Shown here: piece by piece, positions 1 to 64,000 of the stretch | Layout of the letters: every line of letters starts with the position of its first letter | Position numbering within the stretch: the first letter of the stretch is position 1 | Source: Mesoplasma photuris ATCC 49581 | GTDB lineage: Bacteria; Bacillota_I; Bacilli_A; Mycoplasmatales; Mycoplasmataceae | DNA length: 64,000 nt | Assembly: GCF_000702725.1 (NCBI RefSeq) | Contig: NZ_JNJI01000004.1 | Coordinates: 1 to 64,000, forward strand | Reading direction: 5' to 3' | Made by a program: the position numbers and the translations under genes | Notes under the pieces: model-generated | Seen by the model: only the letters and a program-made list of their open reading frames with translations | Databases searched by the model: none | What the model was told of the DNA's origin: nothing

Positions 1-131
1 ATCTTTAATTTCTTTTTTATTAGAAATATAATTTCTTAATTCATTTTCTAGTTCTGAGTATTGTTTTATTTCAACAATCTCTAATTTATTACGTCTAACT
101 CTATTTTTTTAATATAAGGCATTGTTGCCAT
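1..131 (-). pseudogene. 5' end of a relA-like gene, frameshifted (partial)
   Basis: An ATG at 131 sits behind a good Shine-Dalgarno (AAAGGAG), but its frame stops after 16 codons (MATMPYIKK, then a TAG). If one base is added to the run of seven A (forward T run at 103-109), the frame stays open to the window edge and reads RVRRNKLEIVEIKQYSELE and onward, ending NKKEIKD. The shifted frame has no start of its own and has a TAA just before the A run, so one gene with an indel fits best. The position after apt is where relA/spoT, the (p)ppGpp synthetase/hydrolase, lies in many Firmicutes, and the visible helix resembles the region before the RelA HD domain. Identity is therefore inferred from context. 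It may be a sequencing error in a homopolymer, a true pseudogene, or a site of slippage. Confidence 0.5.
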
Positions 132-170
132 AATTAATCTCCTTTTATTAAATTAAAACCTTTAATTGGT

Positions 171-198
171 AAAAAAAACAAAGGCAAAAGCCTTTGTT
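171..198 (-). terminator. intrinsic terminator after apt
   Basis: Read on the minus strand, an 8-bp stem ACAAAGGC/GCCTTTGT with a TTTT loop is followed by a run of T. It lies directly after the apt stop codon and before the RBS of the relA-like gene, so that gene depends on read-through or on its own promoter. Confidence 0.85.
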
Positions 199-201
199 AT
201 G

Positions 202-714
202 TTAATACTTTAATATTTTTTGAACATTGTATTCAGCTAATAGATCATCTTCGTGTAAGTTAGTTAAATCAGCTAGGAATGAAATTCCTTCGACAGTTCC
301 ACCTTGCATTTCTACAAGCTTAATAATTGCTTCGATTGTTCCACCTGTTGCTAGAACATCATCAACTATAACAACTTTATCTCCTGGTTTAATATCACCA
401 TCATGCATTTGTTGATGATTTTCTCCATATTCTAAAGTATAGGCGATATCTAAAACTTTTCTAGGAAGTTTACCTGGTTTTCTTACCAATACAAATCTTG
501 TATTACTTGCATAAGCCACAGCTGAAGCAAATAAGAAACCTCTAGCTTCTGGAGCAACAACAACTGTTGCTCCAGATTTTTTTACAAAATCAGCCATTTG
601 ATCAATAGTATATTTAAACGCTGCTGCATCATTTAATAAAGGTGTTATATCTTTAAAAACAATACCTTCCTTTGGGAAATTTTCAACGTCAATAATATAT
701 TTTTTTAAATTCAT
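202..714 (-). CDS. apt: adenine phosphoribosyltransferase
   Basis: This 170-residue cytosolic enzyme makes AMP from adenine and PRPP, a purine salvage step that Mollicutes need because they lack de novo synthesis. The PRPP-binding loop is VVIVDDVLATGGT near residues 114-126. Upstream, residues 55-60 read PEARGF, as in type I APRT, and the length is normal for the family. Translation starts at the ATG at 714, preceded by AGGAG. The gene begins nine bases after the secDF stop and is followed by a strong terminator. A purine permease with its own riboswitch lies at about 39 kb and would supply substrate. Confidence 0.96.
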   Translation of the reverse strand: MNLKKYIIDVENFPKEGIVFKDITPLLNDAAAFKYTIDQMADFVKKSGATVVVAPEARGFLFASAVAYASNTRFVLVRKPGKLPRKVLDIAYTLEYGENHQQMHDGDIKPGDKVVIVDDVLATGGTIEAIIKLVEMQGGTVEGISFLADLTNLHEDDLLAEYNVQKILKY

Positions 715-722
715 TCTAGCTC

Positions 723-3700
723 CTAATCATTTATTTCTTCTACAATTTGTTCTTCATTAGAAACTTCTATATTTCCAATAAATTTTTTATAACCTAATTT
801 TGCACTAATTCTTCTTCGTTCTAATCACATTCAAAGTGGAATCATAATTGAAACTATTACAGCAGCAGTTACTATAATACCAATTGCTAATGTAATACCC
901 ATACCAATCACATCAATCATTGTGAAAGCTAAAACTATTGAAATAATTAGATAAATTGAACCAAGAACTATTGATCTAATAATAGCAAATTTTACTATTT
1001 TTAAATAAGTATCTTTAATGAAGTTATTTTTATTTGAGAAATTATTTATTTCACGTTTAGTATCTTTTTTGAAAGTTTTGAAAGCATTTTTTTCTAATTC
1101 AATTTCGGTTTTCTTATTAAACTTAATCATTCTAATTTCTTCTTTAAGTTTTTCTTTATCTTCAATTTGATCTTTAAGTAGGTTTTTCAATTGACTCTTA
1201 ATTTCTTTTAATTCAGAGTTGTATTTTTTATTAATTTCATCAATAGATGTTTTTGCTGATCTATTTTTAACATTAATTTCTTTAGCAAGTTCAATTTCTT
1301 CAGATAGTTTTAATGAAAGTGTTTTTTCACCTTTTGCAGATAGTAAAGATTTACCTTTTCCTAAAACAATAATTGCAGAAATCATTGCAAATGAAATTGT
1401 CACTACAATTGCTGAAATAACTTCAGAACCAATTGGTACTTGGAACACAATAACTGAAGCTACTGTAATTCCTACTATTAAGATTAATGATAATGCTAGA
1501 GCAACATAGTATGTTCATTTAAATCTAATTATCATATAAATTAATAATGCTAATAGTACAAAACCAGTCATGATTGCAGCCTGAACAATTTGACCAGACG
1601 CTGTATAAGGATTTTGTTGCATACCAAGTACACCATTTTTACCATCTGGTGTAATTTGAGTTCCTGATAACATTCTTAAAATATCTTTGAACTCTCTAAA
1701 TCTCATTTTTGATGTAGTTGAAATAGAAATTCATGGCGCATTTTTTTCAACTTCTGTTCCATTTGGATTTTGAGTTAAGAAATCGTTTCCATATTTAATT
1801 TGAACATCATATAAAGTTTTATTTTTAATTTTAGGGTTGAATCATTTTAATAAATCATTAGAAATTATGTATTCATAACCTTTTGATACACCTTGAGCAT
1901 GATCGTTTTGTGTTGAACTTACAATCTTTTTAACATCGTTAGCGTATGCTTTGGCTTTAACTTCATCTAGAGATTCACCGTCAACTTTTTGACTAGTGAT
2001 GATTCCAAAAATACCATCTCCTTGAGTCATAGTATTATAGTTTGATTCGATGTTTTGTTCACCATAAATAATAAATGTTTTACCACTACCAAATGATGAA
2101 TTAGCCTTAGGACCAACCGTTAAACCAACACTTAAACTTAATATAGCTAAAATACCCACAATTATAAAAATAATTTTACTTGTTAATTTAGTTTTGTTTT
2201 CAAGTTTAATTAATCGATTATTTTCAATTTGTTCTTGTGAATTATCTGATGGATTTTTTGAATATTGAATATTCAAATTAATATCTTTATTGATAAATTT
2301 AGCTTCTTCAGATCTTAAATCTGTAACTTTATTAATTAAAGTTAATTTAGATTTAGGTTTTGCCTCTAATTTAGCAATTTTATTATTTGATTTTTCTAAT
2401 CTTAATAATAATTTCTGATCAGCTTTAGCTTTTCTTTTATCATTTAATTCTTTTGATTTGTTTTCAGCAATCAATAACTTATCAGTTGTTGATTTTAATC
2501 TTAACAATTCTTTAGTCGTTGTTTTTTCTTTTTCTGTTAAATATTTAATAACTTTTTTGTAGTGATCAATTTTAATAGTTAAGAAATAATTTCCTTCGAT
2601 TCTTTCAAAGTTATCAATTGGTAACAATCATGTTTTATTTTTAAATAATTCTGATTTTAAAAATAGTCTTGTCATTATTCTAAATAATACAATTCCGAAG
2701 ACAATCACAGCAATCGCTCCAAAGGCAGTAATTGTTGCAAAGTTTTTAAGTACTCCTGAACCAATTCAGAATAATACTATATTTGGTATTAAAGCAACAA
2801 TCGCTGCATCAAGTGACATACCCAAAGTTTCTTTTCCAGAAATTTTCATTGATGCTTCGATTGAGTGTTTTTCCCTATAGATATTATTTTTGATTGATTC
2901 AATATACATTGATGCTATATCTATGACTAAACCGATTAATAATAACAATATTAACCATAGCTCAGGACCAACAGCAACATTGAATCAAGAAGTTGCAAAA
3001 ATTACTAAGGATCCGATAATCACGGCAATGATTATTGTAAATAATCCTAAAATTCTATACGCATATAGCATGTATATAAATAGTGCTAACATTAATATCA
3101 ACAATATAATAATTGTTATTATCAGTGCATATTGTTTGATAGTTGCATCAAATTCTTTAATAGCTAAAACCTTGAAGTGAATTCCAAGAGTTGACTGAGA
3201 AATTACAGCAGTATTTCTTTCAGCAATTGTATAACTTGGAGCTTTAAGCATTAATCCAGTAGTTTTCTCATTTTCTTTTTCTAAAAATGCTCCAACAGCG
3301 ATCGAAGGTGTTGGTGAAATCACATCTTTAGATAAAATTAAGTTTTCTTTGAAAAAATCATAATTTAATTGACTATTAAATCCACCATTAGCATCCTTAA
3401 ATAGTACTTCTTTAAATAAATTGTTTGTTAAGGTGTTAAAAATAGTAACACTTTTACCCAAAACTTCACCATTAATAACACTTTTAATATCTTCTGAGTA
3501 TTTACCTTTTTTACCTTCATCATTGTTAATATTGAAATCGTCAGAAACAGCATTAGTATCATAAACATATCTAGAAACTGAATTATTTAATTCAGAATTT
3601 TCTTTAAAACTAAAACCTTGCTCAAGAACTTCTTCAAATGCTTCAAATGAAGTAACTTCTCTAAAATCATCAGTATTAGAATTGCCACCATAAGAAAGTA

Positions 3701-4613
3701 ATGACACTTTTTGAACTGATCCATCTTCGTTAACAATAGAACCTGTGAAAAAATCTTTTAAAATTTTTCTAGTTGCTTCGTCAGCAATATTATTTAAAGG
3801 ATTACGAATAAATAATCAAAATGTTTCGATGTAATCTTCTTGTTCTTCTTCAGTTGGAGCTAATGAGTAGTACTCTCTAATATTTGTTAGAACATTTTCA
3901 ATTGATGTAACAAAAGTAAGAGATTCGTTCGTTGCTTTTGTTGGTTGTTCTTCTTCTGCTGGAGCAATGATTTTTTCTAAATAACCATTTTTAGCAATCT
4001 CTTCATCAGATAAATCAAATTTTAAATATGGTTTGTTTTCATTTCCTGATTTATATCTTTCAACAGAAACATCACCTAAAATATCACTAACTTTTAATTT
4101 ATTTTTAATTGTTGTTGAACCATTATAATCAACAACAATTTTTCCATCATCTGAGCTTCCTTCTTCAACAGGAACAGATAATTTATCCATAATTTCTTTA
4201 TCAAATAAAATATCTTGGTAATTACTATTTAATAAAACAATTCCACCATTCATTTCGATTGCTCTACTAAAAGCATCAATATTATAGTTATAAGCATCTT
4301 TTGTAGCTCTTACTTGTAATCTTGATTTACCTTCTTGAATAATATCGATTGTATTATCTGAAAAAGGCGAAAGTTTCTTTTCTAAAGCTTCTGCAGCTTT
4401 AGAAGCATCTCCATTTGGAGTATCTGAAGTATTTTCATTTTGATCATCATAAACTCCAACTAAAGCTTCATATCCACCCGAATATTTAGATCCAAGTTTA
4501 ATACCGCTAAATCCAAAGATTGATGAAAATATTATTCCAGCAATTAAAGAGGCAACAATTAATGAAAGCGCAAGAATTCTGACAATCTTTTTAGGATTTT
4601 TTTTATCTTTCAT
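723..4613 (-). CDS. secDF: SecDF protein-export membrane protein, enlarged (1296 aa)
   Basis: SecD and SecF are fused in one protein of 1296 residues, read with TGA as Trp; Bacillus SecDF is about 740. They use proton motive force to help SecYEG and SecA complete protein export. The N-terminal membrane segment (residues 10-32) is followed by a long extracellular P1-like domain. A membrane bundle around residues 470-640 contains GLVIDIASMYIESI, matching the conserved SecD Asp motif. A charged coiled coil at about 672-760 links to the SecF half, whose first membrane segment is near 810. A second coiled coil of about 100 residues (about 1090-1190) sits between SecF membrane helices, and the usual SecF DRIRE-type motif is not seen there. 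The start at 4613 has an AGGAGGT site. The ends of SecD and SecF are recognised by order and membrane pattern rather than by strong motifs. Confidence 0.88.
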
Positions 4614-4678
4614 AATTACCTCCTTAACTAAAAAGTTAAATAAAAAAATATTACATTTTTATTTAGTATTACTAAATA

Positions 4679-4684
4679 ATTATA
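4679..4684 (-). promoter_or_regulatory. candidate -10 box of secDF
   Basis: A perfect TATAAT on the minus strand, preceded by TTG, lies 66 bases before the secDF start in the gap after the YitT gene. No matching -35 box is visible. A TTAACT-AAAA-AGTTAA inverted repeat lies between it and the RBS. Confidence 0.4.
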
Positions 4685-4699
4685 CAATATTTGTTTATG

Positions 4700-6238
4700 T
4701 TATTGTTTTGCTTTTTTGAATAAAGATTTGTTTTGCTTTTTCATTGTTCTAATAACAGCATCGTTTTCAATCTTTTTCATAATTTTAGGATTTTCTAAAA
4801 TCTTTTTGTTAATACTTTCTTGTCTTTTTTCATCACTAAAATCAACAGTAAAGGTACCTTTGATTCTTTTTGTACCAAGAATATTAATATTCATTCTATT
4901 ATCAACATTCATGATTGCCTTATCAATTTTTCTTCAATTTAAAACAGTCATGGAAATAATCAACATTTTTTTGTTTTCTACATCCATACCTTTTTTTGTA
5001 GTTTCAGCTTCTCATACGAAAATATTATTGTTGTAACCAGCATCATAAAGGAAAGCTTGTAGTTCTTTTTCTTTAGTTGTTGAAATCATAATTGTTCTAA
5101 TTCTATTTTTTGGATAAGTTACATCAGTTATAATTGATTGAATAATAATCATAACGATCGAAGCGAATAAACTTGGTCCTAAAATAAATTTAAATTTCAT
5201 TCAATTCAACATTGAAGATGTGTACTCTGTAAATCCTGAATCTGATGCCATTTTTTGAATTAATTCAAAATATTCGCTATCTAAAGTTAATGGATTTCCT
5301 GTACTAATACCTTGAATAAATTCTTCTCAAGTAACTCCTCCATTAGTTATTACTCAATTTTTAAATGTATTAGCAAAACCAGTATCGGCACCATTTAGTA
5401 ATTGATTAATGAAATCTTCATTAAAAATTTCTCTATTAAGTACACTTAATCTGACAGTTTCTGGTAAATCATTTGAATTTAACATCATTGTATTGACCAT
5501 AATCATTACTGCAAGAATTGAAAAGTTAATTTTCATATTCAAAGTACCGATTGCTTTGTTTTTATGTTTTGAGTAGAACATTGAAACAAAATCAATACCA
5601 CCAGTTGATGAACCAGCACGATAAACAATACCATATGATCAACCATTTACAATTCCAGCAAAAATTGCAAAAATAAATAATCAAATTGTTGAGTTTCATT
5701 CACTTGAAAGCGATGAAATTAATTGATAATCAATGATAAACTGCATATCTTCAGGTCTAAGATAAGGAATTGCTTTAAGTATGAAATCAAAAGCAATTGA
5801 AAAACCAATTCAAATTATAGTTGTTAAAGTAAATTTAAGTCCGATTTTCTTAATACCAAAAATAATAAAAGGAATATTTAAAACAAAATAAAATGGAAAA
5901 TACAACGTTCCTTGTAATCCAGCATCAGTTACAAATGTAACTGATAAAAATCTAGCAATAGATCCTATTCCACCAGGGAATAAACCCGTTTTTCCAGTTA
6001 CAGCAATTAAATAAGATAAAGCAATTGATGTACCAAGTGCAGCTAGGGCGATTCAAATTAATTCAATTCAGAATGCTCTTTTAAAATAAGTGGTTCTTTC
6101 GATTTTTTGAAAAGCCTTTTTAAAATAAAAATCATATGATTTCTCATATTTATGATCTTGTTTTAATTCTTCTAATTGTTCTCTACTGATCAAAATACTT
6201 TCTTGACCATCAGAAGACCTGATCTTAATTTTTCTCAT
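4700..6238 (-). CDS. YitT-family membrane protein with C-terminal DUF2179 domain
   Basis: A 512-residue protein assembled across several TGA-Trp codons. A basic N-terminal region of about 50 residues is followed by at least five hydrophobic segments, including GWSYGIVYRAGSSTGGIDF, which matches the conserved YitT/DUF161 signature. A soluble tail after about residue 390 begins YPKNRIRTIMISTTK and has the DUF2179 pattern typical of these proteins. The family is widespread in Firmicutes and Mollicutes, but its transport or sensing role is unproven. The extracellular loop around residues 240-320 is longer than in Bacillus members. The start at 6238 has an AGGAATC ribosome-binding site. The gene lies upstream of secDF in the same direction. 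Confidence 0.85.
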
Positions 6239-6265
6239 ATTGATTCCTATATATATTATTTAATA

Positions 6266-6306
6266 TATCATAAAAAAATAAAAAAGAGATTAATAAATTT
6301 AATCTC
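6266..6306 (-). terminator. intrinsic terminator of the sigA-cshB cluster
   Basis: The minus strand carries an 8-bp stem GAGATTAA/TTAATCTC followed by TTTTTTATTTTTTT. The helicase stop codon lies inside the hairpin. The YitT start follows 28 bases after the T tract. Confidence 0.85.
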
Positions 6307-7675
6307 CAAAAATCTCTTCTCTTCTTTTCATATACTTCTCTTTTTTAATCTTCTTGATTGACTCTTTTATGTGAGCTCTTTTACGTTTTTGTTGAATTTT
6401 TTCAAGTTCACGTTTACGTTTTTGTTTATAACCTGGCTTGACTGATTGTTTTTTATATTTAGAAATAACTTGTTGTGATTCAACATCTAAATTTTGTTGA
6501 TTTCTTTTTTGAGTTCTTGCTGCTCCTTTTTTAATTTGCACCAAGTTTCCTTCAATAAGTCTTTGAGCTTCAAAAGAAATTCCTTTTTTAGTTAGATCCT
6601 CAATTTTTGATTGATTTTTTACATTCAATAAAACGTAGCTAATTCCTTGGAATTTAGAACGACCAGTTCTACCAGCTCTATGAATGTAATAACTTAAGTC
6701 TGTCGGTAGATCTATTGAAATAACATGACTTATACCTTTGATATCCACACCACGTGCAGCAACATCAGTTGCAACAACGAATTTAAATTCATTGTTTTTA
6801 ATTTTTTTAAGCATGTTCATTCTTGTTCTTGGTTGAAGATCACCATGTAGTTCACCAATATTTTGAATTCCATGATTTCTCAAAATATGAATTATTTTAG
6901 AAACATCTTCTTTATGATTAACAAATATTAAACATAAAAATGGATTTATAGAATCTACAACTTTTCCAAGGTTTTCATCTAATTCTCTATTTTTAGTATC
7001 AATTAAAACGTGTTTAATATTTTTATTAGATGGTTCATTTTTTGAATCATCAATAAAAATTGATTGCTTAAGATATCTTTTAATAAATGGTCTTAAAGTT
7101 TCATGAATTGTTGCTGAAAATAATGAAATAACAGCATCTTTCTTAACTTTAGATAACATAAAATCAACATCTTCAATAAAACCTAAATCAAATATCATAT
7201 CGCACTCATCGATCACAACATAATCAGTTGTTGTAAGTTTCAAGTGATTTTGTTCATAAAGTTCTTTAATTCTTGTAGGTGTTCCAACAACAATCATTGG
7301 TTGTGTTTTTTCTAAATTTTCAATTGATTTATTAATATCTTCACCACCAATAAATAAACTAGCAGTAATTTTTGATTCTCTTTTTTGGAAATCTCTAATA
7401 TTGTCATAAATTTGTTTTGCTAGTTCTCTTGTTGGTGCAATAATCAATGCTTGTACTCTTCTTTTTTCAAAAGGAATATTTATATCAAGATTGTTGATGA
7501 TTGGGAGTAAGAAACTATGAGTTTTACCAGTTCCTGTATGTGCTAATGCGACAACGTTTTGGTGTTTTTTAATTAACGGAATTACTTTTTCTTGTATAGA
7601 TGTAGCTTCAACAAAACCAATATCATCTAAAGTTTCATTTACATATCTTTTAAATCCAAAATTTGAAAAATTCAT
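6299..7675 (-). CDS. cshB: DEAD-box RNA helicase (CshB-like)
   Basis: An ATP-dependent RNA helicase of 458 residues. Seen motifs are a Q-motif region GFVEATSIQEKVIP (20-33), Walker A AHTGTGKT (45-52), PTREL (81-85), DECD in place of DEAD (156-159), SAT (187-189), and HRAGRTGR near 330. The C-terminal 100 residues are very basic (Lys/Arg/Gln) and probably bind RNA. No internal TGA is needed. The gene order sigA-trmK-nif3-helicase matches Bacillus sigA-trmK-yqfO-cshB, which supports CshB rather than CshA; CshB family members are linked to ribosome biogenesis and cold adaptation. The start codon lies just past the nif3 stop, so the two are translationally coupled. Confidence 0.9.
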   Translation of the reverse strand: MNFSNFGFKRYVNETLDDIGFVEATSIQEKVIPLIKKHQNVVALAHTGTGKTHSFLLPIINNLDINIPFEKRRVQALIIAPTRELAKQIYDNIRDFQKRESKITASLFIGGEDINKSIENLEKTQPMIVVGTPTRIKELYEQNHLKLTTTDYVVIDECDMIFDLGFIEDVDFMLSKVKKDAVISLFSATIHETLRPFIKRYLKQSIFIDDSKNEPSNKNIKHVLIDTKNRELDENLGKVVDSINPFLCLIFVNHKEDVSKIIHILRNHGIQNIGELHGDLQPRTRMNMLKKIKNNEFKFVVATDVAARGVDIKGISHVISIDLPTDLSYYIHRAGRTGRSKFQGISYVLLNVKNQSKIEDLTKKGISFEAQRLIEGNLVQIKKGAARTQKRNQQNLDVESQQVISKYKKQSVKPGYKQKRKRELEKIQQKRKRAHIKESIKKIKKEKYMKRREEIFGD

Positions 7676-7676
7676 A

Positions 7677-8471
7677 TTATACCTTCTTATTTTCTATAAC
7701 CTTAAATTGGTTTTTTATATCGAAAGAGTTTACATTTACTGTATTTCCAAATCTTTCTGCAATTTTATTTTCTATATCTTTTATAAAATAGTTTTCCATA
7801 TAATGACCTAACACTATGACTGAGATATTATTAGATTCGGCATAAATATATTCGTTTCATTTCATTTCCCCTGTAACAAACAAAATATTTTTTTGACTTG
7901 TTTCAATAACTGAAGTAAAACCGCTGCCACTCACCAGTTTAAAATTATCAAACATTTCTTTTTCATCTGAATTTATAAAAGTAAAATCACTTTTAAATTC
8001 TTTTGATAAAATTTTATTAATATTTTCTAAAGATAATTTTGTTTTAAGATTAATCTCGAAACCTTCTTTATCCAAACCTCATCTTGATATGGATTTTACA
8101 GGTAACGCGTTTTCTAATATTGAGAACATTTCTTGATTTTTAGAAGCATCATAATTTGTGTGAATTGAATAAATATCAATGTTATTTTGTTTTAAAAATT
8201 TTATGGCTTCTTTTTTAAAAGGGTCTTTTTTATTTTGTTTTAAATCTCCAAATATAAAAGGATGTCTAGAAATAATTAAATCATAATTTTCTTTTTTAAT
8301 TTTTTCAAAAACTTCCAACGTGAAATCTAAACATATTAAAACATTTTCAATTTCTTTTTCTATATTAATTTTTTTACCATTAAATAATTGAAAACCCGAA
8401 TAATCTCAAGAAGCCGCTAAACTAGGTTTAAATTTTTTTTCAAGATACTTTATTAAACTATCCAATTTCAT
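7677..8471 (-). CDS. Nif3/YqfO-like dinuclear metal protein
   Basis: A 264-residue protein of the Nif3-like family, also annotated as GTP cyclohydrolase I type 2 homologue; its biological role is unsettled. The reading frame crosses TGA-Trp codons, for instance in SRWGLD. The family's HHP metal motif appears as SRHPFIF with His70; the first His is replaced by Arg. IHTNYD supplies His104 and Asp108, and near the C-terminus GHYMEN gives the closing His/Glu pair. It starts inside the end of trmK (14-base overlap) and ends next to the helicase start, as in the Bacillus sigA locus. The inserted YqfO middle domain is absent, giving the short form of the family. Confidence 0.88.
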
Positions 8472-9126
8472 TAATATACTCCTTAATTTGATTAACTAGA
8501 TTTTCAAAATATATCATTCTGCTATTATCATTAGTGATCTTAGAAATAATATTTTCATATTTTTTGATTTCATAATTTAAATATTTTATATATTCTAAAT
8601 TATTTTTTAATTCTACAAAATCTCCTAAAAGAGTATTAGACACTTTATGATTATTCTTTTTATCAATTCATATTAATCAGTATTTTTTATTATTATCTAA
8701 AAAGAAATCCTCTTTTTTTATACTAAAATTATTTTTATTACTTCATTCCCTTAAAGAGGAAACCTCTGTATTTGAACAAAATATATATTCACTTATATAA
8801 GGTGAATCATTTTCGATGATATCTATCATTGTTGAAGTGCCAAGACCGGTTATAGTAACTATATCAACTTTCAGTTTTCTTTCATTAATAAAAGAGATGC
8901 CATTACTTAAAATTGTTTCGATTTTAGAATTATCTAAACCCGCATTTTTAATGTTGGATTTAGCTGAATTAAGTGGTTTTTCATTGATATCTGCTGCATA
9001 AACAAAATTAACTTTTTTAGACTTTACTAATTCTATTGGTAAATATCCATGATCTGTTCCAATGTCTGCTAAAACATTTACATTAGAAATTAAGTTGGCT
9101 ACTTTTTCTAATCTTTTATTTTGCAT
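8458..9126 (-). CDS. trmK: tRNA (adenine(22)-N1)-methyltransferase
   Basis: A 222-residue Rossmann-fold methyltransferase. The SAM motif I is DIGTDHGYLPIE (about 21-32), which is diagnostic for TrmK/YqfN, and motif IV-like TITGLGTSTM follows near 95-104. TrmK methylates N1 of A22 in the D-loop of tRNAs. The C-terminal third is Lys/Asn/Ile-rich and predicted coiled coil, as in the Bacillus enzyme. The start at 9126 has AAAGG; the RBS overlaps the sigA stop (9128), so expression is likely linked to sigA. The end overlaps the nif3 start. Confidence 0.92.
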
Positions 9127-9127
9127 A

Positions 9128-11089
9128 TTAACCTTTATAAAATTCTTTTAAAGTTTTAGCGGTTTTATTATTATTGGCAGGATTTTTAAACTTTTTAGTT
9201 GTTTTGTTTTCTATTTGTCTAATACGTTCTCTAGTAACTTTTAACTCGTTACCAACTTCTTCTAAAGTTTTTGGAGAATCATATTTCAATAATTGATTTT
9301 TGATAATTCTGTAATCTTTTGAAATATTAATTAATGTAGTTAGTGATTGAATTGGTAGTCCAGTTTTATTCATCAATTCATCAATTTTTGTATGCAAACA
9401 GTTTTCATCTGTAATAACAAATTTATCATTAACTATTTTTAAGCTTTTTCTTAAACCTTTATTATTACATTTATTGTCTTCATTTAATGAACAAATTGTA
9501 AATGATTTATCGAACTGTTTTAAAATTTCTTTATTATTAAACAAAACAGAATTTACTTCTTTAACACCGGCCAATTCAAATGCTCTAACAATAATTGGAT
9601 TTTCTTTGAACTTAATTAAATCAACATCACTATTTAATTGATCAATTTCCTTATTTACATTTACTTTTACATCAATAGTAATTGGCTTAGTATTGTAATC
9701 CATTAATTCATCAACAATATTGTTGATTTCTTCTAAAACACCTCTTTGTTTTAAACCTTCAACGATAACTTCGTCTTTTGATCTAAATATTTCGATTGGA
9801 GTATCAACATGAATGTCTAAATTAGTAATTGCTGATTCTAAATCACTAGAATATTCATCACCTGTTTCTTTTGCTAAACGTTTTAATGTTCTTAATTTAG
9901 TTGGAACAATTCCATATCTCATTCTAATTACTTTTTCTTCACGAGCAGGCATATCTTCAAAAGTTTTATCCAAAACTTCCTTCAGTACTTCTTTTTCTGC
10001 GTATTCGTCAGGAGATACCATATCTTTGTCTTCTACGAAGTCACCAAAATGTGTATCATCTTCATCACCGAATGGTTTTTCTAAAGATACTGGCTCAACT
10101 GATAATTTTCTAATTTCAATAACTTTTTCAGCAGTCATTCCAACACCGTGCTTTTCAGCAATTTCATTTGGAGAAGGTTCTCTACCTAATTCTTGAGTTA
10201 ATTGTCTTTCAATTCTAGAAAGTTTGTTTATAGTTTCAACCATGTGAACAGGAATTCTAATTGTTCTAGCTTGATCAGCAATCGCTCTAGTTATTGCTTG
10301 TCTAATTCATCATGTAGCATAAGTTGAAAATTTAAATCCTAATTTGTAATCAAATTTATCAACGGCTTTCATTAAACCGATATTTCCTTCTTCAATTAAG
10401 TCCTCAAAAGTTAAACCTCTATTTAAATGTTTTTTAGCAACATTAATAACCAATTTAAGATTATGTTCTACTAATTTATCTCTTCCTTCTGTAACATCAT
10501 CAGCATCTTCTGATTGAAGCATTTTTGCATATTCTATTTCTTCTGCTTTAGATAATATTTTTCATGAACCAACATTATTAAAATATGTTTTAACAATATC
10601 TTGAATTTTAGTTTCATTACTAATTGTTCCAATTCTGTAAGGTTCGTTTGAAGAACTTTTAGAATTTTTACGAGCTAGTTGTTCAGCAGCTTGTCCTGCT
10701 TTAACATTTTCTGAAAAATCATCATCATCATCTTCTTCATCATCTTCATCAAGTTTTAAATCTTCTTCATCTTCATCATTTATAATGTCTAACTTGATTG
10801 ATGATTTTTCTTCAATTTCATCATCTTCTTCATTTTTAGAAAAATCTTCACTTAAATCAAAATCTTCTAAGTCTGTAAAAACAACATCTCTTGCTGAGAG
10901 TTTTTCTAGCATTTTTTCAGCTTCATTATCTGATGCATTTGGAAAAATAGTTGCAAAAGTTTCTAATAAAACTTCTTGTTCGATTTCATTTTGGTTTGCG
11001 TCTAAAAATTTATTTGTGTATTCATGAAATTCTTCAATACTTTTAATTTTCTTTAAATCTGCCTTATTATTAAATTTTAGCTTAGCCAT
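9128..11089 (-). CDS. sigA: primary sigma factor, with a ~210-residue insertion in region 4
   Basis: The 653-residue primary sigma factor directs RNA polymerase to promoters. Its N-terminus is long and acidic, with an Asp-rich run around residues 118-126, in place of region 1.1. Region 2 is intact: [40 protein letters not shown] and [16 protein letters not shown]. Region 3 follows with [12 protein letters not shown]. Region 4.1 starts normally at [15 protein letters not shown] (about 380-394), but the recognition helix [20 protein letters not shown] comes only at 608-627. About 210 unrelated residues, including three or four Cys, lie between, where most primary sigma factors have about ten. 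The frame is open across this stretch, so it is not a frameshift. Genes dnaG-sigA overlap by 8 bases, the classical macromolecular synthesis operon. Confidence 0.95.
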
Positions 11090-12824
11090 GTTTACCTCTT
11101 TTTATTGAATTTCTCAATATCTCTATTCTTTTTAATATATTTTTTTCTTCTTCAACATTTTCAATTTCTTTGATTTTAATTTGAAGTTCTTTTATCTGTT
11201 TTGTTACATCATACTCGTTCAACTTGTAAAAGGCATCATCAATTGTCTTTTGACCAATTTTTACTTTTGAAATTTCCGATGAAATAATAATATTTATTAA
11301 ATCCTTGTCATGGATAATTCTATCATCAATTAATTTTAATATTTGCTCAGTATTTCCACCACGATAATTACCTATTTTATATTCTTCTATAATTCCTCTA
11401 ACAGCGCTTCTTAAAGTACTGTTATCAATTAAATCTACATTTTTAGAAATGGTTTCAATAAACTCATCAGACTTTAATAATGAAATAAAAATACTTCATT
11501 CCGCCTTTTTATAAGCTTCAACAATTTTCTGATCATTTTTTGACGAATTAATAAAAACATCATTTTTTTGAATAAGAATTTCTTTATTAATATTAGATAG
11601 TTTCTCATTAGTTTTATTTTTAACAAATTGTTTATAAGTATCATCCTTAACAAGAAAACTAATCTCTTTCATATCTTTAACAAATTGTTTAATATTTTCC
11701 GGATTATTTGTATCCACTTTATTTCATTTTTTTTCAACAATAAAATTAATTGGGTGTTGAAATGTATTTAACATCTTTAACATAAATTCCGGACCTTTAT
11801 TTTTGATTAATTCATCTGGATCAGAATCAGTATTATTTTCAATTACATTAAATTCAAAACCATTTTTTAATAATAGTTTAGAAGCTTTAATTGTTGCTTC
11901 GACTCCCGGATCATCACCATCTAAAAATAATTTAATTTTTCATTTATTTTTATTAAATAAATTAATATGAAATTGACTAAGTGCCGTACCCATAATTGCC
12001 ACAGCATTATTAACTCCGATTTTATTCAAGGCAATCACATCCATAAAACCTTCTAAAACTATAACTTCATTTATGTTAATTATTTTTTCACAATTATAAA
12101 GAAGTTCAGATTTTTTAAAAATTTCATTTTCCTTAGAATTTATATATTTTGGTTTTGCATCTTTCAAAGTTCTTGCAGAAAAACCAATAATTTTATCATC
12201 AATGTTTTTAATTGGAAAAATTAATCTATTTATAAAATATTCTTTTAACTCAGATTTATTTATATAAACCAAACCAGAATCAACCAACTCTTTTTCTGTA
12301 AAACCTTTTTTAATTAAGTTATCCACTAAACTAATCTTTGATGAAGCAAAACCAATATTAAAAGTTTCACTAGTTGCTTTATCTATTTCTCTAGATTTCA
12401 AATATTCTTTAGCTTCTAAACCTAATTCAGTACTTAATATGGCTTTATAAAAAATCATTGCATGTTCATTTATTTCGAAAATACGTTTTTCAGATTGGCT
12501 ATATTTTTCAACTGGTTTAAAATTTTCTAGTTCTTCAATTTTTATATTTGCTATTTCTGCAACAATTTTTAATGCATTAATAAAATCAACATTTTTATAT
12601 TTGGAAACAAAATCAAAAACATTTCCACTTACATTGCAAGAAAAACATTTAAAAATTTTCTTTTCATTATTAACAGACATTGAAGGTGAACTATCATTGT
12701 GGAAAGGACAAACACCTCAATAATTAACTCCTTTTTTAGATAATGGTATAAACGAAGAAACGACAGAAACGATGTCTGCATTATTACGTATCATTTCAAT
12801 TGTGTTTTCTGAAATTCTACTCAT
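11082..12824 (-). CDS. dnaG: DNA primase
   Basis: A 580-residue primase that makes RNA primers for DNA replication. The CHC2 zinc finger is complete: Cys39, His42, Cys60 and Cys63. The TOPRIM domain shows VIVLEGFMDVIA near residue 258 and LFLDGDDPG about 50 residues later. The C-terminal 200 residues are Lys/Glu/Ile-rich and helical, fitting a helicase-binding domain. Two ATG codons, at 12830 and 12824, lie after AGGAG; the second (MSRISENTI) has the usual eight-base spacing and was chosen. Its stop codon lies inside the first codons of sigA. Confidence 0.95.
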
Positions 12825-12847
12825 AGACATCACTCCTATCATTTTAA

Positions 12848-14218
12848 TTAATTATATTTATCAAATAAATATTGTTTAACTTCGTTTAATTTAATTCTTT
12901 CTTGAGCCATTGTGTCTCTATCACGAATTGTAACTGATTTATCTTCTAATGAATCAAAGTCATAAGTTATTACAAACGGTGTACCAATTGCGTCTTGTCT
13001 TCTATATCTTTTACCAACATTTCCTGTTTCGTCATAAGTTGCATCAAAATCTTCTAATAAATTATTGAATAATTCTTTTGCTTGCTCAGATAATTGTTTT
13101 TGTAATGGCATTACAGCAACTTGATAAGGAACTAAATTTTTAGGTAATCTCATAACTATTCTTGAATTATTTTCATCAATTTTTTCTTCTTCAAATGCTT
13201 GTCAAAAAATAGCAAGCATCATTCTTTCAACACCAACTGAAGGTTCAATTACATTTGGTAAAATTTTGCTATTTGTTTCTGGATCTAAATAAGTCATATC
13301 TTGACCAGAAGCAGTTTGGTGTGCATTTAAATCAAAATCACCACGATGAGCAACTCCTCATAATTCACCTCAACCAAAAGGAAATTTAAATTCTATATCA
13401 CTTGTTTGACTAGAATAGTGAGCTAATTCTTCTTTATCATGATTTCTTACTCGATAATTTTCTGACTTAATTTCGATTACATTATTTAAGAAATTTTCAA
13501 CATTAGTCAATCAATAATTAAATCAGTCTGTTTCATCACTGGGATTAAAAAAGAATTCTAATTCCATTTGTTCAAATTCTCTTGTTCTGAAAATGAAATT
13601 ACCTGGTGTAATTTCATTTCTGAAAGATTTACCAATTTGACCAATACCAAACGGAAGTTTTTTTCTTAATGATCTTTGAGCATTTTTAAAATTAATAAAA
13701 ATTCCTTGAGCTGTTTCTGGTCTTAAGTAAACAGTTGAAGATTCATCTTCAAGCACACCTTGATTTGTTTTAAACATTAATGCAAATTGACGAATTGCTG
13801 TATAATCGCATGCGCCACATTTAGCACAAGAAATATTGTTGATTTTAATAAAATCTTCCATTTCTTGATTAGACATTGTTCCAGCATTAATTTCTTGATT
13901 AAATTCTTCAATAATTTTATCAGCTCTTCATCTAGAGTTACATTTTTTACAATCAATTAATGGATCGTTAAATCCATCAATATGTCCTGATGCTTTTCAA
14001 ACTTTAGGATTTAAAATGATTGATGAATCTAAACCAACATTTAAAGCATTTTTTTTAACAAAATAATTTCATCATTGTGCCTTCAATTTATTTTTTACTT
14101 CAGCACCAAGAGGACCATAATCTCAACTGTTAGCTAAACCACCATAAATTTCTGAACCTTGAAATACAAATCCTTGTGATTTTAAATGAGCTATCATCTC
14201 TTCCATTGTTTTTGGCAT
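12848..14218 (-). CDS. glyS: glycine--tRNA ligase (homodimeric type)
   Basis: Class II aminoacyl-tRNA synthetase of 456 residues that charges tRNA-Gly. The N-terminus has [17 protein letters not shown], the family motif 1 region. Two Cys pairs (CKKC and CAKC) occur near residues 90 and 130. Motif 2 [19 protein letters not shown] and motif 3 [16 protein letters not shown] are clear. The anticodon-binding domain forms the last 120 residues, starting around [11 protein letters not shown]. This is the single-chain alpha2 type, not the alpha2-beta2 GlyQ/GlyS pair. The start at 14218 has AGGAGGT. No T-box leader was recognised in the 74 bases upstream. It precedes dnaG, as in other Firmicutes. Confidence 0.95.
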
Positions 14219-14244
14219 TATTAACCTCCTATTATATAATTACA

Positions 14245-14267
14245 AAAGTCAGCAAAAAGCTGACTTT
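14245..14267. terminator. hairpin between recO and glyS, possible terminator
   Basis: A 9-bp perfect stem AAAGTCAGC/GCTGACTTT with a five-base loop lies after the recO stop. On the minus strand it is followed only by TTTTG, so termination after recO would be weak; the T-rich flank is better on the + strand. Confidence 0.55.
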
Positions 14268-14292
14268 ATTTTATACATTAATTATATATAAA

Positions 14293-15120
14293 TTATCTAT
14301 TTTTTACAAGTTTTGTCAACACACTATGAGTGTATTCTGTAAACGTGCTTTCTTCGAAAATCGGTTTTTTTAATAGTTCATAAAAAGCAGGTGTTTTAAT
14401 TCCGATAATATTTTCATAATAATTAATTAACACTTTTAAAAATATAATTTGATAACTCGAATCAAAATTATTAAAATTCATTTTATTTCAATTGGTATTA
14501 TCTAAATACTGTAAAAAATCTATGAAACTTTCATTATGCTTTTCTTCATCTTTAATACAATTAAAACATACTAAGCCAAATTCTTTAAAATCGAAACGTC
14601 TATATATTGCTTTTTTTAAATTGCATCTAATGCACTTTTTGAATTGAATTTCAGCACCAAGATGTTTTGTAGTTTTAAATAAAAATATAACAACCATTGT
14701 AAATGGATCAATGTCTTCATTAATATTATTTAAACAAAACTTCAAAAGCTTATAAATTTCATAATTTTTATGACCATTTTCAAAACCATCATTAATAACT
14801 GATGTGATTAAATTTGCGAATAAATATTTATCATAATTATCTGATATCCCAATATTATTTTTAATTAAAACTCCGGTTTTCAATTTTGAGATTTTATCTT
14901 TAAAACTAGATTTAAATATTTCAAATTCTGAAATATTAAAAGTTTGAATTGAATATTTGTTTTTTGATACTGGTTTATTAACTCCTTTAGCAATAACGGA
15001 CAACTTTCCGTATTTATCACTAAAAATAGTTACAATTTTGTCATTTTCTTCATAATTATGACTATTAATGACAATTCCTTCCATCTTTTTTTCCGGCATA
15101 TTAATATTTGTTTTTGTCAT
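14293..15120 (-). CDS. recO: DNA repair protein RecO
   Basis: A 275-residue protein with an N-terminal OB fold (MEGIVINSHNYEENDKIVT) and a middle zinc motif CIRC...CFNC near residues 165-185, as in RecO. RecO helps load RecA onto SSB-coated single-stranded DNA in the RecFOR pathway. One TGA-Trp (residue 211) links the two open segments. The start at 15120 lies within the end of era (20-base overlap) with a close AGGA site; a second Met at residue 8 (MPEKKMEG) is an alternative start. The order ybeY-era-recO-glyS agrees with Bacillus. Confidence 0.9.
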
Positions 15121-16006
15121 ATCCTAATTTTTTAATTAGTGATGGTGAGTTTCTTCAGTTTTTTTGAACTTTTACAAATAATTCAAGATTAACTTCTTTT
15201 TTAAATAATTCTCTAATTTGTTTTCGTGACTTATATCTAATATCTTTTATTTTTGAACCTTGTCTTCCAATTATAATTCCTTTTTGAGAATCACGCTCGA
15301 CAATAACTGTAGCAACAATATTCATTCCTTGATCAGTTTCTTCTAATTCATCAACCATAATTGCTACTCCGTGAGGAATTTCTTGACCAGCTTTTAGTAA
15401 AATATTTTCTCTAATAATTTCTCTTATTGCAAATCTGTTTGGTTGATCTGTAATTACATCATCATCATAAAATTGATAATCATTTTCTGGTAAATGCTTA
15501 ACGATCAGTTCTTTTAAAGTATCAATATTTACATCATCAACTGATGATGTAATTACGACATCTATAAAAGAATTTGTTAATTCTTTTCATTCTAAAACCT
15601 TTTTAAATAATTCATCTTTTTTAACAGAATCAGCTTTAGTAATTACCAATATTTTGTCGATGTCTTGTCTTTCAAGTTCATTTAGTATGAATCTATCATT
15701 TTTACCAATAATTTCATCTGCAGGTACTAAAAATAGAGCTAAATCAACATCCTTAATACTTCTTAATGCTGAAGCATTCATAATACGATCTAAATCTTGT
15801 TTTGGTGTGTGGATACCAGGTGTATCAACAAAAACAATTTGATATTTATCTTTTTCAGTTAAAATACCTCTGATATTATTTCTTGTTGTTTGTGCTTTAT
15901 TTGTTACGATAGAAACTTTGTGTCCAATCATTTTGTTTATTAAAGTGGATTTACCAACATTTGGTCTTCCAACAATAGTTACAAATCCAGATTTAAATTG
16001 TTCCAT
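15101..16006 (-). CDS. era: GTPase Era
   Basis: Era is a 301-residue GTPase that binds the 3' end of 16S rRNA and assists 30S assembly. G1 is GRPNVGKS (13-20), G2 lies in TTRNNIRG, G3 is DTPG, and G4 is TKAD. The KH RNA-binding domain is C-terminal with GIIIGRQGSKIKDI near 240. A Met six codons upstream (16024) is possible, but GAGGGAG is correctly spaced for 16006, so MEQFKSGF was chosen. It begins two bases after the ybeY stop and overlaps recO. Confidence 0.95.
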
Positions 16007-16007
16007 T

Positions 16008-16508
16008 TTATTCTCCCTCGTCATTATAATCTTCTTCTAAAAATTTAATTTCATAATTTATATTATTTAGTTTCAAAATTTTATCTTGTAAAGCAAACAT
16101 TTCCATTTCATCTTCTAGATTGGTTTCGTGATCATAACCAAGTAAGTGTAAAAAACCATGCACAAATAAAAAGCCCATCTCTTCTTCAATTGAGTGTTTA
16201 TATTTAACAGCTTTTCTTTCGGCTTCTTCAATACAAATAAATAAATCTCCAAGCTCTCTAAAACCCATAATTTTAACTTCTTCATCTGACATTTCAGTTG
16301 GAAATGACGTTACATCAGCAATATATGAATGATTACGATATTGAATGTTTATTTGTTGAGCTTCATCACTATCAACAAATGAAATACTTAATAATAAATC
16401 TTCAGGAATTTTTAAATAATTTTTAGCAGATTCTAAAATATTGTTTGCAAATTTTTCTCAATTTAAAGTATTCAATTTAGTTTTATTATAGAATTCAATT
16501 TCGAACAT
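16008..16508 (-). CDS. ybeY: endoribonuclease YbeY
   Basis: A 166-residue zinc endoribonuclease for 16S rRNA 3'-end maturation and ribosome quality control. The metal motif is H-G-F-L-H-L-L-G-Y-D-H with His117, His121 and His127. The preceding YIADVTSFP matches the family's TDVLSFP motif. Tandem ATG codons lie at 16511 and 16508; the second is better spaced from AGAGGT. The RBS and start overlap the stop codon of the upstream C39-peptidase protein, so the two are translationally coupled. Confidence 0.93.
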
Positions 16509-16510
16509 CA

Positions 16511-17656
16511 TTACCTCTTTTTATTATTATACTTTATATAATCATTTAAGACATAATTATACATCTTATTCTTTGTTTTGAAATAGTTTGAGTATGTAAC
16601 ATTTAAATTAGTAATATTGCTAATTGAAAAGTAATTTAAAAAATATAAAAATATACAAATTATATTAAAATCAAAACTTTTAAAAATCATAAACAATAAA
16701 ATCATTATGTTTATGATTCCTATAAATTTTCTGATATAAAACTCCTTACCTCTAATATATTCGTTTGCAAAAAATTTGAAATAGATATTAAAACATGTTA
16801 AACAAATTAAAATAATTGATAACTCTTTGAATATAAAAATTGAAAAAATACAAACTAAAAAATTTTGGCAAATTTCAATGAAAAATAAAATTTTAAAATC
16901 TATATTTAAACATGATAGTTTTTTATATTCTTCTATTAAATTAGCATTAATTAAAATTGTAATATTTTGTTCACTTTCCTTTTTTATAGAATTTGCGTAA
17001 TTAAATTCATAAATTTTATTAATGAAATTTTTAACTAATTTAATAAGAATTATTTCAAGTATCGATATTAATAATATAAATAATAGTGATCATAAAAAAT
17101 ACTGCTCTTCAACAATCTCTTTGATGATATTTCTTAAAAGTAACTGTTTCAAAATTAAAACAAGCATTAGAAAAATTTGTAAAATTAAAAAAGAAAAAAT
17201 GGTTTTATAGTCTAAATATATTCTGATATTAAATTGTTGTTTTTCAAATTTTTCTTTCTCAATAAAAATACCGATATTTAAAAAATAATTGTTGAACTCT
17301 GAAATGCTAATTTTATATTTTTTATCTTTGCTCGAATCAAAAACAATCAATATATTTTCTTTCTTTTTAACAATTACATAGTGTTGCTGCTTTTCGCTAT
17401 TTAGAATTATACAAATTATATATTTGCCGTTTTTTAAATCTTTTTCTAAATCAATTTCTTTAGCAGGAATGTTATTTATTTTGAATCTTGATAATTCTAA
17501 GGATAAAACTTCTAGATTCATGTCCTCATCATCTTTAATATTAAAAGATTTTTCCATTTCGATTATTGTAAAATTTGTTTTATTAAAAAAATTAACAACC
17601 GTGGTTAAGCATGCTGCTCCACAATTATTAATTTTAGTTTGTTTTATTATATTCAT
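16511..17656 (-). CDS. C39-type peptidase domain fused to a membrane domain, no ATPase
   Basis: A 381-residue protein with one TGA-Trp. Residues 1-125 form a papain-like C39 peptidase, the leader-processing domain of bacteriocin ABC exporters: Gln6, Cys12 in NNCGAAC, His92 in QQHYVIV, and Asp107 in VFDSS are all present. From about 145 to the end there are several hydrophobic segments, with Lys/Asn-rich linkers, resembling a shrunken exporter membrane domain. No Walker A, LSGGQ or Walker B motif follows: the protein ends with KYNNKKR and ybeY begins at once. No bacteriocin precursor was seen nearby. It may be a remnant of a peptidase-containing exporter, or a membrane-bound protease that works alone or with an ATPase encoded elsewhere. 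The upstream neighbour is the DJ-1 gene. Confidence 0.75.
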
Positions 17657-17672
17657 TAAACCCCTAAAAGGA

Positions 17673-18224
17673 TTAGTTTAAAATTTTAAATTGTTCTCTA
17701 ACATTCTTGGCAGTTTCTTCACCTTTTAAAATTTTTAAAACCTCTAATGAAAAATCTAAAGAATGTCCGGCACTTCTTCCCGTAGTAATGTTTTTATCTG
17801 TTATAAAAGGAACTGTCATATTCTCTTTTTTATTTTCCATAAATTGATCGCATCCAGGAAAATGTGTTACATTGAATTCTCTTTCAATAGCTTTTGCCAA
17901 TACTTGTGGTCCTGCGCAAATAGCACCTACTAACTTATCCATTTGGTCAGCTTTAGTAAAAATTTCTACAACTTGCTCATTTTCTAAAATTCTATTTACT
18001 CCTGATCCACCTGGTAAAATAAACATTTCATAATCTTCTAATTTAATATCATTGATCAAAATATCTGTATGCATCGTGATGTTTCTAGCACTAGTTACAG
18101 TTGGCGTGTTTTCAATAGAAATCATATCAACTTTGATACCACCTCTTCTTAGAACATCTATAATGGTAACTGCTTCTAACTCTTCAAATGCAGTACCTAA
18201 AAATATTGCTACTCTTTTTTCCAT
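17673..18224 (-). CDS. DJ-1/PfpI family protein
   Basis: A 183-residue protein of the DJ-1/ThiJ/PfpI superfamily. The nucleophile elbow AICAGP places Cys103, with an acidic residue at FEELE (15-17) and PGGSG (71-75) completing the pocket. Members act as deglycases, chaperones or hydratases against oxidative damage; which activity applies cannot be told from sequence. The length is typical for YajL-like proteins. It begins 34 bases after the permease terminator, and its stop lies 16 bases from the C39 gene start. Confidence 0.9.
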   Translation of the reverse strand: MEKRVAIFLGTAFEELEAVTIIDVLRRGGIKVDMISIENTPTVTSARNITMHTDILINDIKLEDYEMFILPGGSGVNRILENEQVVEIFTKADQMDKLVGAICAGPQVLAKAIEREFNVTHFPGCDQFMENKKENMTVPFITDKNITTGRSAGHSLDFSLEVLKILKGEETAKNVREQFKILN

Positions 18225-18257
18225 AATAAATACCTCTTTATATTTAAATTATATAAC

Positions 18258-18278
18258 AAAAAACGCCGAAGCGTTTTT
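18258..18278 (-). terminator. intrinsic terminator of the FtsX-type permease gene
   Basis: Stem AAAAACGC/GCGTTTTT with a TTCG loop on the minus strand, followed by a T run. The permease stop codon lies in the stem. Confidence 0.85.
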
Positions 18279-21200
18279 ATTCAGAACTTCCTGTCATTAG
18301 TGATGCTGGATTACCATTTCTTGCTTTTCCAGAAGAAATTAATAATGATCCAATGAAAGAAACTGCTGTTACTATAAAGCTTATTAACGGTGGTCACCAT
18401 GTAAATCCATACGGAATTGCGAACCCTGTTTGATAAACTATGTATATTCCAATGGCAATTGTTCCTCATGCAAGTACAGTTGCCAAAGCTCAAACTATTA
18501 ATGAAAAGATAGTTACTGTTCCAAAAGCATATTTTTGAACTTTTCAGTTAGAGTAACCAAGGGCTTTCATTAAAATCATAAACCTTTGATATTGAGAAAT
18601 ATAAATATCTCCAACCAGCATAATTAATAATGCTGCAGTTATAACAACAGCTACAATTAAAAGCATACCAATTGAAATCGCTAATAAAGTAATTTGATCC
18701 ATTAAGGCTTTTTGAGTACTTAACAATGTTTGTGAATCAATCATCGATAACACGGGTGACACTGATATAGCAGACCCTAAACCAATACTAAACTGACCAT
18801 GATTTTCAGAAGGAACAAATGAAATTCCAGAAGTTAAACCAACTGGTTCTTCAAAATTTGAAAGTTTGGCATTATGTCACATCATTGGTGCGTTTTCTAA
18901 TGCGTTGTTCTCTTCAAATGTAATTGTTGATCATTCTTCTTTATCAAGCATAACAATATCATCGTTAAAGTTTCTTAATGGATACCTATCAAACTGAGAA
19001 GCATACCCATTGCTGTCTTTTTCACCAGCTTTAAGAACTTGATCTTTTTCAAAGATAGAATTATTTAAACCTATTTTTTTACTTAAAGAATAGTTTTTCA
19101 TTAAGTTAGTAAATGTCATGTCAGCTAAGAATAAACTTGAGTCATATGATTTAATTTTATCAACAACTTTGATACCTATTTTTAAATCTTTATTTAAATA
19201 TGATTGTTTATCAGTTTTTCCAAATCGCATTACTGATTTTTCATTTTTGAAAGCATCGTAAAATCAATAACTTGGATGATTGACTATGTTACCGATTCCG
19301 TCTTCTCTCTCATCTCCCAATGAATAACTTAAGTTAAATGGTTTTACCATAACTCATTCTGTATTATTATCAGAATATTTTAAATCATAACCTGTTTTAA
19401 CACTTTTGGGAACCTCACTACCTTTTAAAGTAGTATCAAATCAATCAGTATAAGAATCTATATTTTCTAAGTCTTCAGGAATTAAAGCTCCATTAGGGAA
19501 TAAGAAATCTTTTAGACCTGATGTATTTAAAATTTCAGCTTTTGGAATGAAAAGCTTTAAATCATCATATCTATAGTAAGGTCTAACATAGGCACCTTTA
19601 ATTTCATTATCAGACACTGCAAAGTCATTAAACATACTTGATTTATTATTCAATTTAGTTGTATCACCAACATTTGTGTAAAGACTATCGTTTGTAAATT
19701 TATTAGAGTCTAATTCGAATGGATTTAAATAACGTGAATCTTCATTTTCGATAACACCTTTTCCGAATTTTACTAAATCATCCATACCTTGCGAACTATT
19801 GTTTTTATAATAATCAGACTTTAAGAAATTGATGTCATCATAAATTCAAGCTTGATTTGGCAATGGATTGGTATTTCCATCATTATCAACATAAGAAATT
19901 CCAGAAGCATCGGTTGAAATATCATTTATTCCACCACCAACTGGTAATTTGTAACCAGCTTTCGCCTGTTCATTAATGACTGTTGGGATTCATAATTGAT
20001 TTTTACTTGAATCATAAATTTTTCATCCATTAAAGAAAATATCTTCAGATTTATTTCATGTATTATTAAATACTTTTTCAACCTTTTTAGAAGTTTCATA
20101 ATCTAAAAATGGATTATTCTTTATTTCATCTTTCATTGAATATAATGAATATGCATTTTGATTTTTATCAAGTCCTGTTAATGAGAAGTTTTTACTTTCG
20201 CTTGATTTAACATCAATGATTGTTGCTAATGATTCATTTTCAGGAGAGTAGTGTTCAACGTTATAAGCGATTGAAAATTGTTCTAGTCTAGAACCATCAT
20301 CTAAATAACTTCTAACAAATGGTGGTACTAAAGTTAAAATAATGCTTATAATTTGTTGTTTTCATGTATCGTTTGGATTAGATGAACCTGTTGATCCACC
20401 TGTTGATCCAACAACAGCTTTTAAAATTTCGGGAATACCTTGAGTTAAGAATGTTGAAAAATCACGAGCATTTCTAATTTTTTCATCGTCAGTTAATTGT
20501 TCACCACTATCTTGTGGATCATTTAAAGAATTTAATAAAATACCAAATAATTGATCGATCATACCAATTGAAAATGCTTGTCCATTTACTGAGTAAAAGT
20601 TATTACCAAACATTTTCATGATTAAATCTAGTAATCCTTCAGGATTACTTACAGCTTCTTTTAAAGAATGATCAATTGTTTGGGTTTGACCATCATTTAA
20701 ATAGACATATTTAGAAATTGGAGAAACGTCATTGCTTGATGCTGAATAATTTTCAGGATCAATATAATAACCATATTTATTTCCTCTTTCATCAAGTTCA
20801 ACCATATCCTCTGGATTTTTGTTAAAATCCTTATCTAATTCATCATGACCATTTCAGAAATTTAATGCTCCTTTTGCAAAAGGGGAATTATAAGCTGGTT
20901 CAATATTGCTATATGAGTTTGCAAATTTAGTATTTGCATAAAACGAAGTTTTAACACTGTTTGCAACAGCCGGTATTGCCAATCCCGTTGAAATGAATAT
21001 CGAAGATATACCAACAACCGCTACAAGTAAAATAATAGATTTTTTACCCGAACTAGCTAATGTCAAACTGAACTTTAATGTAAATTTAGAATTTTTGAAG
21101 GCTGTATTTTTTAATGAGTTAATAATTTTTGAGTTAGATCATTTAACAGAATTTTTAAGAATTTCCATCACTGAAGTATTTGTTGTTAAATAAGCAAATA

Positions 21201-23442
21201 CAAATGAAATTATCATTGAAAATATACCTAATACTGTAAATGCTATTGCTAAAGATACAAAATCAAATTGTAAACCGTTGTATGGTGATGAAAAATAATC
21301 ACCGAAAAGTCTAGCAAAAGGTATTTGCAATAAGTTACCAGCCAATCAACCTAAAGGTATCACAAATAAAGTTATTATAACTGAATGTCCTAAATATGAT
21401 GCTGCTATTGATTGAGGTGTAATACCTAAAGCTTTCAATATACCAATTTGTTTTGAATTGAAATCGATAGTTTTTTTAATACAAATTATAAGTGCAACAA
21501 TTGCGATTACACCAATTATTATTGAAGAAATAATAGTTACAATATTATAAATGTTCATAACCATCGGTTGTAAAGTTCAGTTTTTTGAAAATTCACTACT
21601 CTTAAAAGGAACAACATTTAATGTTTGTCCAAATTTTGATGTTGAAGTTCTATTTACGATATCAAACTGTTCAATTAATTTATCTTTTATCGAAAATTGC
21701 ATAGCATTAAATCTATTAATTTGATTTTCTAATACATTAATATCTCTACTTTTACTTGTTAAGAAAAAATTGATTGAATATTTAACTGTTCTATCAGCTT
21801 CAGATGAAGAAGTTCCAGTTCTCATATTTTCTAAAGTATCTCTTTTACCATATAGAATTGCACTTACTTTTGGTTGAGGAACCGGAAAATCTTTATCTGG
21901 TTGCGGGAAGTATGAATACGCATCTGTTGCAATAGCAACGATTGTGAAAATAGCATTTCCGACTTTAATTTTTTTACCTAAATCAATTTTATGAGCTTTT
22001 GCATATTGTTGTGATATTGCAATTTCATTAACATTAACAGGCATTCTTCCCTCAATAATTGTGAAGTTAGAACTTTTCATATCTTCGTCATTTAAAACAA
22101 CCGCTCTGTATTTGGTTTGTGAAATAGAATCGAATGCAAACATTTCTTTTCTAAAGTTAGCTTTAAAATTATTCACTTCTGCAATAATACTTATTCTTTT
22201 TTGAAATAGAGCACCCCTACTAATTGATTCGATCTGATTAACTCCTAGTTTATTAATAGAACCACTTGTAAATCGATAATCATCAGATGATGACATATTT
22301 TCTAAAAATCGATTGCTGTCATCTTTTCCATTGTATAAAAACAGTTCTGTATTTTTACTATAAATTGAAAGACCAACTATTTTATCATCAGTTTTTGTTG
22401 CTGAAATTGGTGATGAAATTCCTCTAAATCCTTTTATTAATAAATTGTCTTGATTATTTTCATCTTGTGATGTAATTGCAATATTAAGTAATTGATCTTC
22501 TCCAAAATTAAGCGTATCTAAGTTAGCATGCTTAACATAATTATTATCTTTAGTAACTATGTAACTATCATTAATAGCTTTTTCTTCTGAAAACTGATAA
22601 CCAGTTAAAAATTCATAAAAAGTTTCTCCAATGTTTTCTGGATTAGTTGAATTTTTTAAAAATTCATTAAAACTATTATATTGAAATGCTAATACAGAAA
22701 TTGAGGTATAGTGAACATATTGTAATAATTCAAGACTTTTTATATCAAGTTCTTGTGTTTCACCATTATTGTGTTTAATAATTTTTTCGAAATCAAAATT
22801 ATTTTTTAAAATATACTCACCCATTGTTGTATTTTTAAAATAAGTTTCATTTTTTGCATTAGAATCTTTAAATTCTTTTAATGAATACAATATCTCATTA
22901 TTCAAAATTGATGCTTGAGTATTTGTTTTACTCAAAGCATCATTATTCATTGTTGAAAAAGTTTGTTTAAAATCTTTAGCGGCTTGGATTTGAGATTCAT
23001 TAGTTGAAATTGTTTCACCTTTATATAATCTTGTTAAAAATGTTTCTTCAAAAGTAAATTTATTTTCAACATCATAAGCATCAGAAAAATAATAATCATT
23101 AAAGGTAATATTATAATTAGTTGTAGTTTTTCCACCAACTATTGTACTGTTAAGATCAGAATTTATAAAATCATAAATTAAAGGCACATCATACTGACGA
23201 TTGGCACCATCCTCACCATTTTCATAAATTTCCATAGTTGATGAATAGTTAAATCTATCTACTTTTTTAACAATATTATTGTAATCATTTGTTAATCTAG
23301 CACTGACAGAAAGTGTAATTGTAAGAATTAAAGTTGCTAAAAAAGATAAAATTAAAATAATAATAAATTGAATTTTAAATTTAAAAACACCCTTAAGACC
23401 TTGTTTGAAAAGGAGAATTACATTTGATGGTATTTTTTTCAT
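18277..23442 (-). CDS. giant FtsX-type ABC permease (1721 aa)
   Basis: A single frame of 1721 residues with many TGA-Trp codons. The first membrane segment (about 14-45) is followed by a roughly 570-residue extracellular region. A three-helix FtsX core at 620-740 contains KTIDFNSKQIGILKALGIT, the family's coupling motif. Another membrane segment near 795 (GKKSIILLVAVVGISS) precedes about 750 extracellular residues, and a second FtsX core closes the protein at 1565-1710 (YQRFMILMKALGYSN). The layout equals two fused MacB-like permease halves. Such proteins pair with a separate ATPase of the LolD/MacB type, which is not in this window, and often with lipoproteins; one is divergently encoded next door. 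Substrate unknown. The start at 23442 has AAGGAGA. Confidence 0.85.
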
Positions 23443-23468
23443 AAATTTCTCCTTTCAAATATAGAATG

Positions 23469-23495
23469 ATTATATTATAAAACTTTAAAATTCAA
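23469..23495 (-). promoter_or_regulatory. candidate promoter of the permease gene
   Basis: On the minus strand, TTGAAT is followed after 15 bases by TATAAT, overlapping a second TATAAT. It lies in the 148-base gap shared with the divergent lipoprotein gene. Confidence 0.4.
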
Positions 23496-23555
23496 AAGAC
23501 ATGTTTTTATACTAAGAAACAACTATTTTTTTTAAACAAAATATAATTATAAAAA

Positions 23556-23564
23556 TGTTATAAT
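23556..23564 (+). promoter_or_regulatory. extended -10 promoter of the lipoprotein gene
   Basis: TGTTATAAT is a perfect extended -10 element (TGn plus TATAAT) 26 bases before the lipoprotein start. No good -35 box is present, which fits an extended -10 promoter. Confidence 0.6.
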
Positions 23565-23590
23565 TTAATATATTAAAATGTGGAGGTACT

Positions 23591-25864
23591 ATGAAAAAAT
23601 TATTAGCAGTTCTTGGCGTTATAACAATTTCAGCTTCCACTACTGCAACGGTTGCATGTACAACTGCTGATAAATTTAAATCAGAAATTGAAGCAACGAT
23701 TTATGATTTAATCAAAACTTCAGAAGTACCTATCAAAAGCGCAATTCTTAACGTTTCTAATAATGAGAAAAAATTTAATGAAAGTTATATTAATGGATTA
23801 TTAGGTGGTCAAAATGCAGTTGAAGTAATTGGTGAGCATGTTGATCCTTCTGTTATTGAAAATGGTAATACATCAAATGTTCTTATGACTGACATGTTAT
23901 TAAACTATTTTGATAATGAAAAATATACTTTAAATGCTAATGATATGAAAAAAGAAGCTGACGGAAGTGAAAACGAGTTTTTAAAGTCATTAAACAAACA
24001 ACATAATAATGATGAAGGTTCTATAACAGGGACTGATGAAACTTTTAAAATAATTCAAATGGTTTCTGGGATTGTAAGTTTAGTTTTTTCTTCTAACTTT
24101 TCAGATAGCATGTTCGGAATGGTTAATCAAGTTTTTGGAATAAATGCCGTTAAAGATATTGTTAACAAACTTCCAGAAATGGTAAATGGAAATGAAACAA
24201 TTAAAAATATTTTAGGTATTTTTGAGCCATTAACTCCTGAAAAAGTTGATGAAAAAGTTGATGATTTATTCAACAAAATAACTGAACCTGAAAATATTGA
24301 AGAGCCTTCTATTAAAACGTATATGGAGAAGGGGAATATATTTTCTAAAATAAAAGCGATAGTTTATTATTTTGATAAAATGACTGATTTATTTTCAGAA
24401 GTACCTTATGATGAAATAACAAATTCTAAAAGAATTTTTGATGAAAAAGTTGATAATAATCAAGTTATCTATAATATTTTAACTGCTCCTGTTGACGGTG
24501 AGGAATTCACAAATGTTTTATTACATTTTGATTTAGCAAAATTTGTAAATATAATTGCGCAAGTTTTAAATAATCCAAATAATAATATTTATAATTTTCA
24601 AAAATTAATTGCAGTATTGCTTGGAAGCGGTATTGATAGTACAACAAGAACACAAATTGACAATCCAATAGTTGGAACTATTAAATTTATTATCAAAGGT
24701 GGACTTAAAGAAGATCCCGCAATGATTGAATTAAGAAACGAAATTAACTCAAATGGTGCTGAAGGTTTAGGAATATTTGAAAAAATATTTAAACCAATTA
24801 ATGATTTAGTAGATAAATTAGAAAGTTTTAAAGGTATTTTTGAAAAAATAGAAGATATCATAGATTTATTACTAAATGATTTAGCTAATCAAACTGGTGA
24901 TGGATTTAAACCAATAACCGCTTTGATAAAATTAGCCATTAGTTTAAATTTGGTTCCTGATAATATAAAAAATATTTTGGAAGCTTTGATTAAAAATGAC
25001 AATCTTAAAAATCCTTTGAAATCTTTATATAATGGTAATCTTCTTAAAGATGTATTTGAAGCTATGGGTAATGAAAATTTAGCTACATATTTACCAAATA
25101 TTAATAGCTTTTTAAGTAATCCTTTAGCGACTTCTCTAAAAGCATTTGGTGTTGATGAAAAAGTATTTGAAGATGTTAAATTCTTATATGCATTTAAAGA
25201 AAATTCTATTGTGGATTTAATCAATTTTATTAGAGATACTGTTGTTAAAAAAACAAGTCCATCTCAACCAGAATTGATTTTTAACCTAATTACTTTACAG
25301 CCATTTTTAAAAGGAATTTTAGGAAGTTTGCATAATCTTGCTGTTTTATTATTATCGGATAACAAAGAATCTGAAGAAACTTTTATGAACGAGTTTAAAA
25401 AAGCGATTGGTCTTGATCTAGAAAATAATGTATTTTACACAGGTACATTATTATATGCGCTTTCAGCTTTATATGGAAATGTTAAAGGTGATGATGATGA
25501 ATCATTAGATAACGATTACTTTAAAGTTTTAGCAAACAAACGTATGCAACAAAAAACAATGAGTTCAATGACGGGATTAATTTCTTCTTTAATTAACTGA
25601 CTTGATATTAATTCAATGAACAAATATGTTGAAGAAAAAATTACTCCATACTTAGAATCTAAAAATTGAACAACTTCATTAATTTCTTATGAAAATTTCG
25701 GTGAAATTAAAAATGATGCTGTTGTTATGTATAAAATTAACTATAAAAATGATGATCTTAAGCGAAATGAAGATTACGTGGTTACTTTAAAACAAGTTCC
25801 CGTTAATGGAAATGATGTTTCATCTTCAAAAAAATGAATTGTTTATGATGTTGAAAAAAAATAA
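23591..25864 (+). CDS. large surface lipoprotein (757 aa)
   Basis: The signal peptide MKKLLAVLGVITISAS ends in a lipobox TVAC, with Cys23 as the lipid-modified residue, typical for Spiroplasma/Mesoplasma lipoproteins. The mature protein is acidic, helix-rich and full of Asn, Leu and Ile, with no recognised enzyme domain. Amphipathic segments with phenylalanine-isoleucine patterns recur, for instance around GIFEKIFKPINDLVDKLE. The frame continues through TGA-Trp codons at 25598 and beyond to a TAA at 25862. GGAGG precedes the ATG. It is one of two + strand genes and lies divergent from the FtsX-type permease; lipoprotein and giant permease genes often neighbour one another in Mollicutes, so it could be a substrate-capture partner. 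Function unknown. Confidence 0.85.
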
Positions 25865-25892
25865 CCAAGTTATTAAATTAACTTGGTTTTTT
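25863..25892. terminator. bidirectional terminator containing both stop codons
   Basis: A 10-bp perfect stem AACCAAGTTA/TAACTTGGTT is T-flanked on both strands. The lipoprotein stop (25862-25864) and the rarA stop (25878-25880) both lie in or at the hairpin, so one element serves two convergent genes. Confidence 0.88.
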
Positions 25893-27116
25893 CATTTTTA
25901 AATATAGTTCATAAACTTTTTTCTCATATGATGAAGAGGTTTTATTTTTATAATATTGCATTCCCACTAATTCATCAGAAATATATTGTTGATCAACTCA
26001 ATCATTTTTATAATTATGAGGATTTTTATAACCTATTCCTCGACCCAACTTTTTAGCACTTTTATAGTGTGCATCTCTCAAGTGATCGGGAACATCATAA
26101 ATTTTTCCTGATCTAACATCACTGAGCGCTTGAGATGTAGCTTCGTAAGCTGAATTAGATTTTTCACTCAAAGCCATTTCACAAATAGCTAATCCTAACG
26201 GAATAATTCCTTCGGGCATACCAATATTTCTAAATGCATTACAAGCTGTGAATACTCTTGCCGGAATCGCTGGATTAGCTAAACCAATGTCTTCATAAGC
26301 CATAATCACCATTCTTCGCATAAGAACCTCATAATCACCAATTTCAATTAATCGAGCAAAGTAATATAATGCAGCATCAACATCACTTCCTCTAATAGAT
26401 TTTTGTAATGCTGATTTCAAATCATGAAAATCATCTCCATATGCTCCAGAAGGATTTTTAGCATATGGTAATACTTTAAGAACTAATTGCAAATCAATTT
26501 TTTTATCATTATATAATTCGATAAATAATTCTAAGTTGTTAATAAAACTTCTTACATCTCCTGCTGATAAATCTGCTAAGTACTTTAAAGCTTCGTCATT
26601 AATGTCTATTACTATTTTTTGATTGGCAATCATTTCTTTTGTATAATTAAACATTTCGTTTGTATTCAATCTTTTAAGTTCTATTATATTAGCGCGTGAT
26701 CTAATCGCTGGATTAATTGTAAAAAATGGATTTTCTGTAGTGGTCGCAAATAAATAAACTTTACCTGTTTCCATATACTCTAATAAAATATCTTGTTTAT
26801 CTTTGTTCATACGATGAATTTCATCAATAATTAAAATAAATTTTTTATCAGCTTCAATTGAAGAAATTATCTTTTCCAACTTTTGCTTTTTGTCAGTTGT
26901 GGCATTAAAAATTTCATAACCAATACCAAGGTCATTTGCTAAAGCAATTGCAAATGTTGTTTTGCCAATTCCACTTGGTCCATAAAAAATTAATGAAGTT
27001 GCAAATTTATTTTCGACCATTCTTTGAATTAAACTTCCTTGACTTAAAACGTGAGTTTGACCAATAATATTTTTAGTAGTTGTAGGTCTCAATAAAAATG
27101 CTAATGGTTCTTTCAT
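25878..27116 (-). CDS. rarA: replication-associated recombination protein A (AAA+ ATPase)
   Basis: A 412-residue AAA+ ATPase of the RarA/MgsA/WRNIP1 family, which acts at stalled replication forks. Walker A is GPSGIGKT (46-53), Walker B is IDEIHR (near 97), sensor 1 lies in ATTENPFF, and the C-terminal tetramerisation region has SDVDAALYYFARLIE and RRMVIMAYEDIGLANP, diagnostic of RarA. Two Trp in the tail are TGA or lie beyond the first open segment. GGAGG precedes the ATG and directly follows the lon terminator's T run. Confidence 0.95.
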
Positions 27117-27125
27117 AATTCCTCC

Positions 27126-27159
27126 AAAAAAAATAATAACTATCTTACTAGTTATTATT
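27126..27159 (-). terminator. intrinsic terminator of lon
   Basis: An 11-bp perfect stem AATAATAACTA/TAGTTATTATT on the minus strand, followed by eight T, then at once the GGAGG of rarA. There is no room for a rarA promoter between terminator and RBS. Confidence 0.85.
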
Positions 27160-27164
27160 TTACT

Positions 27165-29489
27165 CTATTTATTAGTAAAAACTTGTGCGAATACTTCTTT
27201 GTAATCTTTTACAGTAACTATTTCTAACACTGCTTTTACTTCATCAGGTACTTCATCTAAATCTTTTTCATTTTTAAACGGTACTAAGATTTTTTTCAAA
27301 CCAGATCTAGCTGCAGAAATTGATTTCTCTCTTAATCCACCAATCGGTAAAACATGACCTCTTAAAGTAATTTCACCTGTCATACCAATATCTCTAGATA
27401 CTTCTTTATTTGTAAATGCTGAAATAAACGCTGTTGTAATTGCTGATCCAGCACTTGGTCCATCTTTAGGAACAGCACCTTCTGGAACATGTAAATGAAT
27501 ATCACATTTCTCAAAAATTTCAGGATCAATTCCAAATTCTTTATAATTTGACTTAACAAAACCTAAAGCGATTGAAGCTGATTCTTTCATAACTTCACCA
27601 AGCTTACCTGTTAAAATTAAGTTACCTTTTCCTGGGAAAGTATTTACTTCAATTGGTAAAATATCCCCACCAAATTGAGTGTATGCCAATCCAGTAACTA
27701 CTCCAACATTTGATTGACCTTGTTTTTCAGTGTGATCAAAAATACGTTTACCAAGTAATTCATTAACCACTTTTGCATCAACAACTAAAGTTTTTAATTC
27801 TTCATTTAATTGTTTTACAATAAATTTTCTAGAAATTGTTGAAATTAATCTTTCTAATTGACGAACACCTGCTTCACGAGTATAGTATTTAATTAATTCA
27901 TCAAAAGCTTCATCTTTAAATGAAATTTCTTCATTAGTTAATGCATGTTCTTCTAAAACTTTAGCAACTAAATAATCCTTAGCAATTTTCATTTTTTCAA
28001 TTTCTGTATAACTTGATAAATTAATAATTTCCATACGATCATATAATGCTTCAGGAATGTTTTCTGGATAGTTTGCTGTTGCAATAAACATAACTTTACT
28101 TAAATCATATGGTTCTTCAATATAGTGATCTGAGAATTCATAGTTTTGTTCTGGATCTAATACCTCTAGCATTGCTGCAGCGGGATCTCCACGTTGATCA
28201 GATGCCATTTTATCAATTTCATCTAATAAGAATAATGGATTCTTAACTTTAGCACGTTTCATTGTCTGCATAATACGACCAGGCATAGCTCCAACATAAG
28301 TTTTTCTATGACCACGAACTTCAGCTTCATCTTTAACTCCACCTAAAGAAATTTTTACAAATTCTTTACCTAAAGCTTCTGCTATTGATTTAGCTAAAGA
28401 AGTTTTACCAACCCCTGGAGGACCAACTAATGTAATTATTTGACCTTTTAAGGTTTTAGTTTTTTGTTTTACTGCTAAAAATTCAACAATTCTATCTTTT
28501 ACTTTATCCAAACCATAATGATGTTTATCTAAAACACTTTTTGCAAATTTTAAATCTTGAATATCTTCTGTTTCTTGTCATCATGGAATTGACATCATTC
28601 AGTCAATATAATTTCTTTCAACATTAGCTTCAGCTGAAGCAGATTGCATATTTTCAAATCTACTAATTGCTGTTAAGATTCTTTCCTTAACAACCTTAGG
28701 GAATGGTTCGTTTTCTAAACGTTCTTTATATTTTTCCATTACTGACTTTTCAGAATCTTCATCTTCAAGTTCTTCTTTAATAATACGCATTCTCTCGCGT
28801 AAGTAGTATTCTTTTTGTTGAGCATCCATTTTTTCTTTTAATTTTTTATTAATGTCTGCTTCGACTTCTTTAGAAACATCTTTTTTTGCTGAGTTAGTAA
28901 CCAATAAATTTACACGCTTTAATAAATCAGCTTCTCCTAAAATAGCATTTCTGTTTTCAATTGATAGAAACGGCAATGACTTAGCGATTGAATCAATGAC
29001 GTGTTCAATATTAATGCTAAACTCTGCATCATCCATTTCTAAAAATTGCTCAATTTCTGATTTAACACCTGGAGTTGTGTTTGCTAATTCTTGTAAAACT
29101 GAAATAATACTTAGTTTTTGATCTTCTAATTTAGTTTTATCAAAAATAATCGCTTCAACTTCAGCAAAATAAATTCCATTTTCTTCTGTTATTTGTTTAA
29201 CTTTAACTCTTGTTTGACTTAAAATTTCTACAGTTAAAGTACCATCTTTTCACTCTTTTGTTAAATTAACTCTAGAGGAAGTACCGTTTTCAAAAATTTC
29301 ATCTGTACTTGGATCATTATCCATAACCTTTTTTTGAGATAACACAATCATGTTACCATCGTGTTTTTCGATAGCAAATTTAATTGCTTCTTGAGTTTGT
29401 TTTCTACCCACCTCAACAGTTTCTGATTGACCAGGATATACAAAAACACCTCTCGTAATAAAAATAGGATATTTTATTATTTTATTCAT
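27165..29489 (-). CDS. lon: ATP-dependent protease Lon
   Basis: A 774-residue Lon. The N-terminal substrate domain (1-200) starts MNKIIKYPIFITRGVFVYPG. The AAA+ module has Walker A GPPGVGKT (356-363) and FLLDEIDKM. The protease domain has PKDGPSAGSA with catalytic Ser679 and partner Lys722, the same numbers as in E. coli. Lon degrades damaged proteins and, in M. florum, is the main protease for ssrA-tagged proteins because Clp proteases are absent; the same role is likely here. Expression is probably under HrcA, as a CIRCE element lies 43 bases upstream. GGGGG precedes the start. Several Trp are TGA. Confidence 0.97.
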
Positions 29490-29523
29490 ATTGCCCCCTT
29501 ATTTGGTACATAAATATTTTAGC

Positions 29524-29551
29524 ATATTATTTTAGCACTTAAAAGTGTTAA
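29524..29551 (-). promoter_or_regulatory. candidate lon promoter
   Basis: On the minus strand TTAACA, 16 bases, then TAATAT. The -35 box sits in the spacer of the CIRCE element and the -10 box just after it, the same geometry as the hrcA promoter at 44345-44372. Confidence 0.6.
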
Positions 29552-29558
29552 GTGCTAA
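29532..29558 (-). promoter_or_regulatory. CIRCE operator upstream of lon
   Basis: A perfect inverted repeat TTAGCACTT-N9-AAGTGCTAA, matching the CIRCE consensus TTAGCACTC-N9-GAGTGCTAA apart from one symmetrical change. It is the binding site of HrcA, encoded in this window. Confidence 0.92.
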
Positions 29559-29560
29559 AT

Positions 29561-29587
29561 TATAAAAAACAAAGCCTGAGCTTTGTT
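29561..29587 (-). terminator. intrinsic terminator of tig
   Basis: Stem AACAAAGC/GCTTTGTT with a TCAG loop on the minus strand, followed by TTTTTTAT. It lies right after the tig stop and before the lon CIRCE element. Confidence 0.88.
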
Positions 29588-29590
29588 AAA

Positions 29591-30874
29591 TTATTTTCCG
29601 TTATTTTCGTATAAGAAGTTTACAAATAAATCATTTGCGATTTCTTGTTTAACAGCTTGTGGTTGAATTGCTTGTTTAACATAATCTAACTCAACACCAA
29701 ATTGTCCAGCAAGATCAGCATATTTAGTTTCAACTTGTGCATCAGTAACTTCAAATTTTTCTTTATTTTGAATTTCTGATGATACTAAGTATGTTTCTAA
29801 TTTTTTACGTGCATCAACTAACATTTCAGCTTCAATATCTTTATCTGTTAATCCTGTTGCTTTTTTATATGCTTTTAAAGTTAAACCTTGACGAATAACT
29901 TCTTGTTCAAATTCACGTTTTAAATCAGCAATTTGATTATCGATTGCAGTTTTAGGTAATTCAATTTTTGATCCTTTAATGATTTCGTCCATAATTTGGT
30001 TCACAAATTGGTTTTTAAATCCAATTACTTTACGTTCTAATAATTCTGCTTTGATTTTATTTTCTAAATCAGCAAAAGTATTAACATCTTTCATGTTTAA
30101 GTCTTTAGCTAATTCATCATCTTTGTTAGGTAAGATTCTTTCTTTTACTTCTGTAATATTTAATTCAAATACTGAATCTTTTCCGGCTAATTCTGGTGTG
30201 TAATCTTCAGGGAATTTAACATCAATACTTGCTTTTCCTAATCCTAGTCCAATCATTGAAGTTTCAAAACCAGGAATAAATTGGTTAGAACCAATTACTA
30301 AAGTATGACCTTTTGCTTCTCCACCTTTAAATGCTACTCCATCAATAAATCCTTTAAAGTCAAATGTTACAACATCTCCATCAACGATTTTTGCATCAGC
30401 TTCTTTTACTTTTTCCATTGCAAATTGTTGTTGATATTGATTAACAACTTCATCAATTTCAGCTTGAGTTACTTCTGGTGTTGTTTTTTCAATTGTTTTA
30501 ATTCCTGTATAAGTTCCGATTTCAATTTCAGGACGTAAATCGAATACGAAATCTAAAATTAATTCTGTTTCTGAAACTTTGAATGGAACTGGTGTTGGTG
30601 AGTTCATTGGTTCGATTTTAACATCTGAATTTCTAGCAAAATCAAATGCTGGTTCAATCATCATTCTGAATGCTTCATTATAAATTTTTGATGGTGTTAA
30701 ATATTTAGCGATTTCACCTTCTGGTGCTTTACCTTTTCTAAAACCAGGAATTTCAATGTTGGCTTTTACTCTATTTTTAGCTTTTGCTAAAATATCAGTT
30801 CATTCTTTACCTTCAATTGTTACTGTTCATTTTCCTTGGCCATTTTCAATTATTTTACTTTCTGTGAATTTCAT
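29591..30874 (-). CDS. tig: trigger factor
   Basis: A 427-residue ribosome-bound chaperone and peptidyl-prolyl isomerase. The ribosome-binding signature is IPGFRKGKAP (about 42-51), and the FKBP domain has FKGFIDGVAFKGGEAKGHT near 160-178. The helical C-terminal substrate domain fills 245-427. AAAGGAG lies before the ATG. One or two Trp are TGA. It is followed by its own terminator and by heat-shock-controlled lon, placing folding and degradation side by side as in many bacteria. Confidence 0.96.
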
Positions 30875-30896
30875 TTATATTCTCCTTTTAATTTTA

Positions 30897-31190
30897 TTAT
30901 CTGCTATAAGCTACAGCAATATTTCTTGGTTTAATATTTAAAGTTTGTGTGATCACTTGCTCAATATTTTTCATAATTTTCGCTTCTTCAAATACGAATT
31001 CTTTTTTAGTATCTAATACAACTTTTACCAAAACATATAATAAGTTATCATGATAAATATCTGTGATAACTTCAATATTTACAGCATTGTTACCAATTGC
31101 GTTAAAAGCAGCAGATTGGATCAATTTGTTTAGTGCGTATTGCTCAATATCTAAAGCTCCACGCGAATTTCTTTCAATTGAAATATACAT
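30897..31190 (-). CDS. Asp23/Gls24 (YqhY-like) small protein
   Basis: A 97-residue soluble protein with alternating beta strands and helices, including DIYHDNLLYVLVKVVLDTKK, like Asp23/Gls24 (YloU/YqhY) proteins. Context agrees: in Bacillus, yqhY lies shortly after efp. No catalytic motif is expected; in other Firmicutes these proteins are linked to fatty acid synthesis or envelope stress. The family call rests on pattern and synteny and is tentative. The start at 31190 has GGAGG. Confidence 0.5.
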   Translation of the reverse strand: MYISIERNSRGALDIEQYALNKLIQSAAFNAIGNNAVNIEVITDIYHDNLLYVLVKVVLDTKKEFVFEEAKIMKNIEQVITQTLNIKPRNIAVAYSR

Positions 31191-31213
31191 ATTAAATACC
31201 TCCGTTTATTGTA

Positions 31214-31771
31214 TTATTGTGCTCTACCAGTGTATTTACCATCTAATGTAGAGATGATAACTTTTGTACCTTCATTAATAAATAAAGGAACCATAATTTC
31301 TAAACCTGTTTCGACAACAGCTTTTTTTTGAGCTCCAGATGTTGTATCACCTTTAACTGCAGCTTCAGCTTCAGTTACTACTAATTCAACTTTATCTGGT
31401 AAAGAAATTCCTAAAATTTCTCCTTCATATTCAGTCATTTTAATCATTAATCCATCTGTTAAGAATTTAGCTTCTCATTCTAGGCTTGACATTGGAATTT
31501 GAACTTGTTCATAAGTATCAGTATCCATTAAATATGCATCATTTCCATCATTATATAAATATTGCATATCTTTTTTTTCGATCATTGCTTTATTTACTTT
31601 GTCTCCACCTGTGAATGTTATTTCAACTCTAGCACCAGTTCTTAAATTTTTAACTTTAACAGTTACTTTTCCTTGTTGTCTACCAGTTTTAGAAAATGAT
31701 TGATCGATAACAATGAATATATTACCTTCGTATAAGAAAGTTGTTCCAGGACGTAAGTCATTTACTTGCAT
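31214..31771 (-). CDS. efp: translation elongation factor P
   Basis: A 185-residue EF-P that relieves ribosomes stalled at polyproline. It starts MQVNDLRPGTTFLYEG, with the KOW-like domain first and two OB domains after. One TGA-Trp lies at residue 99. The tip loop that enters the peptidyl-transferase centre reads SKTGRQQGK, so Arg31 stands where Bacillus and most EF-Ps have a modified Lys. No EarP, EpmA or YmfI modifying enzyme was seen in this window. AGGAGAA precedes the start, and an extended -10 promoter lies 36 bases upstream. Confidence 0.95.
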
Positions 31772-31806
31772 TTATTTTCTCCTTATTTTTAGAATAATTC
31801 TATGTA

Positions 31807-31815
31807 ATTATACCA
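31807..31815 (-). promoter_or_regulatory. extended -10 promoter of efp
   Basis: TGGTATAAT on the minus strand (TGn plus TATAAT), 36 bases before the efp start; no clear -35 box. Confidence 0.6.
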
Positions 31816-31829
31816 TTTATAGTTATTTA

Positions 31830-32336
31830 TTAAAATGTATCGGTAAAAATTAATTTTTTGAATCGATTTTTATTCAAGACACAATATAGTCCAATGGCGG
31901 CCACACAAGATACAGCAAATTGAACTGAATCAACAATCACTTCTTTGATTAATGCACTCATTTCAAAATTATTAATTAAATATGAATATGGTATGTATAA
32001 AAACACAAGACTTGAAGCTAATATCATTATTAAATAAATTAATTTACTTTTTTTAGATGCTGTGATCACAAGAAATATTAGTATATTGATAATTATTGTT
32101 AAAGGTATATAGATAAAACCACCATTGATCATATCAATAATTGCTCCGTAAACAATTCCGGTAATTAACATACTTGGTCCAGGAATTAAACCACATAGAG
32201 CAATGTACAATCCTGTTGATAATTGAAAAGTTGAATCTCCAATTTTAATAAAAATCGTTACTAAAGATACAACAACCAATACTGCGGTTATCATTGCTGT
32301 TAATGTGATATATTTAGTGTTGAAATACTTTTTCAT
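31830..32336 (-). CDS. ECF transporter S component, substrate unknown
   Basis: A 168-residue membrane protein with five or six hydrophobic segments. It starts with ITLTAMITAVLVVVS and has GLYIALCGLIPGPSMLITG, a pattern seen in S components of energy-coupling factor vitamin transporters. S components capture the vitamin and share EcfA/A'/T modules encoded elsewhere. Its ATG overlaps the fmt stop by one base. Fmt uses 10-formyl-tetrahydrofolate, so a folate transporter (FolT) is a plausible guess from context only; riboflavin or others remain possible. Confidence 0.7.
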   Translation of the reverse strand: MKKYFNTKYITLTAMITAVLVVVSLVTIFIKIGDSTFQLSTGLYIALCGLIPGPSMLITGIVYGAIIDMINGGFIYIPLTIIINILIFLVITASKKSKLIYLIMILASSLVFLYIPYSYLINNFEMSALIKEVIVDSVQFAVSCVAAIGLYCVLNKNRFKKLIFTDTF

Positions 32337-33298
32337 TATTTAAAAATATCTCCAATTTTTAAATCATTCAAATTGTTTTTTTTATATAAACCAGCATCAA
32401 TCATTTGTTTACCAGGTCTTTGAATTTCTAAAATTTTTATTAAACCATTAGAAGTATGTACAATTATTCCCTCATTATCAAAATTAATGATTTCTCCAAC
32501 TTTTTTTATATTCATTGTTGAAATAACAAGTTCATCATTGTTCAAAACACGACTAGATTTAATTTTGTATCTTTGATCATTTATAAAAGTGTGAGCGATT
32601 GGATTTGGTGAAAGTGATCTAATATGATTGAAAATATCTCTAGCTGATTTTGATCAATCAATTTTTTCTTCTTCTGTTGAAATATTTTTAGAAAAAGTCA
32701 CTTTAGATTCATCTTGATCAACTAATTTTAATTCACCAACATAAATTTTTTCTAAATTTTCCTTGATCATTTTTGAACCCAATAATGTCATCTTTTCAAA
32801 AAGTGAACCAGCATCATCTTTATCTTCAATATCAATTTCTTCTTGAATATAATAACCACCAGCATCCATTTCTTTAACCATTTTCATTATTGATATTCCA
32901 GTTTTTGAATCACCATTTTTAATTGCGTATTGAATTGGAGCACCACCTCTGTATTTTGGTAATAAACTTCCATGTACATTGATAGAATCAATTTTAGCAA
33001 GATTTAATATTTTAGTTGGAACAAATTGACCATAGGCACATGTAACTAAGAAATCATAATCTAGTAATGATAATTCATCAAAAATTTCTGAAATTTTTGA
33101 TGGTTGAAAAATCCTGATGTTATTTTCTTGAGCTACTTTTTTAACAGGAGTTGGTGTTAACACTTTATTTCTACCAACCATTTTATCAGGTTGTGAAATA
33201 ACAGCGATAACATCAACATTTTTCATTTCAATTAATGTTGACAAAATGCCAGCGCCAATCTTTGGTGTTCCACAAAAAATTACTTTTATTTTATTCAT
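32336..33298 (-). CDS. fmt: methionyl-tRNA formyltransferase
   Basis: A 320-residue enzyme that formylates initiator Met-tRNA with 10-formyl-THF. Catalytic residues Asn107, His109 and Asp145 lie in INVHGSLLPKYRGGAP and KEMDAGGYY. The C-terminal OB-like tRNA-binding domain starts near 205, after a TGA-Trp. The start overlaps the end of the DUF2779 gene by eight bases, and the stop overlaps the ECF gene. Confidence 0.95.
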
Positions 33299-35405
33299 AT
33301 GCCTCCTTATATTTTTTGTATATTTCTTCTACTTTCTTAAGAATTACAACCATAGCCATTGTATCTCTATTACAATATTTGATCATGTCTGGTAAAATTC
33401 TGTTTTTAAAAGCTGCTTCAGGAATATTTCCATCAACATACTCTCTAAATGTTTGTGAAGCCTTGTCACCTTTATTAATAACTAAATCATTATATGAGAA
33501 ATTTGGCTCTAAAGCTGGTTGAGTTTTTTTGATTGAATAACTACCTTTGAAGTGTGGGTGATAAATTAAAAAATCAGTTGTTTCTTTTTTAGAACTTCCT
33601 GCAAAAAAATCCATTAAATCTATTGTGTTTTGAATGATATAAAAAATTGGTTTTTCAAATTGAGGATAAACAACTGCTAGACATTTTAAAACCGTTTTTT
33701 CAAATGATTCATTGTAAGCAACATAAACTCCTTTTCCATCTCTAAACATATCTTTTAAAAAGTTGATTAAAAATTGTGGGCGAGGATCTTCTATATCTTC
33801 TCCAATAAATTGATAATGATTCATCGTTGATTCATTATTATAATCATATTCATTATTTAAAATAACATCAATTGAATATTGAAATGGAATTTGTTGATAT
33901 GGTGTAGATTTTTCAAATCTCGGTACTGCATGTTTGATTGTTTCAAAATCATACATGTAAACTGGATATTTTTGATAATCACTTAAAACTCTTTCCAATA
34001 CATCGATGTTGTTACTATCTATGCATTTTGAAATATCTTTATTAATAAGTTCTTTGTTTTTAACACCATAAAAAATTCTTTGATGTCTATAAGTGAAACG
34101 GCTTTTGCCATCTTTTTTTCTAGGTAAATTTGGATCTTCTAAACTATTTAAATCGTCTAAATAAACAATCCCTAATTCCCTATAAATTTCTGCTTTAAAA
34201 ACTTTATCAAACTTAGAAAAATCAAATATAGTATCTTCTTGTTTATCAAATCATGGTAAAACATGAGAACAATATGGTGTTTTACTTTCATTTGCAGTTT
34301 TATATATTCAGCCAGCTTTAATACTTTTTCTAACTATTGGTGTTTCACATAAAAATTTATTCATGTATTTTTCGATTTCTAAATCGTTTAAACTTAGAAT
34401 ATTTGAAAGATTTTCAAATATTCAGTCCATATCAAAAGTTGATTGAAATCTTCTATATTCTTCTATTAAGGTCATTCTATTTTGATCATCACCATGAGAA
34501 AATGCATCTAAAAAGAAATACTTTTCTAATTCAATATCTTTATTTTTTAAAACTTTACCAGGTACTGATAAAGTTTTTACAATATCATATGCTTCTTCAA
34601 AATCAATTTTTCCATATGTTTCATAATTAGCTGTTCCTAATTTTGAAATTTTAGAGAAGTTATTAGGAAGATTACCTTCTCCTTTATAATAAGAACTATC
34701 AATTCTACAAATAAAAATATCATCTACTATGTATCCATTTTTTTCTAAAATATAAACTTGATACATAACATCATAAAAATGTTCAATTTTAACTTTAGAA
34801 GTTGCTTTAACTTCATACAAAGCAACATGGTTATCTTTTTTAATTTCTAAAATATCACAACGAGTAAGTAGTTTAAAATCCTCATATTGAAAAGCTGGTT
34901 CATATAAATATTTAATTTTTTGGTTAGTAAGTGCTTCTTTAGTTTTAACTACAGCTTCATTCGAATTTTTATGCCTTACTAAATTAATAGATTCTCAATC
35001 TATATTTTTAAGATTATTTTCATATTGCAATTTTTCATCAAAATATTTGCGAGCTTTTTCTCCAACTTCATTTCCATCAGCTATAGTTTCTCCAGAAAAT
35101 TTAGAAATTTCAAATCCCATTGGATCTTCTCATAATTCTTCTCATTCTTTGGCAAGCTTCTCATAATCTTCAGAATCCTTATTTAAATTCATATATGTTT
35201 CATATACATCAATTGAAGATGCATCTGATGAATACTCATCATTAGAATTTAATTCAGCATCTAAAAAATATTCAAATTTATGCTCTGCTTTTCATTGAAC
35301 ACTTTTTGCAAAATTTTCTTTTGTATTAAAAATTCAGGCAGCTTTAGCACAATCAACGAGTGCTAATTTAAAAATCTCTTTTTTTACGGGTGTTTTTAAT
35401 TTCAT
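33291..35405 (-). CDS. DUF2779 protein, predicted nuclease (704 aa)
   Basis: A 704-residue protein of the DUF2779 family, common in Mollicutes, read across many TGA-Trp codons. The N-terminus has a single Cys in ALVDCAKAAW, recalling the Cas4/RecB-like fold. Near residues 183-200 there is a D...E-x-K arrangement (RCDIL, then YEVKATSKVK), the PD-(D/E)XK nuclease signature. The C-terminal half has YMYDFETIKHAVP (about 483-495) and ends with YCNRDTMAMV, as expected for an RNase H-like 3'-5' exonuclease domain with acidic residues. It thus looks like two nuclease domains in one chain. Substrate and role are unknown. It ends inside the fmt start. Confidence 0.78.
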
Positions 35406-35443
35406 AAATACCTCATTCATATAAATTATATCTTTTTTGAGTA

Positions 35444-35470
35444 TAAAAAAAATAGTCATCAAAAACTATT
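35444..35470 (-). terminator. intrinsic terminator after the basic membrane-anchored protein
   Basis: A short 6-bp stem AATAGT/ACTATT on the minus strand followed by eight T. The stem is weak, but its position between the two genes fits. Confidence 0.6.
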
Positions 35471-35498
35471 CCTTATTATATTTAGTGTATTTTAAATA

Positions 35499-36116
35499 CT
35501 AATTTTTCTTTCTTACAGGAACGAATTTTTCAGTATTTTGTTTTGCAATTTTATCAGCTTCTTTAGCTTTTTCTACTTTAGAAGTTGATTTTGAAGCTTG
35601 TTTTGCAAGCTTCATTTCAGCTTTTTCTTTTTCTGCTAAATCTTTTTCTGTTTGTCTTTCTTGTTTTTTAAGAAGAGATTTTTCTTCTTTTGTTAACTTA
35701 ATTTCTTTTTCAGCAATTGAAATACGTTTTTTAGCATCATCCAGATCAATAATTCCATTTACAATTCAATCTGTTTTGTAATTTTTTTTATCAACTTTAG
35801 TTGTAATACCTTCAATTTCATAAGCTCTAACTTCTAAGATCTGATTTGTTTTAGGATCAATTATTTCTACAATAACATCGAATACGTCACGGTATTTATA
35901 TTCAGCACCTTTTCTTGAATAAACTTTTTCAAATTCAATTCTTAAGTTTTTTTTATTTTCTGTTTTTAAGATATGGTGTTTAATTCTATCTCTAACTTCT
36001 TTATATCTTTTTGCTTTTTCTTTTTTAGAAGCTTTACGTCCTGTAATTGTTGTAACAATAACAAAAACAATAACTACAACTAATAAAATTATTAAAATTA
36101 TTGACATCATGTCCAT
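35499..36116 (-). CDS. membrane-anchored basic protein, unknown function
   Basis: A 205-residue protein with one N-terminal membrane anchor (residues 4-24, hydrophobic Ile/Val run), then a basic cytosolic part. Residues 40-115 look like a small mixed alpha/beta domain (EYKYRDVFDVIVEIIDP); residues 125-205 are Lys/Glu/Ala-rich and predicted coiled coil. One TGA-Trp lies at residue 117. No known family was recognised. It follows mnmA after 55 bases without a clear terminator, so it may be co-transcribed. Confidence 0.7.
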
Positions 36117-36171
36117 AAGCGTACCTCTTTCTTTTTTATTATAAATTAATTAATTAAAATTTTTAGTTTTT

Positions 36172-37356
<1,185 letters not shown>

Positions 37357-37477
37357 TTAATAGTTTGTTTTCAATTAACACATAACCTATGTAGTTTTAT
37401 AAAATTGTAAATTTAAGTAATAAAATTCAATAAAGACATGTTTATATTTGTGCTTATTTATTATCAAAACCTTTATT

Positions 37478-37891
37478 TTATTTTAAAATATTATTTTGTT
37501 TTTTTACTTTTTTGAATAATAAATACCATAAAGGTATGATCGGAATTGCAATTATAAATCCTAGAAATCCAACTGATAAAACACATAATAGAATTATATT
37601 TATTTTATATTCTTTTTTAGTAGTTTCTTTAACTTCTTTTTTAGCAAAAATAAATATAATCAATGAAATAATAGAAATTCATAAACTTGCAAAAAAGAAA
37701 TGTCATACAAAAAATATCGATAATAAAAAATCTCCAAGGGTTTTAATATTTTCAATATCTACTCCTTCATCTTTTTCGATTAAAAATCATCATCCAAACG
37801 GAAAAGCTAGAAGTACAATTGAAATAATTCCATATCCTATTGTTATTCAAAAACTTCAATTTCTTATATTTTTATCTTTGTTTATATCCAT
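37478..37891 (-). CDS. small membrane protein, unknown
   Basis: A 137-residue protein with three or four hydrophobic segments (about 11-35, 53-80, 95-125) and several TGA-Trp. The ends are basic, including KKVKKQNNILK. No family was recognised. It has its own TATAAT box and a terminator, so it is monocistronic. The RBS is weak (AAAGG, 12 bases from the ATG), leaving some doubt about the exact start. Confidence 0.6.
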
Positions 37892-37913
37892 AAAATTAGT
37901 ATACCTTTTAAAT

Positions 37914-37919
37914 ATTATA
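37914..37919 (-). promoter_or_regulatory. -10 box of the small membrane-protein gene
   Basis: TATAAT on the minus strand 23 bases before the start codon; no -35 box at usual spacing. Confidence 0.45.
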
Positions 37920-37980
37920 CTCTTTTTATGTGATGACCTTTTGTGAAGTTTTTGATGCTATCTGAATTAACTTAACTTTT

Positions 37981-38008
37981 AAAAAAAAGCGAAAGAAAAT
38001 TCTTTCAC
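37981..38008 (-). terminator. intrinsic terminator of the NCS2 permease gene
   Basis: A 9-bp stem GTGAAAGAA/TTCTTTCGC (one U-G pair) on the minus strand, followed by eight T, 42 bases after the permease stop. Confidence 0.82.
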
Positions 38009-38049
38009 TTAAAGTTTAATATTTAACTTTAGTTTTTTACAAATTTCAA

Positions 38050-39603
38050 TTAACCGACTATGAAGGCGAGTGAAATAAAGTAGCCGACGAACAATAGTGA
38101 TAATACTCACATTACTATTCCAACCTCTTTTATTTTACCTGTTACTGTTTTAATGAATGTATAACCAATAATTCCAAAAGCAATACCATTAGCAATATTA
38201 TATGTAGTAACCATGAATAAGATTACTAAGAAAGCTGAAATTGCAATTTCTGGTTTTTTTCAATCAATAAGTTTTAATTCAGCAACCATCATCATTCCGA
38301 TATAAATACATGCTGCAGATGTAACACATGCAGGAATAGCTTTAAATATCGGATATAGAGCAATAGCAACTACGAATAATAATCCATTTACAATTGCAGC
38401 AACTCCTGTTCTTGCTCCTTGTTCAATACCAGCAGCCGATTCAACATAAACTCCCATTGGAGATGTTCCTAAGGCCGCACCAACAACTGTTGCACCTGAA
38501 TCAATAACTAATGCTTTATGTGAGATTTCATGATGTTGGTTTGTACGTTTATTTAATTGATGATTAAATGATGCTAAAGTACCTGTTGCATCAAAGAAAT
38601 TCATAAACATGAATACAAAAATCGAAATATACATTACTGGTTTATTTCAAATTTCTACATTAGTAAATTGTTTTCATGTATTTTCAATATTTCCTGTGAA
38701 ACCATCTAATTGATAGTCTCATCCTCAGTTTGGATCACGGAAATTAGTATTAGATAAAGCTCCACCTGCTTGTAATAAACTACTATCTTCGCTTACAGTG
38801 TTTGCCACAATTACAGCAACAATAAATCCGGCTAAAATACCAATAGCTGCAGACCCAGGAACTTTTTTAAAGTGTAAGAATAAAATTAAACCTAATGTTC
38901 CCATACCAATTAAAATTAACGGGTAATTTTCTTGTAATTTAGAAATTGCAGCAATCGGAACTCCTGAATCAGATTTCATTAATCATCCCATGTCAGTTAA
39001 TCCAACAGTTGCAATAAAAAATCCAATTCCAATTCCAAAGGCAATTACTATTTGTTTTGGAATAGCCTTAATAACCATTCTTCTTAGTGGTGTAATAGAA
39101 ACTATTACAAACAATATTGATGATAGCATAGTAGCGATTAACGCTCCTTCATATCCCAAACCACCAACATTAGCTAAGTTGAATACCATCATAGCATTCA
39201 TACCCATACTTGTTGATACAGCAACAGGAATATTTGCAAATAATCCCATCACAATTGATGCGATTGCTGATGCAATTGCTGTTGCTAAGAATACACCGAA
39301 TGAATCCATATTAGCAGCTGGATTTGTAGGATCAGTAACAGATTCTGCACTACTTAAAATTGCTGGGTTTACAGATAAAATGTAAATCAAAGCTAGGAAT
39401 GTTGCTAAACCACCTAAAATTTCTTTTTTTCAAATTGCACCAAGTGTGTCAAATTTGAAGTATCTCTCCATGGCAGCGATAGCTTTGTTATTGCTGAATA
39501 CAAAGTTCTTTGCATTTCTTTCAGCAGTCATTTGAGGCGTCTCGTTACCAAATTCTTCAAACAATAAATTTTCTTCAATAGAAGTATTTTGTTCTTTTTC
39601 CAT
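38050..39603 (-). CDS. NCS2-family purine permease (AzgA/PbuG type)
   Basis: A 517-residue transporter with about 13 membrane segments. It carries signatures of the adenine/guanine/hypoxanthine branch of NCS2: VSTSMGMNAMMVF near 130, and FMFMNFFDATGTLASF near 335, followed by DSGATVVGAALGTSP. It imports purine bases with protons. A purine riboswitch and terminator lie in its leader, which independently supports a purine substrate. The N-terminus of about 60 residues is cytosolic and acidic. The start at 39603 has AAAGG. Combined with apt it forms a purine salvage route. Confidence 0.93.
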
Positions 39604-39627
39604 TTATAACCTTTCTTATAAATTAAT

Positions 39628-39680
39628 AAAAAAACAGAAAAGAGCTTACTCGTGCGACTGAAAACACAAGAGCAAGCTCT
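39628..39680 (-). terminator. riboswitch-associated terminator
   Basis: An 11-bp stem AGAGCTTGCTC/GAGTAAGCTCT (one G-U pair) on the minus strand, with an 18-base loop, followed by TTTTCTGTTTTTTT. It begins seven bases after the aptamer's P1 and lies before the permease start: the likely expression platform. It may also end the dnaJ transcript. Confidence 0.8.
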
Positions 39681-39686
39681 ATTTAT

Positions 39687-39752
39687 AACTCATAATAGTA
39701 CATATGGTGCACTGTAGAGACTCCTGCCCATTATGCAGGATTATATAAGTTT
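39687..39752 (-). ncRNA. purine riboswitch aptamer, adenine-type, with shortened L3
   Basis: On the minus strand the three-way junction is complete: P1 AACTTATA/TATGAGTT, J1/2 TAATC, P2 CCTGC/GCAGG with loop ATAATGG, J2/3 GTCTCTAC, P3 AGTGCA/TGTACT, and J3/1 AUU. The base equal to position 74 is U, which in this class selects adenine over guanine. The L3 loop is CCATA, two bases shorter than the usual CCGUAAA, but keeps the two C that pair with the GG of L2. J2/3 keeps the canonical UCUAC, unlike the 2'-deoxyguanosine variants of M. florum. It precedes a purine permease gene. How ligand binding changes the terminator is not evident. Confidence 0.85.
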
Positions 39753-39773
39753 TCCTATTTAATTTATATTTTC

Positions 39774-39779
39774 ATTATA
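39774..39779 (-). promoter_or_regulatory. -10 box of the riboswitch-permease transcript
   Basis: TATAAT on the minus strand 22 bases before P1 of the aptamer, directly after the dnaJ stop. No -35 box is seen. Confidence 0.5.
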
Positions 39780-39787
39780 TAGGAAAA

Positions 39788-40906
39788 TTATTCTAAACTA
39801 TTTTTAATTTTAAAATCTGTTTCTAATTCAATTTCTTCTAACAATTTTCTCTCTTTTTTAGAAATAGATGTTGGTACTGAAATGTTTATTTCAACAATTA
39901 AATCCCCACGTCTAGAAGATCTACTGTCTTTGTATAAACCTTTATTTGGTATTCTGATTTTTTCTCCCGAATTTATACCTTTAGGAACTTTCATTTTTAC
40001 CAATCCTTCAAAAGTTTCGATTAAAATATCATTTCCTAAAATAGCATCTAAATAAGAAATATTATATTTCATTAACAAATCTGAAGATCCAGAAAGTGAG
40101 AATACTTTTGATTGAGCTAATTTAATATTTACATAAACATTACCTGGGTTACCACCAAGAGTTGATGCATGACCATAACCTTGTAAAACAAGTTGTTGAT
40201 TTGGTCTTAATCCATGAGGAATTGGTACATCGATTGTTTTTGATTTGATGTGTGTTCCGCGTCCATTACATGTAATACATTTATTTAAAATTTCTTTACC
40301 TAAACCTCTACATTTAGAACATTGTTGTTGTGATTGAAAACTTAATGGACCCATTTGTTGAGTAACATTAACAAAACCATGTCCTCCACATTGTGAACAA
40401 GTTTTTACATCGTTAGGATTTTTCGCTCCAATTCCATCACAAGTATCACATTTAGATAATAAATTTAGCTTAATTTCACGATCAACACCATAAATAAGTT
40501 CTTTAAAACTTAATGTCATTTCAATAACAACATCTTCACCATTGATATTTCTTTGTCTACCACGATTTCCACCAAACATATCACCAAACATATCACCAAA
40601 GAATGAATTTCCTTGTTGTCCACCCATGTTTGAAAAGAAATCTTCAAAGCCACCAAATCCACCAGCTCCTTGACCAGAACCTTCCATTCCTGCATGACCA
40701 AATTGATCATATCTAGAGCGTTTGTCAGCATCCATTAAAATACTTGCAGCTTCATTTATTTCTTTAAATTTTGTTTCTGCATCAGCTGCTTTATTTACAT
40801 CAGGGTGATACTTTTTTGCTAAGCTGCGGTATGCTTTTTTAATTTCTTGTTCTGTTGCAGTTTTAGAAACTCCTAAAACTTCATAATAGTCTCTCTTATT
40901 GCTCAT
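39788..40906 (-). CDS. dnaJ: chaperone DnaJ
   Basis: A 372-residue DnaJ that stimulates DnaK ATPase. The J domain has the HPD motif (33-35), then a Gly/Phe-rich part (75-115). The zinc domain has four Cys-x-x-Cys-x-Gly-x-Gly repeats ([32 protein letters not shown]). A C-terminal substrate domain follows. It is the last gene of the hrcA operon. A GCAA-loop hairpin before it may lower its expression relative to dnaK. Confidence 0.97.
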
Positions 40907-40928
40907 ATCGCCTTTCTAAATAAATAAA

Positions 40929-40944
40929 ACTAACTTGCGTTAGT
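40929..40944 (-). terminator. small hairpin between dnaK and dnaJ
   Basis: A 6-bp stem ACTAAC/GTTAGT with a GCAA tetraloop on the minus strand, followed by TTTATTTATTT. It could be a partial terminator or a processing/stability element. Confidence 0.5.
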
Positions 40945-40953
40945 ATTTATTTA

Positions 40954-43259
<2,306 letters not shown>

Positions 43260-43267
<8 letters not shown>

Positions 43268-44288
43268 CTTTTTCTCCCTCTCTATTAATTATTTCTATTA
43301 AGATATTAACCAATTGATTCGCTTGTAAATAATCCACTCTTTTGGGACCAACAAGTGTTAAACTAGTAACTTTACCATCAGTTGTTTTAAATTCTGTTCC
43401 AACAATCGCTATATCATCAATATCTTTTGAAATTTCATTTCCAATTTTGGTATTGATCATATTTAAATTTTTTTGGTTTGAATATGAAGCTTCATATCAA
43501 TCAAATGGAGAAACAGATTGTAATAAATGAATAATATTTTTAATTTTATTTGTATCATTAAATTCAGGGTTTTCTAACATATATTGCATTCCTACAATAT
43601 CTTTTTTAGAATCATTTCCTTGCAAAATAGTTTCAATAAAACTCTCTAATACAAATTCATATTTTATTACTTTATTTTTTAATTCTGGTTTAATTTTGTT
43701 TGTAACATTTTTAATTTCTTGAATATTAGTATTAATCAAGTTATCTGAAAATAATTTGATTGAAATACCCAGATCATTTAATGAAACATTGCTTAAATTA
43801 AATACTTTTTGATGAACTGTTGCATTTGATAAAACAAATATAACTGAAGCCATAGAATCTGAAATTGGTACTAAATCAATTTTTACTAATTTAATATCAG
43901 TTGTGTTGTCTTTTCGTGCAACAATTGCTGTCATATTTGTCATTTCAGAAATGATTTCACTTGCTTTTTCAATAATATTATCAACAGTATAACCACGATT
44001 TAATAATAAATTTTTTAAGTATTTTTTAAGTTCTTTTTCCTCGTGAAGTTCCATCAAATTATCTACATAAAATCGATAACCAATTGTTGATGGTATTCTC
44101 CCAGATGAGGTATGTTGTTTTTCTAAAAAACCCTTCTCCTCCAATACAACTGATTCATTACGGATAGTGGCTGATGAGGCCTTAATATCAAGTAATTCCA
44201 TAATTTTTTTAGAACCAACAGGTTGTTTTGAATTGATATATTCTTGAACAATCGCTTTCAAGATTTTGGCTTGTCTTTCTGTTAACAC
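43260..44288 (-). CDS. hrcA: heat-inducible repressor HrcA
   Basis: A 342-residue repressor that binds CIRCE elements when folded with GroE or other chaperone help. The N-terminal winged helix has TERQAKILKAIVQEYI, KASSATIRNESVVLEEKG and HTSSGRIPSTIGYRFYVD. The GTG at 44288 is correctly placed after GAGGTG and was preferred over the GTG at 44297, which overlaps the RBS. A TGA-Trp lies near the C-terminus. Targets visible in the window are its own operon and lon. Confidence 0.95.
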
Positions 44289-44344
44289 AAATTTCACCTC
44301 GCTTGAATTAATATCTTATAGTTTGAATCATGTGATTCTTTATT

Positions 44345-44372
44345 ATTATAACCCCAGTTTTAGCAAAGTCAA
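44345..44372 (-). promoter_or_regulatory. hrcA operon promoter
   Basis: On the minus strand TTGACT, 16 bases, TATAAT. The -35 box lies in the CIRCE spacer, so bound HrcA would block RNA polymerase. Confidence 0.8.
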
Positions 44373-44386
44373 TAGGTGAGTGCTAA
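44360..44386 (-). promoter_or_regulatory. CIRCE operator upstream of hrcA
   Basis: TTAGCAAAG-N9-GAGTGCTAA on the + strand; one arm is perfect, the other has three changes. Spacing is the standard nine bases. Confidence 0.88.
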
Positions 44387-44390
44387 AATA

Positions 44391-44409
44391 AAAAAAAGCC
44401 CTTAGGCTT
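44391..44409 (-). terminator. intrinsic terminator of the MSC_0882-type gene
   Basis: Stem AAGCC/GGCTT with loop TAAG on the minus strand followed by TTTTTTTATTTT. It overlaps the gene's stop codon and borders the hrcA CIRCE. Confidence 0.82.
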
Positions 44410-45271
44410 AAATGAAAGGAATGATTGATTTCCCTTTTTTCTTTCTCACTATCATATAAGGAATTATAATAAAAAATAATACAATTGCTAAAAATCCAAA
44501 GAATAAAATTATGCATGTTCTGCTTGCTCTTTTTCTTAAATCTTTTGCTTCTTCAATTTCAATTGGTTCATAACCATAATAAGTATTAATATTACCTTTT
44601 CTGTATCTAACCAAAATCAAACTTCCCACATGCATTATTAAAGTAATTATTTCAATAGCAATCATGATGATTATTTCAGTATTTAGTTTTCCAAACAAAA
44701 CATTAGTATCATTGATGTTTAATGTATTTATTGCATATGTGATCCCGATTGATGCTCCACCAAAAATATAAATGAAGAATGCTGTCCAATTTGTATAAAT
44801 TGGTCTTGTAATTAATGATTTATAGTTTCTTCTAATGAAATAAGGAATTGTTTCAACTCCCATGATTAAATCAGATTTATATTTTTTAACATCTTTAACA
44901 ATATGGGAAAAATCAATCATCGCTAACGCCAAAATTACAATTCCAAATCCCATTAAGAAAAACATTCCGATTGGTGATGGTACATATTTAGGATCGATAT
45001 TTAAAAAGTTTTTACCATCTTTTGCAGTATAAGAAAGAATTACAAAAAATAAAGAAACTGACAAACAAATAAAGGCAACTAAAGATATTCCAAAAATTCT
45101 AAATTTTTCTAATTTAATTTCTTTAGCAATTTCACGAGGAATTTTAACACTGTCTAACTCTTTTTTATCAAAATTAGGTTTTGCTAATCTTTGATTTTTA
45201 GCAAAACCAACTTGAGCAGAATTCAATTCAGTTTGATCATGAGTTGGATTTAATTCATAGTTATTTTCCAT
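44408..45271 (-). CDS. MSC_0882-type membrane protein
   Basis: A 287-residue protein resembling the MSC_0882 family of Mollicutes. The N-terminal 55 residues are polar; four membrane segments follow at about 60-85, 100-120, 160-185 and 200-225, and one more at 250-275, with KKKGKSIIPFI at the end. No enzyme motif is seen and the function is unknown. Its start lies inside the 3' end of the 101-residue gene before it, so the two are coupled. Confidence 0.75.
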   Translation of the reverse strand: MENNYELNPTHDQTELNSAQVGFAKNQRLAKPNFDKKELDSVKIPREIAKEIKLEKFRIFGISLVAFICLSVSLFFVILSYTAKDGKNFLNIDPKYVPSPIGMFFLMGFGIVILALAMIDFSHIVKDVKKYKSDLIMGVETIPYFIRRNYKSLITRPIYTNWTAFFIYIFGGASIGITYAINTLNINDTNVLFGKLNTEIIIMIAIEIITLIMHVGSLILVRYRKGNINTYYGYEPIEIEEAKDLRKRASRTCIILFFGFLAIVLFFIIIPYMIVRKKKGKSIIPFI

Positions 45272-45566
45272 TGCGCTTTTCCTTTCTTTGATCTAATGTA
45301 GCTTGTTTTTTAACAGTTACCAACATTTCAATTTCTTTATCAATTTCTGATTTTGCTTGTTCAATTTCAGTCATTTTGAATAATTCTAAATCTTCTTCTG
45401 CATTTATCTTTTTAAAAACATTTTTTCTAAAAATAATATTTAATAAATAACTTAATAAAGCTAATCCACCTAATGCAATAAAGAAATAAAATATTATCGC
45501 AAAAGGAATTTGCTTTGAAAATATTTCAATTCCACTTGCGGGATCTCAAAATCAAGATAACATCAT
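45261..45566 (-). CDS. 101-residue single-span coiled-coil protein
   Basis: A short gene with TGA-Trp codons at residues 5 and 7 (MMLSWFWDP). One membrane segment (about 22-45) is followed by a charged helix with heptad pattern (EEDLELFKMTEIEQAKSEID). The stop lies inside the MSC_0882-type gene (11-base overlap). AGGTG precedes the tandem ATGs at 45566/45563. Not recognised; its conserved-looking coupling suggests a subunit of the neighbouring membrane protein. Confidence 0.65.
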
Positions 45567-45607
45567 TTTAAACACCTACTTTTATTAATTATATTTTAAC
45601 ATTTTTA

Positions 45608-45636
45608 TAAAAAAAGAATCTTTTAAAGATTCTTTT
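45608..45636 (-). terminator. intrinsic terminator of nadE
   Basis: A 12-bp stem AAAAGAATCTTT/AAAGATTCTTTT on the minus strand followed by a T run; it overlaps the nadE stop. Confidence 0.85.
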
Positions 45637-46360
45637 ATCTTTTAAATGGTTTTGGAGCAGTTGCAATATTTCTTTTATGCTCACTTATTTTATGTAATTG
45701 ATCAATTCTTTCTTTTAATTTAGGATCATTATCTTTTCCAATTAAATAATTGTCAATTCTTTCATAAGAAAAACCAATTTCTTTTTCATCTGTCTGATCT
45801 TCTCATAAACCGGCTGTTGGTGCTCTATTTATGATTGAAACAGGCACTCCCATAAGTTTAGCTGCTTGTCTTACTTCACCTTTTAGTAAATGAATGATTG
45901 GGACCAAATCGACTCCACCATCGCCAAATTTTGTAAAATAACCAATATGTCATTCATCTAAATTATCTGTACCTAAAACTAAATAACCCATTGTTTGAGC
46001 AATTGTATATAATGAAGTCATTCTCAATCTAGCTTTAGTATTAGCTAAAGCTAGATTTGATGGTTCAATTTGATTAAATTGTTTTTTAATTGTTTCAAAA
46101 GTATCAACCAAATCTATTGTCATTGTGTTCAATTGATTAGTTTCAACTAATTCCATAGCACAATCAAAATCTTCTTTACTAGAATTGATTGGCATTCAAA
46201 CAGTCATATAGTTCTCTGGAAAAGCTTTTTTAGCTAAATTAGCAACTACAGCTGAATCAATTCCACCACTAATACCTACAATTACACCTTTAGCATTCGC
46301 ATTATTAACAGATTCTTGAATAAACTCTACTAAATAGTCTAAATATTTTTCTAATTTCAT
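45635..46360 (-). CDS. nadE: NH3-dependent NAD+ synthetase
   Basis: A 241-residue amidotransferase-free NAD+ synthetase. The PP-loop is GISGGIDSA (29-37), and [20 protein letters not shown] around residue 135-155 is the family's active-site signature, with TGA for its Trp. It completes NAD+ from deamido-NAD using ammonia. The ATG lies two bases after the obg stop. Length is typical for Mollicutes. Confidence 0.95.
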
Positions 46361-46361
46361 A

Positions 46362-47660
46362 TTAATCCATTCATTCTAATTCATAGTCAAATACTTTAAC
46401 AGTATCCCCTTTTTGAATTCCTTTTGCTCTTAACATTTCATAAACACCAAGTTTTTTCATTTTCTCATTAAATAGCAATAAGTTATCATTAGTGTAAATC
46501 GGTAGTTTGTGGTAAAGTTTGAAAACTGTATCTCCAGATACTTCTCACAAACCATTTCCTTTGTTGAAGATTTGGATATCTTCTTTTGGTTCTTCTAAAG
46601 TATATAATTTTACATCTAAATCGATTTCTCCATCCATTTCTCATAGTGGAACATATTTAGCTGTTTCTAATTCTTTTGCAATTCTTAGCAACAATTCTTG
46701 AGTATTGTCTTTATGTAATCCAGAAACTTGAATCACCTTTTTATCTTTAAAGTAATTAATAATTCTTTCATCCATCATATTCAATTGAGCTTCATCAAGA
46801 TCCATTTTATTGATTACAATAATTTCTGGTCTATCATCTAGTTTTAAATTATATTCTTTTAGTTCTTTTCTAATTAATTCGTAGTTTTTAATAACGTCTT
46901 CTTGACCATAATTACCACTCATGTCAATAACATGACAAATAACTCGACATCTTTCGATATGTCTTAAAAATTGATGACCAAGACCTTTACCAAGTGATGC
47001 TCCTTCAATTAAACCAGGTAAATCAGCAACAACAAAAGTTGATCCATCAGGTGCTTTAGCAACACCTAGTTGAGGATTCAAAGTTGTAAATGCATAATCT
47101 GCAACTTCTGGTTTTGAATTTGAAATAGCTCTTAACAAAGTTGATTTACCAGCATTAGGTAATCCAACAAAACCAACATCTGCTAAAACTTTTAATTCAG
47201 CTTTAACTTCGAATTGTTGACCTAATTCACCAGCTTCAAAAATAGTTGGAGCTTTGTTTCTTGAATTAGCAAATCTGGCATTACCTTTACCACCTTTACC
47301 ACCTTTTGCAACAACCACTCTTTTCTTATCTTCATCCAGGTCTGCAAGTATGTCTCCGGTTTTTATATCAATAATTAATGTTCCTACTGGAACTCTAACA
47401 ACTTTTTCTTGACCAGCAGCTCCATGCATATCTTTGATATCACCTTTATAGCCATCTTCTCCTGCATATATTTTTTGCAATTTTAAATCTAATAATGAGT
47501 GCTTTCCTCCGTCAGCTTCAAAGATAACATCTCCACCGTTACCTCCGTCACCACCATTTGGTCCACCATTAGGAACGAAAAGGGCGTGGTGGAAACTAAC
47601 TGCTCCATCTCCACCTTTACCGGCTCTAATTGTAAATTTAGCTGTATCGATAAATTTCAT
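46362..47660 (-). CDS. obg: Obg-family GTPase (CgtA)
   Basis: A 432-residue GTPase needed for 50S assembly and stress control. The N-terminal Gly-rich fold (1-158) contains GGDGAVSFHH and GGKGGKGNARF. The G domain has GLPNAGKSTL and DLPGLIEGA. A C-terminal OCT domain follows after about 345. AGGAGG precedes the start and overlaps the APC permease stop. Several Trp are TGA. Confidence 0.97.
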
Positions 47661-47662
47661 TT

Positions 47663-49177
47663 CTATCCCTCCTCTTTGTTATTTAATTTTACTTTGTTTT
47701 TGGTGTTATTACTATCTATTTTAACAAATGGTTTTTTTGTAAATAGATATTCATTAATTGATCAACCAACCGCTATAAATACTAAAATTAAACCAAATGT
47801 GATTGCTAGAGTAGGACTCTCTATAAATGAATTGATAAAAGTATAACCACAAACTGCAGTTAAACCAATAATTGAATAAATTGCACTGATTCAGAATAAC
47901 CAACTATTAATTCGTTTAACCTCGACTTTTTTAGTTTTTCTATTTATAGACGCACAAATAATTAAAACTAAATAAAGTAAAAAGTCCATCATCGCAATTA
48001 CGTTACTCATTTGATCAAATAAGTAAGTTGGATTTTCTTCATTTGTTAATACTGATGCTGTAACTAAAGGAACATATAAAATTATCCCTGCTCCCATTTG
48101 TAATAAACCTGCTTTAGCTTGACTAACTTTTTTATTATTAAAAAACATAATCCCTTCATTGATATCTGTTTCAATAAAATTAGGACCTAATAAGGTAAAT
48201 GCGTTAAGACCTAGGAAAGAAACAAATACTAGCATTATATTAGATGTTAAGTGTGCAGCATTTCTAGTTGCTTCACTCATTGTTTCGATATCTTTAAATC
48301 CCGAAAACATGTACTCAAAAAAACCAACAACTGATCCATCTTTTGAACCAAAAAATAAAGCGATTGAAATTATGATATAGAAAATAGCTGTAAAAACAAC
48401 TCCAATAATAACAGCAACCATTACCACTTTTTTATTTTTTGTTTCTGCTTGCATATTTGCTGCATAAACAAAAGTTGTAAAAGCGAAAAATATTGGTGAG
48501 AATCCCGCAAATATTTTAGCACCACTAATACTTGATCAGTCGGTATTTCAATTTACTTCACCAGTTTCTCCATTTCCAAGTGGTATGTATCCTTCACCAT
48601 TGAAAATAACTCCTCATGTTTTATCAGGAATAAATAAAGCAATTAATACTAAAAATAATGGGATGAATTTAATAAAAGTACCAACAATTTGAATCATTTT
48701 ACCAGCTCTTCTAGTTAATGAGTTAATCATTGAGTTAAATGTAATTAAAAATACACCAGAAATTAAAAATATTAATAGTTCTTGATATTGTTCTAAATCA
48801 GCACCACCTGCTTGCATTACATATTTACCAACCAATAAGGCAAAAAAACCATAATTAACTGGTAAATAGATAAATACGTAGAATACAGACGCGATTGATC
48901 CTATACGTCTTGTTGTAAAGTTTCTTAACCAATACGTTACTGTTCCGTTCCCTTTTGAAGCGGTTGAACTAGCGATTTCAATAAAAACAATAATCGATGA
49001 AACAACAATAGTACCCATTACCACTCAAAGAATGATTGCTAAAAATGGATTTTCAGTAATTCCCAAAACATTTCCAGGATTATTATCATTTTTTACAAAA
49101 ATACCAACTCCAACCAATCCACCAATAACTGTGGTAAATATCGTTAAGAATTCAAATAATTTAAGATTCTTCTTCAT
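47663..49177 (-). CDS. APC-family amino acid permease
   Basis: A 504-residue transporter of the amino acid/polyamine/organocation type with 12 or more membrane segments. TVIGGLVGVGIF (15-26) is the APC helix 1 signature. Other parts such as FAGFSPIFFAFTTFVYA support the fold. Substrate cannot be assigned. The start lies immediately after the zinc-ribbon-like gene, with AGGAG inside that gene's end. The C-terminal tail is basic and acidic mixed (KLNNKEEG). Confidence 0.88.
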
Positions 49178-49178
49178 G

Positions 49179-49484
49179 TTATTCTCCTATGCTATTGAAG
49201 CATTCATCGCACAAAAAAGTAGGTCTTTCTTGATCTGCATTTTTATCATCAAAAATTTGTCAATCTTCTAAAGGTTTTTGAATATATTTTTCAACTTCTT
49301 CATCTGAAAGTTGATTAGATAATTCTTTTAATAAATTACCAATAGGTTTAGGATGATTTTTTAAAACAAAAAAGATATCACTAGAACCACATAATGAACA
49401 ACCAATGCCAAAAGCTTGAACCATTAAGTCATTATAATCGTTTCAAACAACATAGTCTTTTTCATCAATTTCTATTTGTTTCAT
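49179..49484 (-). CDS. 101-residue zinc-ribbon-like protein
   Basis: A short acidic protein with two Cys pairs: CSLC near residue 30 and CDEC near residue 92, as in a zinc ribbon, and several TGA-Trp (VVWNDY, EDWQIF). Between the pairs lies a helical acidic part (LSNQLSDEEVEKYIQ). No family recognised. Its start overlaps the DUF3196 stop by one base (TAATG) and its end is next to the permease start, so the three are likely one operon. Confidence 0.65.
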
Positions 49485-50230
49485 TAAATCGCTCCACTTT
49501 CTCTTATTCTTTTAATTATATTTTCAATCTGTGCATCATCTATTAAAAATCATTTATTAAGTTCATCATCTGAAATATCAACCCCAGATGCATCATAAAC
49601 AATTTTTGTTAATGCTGCTGCAAAATTATTTATATTATCAATTTCAAATTCTGGATAAGTTATTAAGAAATAAGTAAATAACACTTCATTACACATTTCA
49701 AAAAATGAAGGATTGTCTTGCCCAAGAGTATTACTTAATAAATTTTTAACTTCTTGCATAGTATTTTCGATTTTTTCCATATCAATATTAATTGGATTAA
49801 TTAAAAATTCTTTATGTTTAATAACTTTAAATTCTTTATCTAATTCTTGAGCATTCAAATTCATCAACATAAAAGTTTTACTTTCAGGTGAATTATTTTC
49901 ATCAATTAAAAATTTTTCAACATCTAAAATTATATTTCTTATATTTATTGTTGATAAATTTTGAATTGCAATCATTTGCTCAATTGGATCTTTAAAATTT
50001 TTTAACATAGCTTGAATTTCTTCAATTGAAAAAGCTTTGGCACCACTATTTTTATAAGTATCGACTTGAATATCTAATATTTCTCTTTTTAATTTTAGAA
50101 GTTCTAATTCACTATCTGCAGGAACATAAGGTATTTTTAGTTCCAAATCTATTATTTCCATTGCTTGTTGATAATCTTTAGTTTCAATTAAGTTCTTAAT
50201 CTCTAAAATAATTTCATCATAATAGTTCAT
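49484..50230 (-). CDS. DUF3196 protein
   Basis: A 248-residue, all-helical protein resembling DUF3196, a family restricted to Mollicutes with tetratricopeptide-like helices. Features are the opening YYDEIILEIKNLIETKDYQQ, which resembles a TPR helix pair, and an acidic C-terminal half. One TGA-Trp (residue 228) joins the last 21 residues. No enzymatic motif. GGAGT precedes the ATG and follows directly on the tRNA terminator. Confidence 0.75.
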
Positions 50231-50245
50231 TTTTACTCCTTTTAT

Positions 50246-50271
50246 ATAAAAAAATCATGCTTAGCATGATT
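50246..50271 (-). terminator. intrinsic terminator of tRNA-Arg
   Basis: An 8-bp stem AATCATGC/GCATGATT with a three-base loop on the minus strand and a run of seven T, 13 bases after the tRNA. Confidence 0.85.
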
Positions 50272-50283
50272 GTCATTTTTAAG

Positions 50284-50360
50284 TGGTGCCCACGAGAAGG
50301 CTCGAACTTCCGACCTCACGCTTAGAAGGCGCGTGCTCTATCCAACTGAGCTACATGGGC
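50284..50360 (-). tRNA. tRNA-Arg(UCU)
   Basis: A complete 77-base cloverleaf with encoded CCA. Acceptor GCCCATG/CGTGGGC, D-stem GCTC/GAGC, anticodon stem CGCGC/GCGTG with loop CTTCTAA, T-arm GGAAG-TTCGAGC-CTTCT. Anticodon UCU reads AGA, the main Arg codon of this genome. Confidence 0.97.
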
Positions 50361-50380
50361 AAATATAAATTACATAGTAA

Positions 50381-50386
50381 ATTATA
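50381..50386 (-). promoter_or_regulatory. -10 box of tRNA-Arg
   Basis: TATAAT on the minus strand 20 bases before the tRNA 5' end. No -35 box is clear. Confidence 0.5.
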
Positions 50387-50427
50387 ATATTTTTTATATG
50401 TAATTCATAGTATTTTTAATATTTTTT

Positions 50428-52023
50428 TTAATTTTTAAATGAAGATAATTTAGAAATTAAATACAGTGAATCTATCACTTTTTCTTTTTGCTTAAGTGTC
50501 TTGTATTGTGTTAACAATTTATTGACTTTATTTTCGATTAGTTTTAAATCAGAACGATCATAAACATGTTTTGATTTTTTATATGGACCAAATGCTACTA
50601 AATAATATTTGACCATATTTTCTCATGAATAACCGAACATTTTAGCTGACTTGGGTTCAATTGTTAAAATTAAAGAAATTATTCTTAACATAATATTTAT
50701 TTCAGATTTATCATTAGCTAATTCAACGAATTTATTAGCAGGTGTTTCTAATCTTTCTAAATCCTTGGAATCTAATTTGATAAAGTTAAAACGAACATTT
50801 TTATAATTTAAAACATACTTCTTATCTTCATCTTCAACATAAAATTTAAGTGTGTTAACGATTCCGATTTTCTTATTTTCAATTAAATAATTACCTAAAA
50901 TACCATTACCTCTTTTTAATTTATGAACTAATTCTAAATACGAAGTAGAGTATTTAGATAATCTAACAAAGGTTTTTAGTTTATCTTCAGTAATGGTGAT
51001 TTTGTTTGAATTTTTCATAGATTTTATATGGTTTAATGTTTTTTCAACATCAAAATCACGACAATTATATGTCATTAAAAAATCAGAAATTCCTTCTTCT
51101 GTTTCAAATTCATTAACTGTGTTATCTAAATTTAAATCATATACTTTTAACATTAAAATGGGTAAATAATTATGGATCAGTTCAAAAATTTCTTCACCAT
51201 CTCTCAAGACAGAAATTTTTTTCATATTATCTTTTAAAAATAGTGCTGTATATTTAGATAATTGAAATACTAATCGATAACGCGTATTTAAATCTGTTTC
51301 ATTTCATTTTTCATAACTAAAATTCAAAATTAATGAGTGAAAGTCTTCTTCGCAATTTAAGGTATCGATGTCAGATTTAATATATTCAATTTCTTCTTTC
51401 GATAATGATCTACCACTTTTTAGTGCTTTAGAAATATTTTCAATGCTATATATTTTAGTTATTTTTTCCATCATTTTAGATGGCTCTGTTACATCAATCA
51501 TTAGCATAGTCACTAAAACAGGATATGCAATTCCATGATAAATTCTATTTGAATCATTTTCATTAATATAATTTACATCAAATTCATGTTTGAAAGCTAA
51601 ATTCATTAACAATGTATATGGCGCAGAATTTTTTTTAAGAAAATTATAGACATTTTTAAAATCATTTTCTGCAATATATGGAATCACAATTTTATCAATT
51701 GCTTCAAAAATAAATTGTTTATCATCTTGAGTCATATCTAAAAATTTTGATTTAACTTCTTTACTTTGATATGCAAATTGAAATAATAATGAATAATTTT
51801 TAGAAATATATTCTGTGATTTCTAAAATTTTAGCAGGCGCGATTGAACTTAATGAAATTCCTTTTGATAATTGATATTGAAAAATACCATAATAAGAAAC
51901 ATGAAAAATTTCATTTATCTTTGTTTTTAAATCAGAAGAAATTTTTTTAAAAATTGGATTTTGTGTTGTTTTGCTATATTCGTTATAGTTTGTTCAAAAA
52001 ACCGATTCATGTCTATTTAACAT
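50428..52023 (-). CDS. 531-residue protein of unknown function
   Basis: One frame of 531 residues through three TGA-Trp codons. It is mainly helical with Lys, Asn and Ile, no signal peptide and no membrane segment. Visible stretches include HESVFWTNYNEY at the N-terminus, PVLVTMLMIDVTEPSKMMEK near 165, and a basic tail (KKSKHVYDRSDLKLIE). No known domain was recognised. AGGAGG precedes the start at 52023. It follows trmFO by eight bases, so it is in the same operon, and is followed by the tRNA-Arg promoter. Confidence 0.7.
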
Positions 52024-52031
52024 ATTTCCTC

Positions 52032-53345
52032 CTAAAGTTTAGTAATAAATTTTTTCATGTCTTCTAACGCACGATTAGAATAAGCCTCTTTTTTAGCGTT
52101 TTTACCGTTTTTCTTATCAATTCCTGATATTTCCGAAACAATTCCTCAATTAGCTTTCATTGGTTGAAAATTGGTTGCAGAAGCATTATTTATATAGTGA
52201 ATTAAAGATCCCAACACCGTTGAAGGTGGAGGCGAAATCATTTCTTTATTTTTAATTTTTTTATCTATATTTATTGCTGCTAAAATACCAGAAGCTGTTG
52301 ACTCAACATAACCTTCAACTCCAGTTATTTGTCCTGCAAAGAAAATGTTTTCGTTTTTTTCTAACTGCATAAACTCATTCAATACTCTAGGTGAATTGAT
52401 AAAATTATTTTTATGCATTACACCATATCTAACAAACTCAGCATTTTCTAGACCTGGAATTAAAGAAAAAACTCTCTTTTGTTCAGGTCATTTTAGGTTG
52501 GTTTGAAAACCAACAATATTATATAAAGAATCAATAGCATCATCTTGACGTAATTGTACAACAGCATAATTATTTGTTCCATCTAAGTTTCTTAAACCTT
52601 GTGGTTTCATTGGACCAAATAATAGTGTTTTTTCACCACGTTTAGCCATACCTTCAACAGGCATACATCCTTCAAAATATTTTAACGTTTGATCATCTTC
52701 TAAGTGAGCAATCGATGTTTCAGCATTAATTAACTCATTATAAAATAAATCATATTGCTCTTTATTCATCGGACAATTTATATAGTCTTCTGTTTCGCCT
52801 TTTTCATAACGATTTTTTCTAAAAGCAATCTCCATATTAATAGATTCTTTTTTAATAATTGGTGCCACAGCATCAAAAAAGTAAAAATCATCACTTCCTA
52901 AAAGTGAATTGATTTTATTTTGCAATGATTCTGTTGTTAATGGTCCTGACGCAATTAAAGTAATAGCGTCTTTTTCAATTTCATCAATTTCTTGATCGAA
53001 AATATTGATTAATTCATTTTCTTCTAAAACTTTAGTAATATAATTTGAAAATATTTCTCTATCAACAGCTAATGATCCACCTGCTGGAACTCTTGCAAAT
53101 TCAGCAGCTTTAATAATTAAAGAATCTAACATACGCATTTCTTCTTTTAATGTACCAACAGCATTCAATAAATCATCACTTCTTAAAGAATTAGAGCAAA
53201 CCAATTCTCCAAAATTATTAGTAACTTGAACTGGATTTCTTTTAAGTCTTTTAACTTCATAAATATTTACTTCATGTCCTCTTTTAGAAAGTTGATATGC
53301 AGCTTCGCTTCCAGCAAGACCAGCACCGATGATGTTAATTTTCAT
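52032..53345 (-). CDS. trmFO: tRNA m5U54 methyltransferase TrmFO (folate-dependent)
   Basis: A 437-residue flavoenzyme that makes m5U54 in tRNA with methylene-THF. The FAD site is [14 protein letters not shown] (4-17); a later family motif is [10 protein letters not shown] (52-61), holding the catalytic Cys. The C-terminal domain has [16 protein letters not shown]. In Mollicutes related enzymes may methylate 23S rRNA (RlmFO), so the substrate is not certain. The ATG at 53345 has GGAGTG. Confidence 0.93.
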
Positions 53346-53353
53346 ATTCACTC

Positions 53354-55201
53354 CTATTTCATTAATCCAGCTTCATATAGTTTTTTGAAATGTCCTGGTG
53401 TAGATTTAAGTTCTTCGAAACTTCCTCTTTGAACAATTCCTCCACCGTTTCCACCTAAAACAATAATTTCATCAACATTTTTAATTGTTGAAAGACGGTG
53501 TGCAATAGTGATTGATGTTTTCCCTCTAATAAGTTCATCTAATTGAGCTTGAATTTCTTTTTCAACAATATTGTCAAGAGCTGATGTAGCTTCATCAAGA
53601 ATAATTAAATCAGGATTTTTTAAAAATACTCTAGCAATAACTAAACGTTGTTTTTGACCACCTGATAGTAAGAAACCACGTTGACCTAATATAGTTTGGT
53701 AACCTTCTGGTAAAGTTAAAATGAAATCATGTAATTTGGCTTTTTTACATGCCTCAATCACTTCTTCATCAGTTGCATCAAATTTAACATATTTAATATT
53801 TTCTATAAAATCTCCGAAGAAAATTTGTGGTTCTTGTTCAACATAACCAACATTAGATAAATAATTTGGTAAATCTAAATCAATCAAATCAAATTTATCA
53901 TTAATTATTACTTGTCCTTTTATTGGATCATAGAATCTTAATAGTAATCTTGCAATAGTTGATTTACCAGATCCTGTTTCACCAACGAAAGCATATGATT
54001 TACCTTTTTCAAATGTAATATTTAAATTCGGAAGAATAACTTTGTCAATTTTTTTAGGATATGCAAATGAAATATCGCGGAATTCAACACTGTCAATTCC
54101 TTCAATAGTTTTAGGATTTTCACTTTTAACAATAAAAGGTACAGGCTCAGTTAATTGGGCAATTCTGTTTGACGCATTTGAAGCCATTGTAGCAGCTCTT
54201 AAAGTCGGAACTAATATAATGATTGCAACCACAGCTTGAGCTACAATTAAAAGAATTAATGGTAGGTCTTGATAAACTGCAGGTTTATTGTTTGCATACA
54301 TAATTGCAGAAATAATAATTACTAAAGTTGAAAAGAATGATGTCGTGATATTAATTCATAAGTTTAATGTAGAGTTTCATTTAATAGTTCTATCTATTGA
54401 ATGTGCATATTTATCATTTTTTTCAAATAAACGATTAATTTCATATTCTTCTAAACCAGATGCTTTAATTAAAGAAATATTATTAATTCTATCTGTCATA
54501 TCAGCATCAATTTCACGCTTCATATCATAAGCTAAAATTAATGTTCTTCTGAAAAATACAAAAATAATCATAGCAATTAAAATTACTACAACTAGATATG
54601 CCAATAAAATTCCACCAATTAAAAATTGATGATTAGCAAACATCACAACTATTGATGATACAACAGCTGATCCACACCAAATTATATTTAATAAGAATTG
54701 TTGAATTCCCATTGATAAACCTTGTGTATCTGCAACAAGTCTTGTGAAAATATTACCCGAAACATTATCAAAGAAGAAATCCACATCTTGGTTAACTAAT
54801 GAAATTAATATTTTATTTCTTTGCATTACTTCGATTTTTGCAGAAAACATTCCTGTTGTGAAGTTTGTAAATCACTCTAAAACAAATATTGCAAATAACA
54901 TTCCTACTAATGTATATAATCATGTTTCTCATGTCATTTGTAAACCAAATAAATATGTCATAATTTCTGGTTCTGTAATTGTCTTAACCATTTGATTAGA
55001 AACTAGTGGTAATAATACAATTACAATCGCATCAAGTATTGTCACAATAATTAATGTTGCAAATAATAAAATATTATCCTTAGCTGTTTCAATAATGATT
55101 TTCATGAAATGACCCATTTTCTTTAATGAAAATGCATATTCAGAATCAAAACCTTTTTTAAAAACACTAGGTTGTTCATATTTTGTTTTATTTTTTTTCA
55201 T
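53354..55201 (-). CDS. ABC exporter half-transporter (second of pair)
   Basis: A 615-residue MsbA/LmrA-type protein with an N-terminal six-helix membrane domain and C-terminal ATPase. The ATPase has Walker [11 protein letters not shown]-loop [11 protein letters not shown], signature LSGGQKQR, Walker [13 protein letters not shown] with the catalytic Glu, and an H-loop IAHRLST. No degenerate site is seen. It lies 17 bases after its partner and may form a heterodimer; exported drugs, lipids or peptides cannot be told from sequence. Confidence 0.9.
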
Positions 55202-55218
55202 AATAAGAACCTCCTATA

Positions 55219-57078
55219 TTATTCTTTATTACTTTTACCTGCATCATATAATTTTTTGAAATGACCAGGTGTTTCTTTAAGTTCATCAAATGTTCCGGTT
55301 TGAACAATTCCTTTTCCAGGACCAAGAACTATGATTTGATCAACATTTTTAATTGTTGATAATCTATGAGCGATTGAGATAGTTGTTCTACCTTTCATCA
55401 ATTCATCTAATTTAATTTGAATTTCTTTTTCCACTAAATTATCTAAAGCAGACGTTGCTTCATCAAGAATTAAAATTTGTGGATCTTTTAAGAACATTCT
55501 AGCGATTACTAAACGTTGTTTTTGACCACCAGATAACATAAATCCACGTTCTCCAAGAATTGTTTTATAACCTTCTGGTCAAGTCATGATCAAGTCATGT
55601 AATTCAGCTTTTTTACATGCTTCAACAACATCTCAATCAGATGCATCAAATCTTCCATAACGAACGTTATCAAAAATATCACCTAATAAGATTGATGGTT
55701 CTTGTTCAACATAACCAACATGGTTTAAATAACTTGATAAGTAAACGTCTTTTAAATTAATTGTGTCATTAATTAAAACTTGACCTTCAGTAGGATCGTA
55801 GAATCTTAATAACAATTTTGAAATAGTAGATTTACCAGCACCAGTTTCACCAACAAAGGCATATGATTTACCTTCTTCTAAAGTGAAATCAAAGTTTGGT
55901 AATATTACTTTTCCTGGTTTTTCAGGATAAGCAAAATTTATATTTTTGAAGTGAATATCACCTGTAATTTTGTGAATGTGAATACCTTCTTTTGTTTCGA
56001 AGTGATTATCAATAACTTTTTTCTCATCTAAAATTTCTTGAATTCTTTGAGAAGCAGTAGCTGCTTGCATTAAACCCATAATCATTCTCATAAATGCCAT
56101 AATTGGTCCTATCATCATTCCAACAGATGTAATGATTGAAGGAAGGATTGCTACTAATAAAGCAGCGTCATCATAAATTGAAACTGCCACAACAACCATC
56201 ACAGCTTGAATAGAGTTAACTCCTAAGAATAGAATTGCCAACATTGTAGCTTGTGAAAGGTTCATTTTTTTGTATTGATCATAATAACCTTTATGTAGAT
56301 CAACAAATCTAGCTGATTCATATTTTTCAGTTCCTGTAGCTTTAATTAATTTAACAGTGTTAATTCTATCAATTACATCTCCATTGATTCTTGTAATTCT
56401 AGCTCTTAAAACATACAATAATTTTTTAATAGGTAAATAAGCTAAACCAAATAAAATTAGTAAAATTACAAACATTAAAATTGCAATTCCTGTCAATTTA
56501 TAATCAATTGTTGCTAAAACAATAATTGATGCGATTAAAGTTAATGTTGCTTGTAGGAAAGAAATCGGAATAATTCCTGTTTGCTCTCCAATAATTTTAG
56601 TATCAGAAACAACTTTAGTTAAAATATCTCCGATTTTTTTATCTGAGTAATATGACATATCTAACTCAATAAGTTTTTTAACAATATCATTTCTCAAATC
56701 TACTTCGATTTTTTTACCAAGTTGCCCTGCCAATCATTGTGATGTATAAGTAGATATACCCATAATAACTAGCAATCCAATTTGAATACCAACATTTCCT
56801 TGTCAGCTAACACCTCATCATTTATCTTGTAAATTTGAGCTAGCTAATCCTCAGTTTCCATCTATATCTTTAATAGATAACATTAACTGTTCTGTTATTT
56901 TTGGAACTAAAGCAGTAGAAATTGCTAAAGTAACAACACTTAAAATAACAGAAATTGTTCATCATTTATTTTTTAACATATAGTGAGCTACTAATTTAAA
57001 AAATGAACTTTTCCCTGCTTTTGAAAGTTGTTTTTCAATTTCATGGTCTGCTTTTGGTTTTGTATTTTCTTTTGTCAT
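55219..57078 (-). CDS. ABC exporter half-transporter (first of pair)
   Basis: A 619-residue ABC exporter. The membrane domain spans about 25-330, and the ATPase from 365 has [28 protein letters not shown] and [11 protein letters not shown]. Trp codons at about 112-118 and 485-510 are TGA. It closely resembles the gene after it, so the pair probably arose by duplication. AGGAGG precedes the ATG at 57078. Confidence 0.9.
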
Positions 57079-57120
57079 ATTTCCTCCTTATCCGTTCATT
57101 ATATTTTATCATATTAAAAC

Positions 57121-57146
57121 AAATAAAAAATAGGCATAAGCCTATT
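57121..57146 (-). terminator. intrinsic terminator of ssb-dprA
   Basis: A 7-bp stem AATAGGC/GCCTATT with a TTAT loop on the minus strand followed by TTTTTTAT. Confidence 0.85.
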
Positions 57147-57153
57147 GTATTAT

Positions 57154-57906
57154 CTATAAATTGTTAATTATATCATCTATATTTTCCACTAATTTAGCGC
57201 CTTGCTTGATTAGTTTATTTGTTTTGTTTGATTTATCGAAATTATCATAAGGAAAGGCGAGAAGTTCTTTTCCATCATTCAAAACAAAATCAATTAATTC
57301 TTTAGTTTTAGATAATGATGATAATTGTACGAAAAGGGCTACAGTGATTAATCCAGAGATTAATCGATTTTGATATTGTGTATTATCTTTTTCAATTTCA
57401 TTACCAAATTCGGTAATTAATAAAAAATCTATTTTTTGTAATTCTCTATATATTTCATTTTTGTTATTTTGAAAATTTTTTAGTGTATTTTTTAATATTA
57501 CAACTACTTGCGCATTTTCTTTGACAAGTGTGTTTGTTTTATAAGTATTTAGATCATCTTCTTTGATTGCAATTATTTTTCTTTCTTCAGTTAGTCCTTT
57601 AACAGAAATATTGAAGTTTCTTTCACCATTCGGAGATAAATCTCCACTTGTAAATAATCCAACAATTCTTTTTCAATTAGTTAGTAGTGAAATACTGCCA
57701 TCGAAAAAGAGAATAAATGGTGGTTTAAAGGCGTTTTTCAATACTTTTGGATATAAGGGGTTAATAACACTGACAAATTGATACTTTTCATCATTTAATT
57801 TTTCTAATTCTTCAACAGCTACTCGTTCTTTTGAATCTAATGCTTTATAAACATCATCTCAATTTCCTTTATATTTAATAGCAAAGTATAAAAGTATTTT
57901 TTCCAT
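57154..57906 (-). CDS. degenerate DprA/Smf-like protein
   Basis: A 250-residue protein with the DprA entrance motif YPKVLKNAFKPPFILFFDG (about 53-71), the family's YP..L....PP..L...G pattern. The Rossmann motifs that bind single-stranded DNA in true DprA (GSR and SG.A.GID) are replaced by SGDLSPNGER and NVK-like sequence, and the C-terminal domain is missing. Mollicutes commonly keep such reduced forms. The role is uncertain: DNA processing without natural competence, or a diverged binding protein. It starts with a TAATG overlap after the mini-SSB gene. Confidence 0.65.
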
Positions 57907-58211
57907 TAGTTTAAATATAAAACGCGAGTAGCGATAATTTCATTTCCAAAATTTTGTTTATCAGTGTTACCAAAAGAATGAACTTTCCCCTCAATACCCA
58001 CAATTGCTTGATCAAATAATCCAAATTCTTCATCTAAATTATCAGCTCAAGCTTTAACATTAACATAATCATTAATTGATTCTCCGTTTTTTCCTCTATA
58101 AGATTTCGGTATTTTTACTGTGAATTTGTACAATTTCTTACCCCCATCTTTAGATTCATAAGCAATTTGTGCATCGCCTTCAATTTGACCAATTAAATTT
58201 ACTAAATTCAT
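57906..58211 (-). CDS. ssb: single-strand DNA-binding protein, short
   Basis: A 101-residue OB-fold protein opening MNLVNLIGQIEGD and containing VNVKAWADN, the SSB pattern. It lacks the acidic C-terminal tail that recruits partner proteins, and it is shorter than the usual 150 or more residues. It may be a second SSB or PriB-like. It overlaps the dprA-like start. The ATG has AGAGG. Confidence 0.7.
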
Positions 58212-58293
58212 TTTTTACCTCTTTCATTCTTTTTAATTACTAGTTTTTACTAGCGCCAAAGATAATTTCTATGGCTATTTTGGATTAAGAGTA

Positions 58294-58329
58294 GAAACAA
58301 AAAAGTAACCATTAAAATGATTACTTTTT
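58294..58329 (-). terminator. intrinsic terminator of rnhB
   Basis: A 9-bp stem AAAAAGTAA/TTACTTTTT on the minus strand with a 12-base loop that can pair in part; T run follows. It overlaps the rnhB stop. Confidence 0.75.
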
Positions 58330-58956
58330 AGAATTAATTGAATTTAAGATATCTTTTATTGGTTTATACGATTTTCTATGTATATCTAAAACTCCAAGTT
58401 TTGCTGTAGCTTGCTTATGTTTTAAAGCGCAATAACCTTTATGATTTGCAAATCCATATCCTGGATAATCAATTTCATATTGATTCATAATGCGATCACG
58501 TGTAACTTTAGCAATAATTGAAGCTGCAGCAATTGATTGTGATAGATCATCACCTTTTATTAACTTAAGATATGCAAAATCAGTGACCTTAATATCTTCA
58601 CCATCAATCAACGCTAAATCTGGTTTAGTTTTGAAACTTCTAATTGTTTCAATCATTCCCACAACACTTGATTGTTTAGGATTTAAAATATCCACTCTTT
58701 GAGCTTCAATTATTGATACTTTTCATTCAATAGCATTATCAATAATTTCTTGATATAAAGCTTCTCTTTGAATTTCAGACAATTGTTTAGAATCTTTAAC
58801 TAACGGATTATTATAATTTGGTTTTAAGATCACAGAAGCTACAACAACAGGACCAGCCATGGCACCTCTGCCAGCTTCATCACTTCCTGATATTATTGAA
58901 ATTTGTTTTTCTTTGATAATATTTTGATCAAATTTATATCTAATATTTTCTATCAT
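58321..58956 (-). CDS. rnhB: ribonuclease HII
   Basis: A 211-residue enzyme that cuts RNA in RNA-DNA hybrids and removes single ribonucleotides. DEAGRG (26-31) gives the first acidic pair, and the third acid lies in LIDGED near 115. SIIAKVTRDRIM and GYGFANHKGY are family motifs. The start lies inside the rbgA end (7-base overlap). Confidence 0.96.
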
Positions 58957-59891
58957 AATTTTGTAATGTCACCATTTTGATTACGAACACGTTTAACGAT
59001 TTCTTCTTCATCAAAATAAATTTCTTCTGGTTTTTCAAATGAAACTTTTCCAATTTCTCCATCTGCTAATTTATGCATAAAAACAGTCATTGCTCTTTCA
59101 GTATCTGGAAGTTCTTCAGATAAGTATCATTTTTTTGATTTAGCAATCATTTCAAAAATAACAAAAGTATCAGTAATTTGAATTGGTCTTTGTAGATGAG
59201 GAGTTATTTTGAAATATTCTTCAATCACTTTTTCATATTCATTGTAAATATACTTCATTAAACGAGCACTAATTCTTTCTTTTGGAAATACTTCTTCTTT
59301 AATTGAATTAATTCCACAAATGTTAGTTGCAACTGCTTCAGATTCTAGTTTTGCAGGTAATACACCTGGTGTGTCCATTAAAGTCATTCTTTGATTTAAT
59401 GAAATTGTTTGAATTCCACGAGTAACTCCTGGTTTGTTTCCTACTTTAACACTTTTATCTTTAATAACTCTATTAATAAATGTTGATTTACCAACATTCG
59501 GAATTCCAATTACTAATGCATTAATTAAAGAGTTTAACATTCCTCTTTTTTTATCACGTTCTTGTTTTTCAAATGTGGCTTTATCAATTGCTTTAATTAA
59601 GTCTGTAACAATGTTTTTATTTCGATTATCTAATAAATATACAACATGTCCTTGAGATTCTAATTGTTCAATTCATTTTTTAGTTACAACAGGATCAGCA
59701 ACATCACCTTTAGACATTACATATAGAACTGGTTTATTTTTTAATATTTTTCTAAAAGTTTGATTTTGAGATGAATATGGAGCTCTTGCATCAATTACTT
59801 CAATAACAAGATCAACTACAGGGATTCTTTTTTCAATTTCTTTTAAAGCCTTATTCATATGACCAGGAAATCAGTTAAATTCTACACTCAT
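58950..59891 (-). CDS. rbgA: ribosome biogenesis GTPase A
   Basis: A 313-residue circularly permuted GTPase for 50S maturation. G4 (MSKGD, about 59-63) precedes G1 (GIPNVGKS, 129-136) and G3 (DTPG, near 172), the permuted order. DARAPYSSQN is typical of the family. The last codon is a TGA read as Trp, then TAG. GAGGTG precedes the start at 59891. It begins the rbgA-rnhB unit with its own promoter. Confidence 0.95.
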
Positions 59892-59912
59892 ATTGCACCT
59901 CACTTATTTATG

Positions 59913-59941
59913 ATTATAACTACTTTAACAATTAAAAACAA
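59913..59941 (-). promoter_or_regulatory. rbgA promoter
   Basis: On the minus strand TTGTTT, 17 bases, TATAAT, ending 22 bases before the rbgA start. Confidence 0.65.
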
Positions 59942-60013
59942 AGTATCGAGTGTAACTTATTCATATTAAGGCTTTTTTTCATTTTAAGATATTTTCTTAT
60001 TATAAATTATCTA

Positions 60014-60019
60014 TATAAT
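60014..60019 (+). promoter_or_regulatory. -10 box of the RpiR-type gene
   Basis: TATAAT 22 bases before the start codon of the + strand regulator; the -35 region is T-rich without a match. Confidence 0.5.
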
Positions 60020-60040
60020 TACTTAAAAATAGGAGCAACA

Positions 60041-60811
60041 ATGCGTTTAGATCAAAAGCTAGATATTATGAAAAATCAGAAAGATGGTAGTGTCAATTAT
60101 ATTCTTTCTAAAGAATTTTTTAGACAAATTACTACTGGTAAATTTTTAAAATTAAACGATCTTTGTGAAAAAGTAAATGTTTCACAAAGTGCAGTAAGTA
60201 AGTTTTGTATTAGATTAGGTTATTCAGGATATAGAGAATTTTTGGATAATTTAAGAATGCTATCTGATCATTATGTAATTGATATGCCACCATTAAATTG
60301 TACTGAGCCAAGTTCTTTACATTGTCATACTCTAAATACTCTTGATACACTTTATGAAAAAAATGAATTAGCGATTAAAAAAATTGCTAATATTTATAAA
60401 CTTATAGGACCCGAAGATGGTGTTCGCACATTTATAATTAATAGTCCAAACTGACAAAGTCAATCTTTTTATTTATGTGAGATTATTTCAGCAACAGGAT
60501 TAGAAGTTTACAAAAACGCAATTAGCCAATTAGCTTATAAAAAGTATGACAAAATTAGAAAAAATGATATTGTTTTCTTTTTAGTTGGTGATAGTTTAAA
60601 TCAAGATGTTTATTATTTCTTTGATGAAATAAAAGCTAAATGTGATAATTTGATTATTATGACATCAGATAAATCATTTAAAAGATTTGATGGAGATTTT
60701 ATTCACATCGATTTAGACGTTAGAAGTAATATTCCTAGCATTGTTTTAGAAAGATTATCATTTGAATATATTTTGACTCAAATTTGAGTAACAATCTTCC
60801 AAGATCAATAA
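60041..60811 (+). CDS. RpiR/MurR-family transcriptional regulator
   Basis: A 256-residue protein. The N-terminal HTH_6 domain has KLNDLCEKVNVSQSAVSKFC followed by IRLGYSGYREF, typical for RpiR-type regulators. The C-terminal part (100-256) resembles a SIS sugar-phosphate domain, with the weak signature IVFFLVGDSLNQDVYYFF, but the usual Ser/Thr sugar-phosphate loop is poorly kept. Two Trp are TGA. AGGAG precedes the start. No sugar gene is nearby, so its targets lie elsewhere. It interrupts the otherwise conserved rplS-rbgA order. Confidence 0.82.
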
Positions 60812-60838
60812 AAAAGACCAATAATTTGGTCTTTTTTA
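60809..60838. terminator. bidirectional terminator between the RpiR-type gene and rplS
   Basis: An 11-bp perfect stem AAAAAGACCAA/TTGGTCTTTTT with a four-base loop, T-rich on both sides, between two convergent genes. Confidence 0.88.
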
Positions 60839-61225
60839 TTATTTTTTATCCGCTTTTGTAGGAATAATTTCTTTAATTCTTGCAGCTTTACCTGTAAGAT
60901 TTCTCATGTAGTAAATTCTTGAACGACGTACACGACCACGTTTAACTAATGTTATTTTATCGATAATTGGTGAGTGTAGTGGGAATGTTCTTTCAACGAA
61001 TACTCCATTTGACATTTTTCTAACAACTACAGAAAAAGTGATTCCTGATCCTTGAGTTTTAATTACTAATCCTTCAAAAGATTGAATACGGAATTTTTCC
61101 CCTTCTTTAATTTTTACATCAACTTTGATTGTATCTCCTGATGTAAAATCTGGTAAATCTTGACGCAATTGATTGTTTACAATATCGTATTTTGATTTCA
61201 TTGTTTTTGTTGCTTTTGAACTCAT
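60839..61225 (-). CDS. rplS: ribosomal protein L19
   Basis: A 128-residue 50S protein at the 30S/50S interface. The core is [16 protein letters not shown] and [11 protein letters not shown], followed by [20 protein letters not shown]. The N-terminus has an extra basic stretch of about ten residues. It begins two bases after the trmD stop and ends the rpsP-rimM-trmD-rplS operon. Confidence 0.97.
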
Positions 61226-61226
61226 C

Positions 61227-61955
61227 TTATTTGTCTCCTTCCGCTTTTAATTTTTTTAATAGTTCTAATTGAACCTTGTTTAGAGATGATTCTTGAATTA
61301 AATCTGGTCTCTTTTTAAGTGTTGCTACTAATTGTTGTTCATCACGTCATTTTTGAATGTTAGCATGATGACCACTTAGTAGAACTTCTGGAACTAGGTC
61401 TCCTCGATATTCAAATGGTTTTGTATAAACTGGATAATCTAATAAATTATTTTCAAAACTTTCTTGCTCATGTGATTCTTGAGTTATAACTCCAGGTAAT
61501 ATTCTAGTGATTGAATCCATAATTATTAATGATGGTAATTCACCACCAGTTAATACGAAATCACCAATAGAAATTTCGACATCAATATATTTAAGTATTC
61601 TTTCATCAAAACCTTCATAATGTCCACAAACAATAATAATGTGGTCATAATTCAAAGCAAATTCCTTTGCTAGTGGCTGATTTCAAGTTTTACCTTGTGG
61701 AGTTGTTAGCATTACTATAGAATTTTCAGTTTTAACTGATTCAATAGCTTCTACAACAGGTCCTGGCATTAAAACCATTCCTCTTCCTCCACCATATTGA
61801 TATTCATCAACTTGATTATGAGCTAATTTTGTAAAATCTCTAATATCAATTATTTCAAATTCAATTGCGTTTTTTTCAATCGCTTTTTTAATAATTGATT
61901 CAGAAACATAACTTTTAATAATGTTAGGAAATAAAGTAATAATTGAATATTTCAT
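61227..61955 (-). CDS. trmD: tRNA (guanine(37)-N1)-methyltransferase
   Basis: A 242-residue SPOUT methyltransferase that makes m1G37 and prevents frameshifting. [11 protein letters not shown] opens the protein, and the trefoil knot has [41 protein letters not shown] precedes it. One or two Trp are TGA. The start overlaps the end of rimM, giving coupled translation. Confidence 0.96.
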
Positions 61956-61956
61956 A

Positions 61957-62457
61957 TTACATTAACCCCTCAATATTTTTTAGATATATCTTTTGTTCTT
62001 GTTCATCGATATTATCAACAAACATTTCCACCATCGGGATTCAAAATTCTTTTAATTTATAACTTACTTTAATCAGGTCTTGTACTCCATTATTCATTAA
62101 ATCAATAACTTTAATTTTGTCATTTCCATAAATACAAATAAATTCAGTTAAAGGAGTTTCATAAATAAATATTTCGTCAGTATTATCAAAAAATAAATTG
62201 ATGTTTTTAAATTTAACAACATCATTTATAGAATCTAATCCTACAAATTTTATTAATAAATTATTTTCCTTATTTTGAATTTCTTCAACCCTTAAAGGAA
62301 TATATGATCCACTATCTTTTTTCGTGAAAACTAATTTAATTTCTGAAATATCACCATTTATAAATGTATTTTCAGAAATAACCATTTTTACCATACCTTT
62401 AGTCCCAAAGGTATTTACGATAGTACCGATATTTAATAAATTTTTTTGCAAATTCAT
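61957..62457 (-). CDS. rimM: ribosome maturation factor RimM
   Basis: A 166-residue 30S maturation factor. The N-terminal domain has [15 protein letters not shown], the family signature, and the C-terminal PRC-barrel part follows near 100 ([16 protein letters not shown]). A TGA-Trp at residue 140 opens the last 26 residues. It lies after an 11-bp hairpin separating it from rpsP. Confidence 0.93.
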
Positions 62458-62473
62458 AATTACCTCGCTATCT

Positions 62474-62506
62474 AATTAACTTTGAGTTTAAAAGGCAAAG
62501 TTAATT
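62474..62506 (-). other. 11-bp hairpin between rpsP and rimM
   Basis: A perfect 11-bp stem AATTAACTTTG/CAAAGTTAATT with an 11-base loop lies after the rpsP stop. It has no T run, so it is not a standard terminator; a processing or attenuation site is possible. Confidence 0.6.
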
Positions 62507-62518
62507 TAACTATTTAAA

Positions 62519-62794
62519 TTATTTAGCTGATTTGTTTGCTAATTTAGCTTCGTGTAATTCTTTCATTACACCATCTTTTGAGAATAAATCTCTAACTGTA
62601 TCTGTTGGTTGAGCACCATTTTGTAATCATTTTAAAGCTAATTCTTTATCAATTTTTACTTCGTTTTTTAATGGATCAAATGTACCTACTAATTCGATAT
62701 ATTGACCATTACGGTTAACGCGTGAATCCGCAGCTACTATTCTGTAGAATGGAGCTTGTTTTTTTCCGATTCTTTTTAATCTTAATTTAACCAT
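62519..62794 (-). CDS. rpsP: ribosomal protein S16
   Basis: A 91-residue 30S protein: [20 protein letters not shown] at the start, followed by the typical [24 protein letters not shown]-Trp lies in [16 protein letters not shown] precedes the ATG at 62794. It is the first gene of the rpsP-rimM-trmD-rplS operon and has a consensus promoter. Confidence 0.97.
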
Positions 62795-62833
62795 TGTTGT
62801 CCTCCTTATATTAATAATTTTTAAACCTTAATT

Positions 62834-62862
62834 ATAATACTATAAAAAAAATAAGGTGTCAA
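62834..62862 (-). promoter_or_regulatory. rpsP operon promoter
   Basis: On the minus strand a perfect TTGACA, 17 bases, then TATTAT, 40 bases before the rpsP start. The -35 box lies within the 3' arm of the rlmH terminator. A TATAAT offset by three bases is an alternative -10. Confidence 0.8.
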
Positions 62863-62882
62863 GTAATTTTACTTAACACCTT
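62844..62882 (-). terminator. intrinsic terminator of rlmH
   Basis: A 13-bp stem AAGGTGTTAAGTA/TACTTGACACCTT on the minus strand (one U-G pair) followed by ATTTTTTTTAT, six bases after the rlmH stop. Confidence 0.88.
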
Positions 62883-62887
62883 AATAA

Positions 62888-63355
62888 TTATTTATGATAT
62901 TTTTCATTATTATTAATTTTAAATGAGCGATAGATTTGTTCTAATAAAATTATTCTAAACAATTGGTGTGGTAATGTTATTTTTCCAAAAGATATTTTGT
63001 TTTTATATTTATTTTTAAAATCATCAGAATATCCATCACTTGGACCAATTGTGAAAATTACCTTACCTGTTTTTAAATCTTTTATATTTAAGATTTCTTC
63101 TGCTAAATCTTCTGAAGAAGATATTTTTGAAGCGACATCCATAACAATAACTTCATGATCTTTAAATGATTCTAGTTTTTGCATAAGCGAGTTTGAGTTT
63201 ATTTCACGATTTTTAAGATCAGCAAATTTAAATTCCTCTTTTAATTCAATAACTTCTAAATCAGCAAATTTTGATATTCTTTTTAAATATTCTTTACTTG
63301 CATCGATGAAATATTTTTCATCAAGCTTTCCGAAACAAAGGATTTTAATTTTCAT
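62888..63355 (-). CDS. rlmH: 23S rRNA pseudouridine(1915)-N3-methyltransferase RlmH
   Basis: A 155-residue SPOUT methyltransferase. The knot signature is FTIGPSDGYSDDFKNK and LPHQLFRIILLEQIYRSFKI near the C-terminus. It modifies helix 69 of 23S rRNA. It lies 12 bases after ffh and before its terminator, so it is probably co-transcribed with ffh; this insertion between ffh and rpsP is not found in Bacillus. Confidence 0.95.
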   Translation of the reverse strand: MKIKILCFGKLDEKYFIDASKEYLKRISKFADLEVIELKEEFKFADLKNREINSNSLMQKLESFKDHEVIVMDVASKISSSEDLAEEILNIKDLKTGKVIFTIGPSDGYSDDFKNKYKNKISFGKITLPHQLFRIILLEQIYRSFKINNNEKYHK

Positions 63356-63366
63356 AATAAAAGTGG

Positions 63367-64000
63367 TTAAAAACCACCAAATCCTCTACCACCAAATTGT
63401 GGCATTTTTCCTTTTTTCATCATTTTAGTCATTTCCATCACTTGTTTTTTACCTTTATCAAAGTTATTTAGCAGTTCATTAAATTCTTTTTCTGATCTAC
63501 CAGAACCTTTGATAATACGTTGTTTTCTAGTTAACGCTTTTAATAATCTAGGATCTCTTCTTTCTTTTAAAGTCATAGAATCCATAATGATTGAAAAGAC
63601 AACAAGTTTTCTTTGAGCATCTTCAATTTGAGTATCACTAATTTTTCCAGCTCCAGGAACCATTTTCATCAATCCACCAATTGATCCCATTTTAGATACT
63701 TGAGCTAATTGATTTCTTAAATCTTCAAGATCAAATTGACCCATGAACATTCTTTTCATAGTTTTTTGCATTGAACGTTCATCGATATTTTCAACTGCTT
63801 TTTCAAATAAAGTTTCAACATCACCCATTCCAAGAATACGATCAGCCATTCTTTTTGGATGGAATGCAGCAAGTGCAGAAACACCTTCACCTTCTCCAAT
63901 AAACTTAATTGGTAGTTTAGTCATATGACTGATTGAAAGTGTTGCCCCACCTCGTGCATCACCGTCAAGTTTAGTTACAATAACACCTGATAATTTTAAT
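63367..64000 (-). CDS. ffh: signal recognition particle protein Ffh (C-terminal part)
   Basis: The 5' end lies beyond the window. The visible 211 residues begin within the G domain (GVIVTKLDGDARGG, with TKLD as G4), then LPIKFIGEGE, and the Met-rich M domain with GSIGGLMKMVPGAG, FSIIMDSMTLKERRDP and IIKGSG, which bind SRP RNA and signal sequences. The tail is GGRGFGGF. Ffh targets membrane proteins to FtsY and SecYEG. Confidence 0.97.
   Translation of the reverse strand, partial: LKLSGVIVTKLDGDARGGATLSISHMTKLPIKFIGEGEGVSALAAFHPKRMADRILGMGDVETLFEKAVENIDERSMQKTMKRMFMGQFDLEDLRNQLAQVSKMGSIGGLMKMVPGAGKISDTQIEDAQRKLVVFSIIMDSMTLKERRDPRLLKALTRKQRIIKGSGRSEKEFNELLNNFDKGKKQVMEMTKMMKKGKMPQFGGRGFGGF

Follow-up and report, generated by a model that had tools for sequence, protein, structure and literature searches.

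A predicted adenine OFF riboswitch before an NCS2 permease gene of Mesoplasma photuris, in a lineage with small L3 loops

For the window considered here (the whole stretch of 64,000 nucleotides that was analysed, contig NZ_JNJI01000004.1 of Mesoplasma photuris ATCC 49581), a preliminary description had placed an adenine-type purine riboswitch before a permease gene of the NCS2 family. It had also pointed to a shortened loop L3, to an L2 loop shared with the 2'-deoxyguanosine (2'-dG) riboswitches of Mesoplasma florum, and to an unusual connection between aptamer and terminator. Which purine would such an RNA sense, and by what rearrangement could it control its gene?

The covariance-model search that had been proposed settles the class: cmscan over the whole window matches the purine riboswitch family RF00167 at 39768-39673 on the minus strand with 54.6 bits (E 1.5e-6), above the gathering score of 37 bits. 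The junction bases of the purine class and the U at the specificity position are present as claimed, on the minus strand, which the claim had left out. The aptamer is composed of the following parts:

39744..39751, minus strand: P1 5' strand, AACUUAUA (covariance model, fold, alignment)
Between the P1 5' strand and P2, minus strand: J1/2, UAA
39722..39740, minus strand: P2, UCCUGC/GCAGGA, with loop L2 AUAAUGG (covarying pairs)
39714..39721, minus strand: J2/3, GUCUCUAC, the ligand-contact junction, with U47 at 39720 and U51 at 39716 (invariant in the U74 alignment)
39697..39713, minus strand: P3, AGUGCA/UGUACU, with the 5-nt loop L3 CCAUA (4 of 6 pairs covary)
39695, minus strand: U74, the specificity position, within J3/1 (AU)
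39687..39694, minus strand: P1 3' strand, UAUGAGUU (covariance model, fold, alignment)

The U22/U47/U51/U74 core and the canonical junction are present, and the CC of L3 kisses the GG of L2, with these pairs found in 27 of 28 alignment cells. L3 measures 5 nt where the Rfam consensus has 7, the longer loop being a common trait that membership does not require, and P2 is one pair shorter than in the RF00167 consensus. Across 14 distinct U74 relatives the base pairs hold in 99.0% of cells, six pairs show double-sided changes, and the covariation score is 0.291 versus 0.112 for shuffled data (reached by none of 500 shuffles); P2 and P3 covary, and P1 and the L2-L3 kissing pairs are kept and hardly vary. 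The evidence for the aptamer is the covariance model and this conservation rather than energy, because by itself the aptamer folds with an unexceptional energy (z -1.4); with the terminator included, the energy is exceptional (z -4.7).

The riboswitch sits between dnaJ (39788-40906) upstream and the permease gene (39603-38050) downstream, with these elements around and within it:

39774..39779, minus strand: TATAAT, probable -10 box, with a predicted transcription start at ~39767
39749..39754, minus strand: strand P, GAAAAC, the P1 5' edge plus the three preceding bases, putative antiterminator strand
39660..39665, minus strand: strand T, GUUUUC, in the upper stem and loop of the terminator, complement of strand P
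39641..39680, minus strand: intrinsic terminator hairpin with an 11-bp lower and a 4-bp upper stem (found by folding)
To ~39627, minus strand: U tract after the terminator hairpin
38050..39603, minus strand: NCS2 permease of AZG type, 517 aa (code 4), presumed regulated gene (Pfam PF00860, E 2.1e-36)

We infer a promoter from TATAAT (39779-39774) because it fits the TAWAAT box reported for M. florum (PMC7745072); a generic sigma-70 scan left it uncalled, as a simple terminator scan did the hairpin at 39641..39680. An inverted repeat, TTTTCCTAT ... ATAGGAAAA, spans 39787-39750 on the minus strand between dnaJ and the aptamer. It could mask strand P (GAAAA) where transcription reads through from dnaJ; in transcripts that start at the near promoter, the repeat is cut off. 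The nearest solved relatives of the permease are the adenine/guanine permeases AZG1/AZG2 (E 4.8e-40). With the RF00167 match, U74 and the PF00860 domain downstream, the original assignment of an adenine-type purine riboswitch before an NCS2 permease is supported.

How ordinary this riboswitch is can be judged from its relatives. An RF00167 search of 60 genomes of the same family yields approximately 125 purine aptamers, with matches in 50 of the genomes. Of these loci, 118 could be parsed cleanly, and representative downstream genes were named with Pfam; the counts exclude L070, L093, L112, L115, L117, L119, L120 and L126, for which automatic parsing failed or gave a doubtful result. The DNA pattern of the aptamer matched eight named loci, and the permease protein used as a query against the genome contigs gave no match. 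M. photuris itself possesses four purine aptamers above the RF00167 cut-off, i.e. the one in the window (before NCS2), L002 before purA, L003 before guaA, and L004 before a gene for a BMP-type lipoprotein. The last of these (C2:344409-344503) has an altered core, with J2/3 GCUUCUAC, U47 replaced by C and an unusual P3/L3, and is a candidate for altered ligand specificity. Junction variants also occur at L124 before NCS2 (GCUUCUAU) and at L099 before guaB (GUCUAUAC).

The genes behind these aptamers divide in part by the base at position 74. All 20 cleanly parsed U74 loci precede either NCS2 (14, one of them decayed) or purA (6), and C74 loci precede guaB, guaA, a phosphoribosyltransferase, purE, lipoproteins and other NCS2 genes. 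Six purA genes under U74 compare with 0 of 98 under C74 (Fisher 1.2e-5, uncorrected for shared descent). This association fits adenine sensing, because purA serves AMP synthesis and NCS2 purine uptake; together with U74 it supports adenine as the predicted ligand. At the decayed locus, L067 (G012:C1:530300-533212), riboswitch and gene are falling apart together: the kissing C is lost, P2 is mismatched and the permease is broken into several frames.

Could the short loop nevertheless betray another ligand? That the pocket binds 2'-deoxyguanosine, 2'-deoxyadenosine or guanine instead would agree with the short L3 of the 2'-dG-I class and with the presence of 2'-dG switches in the Mesoplasma group. 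However, selectivity for 2'-dG needs a C at position 51 (C58 in 2'-dG-I numbering) (PMC8872408), and where 2'-dG-I combines C51 with C74 the window has U51 and U74. The short loop, moreover, is common to ordinary C74 aptamers. L3 measures 4 nt in nearly all cleanly parsed aptamers of genera g1, g3, g5, g7, g11 and g12 and in 28 of 34 in genus g9, with C74 and U74 alike; genus g8 is the exception, with 7-11 nt by parse, some of these lengths being uncertain. All short-L3 aptamers still score above the RF00167 cut-off. We therefore regard a different purine as extremely unlikely.

Because the 4-nt L3 dominates C74 and U74 aptamers in every genus but one, the short loop is best read as a feature of the lineage. 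The preliminary description was right that L3 is shorter than the class consensus, but 4 nt is the norm here, guanine-type aptamers included, and the 5-nt loop of the window is one longer than that of most relatives; the purA paralog L002 has L3 CCUA on a P3 otherwise identical to that of the window. The kinship to 2'-dG switches read from L2 AUAAUGG does not hold up, since AUANNGG is common to U74 and C74 aptamers generally and says nothing about the ligand. Judged by their distribution, the short L3 and L2 AUANNGG characterise the lineage and do not indicate that 2'-deoxyguanosine is sensed. For 2'-dG-I, too, a kissing L3 of 4 nt has been published, and guanine aptamers given 2'-dG-I-like loops lose more than 50-fold in guanine binding (PMC8872408); the natural occurrence of such loops in C74 aptamers suggests that this cost may be compensated or accepted in the lineage. 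One C74 aptamer, L087 (G053:C3:60902-60998), precedes the gene for the small chain of a ribonucleotide reductase and has J2/3 GUCUCCAC, U51 replaced by C and a 13-bp P:T match; it is likely a 2'-dG-type switch outside M. florum. The element of the window, in turn, is by its sequence an adenine-type purine riboswitch of the ordinary kind, in a mollicute lineage with small L3 loops.

The claim that the link to the terminator is not the usual strand swap is correct in that the P1 3' strand is absent from the terminator, but GAAAAC at the P1 5' edge has a conserved complement there, GUUUUC. The linker between P1 and the terminator is likewise real, but measures 6 nt by parse rather than the 7 given earlier. 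An exact complement of GAAAAC or its variant follows within 48 nt in all 20 U74 loci, where shuffles predict 1.4, and at one register only, every other register being found in at most 8 U74 loci. Two loci have changed P strands (AAAAAC, AAAGAC) together with changed complements (GUUUUU, GUCUUU); because the exact complement at L018 is found in the 3' arm, this is not counted as clean covariation. L002 has a longer match, of 11 bp. Over 69 short-L3 loci the energy of a locus's own P:T pairing is -7.06 versus -4.88 (sd 0.21) for swapped partners, reached in 0 of 20000 swaps; these loci are related, so that all such P:T numbers overstate independence. Swapping partners among the U74 loci alone is not significant (1945 of 20000), because their P strands are nearly all alike. 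Nor does the window alone, where the P:T helix has only 6 bp, give a significant duplex energy between strand P and the region downstream (p 0.27); the significance comes from conservation across loci.

Folding of growing window transcripts is consistent with such a switch. At a length of 111 the P:T state (-21.2) is better than the P1 state (-19.8) by 1.4 kcal/mol, and from 117 onwards the terminator with intact P1 wins (-24.0 vs -21.2, then -35.0 vs -22.0). While P is paired with T, the 5' arm of the terminator can fold back (AGAG-CUUG-CUCU), a fold that several relatives share and that bridges the linker. A different antiterminator in an adenine OFF switch, formed by the terminator 5' arm with P2/J2-3 (GGGCAGG:CUUGCUC, CUCUA:UAGAG), is in fact the best predicted fold for intermediates of 103-114 nt (-22.7 kcal/mol; P:T -21.2, aptamer -19.8), with P:T at no more than 10% in equilibrium folding of 106-114 nt intermediates. 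But this complementarity is missing, by eye, from the terminators of relatives, nearly all of which contain GUUUUC; furthermore, the folding model ignores the kissing loop and the folding order, and P2, already folded, would have to open. We consider this alternative unlikely. Ligand binding would oppose it equally, and the OFF prediction holds with either antiterminator, because the ligand opposes both.

The P:T swap most likely corresponds to the 5'-strand antiterminator type published for the 2'-dG switch of M. florum, in which P pairs with T as antiterminator and the ligand locks P1, so that the terminator forms and the gene is turned OFF (PMC5838219, PMC12268651); by this likeness the window would hold an adenine OFF switch. 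When adenine is scarce, an antiterminator would form between GAAAAC (39754-39749) and GUUUUC (39665-39660) as the terminator region emerges; it would compete with P1, and RNA polymerase would continue. With adenine bound and paired to U74, P1 would be locked and strand P unavailable, so that the terminator hairpin could form and transcription would end before the permease; the kinetics of this competition are likewise predicted.

The characterised adenine switches of the purine class (pbuE, add) are ON switches, a logic cited in PMC2258182, which would favour an ON switch like that of Bacillus subtilis pbuE, with the permease as an exporter. Yet the absence of overlap between terminator and P1 led us to reject a pbuE-like design: the two coexist in the best full-length fold, the terminator being compatible with the folded aptamer. 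P:T, the one conserved alternative helix identified, is incompatible with P1 and not with the terminator-free state, and the same control stands before purA, where feedback repression of AMP synthesis would be expected. An ON switch thus appears very unlikely. We consider it probable, with good confidence, that the element is an RF00167-class adenine riboswitch acting in cis, and that it turns transcription of the AZG-type NCS2 purine permease OFF via the P:T antiterminator.

With somewhat less confidence, we favour a lineage-wide reading: Entomoplasma/Mesoplasma-type mollicutes may use adenine OFF riboswitches with a miniature L3 for purA and AZG-type permeases, and the 5'-strand antiterminator may be shared by adenine, guanine and 2'-dG versions, the specificity having changed while the switching module stayed. 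This suggests one switching design carrying several purine specificities in one bacterial lineage, and means that a short L3 can no longer be taken to signal an unusual ligand specificity. Only two points may be relevant to specialists: the adenine OFF logic, which would set this element apart from the well-studied adenine ON switches if it is confirmed, and the shared switching module. The remainder is routine annotation.

Among known systems, the pbuE and add adenine riboswitches share with the window the three-way junction, the U22/U47/U51/U74 core and L2-L3 kissing via two G-C pairs, but the window has an L3 of 5 rather than 7 nt, a P2 of 6 rather than 7 bp and a predicted OFF instead of ON response. 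The 2'-dG-I riboswitch of M. florum, located before ribonucleotide reductase, resembles it in the short L3 (PMC5838219, PMC12268651, PMC8872408) and in the OFF antiterminator made of the P1 5' strand and a terminator strand, which in the window is predicted from complementarity; it differs in its core (C/C, against U51/U74 in the window) and in the gene, a permease in the window. Closest are the G010 ortholog before an NCS2 permease and the paralog L002 of the same genome, which share U74, the junction and GAAAAC:GUUUUC, and differ from the window in their 4-nt L3 (CCAA and CCUA).
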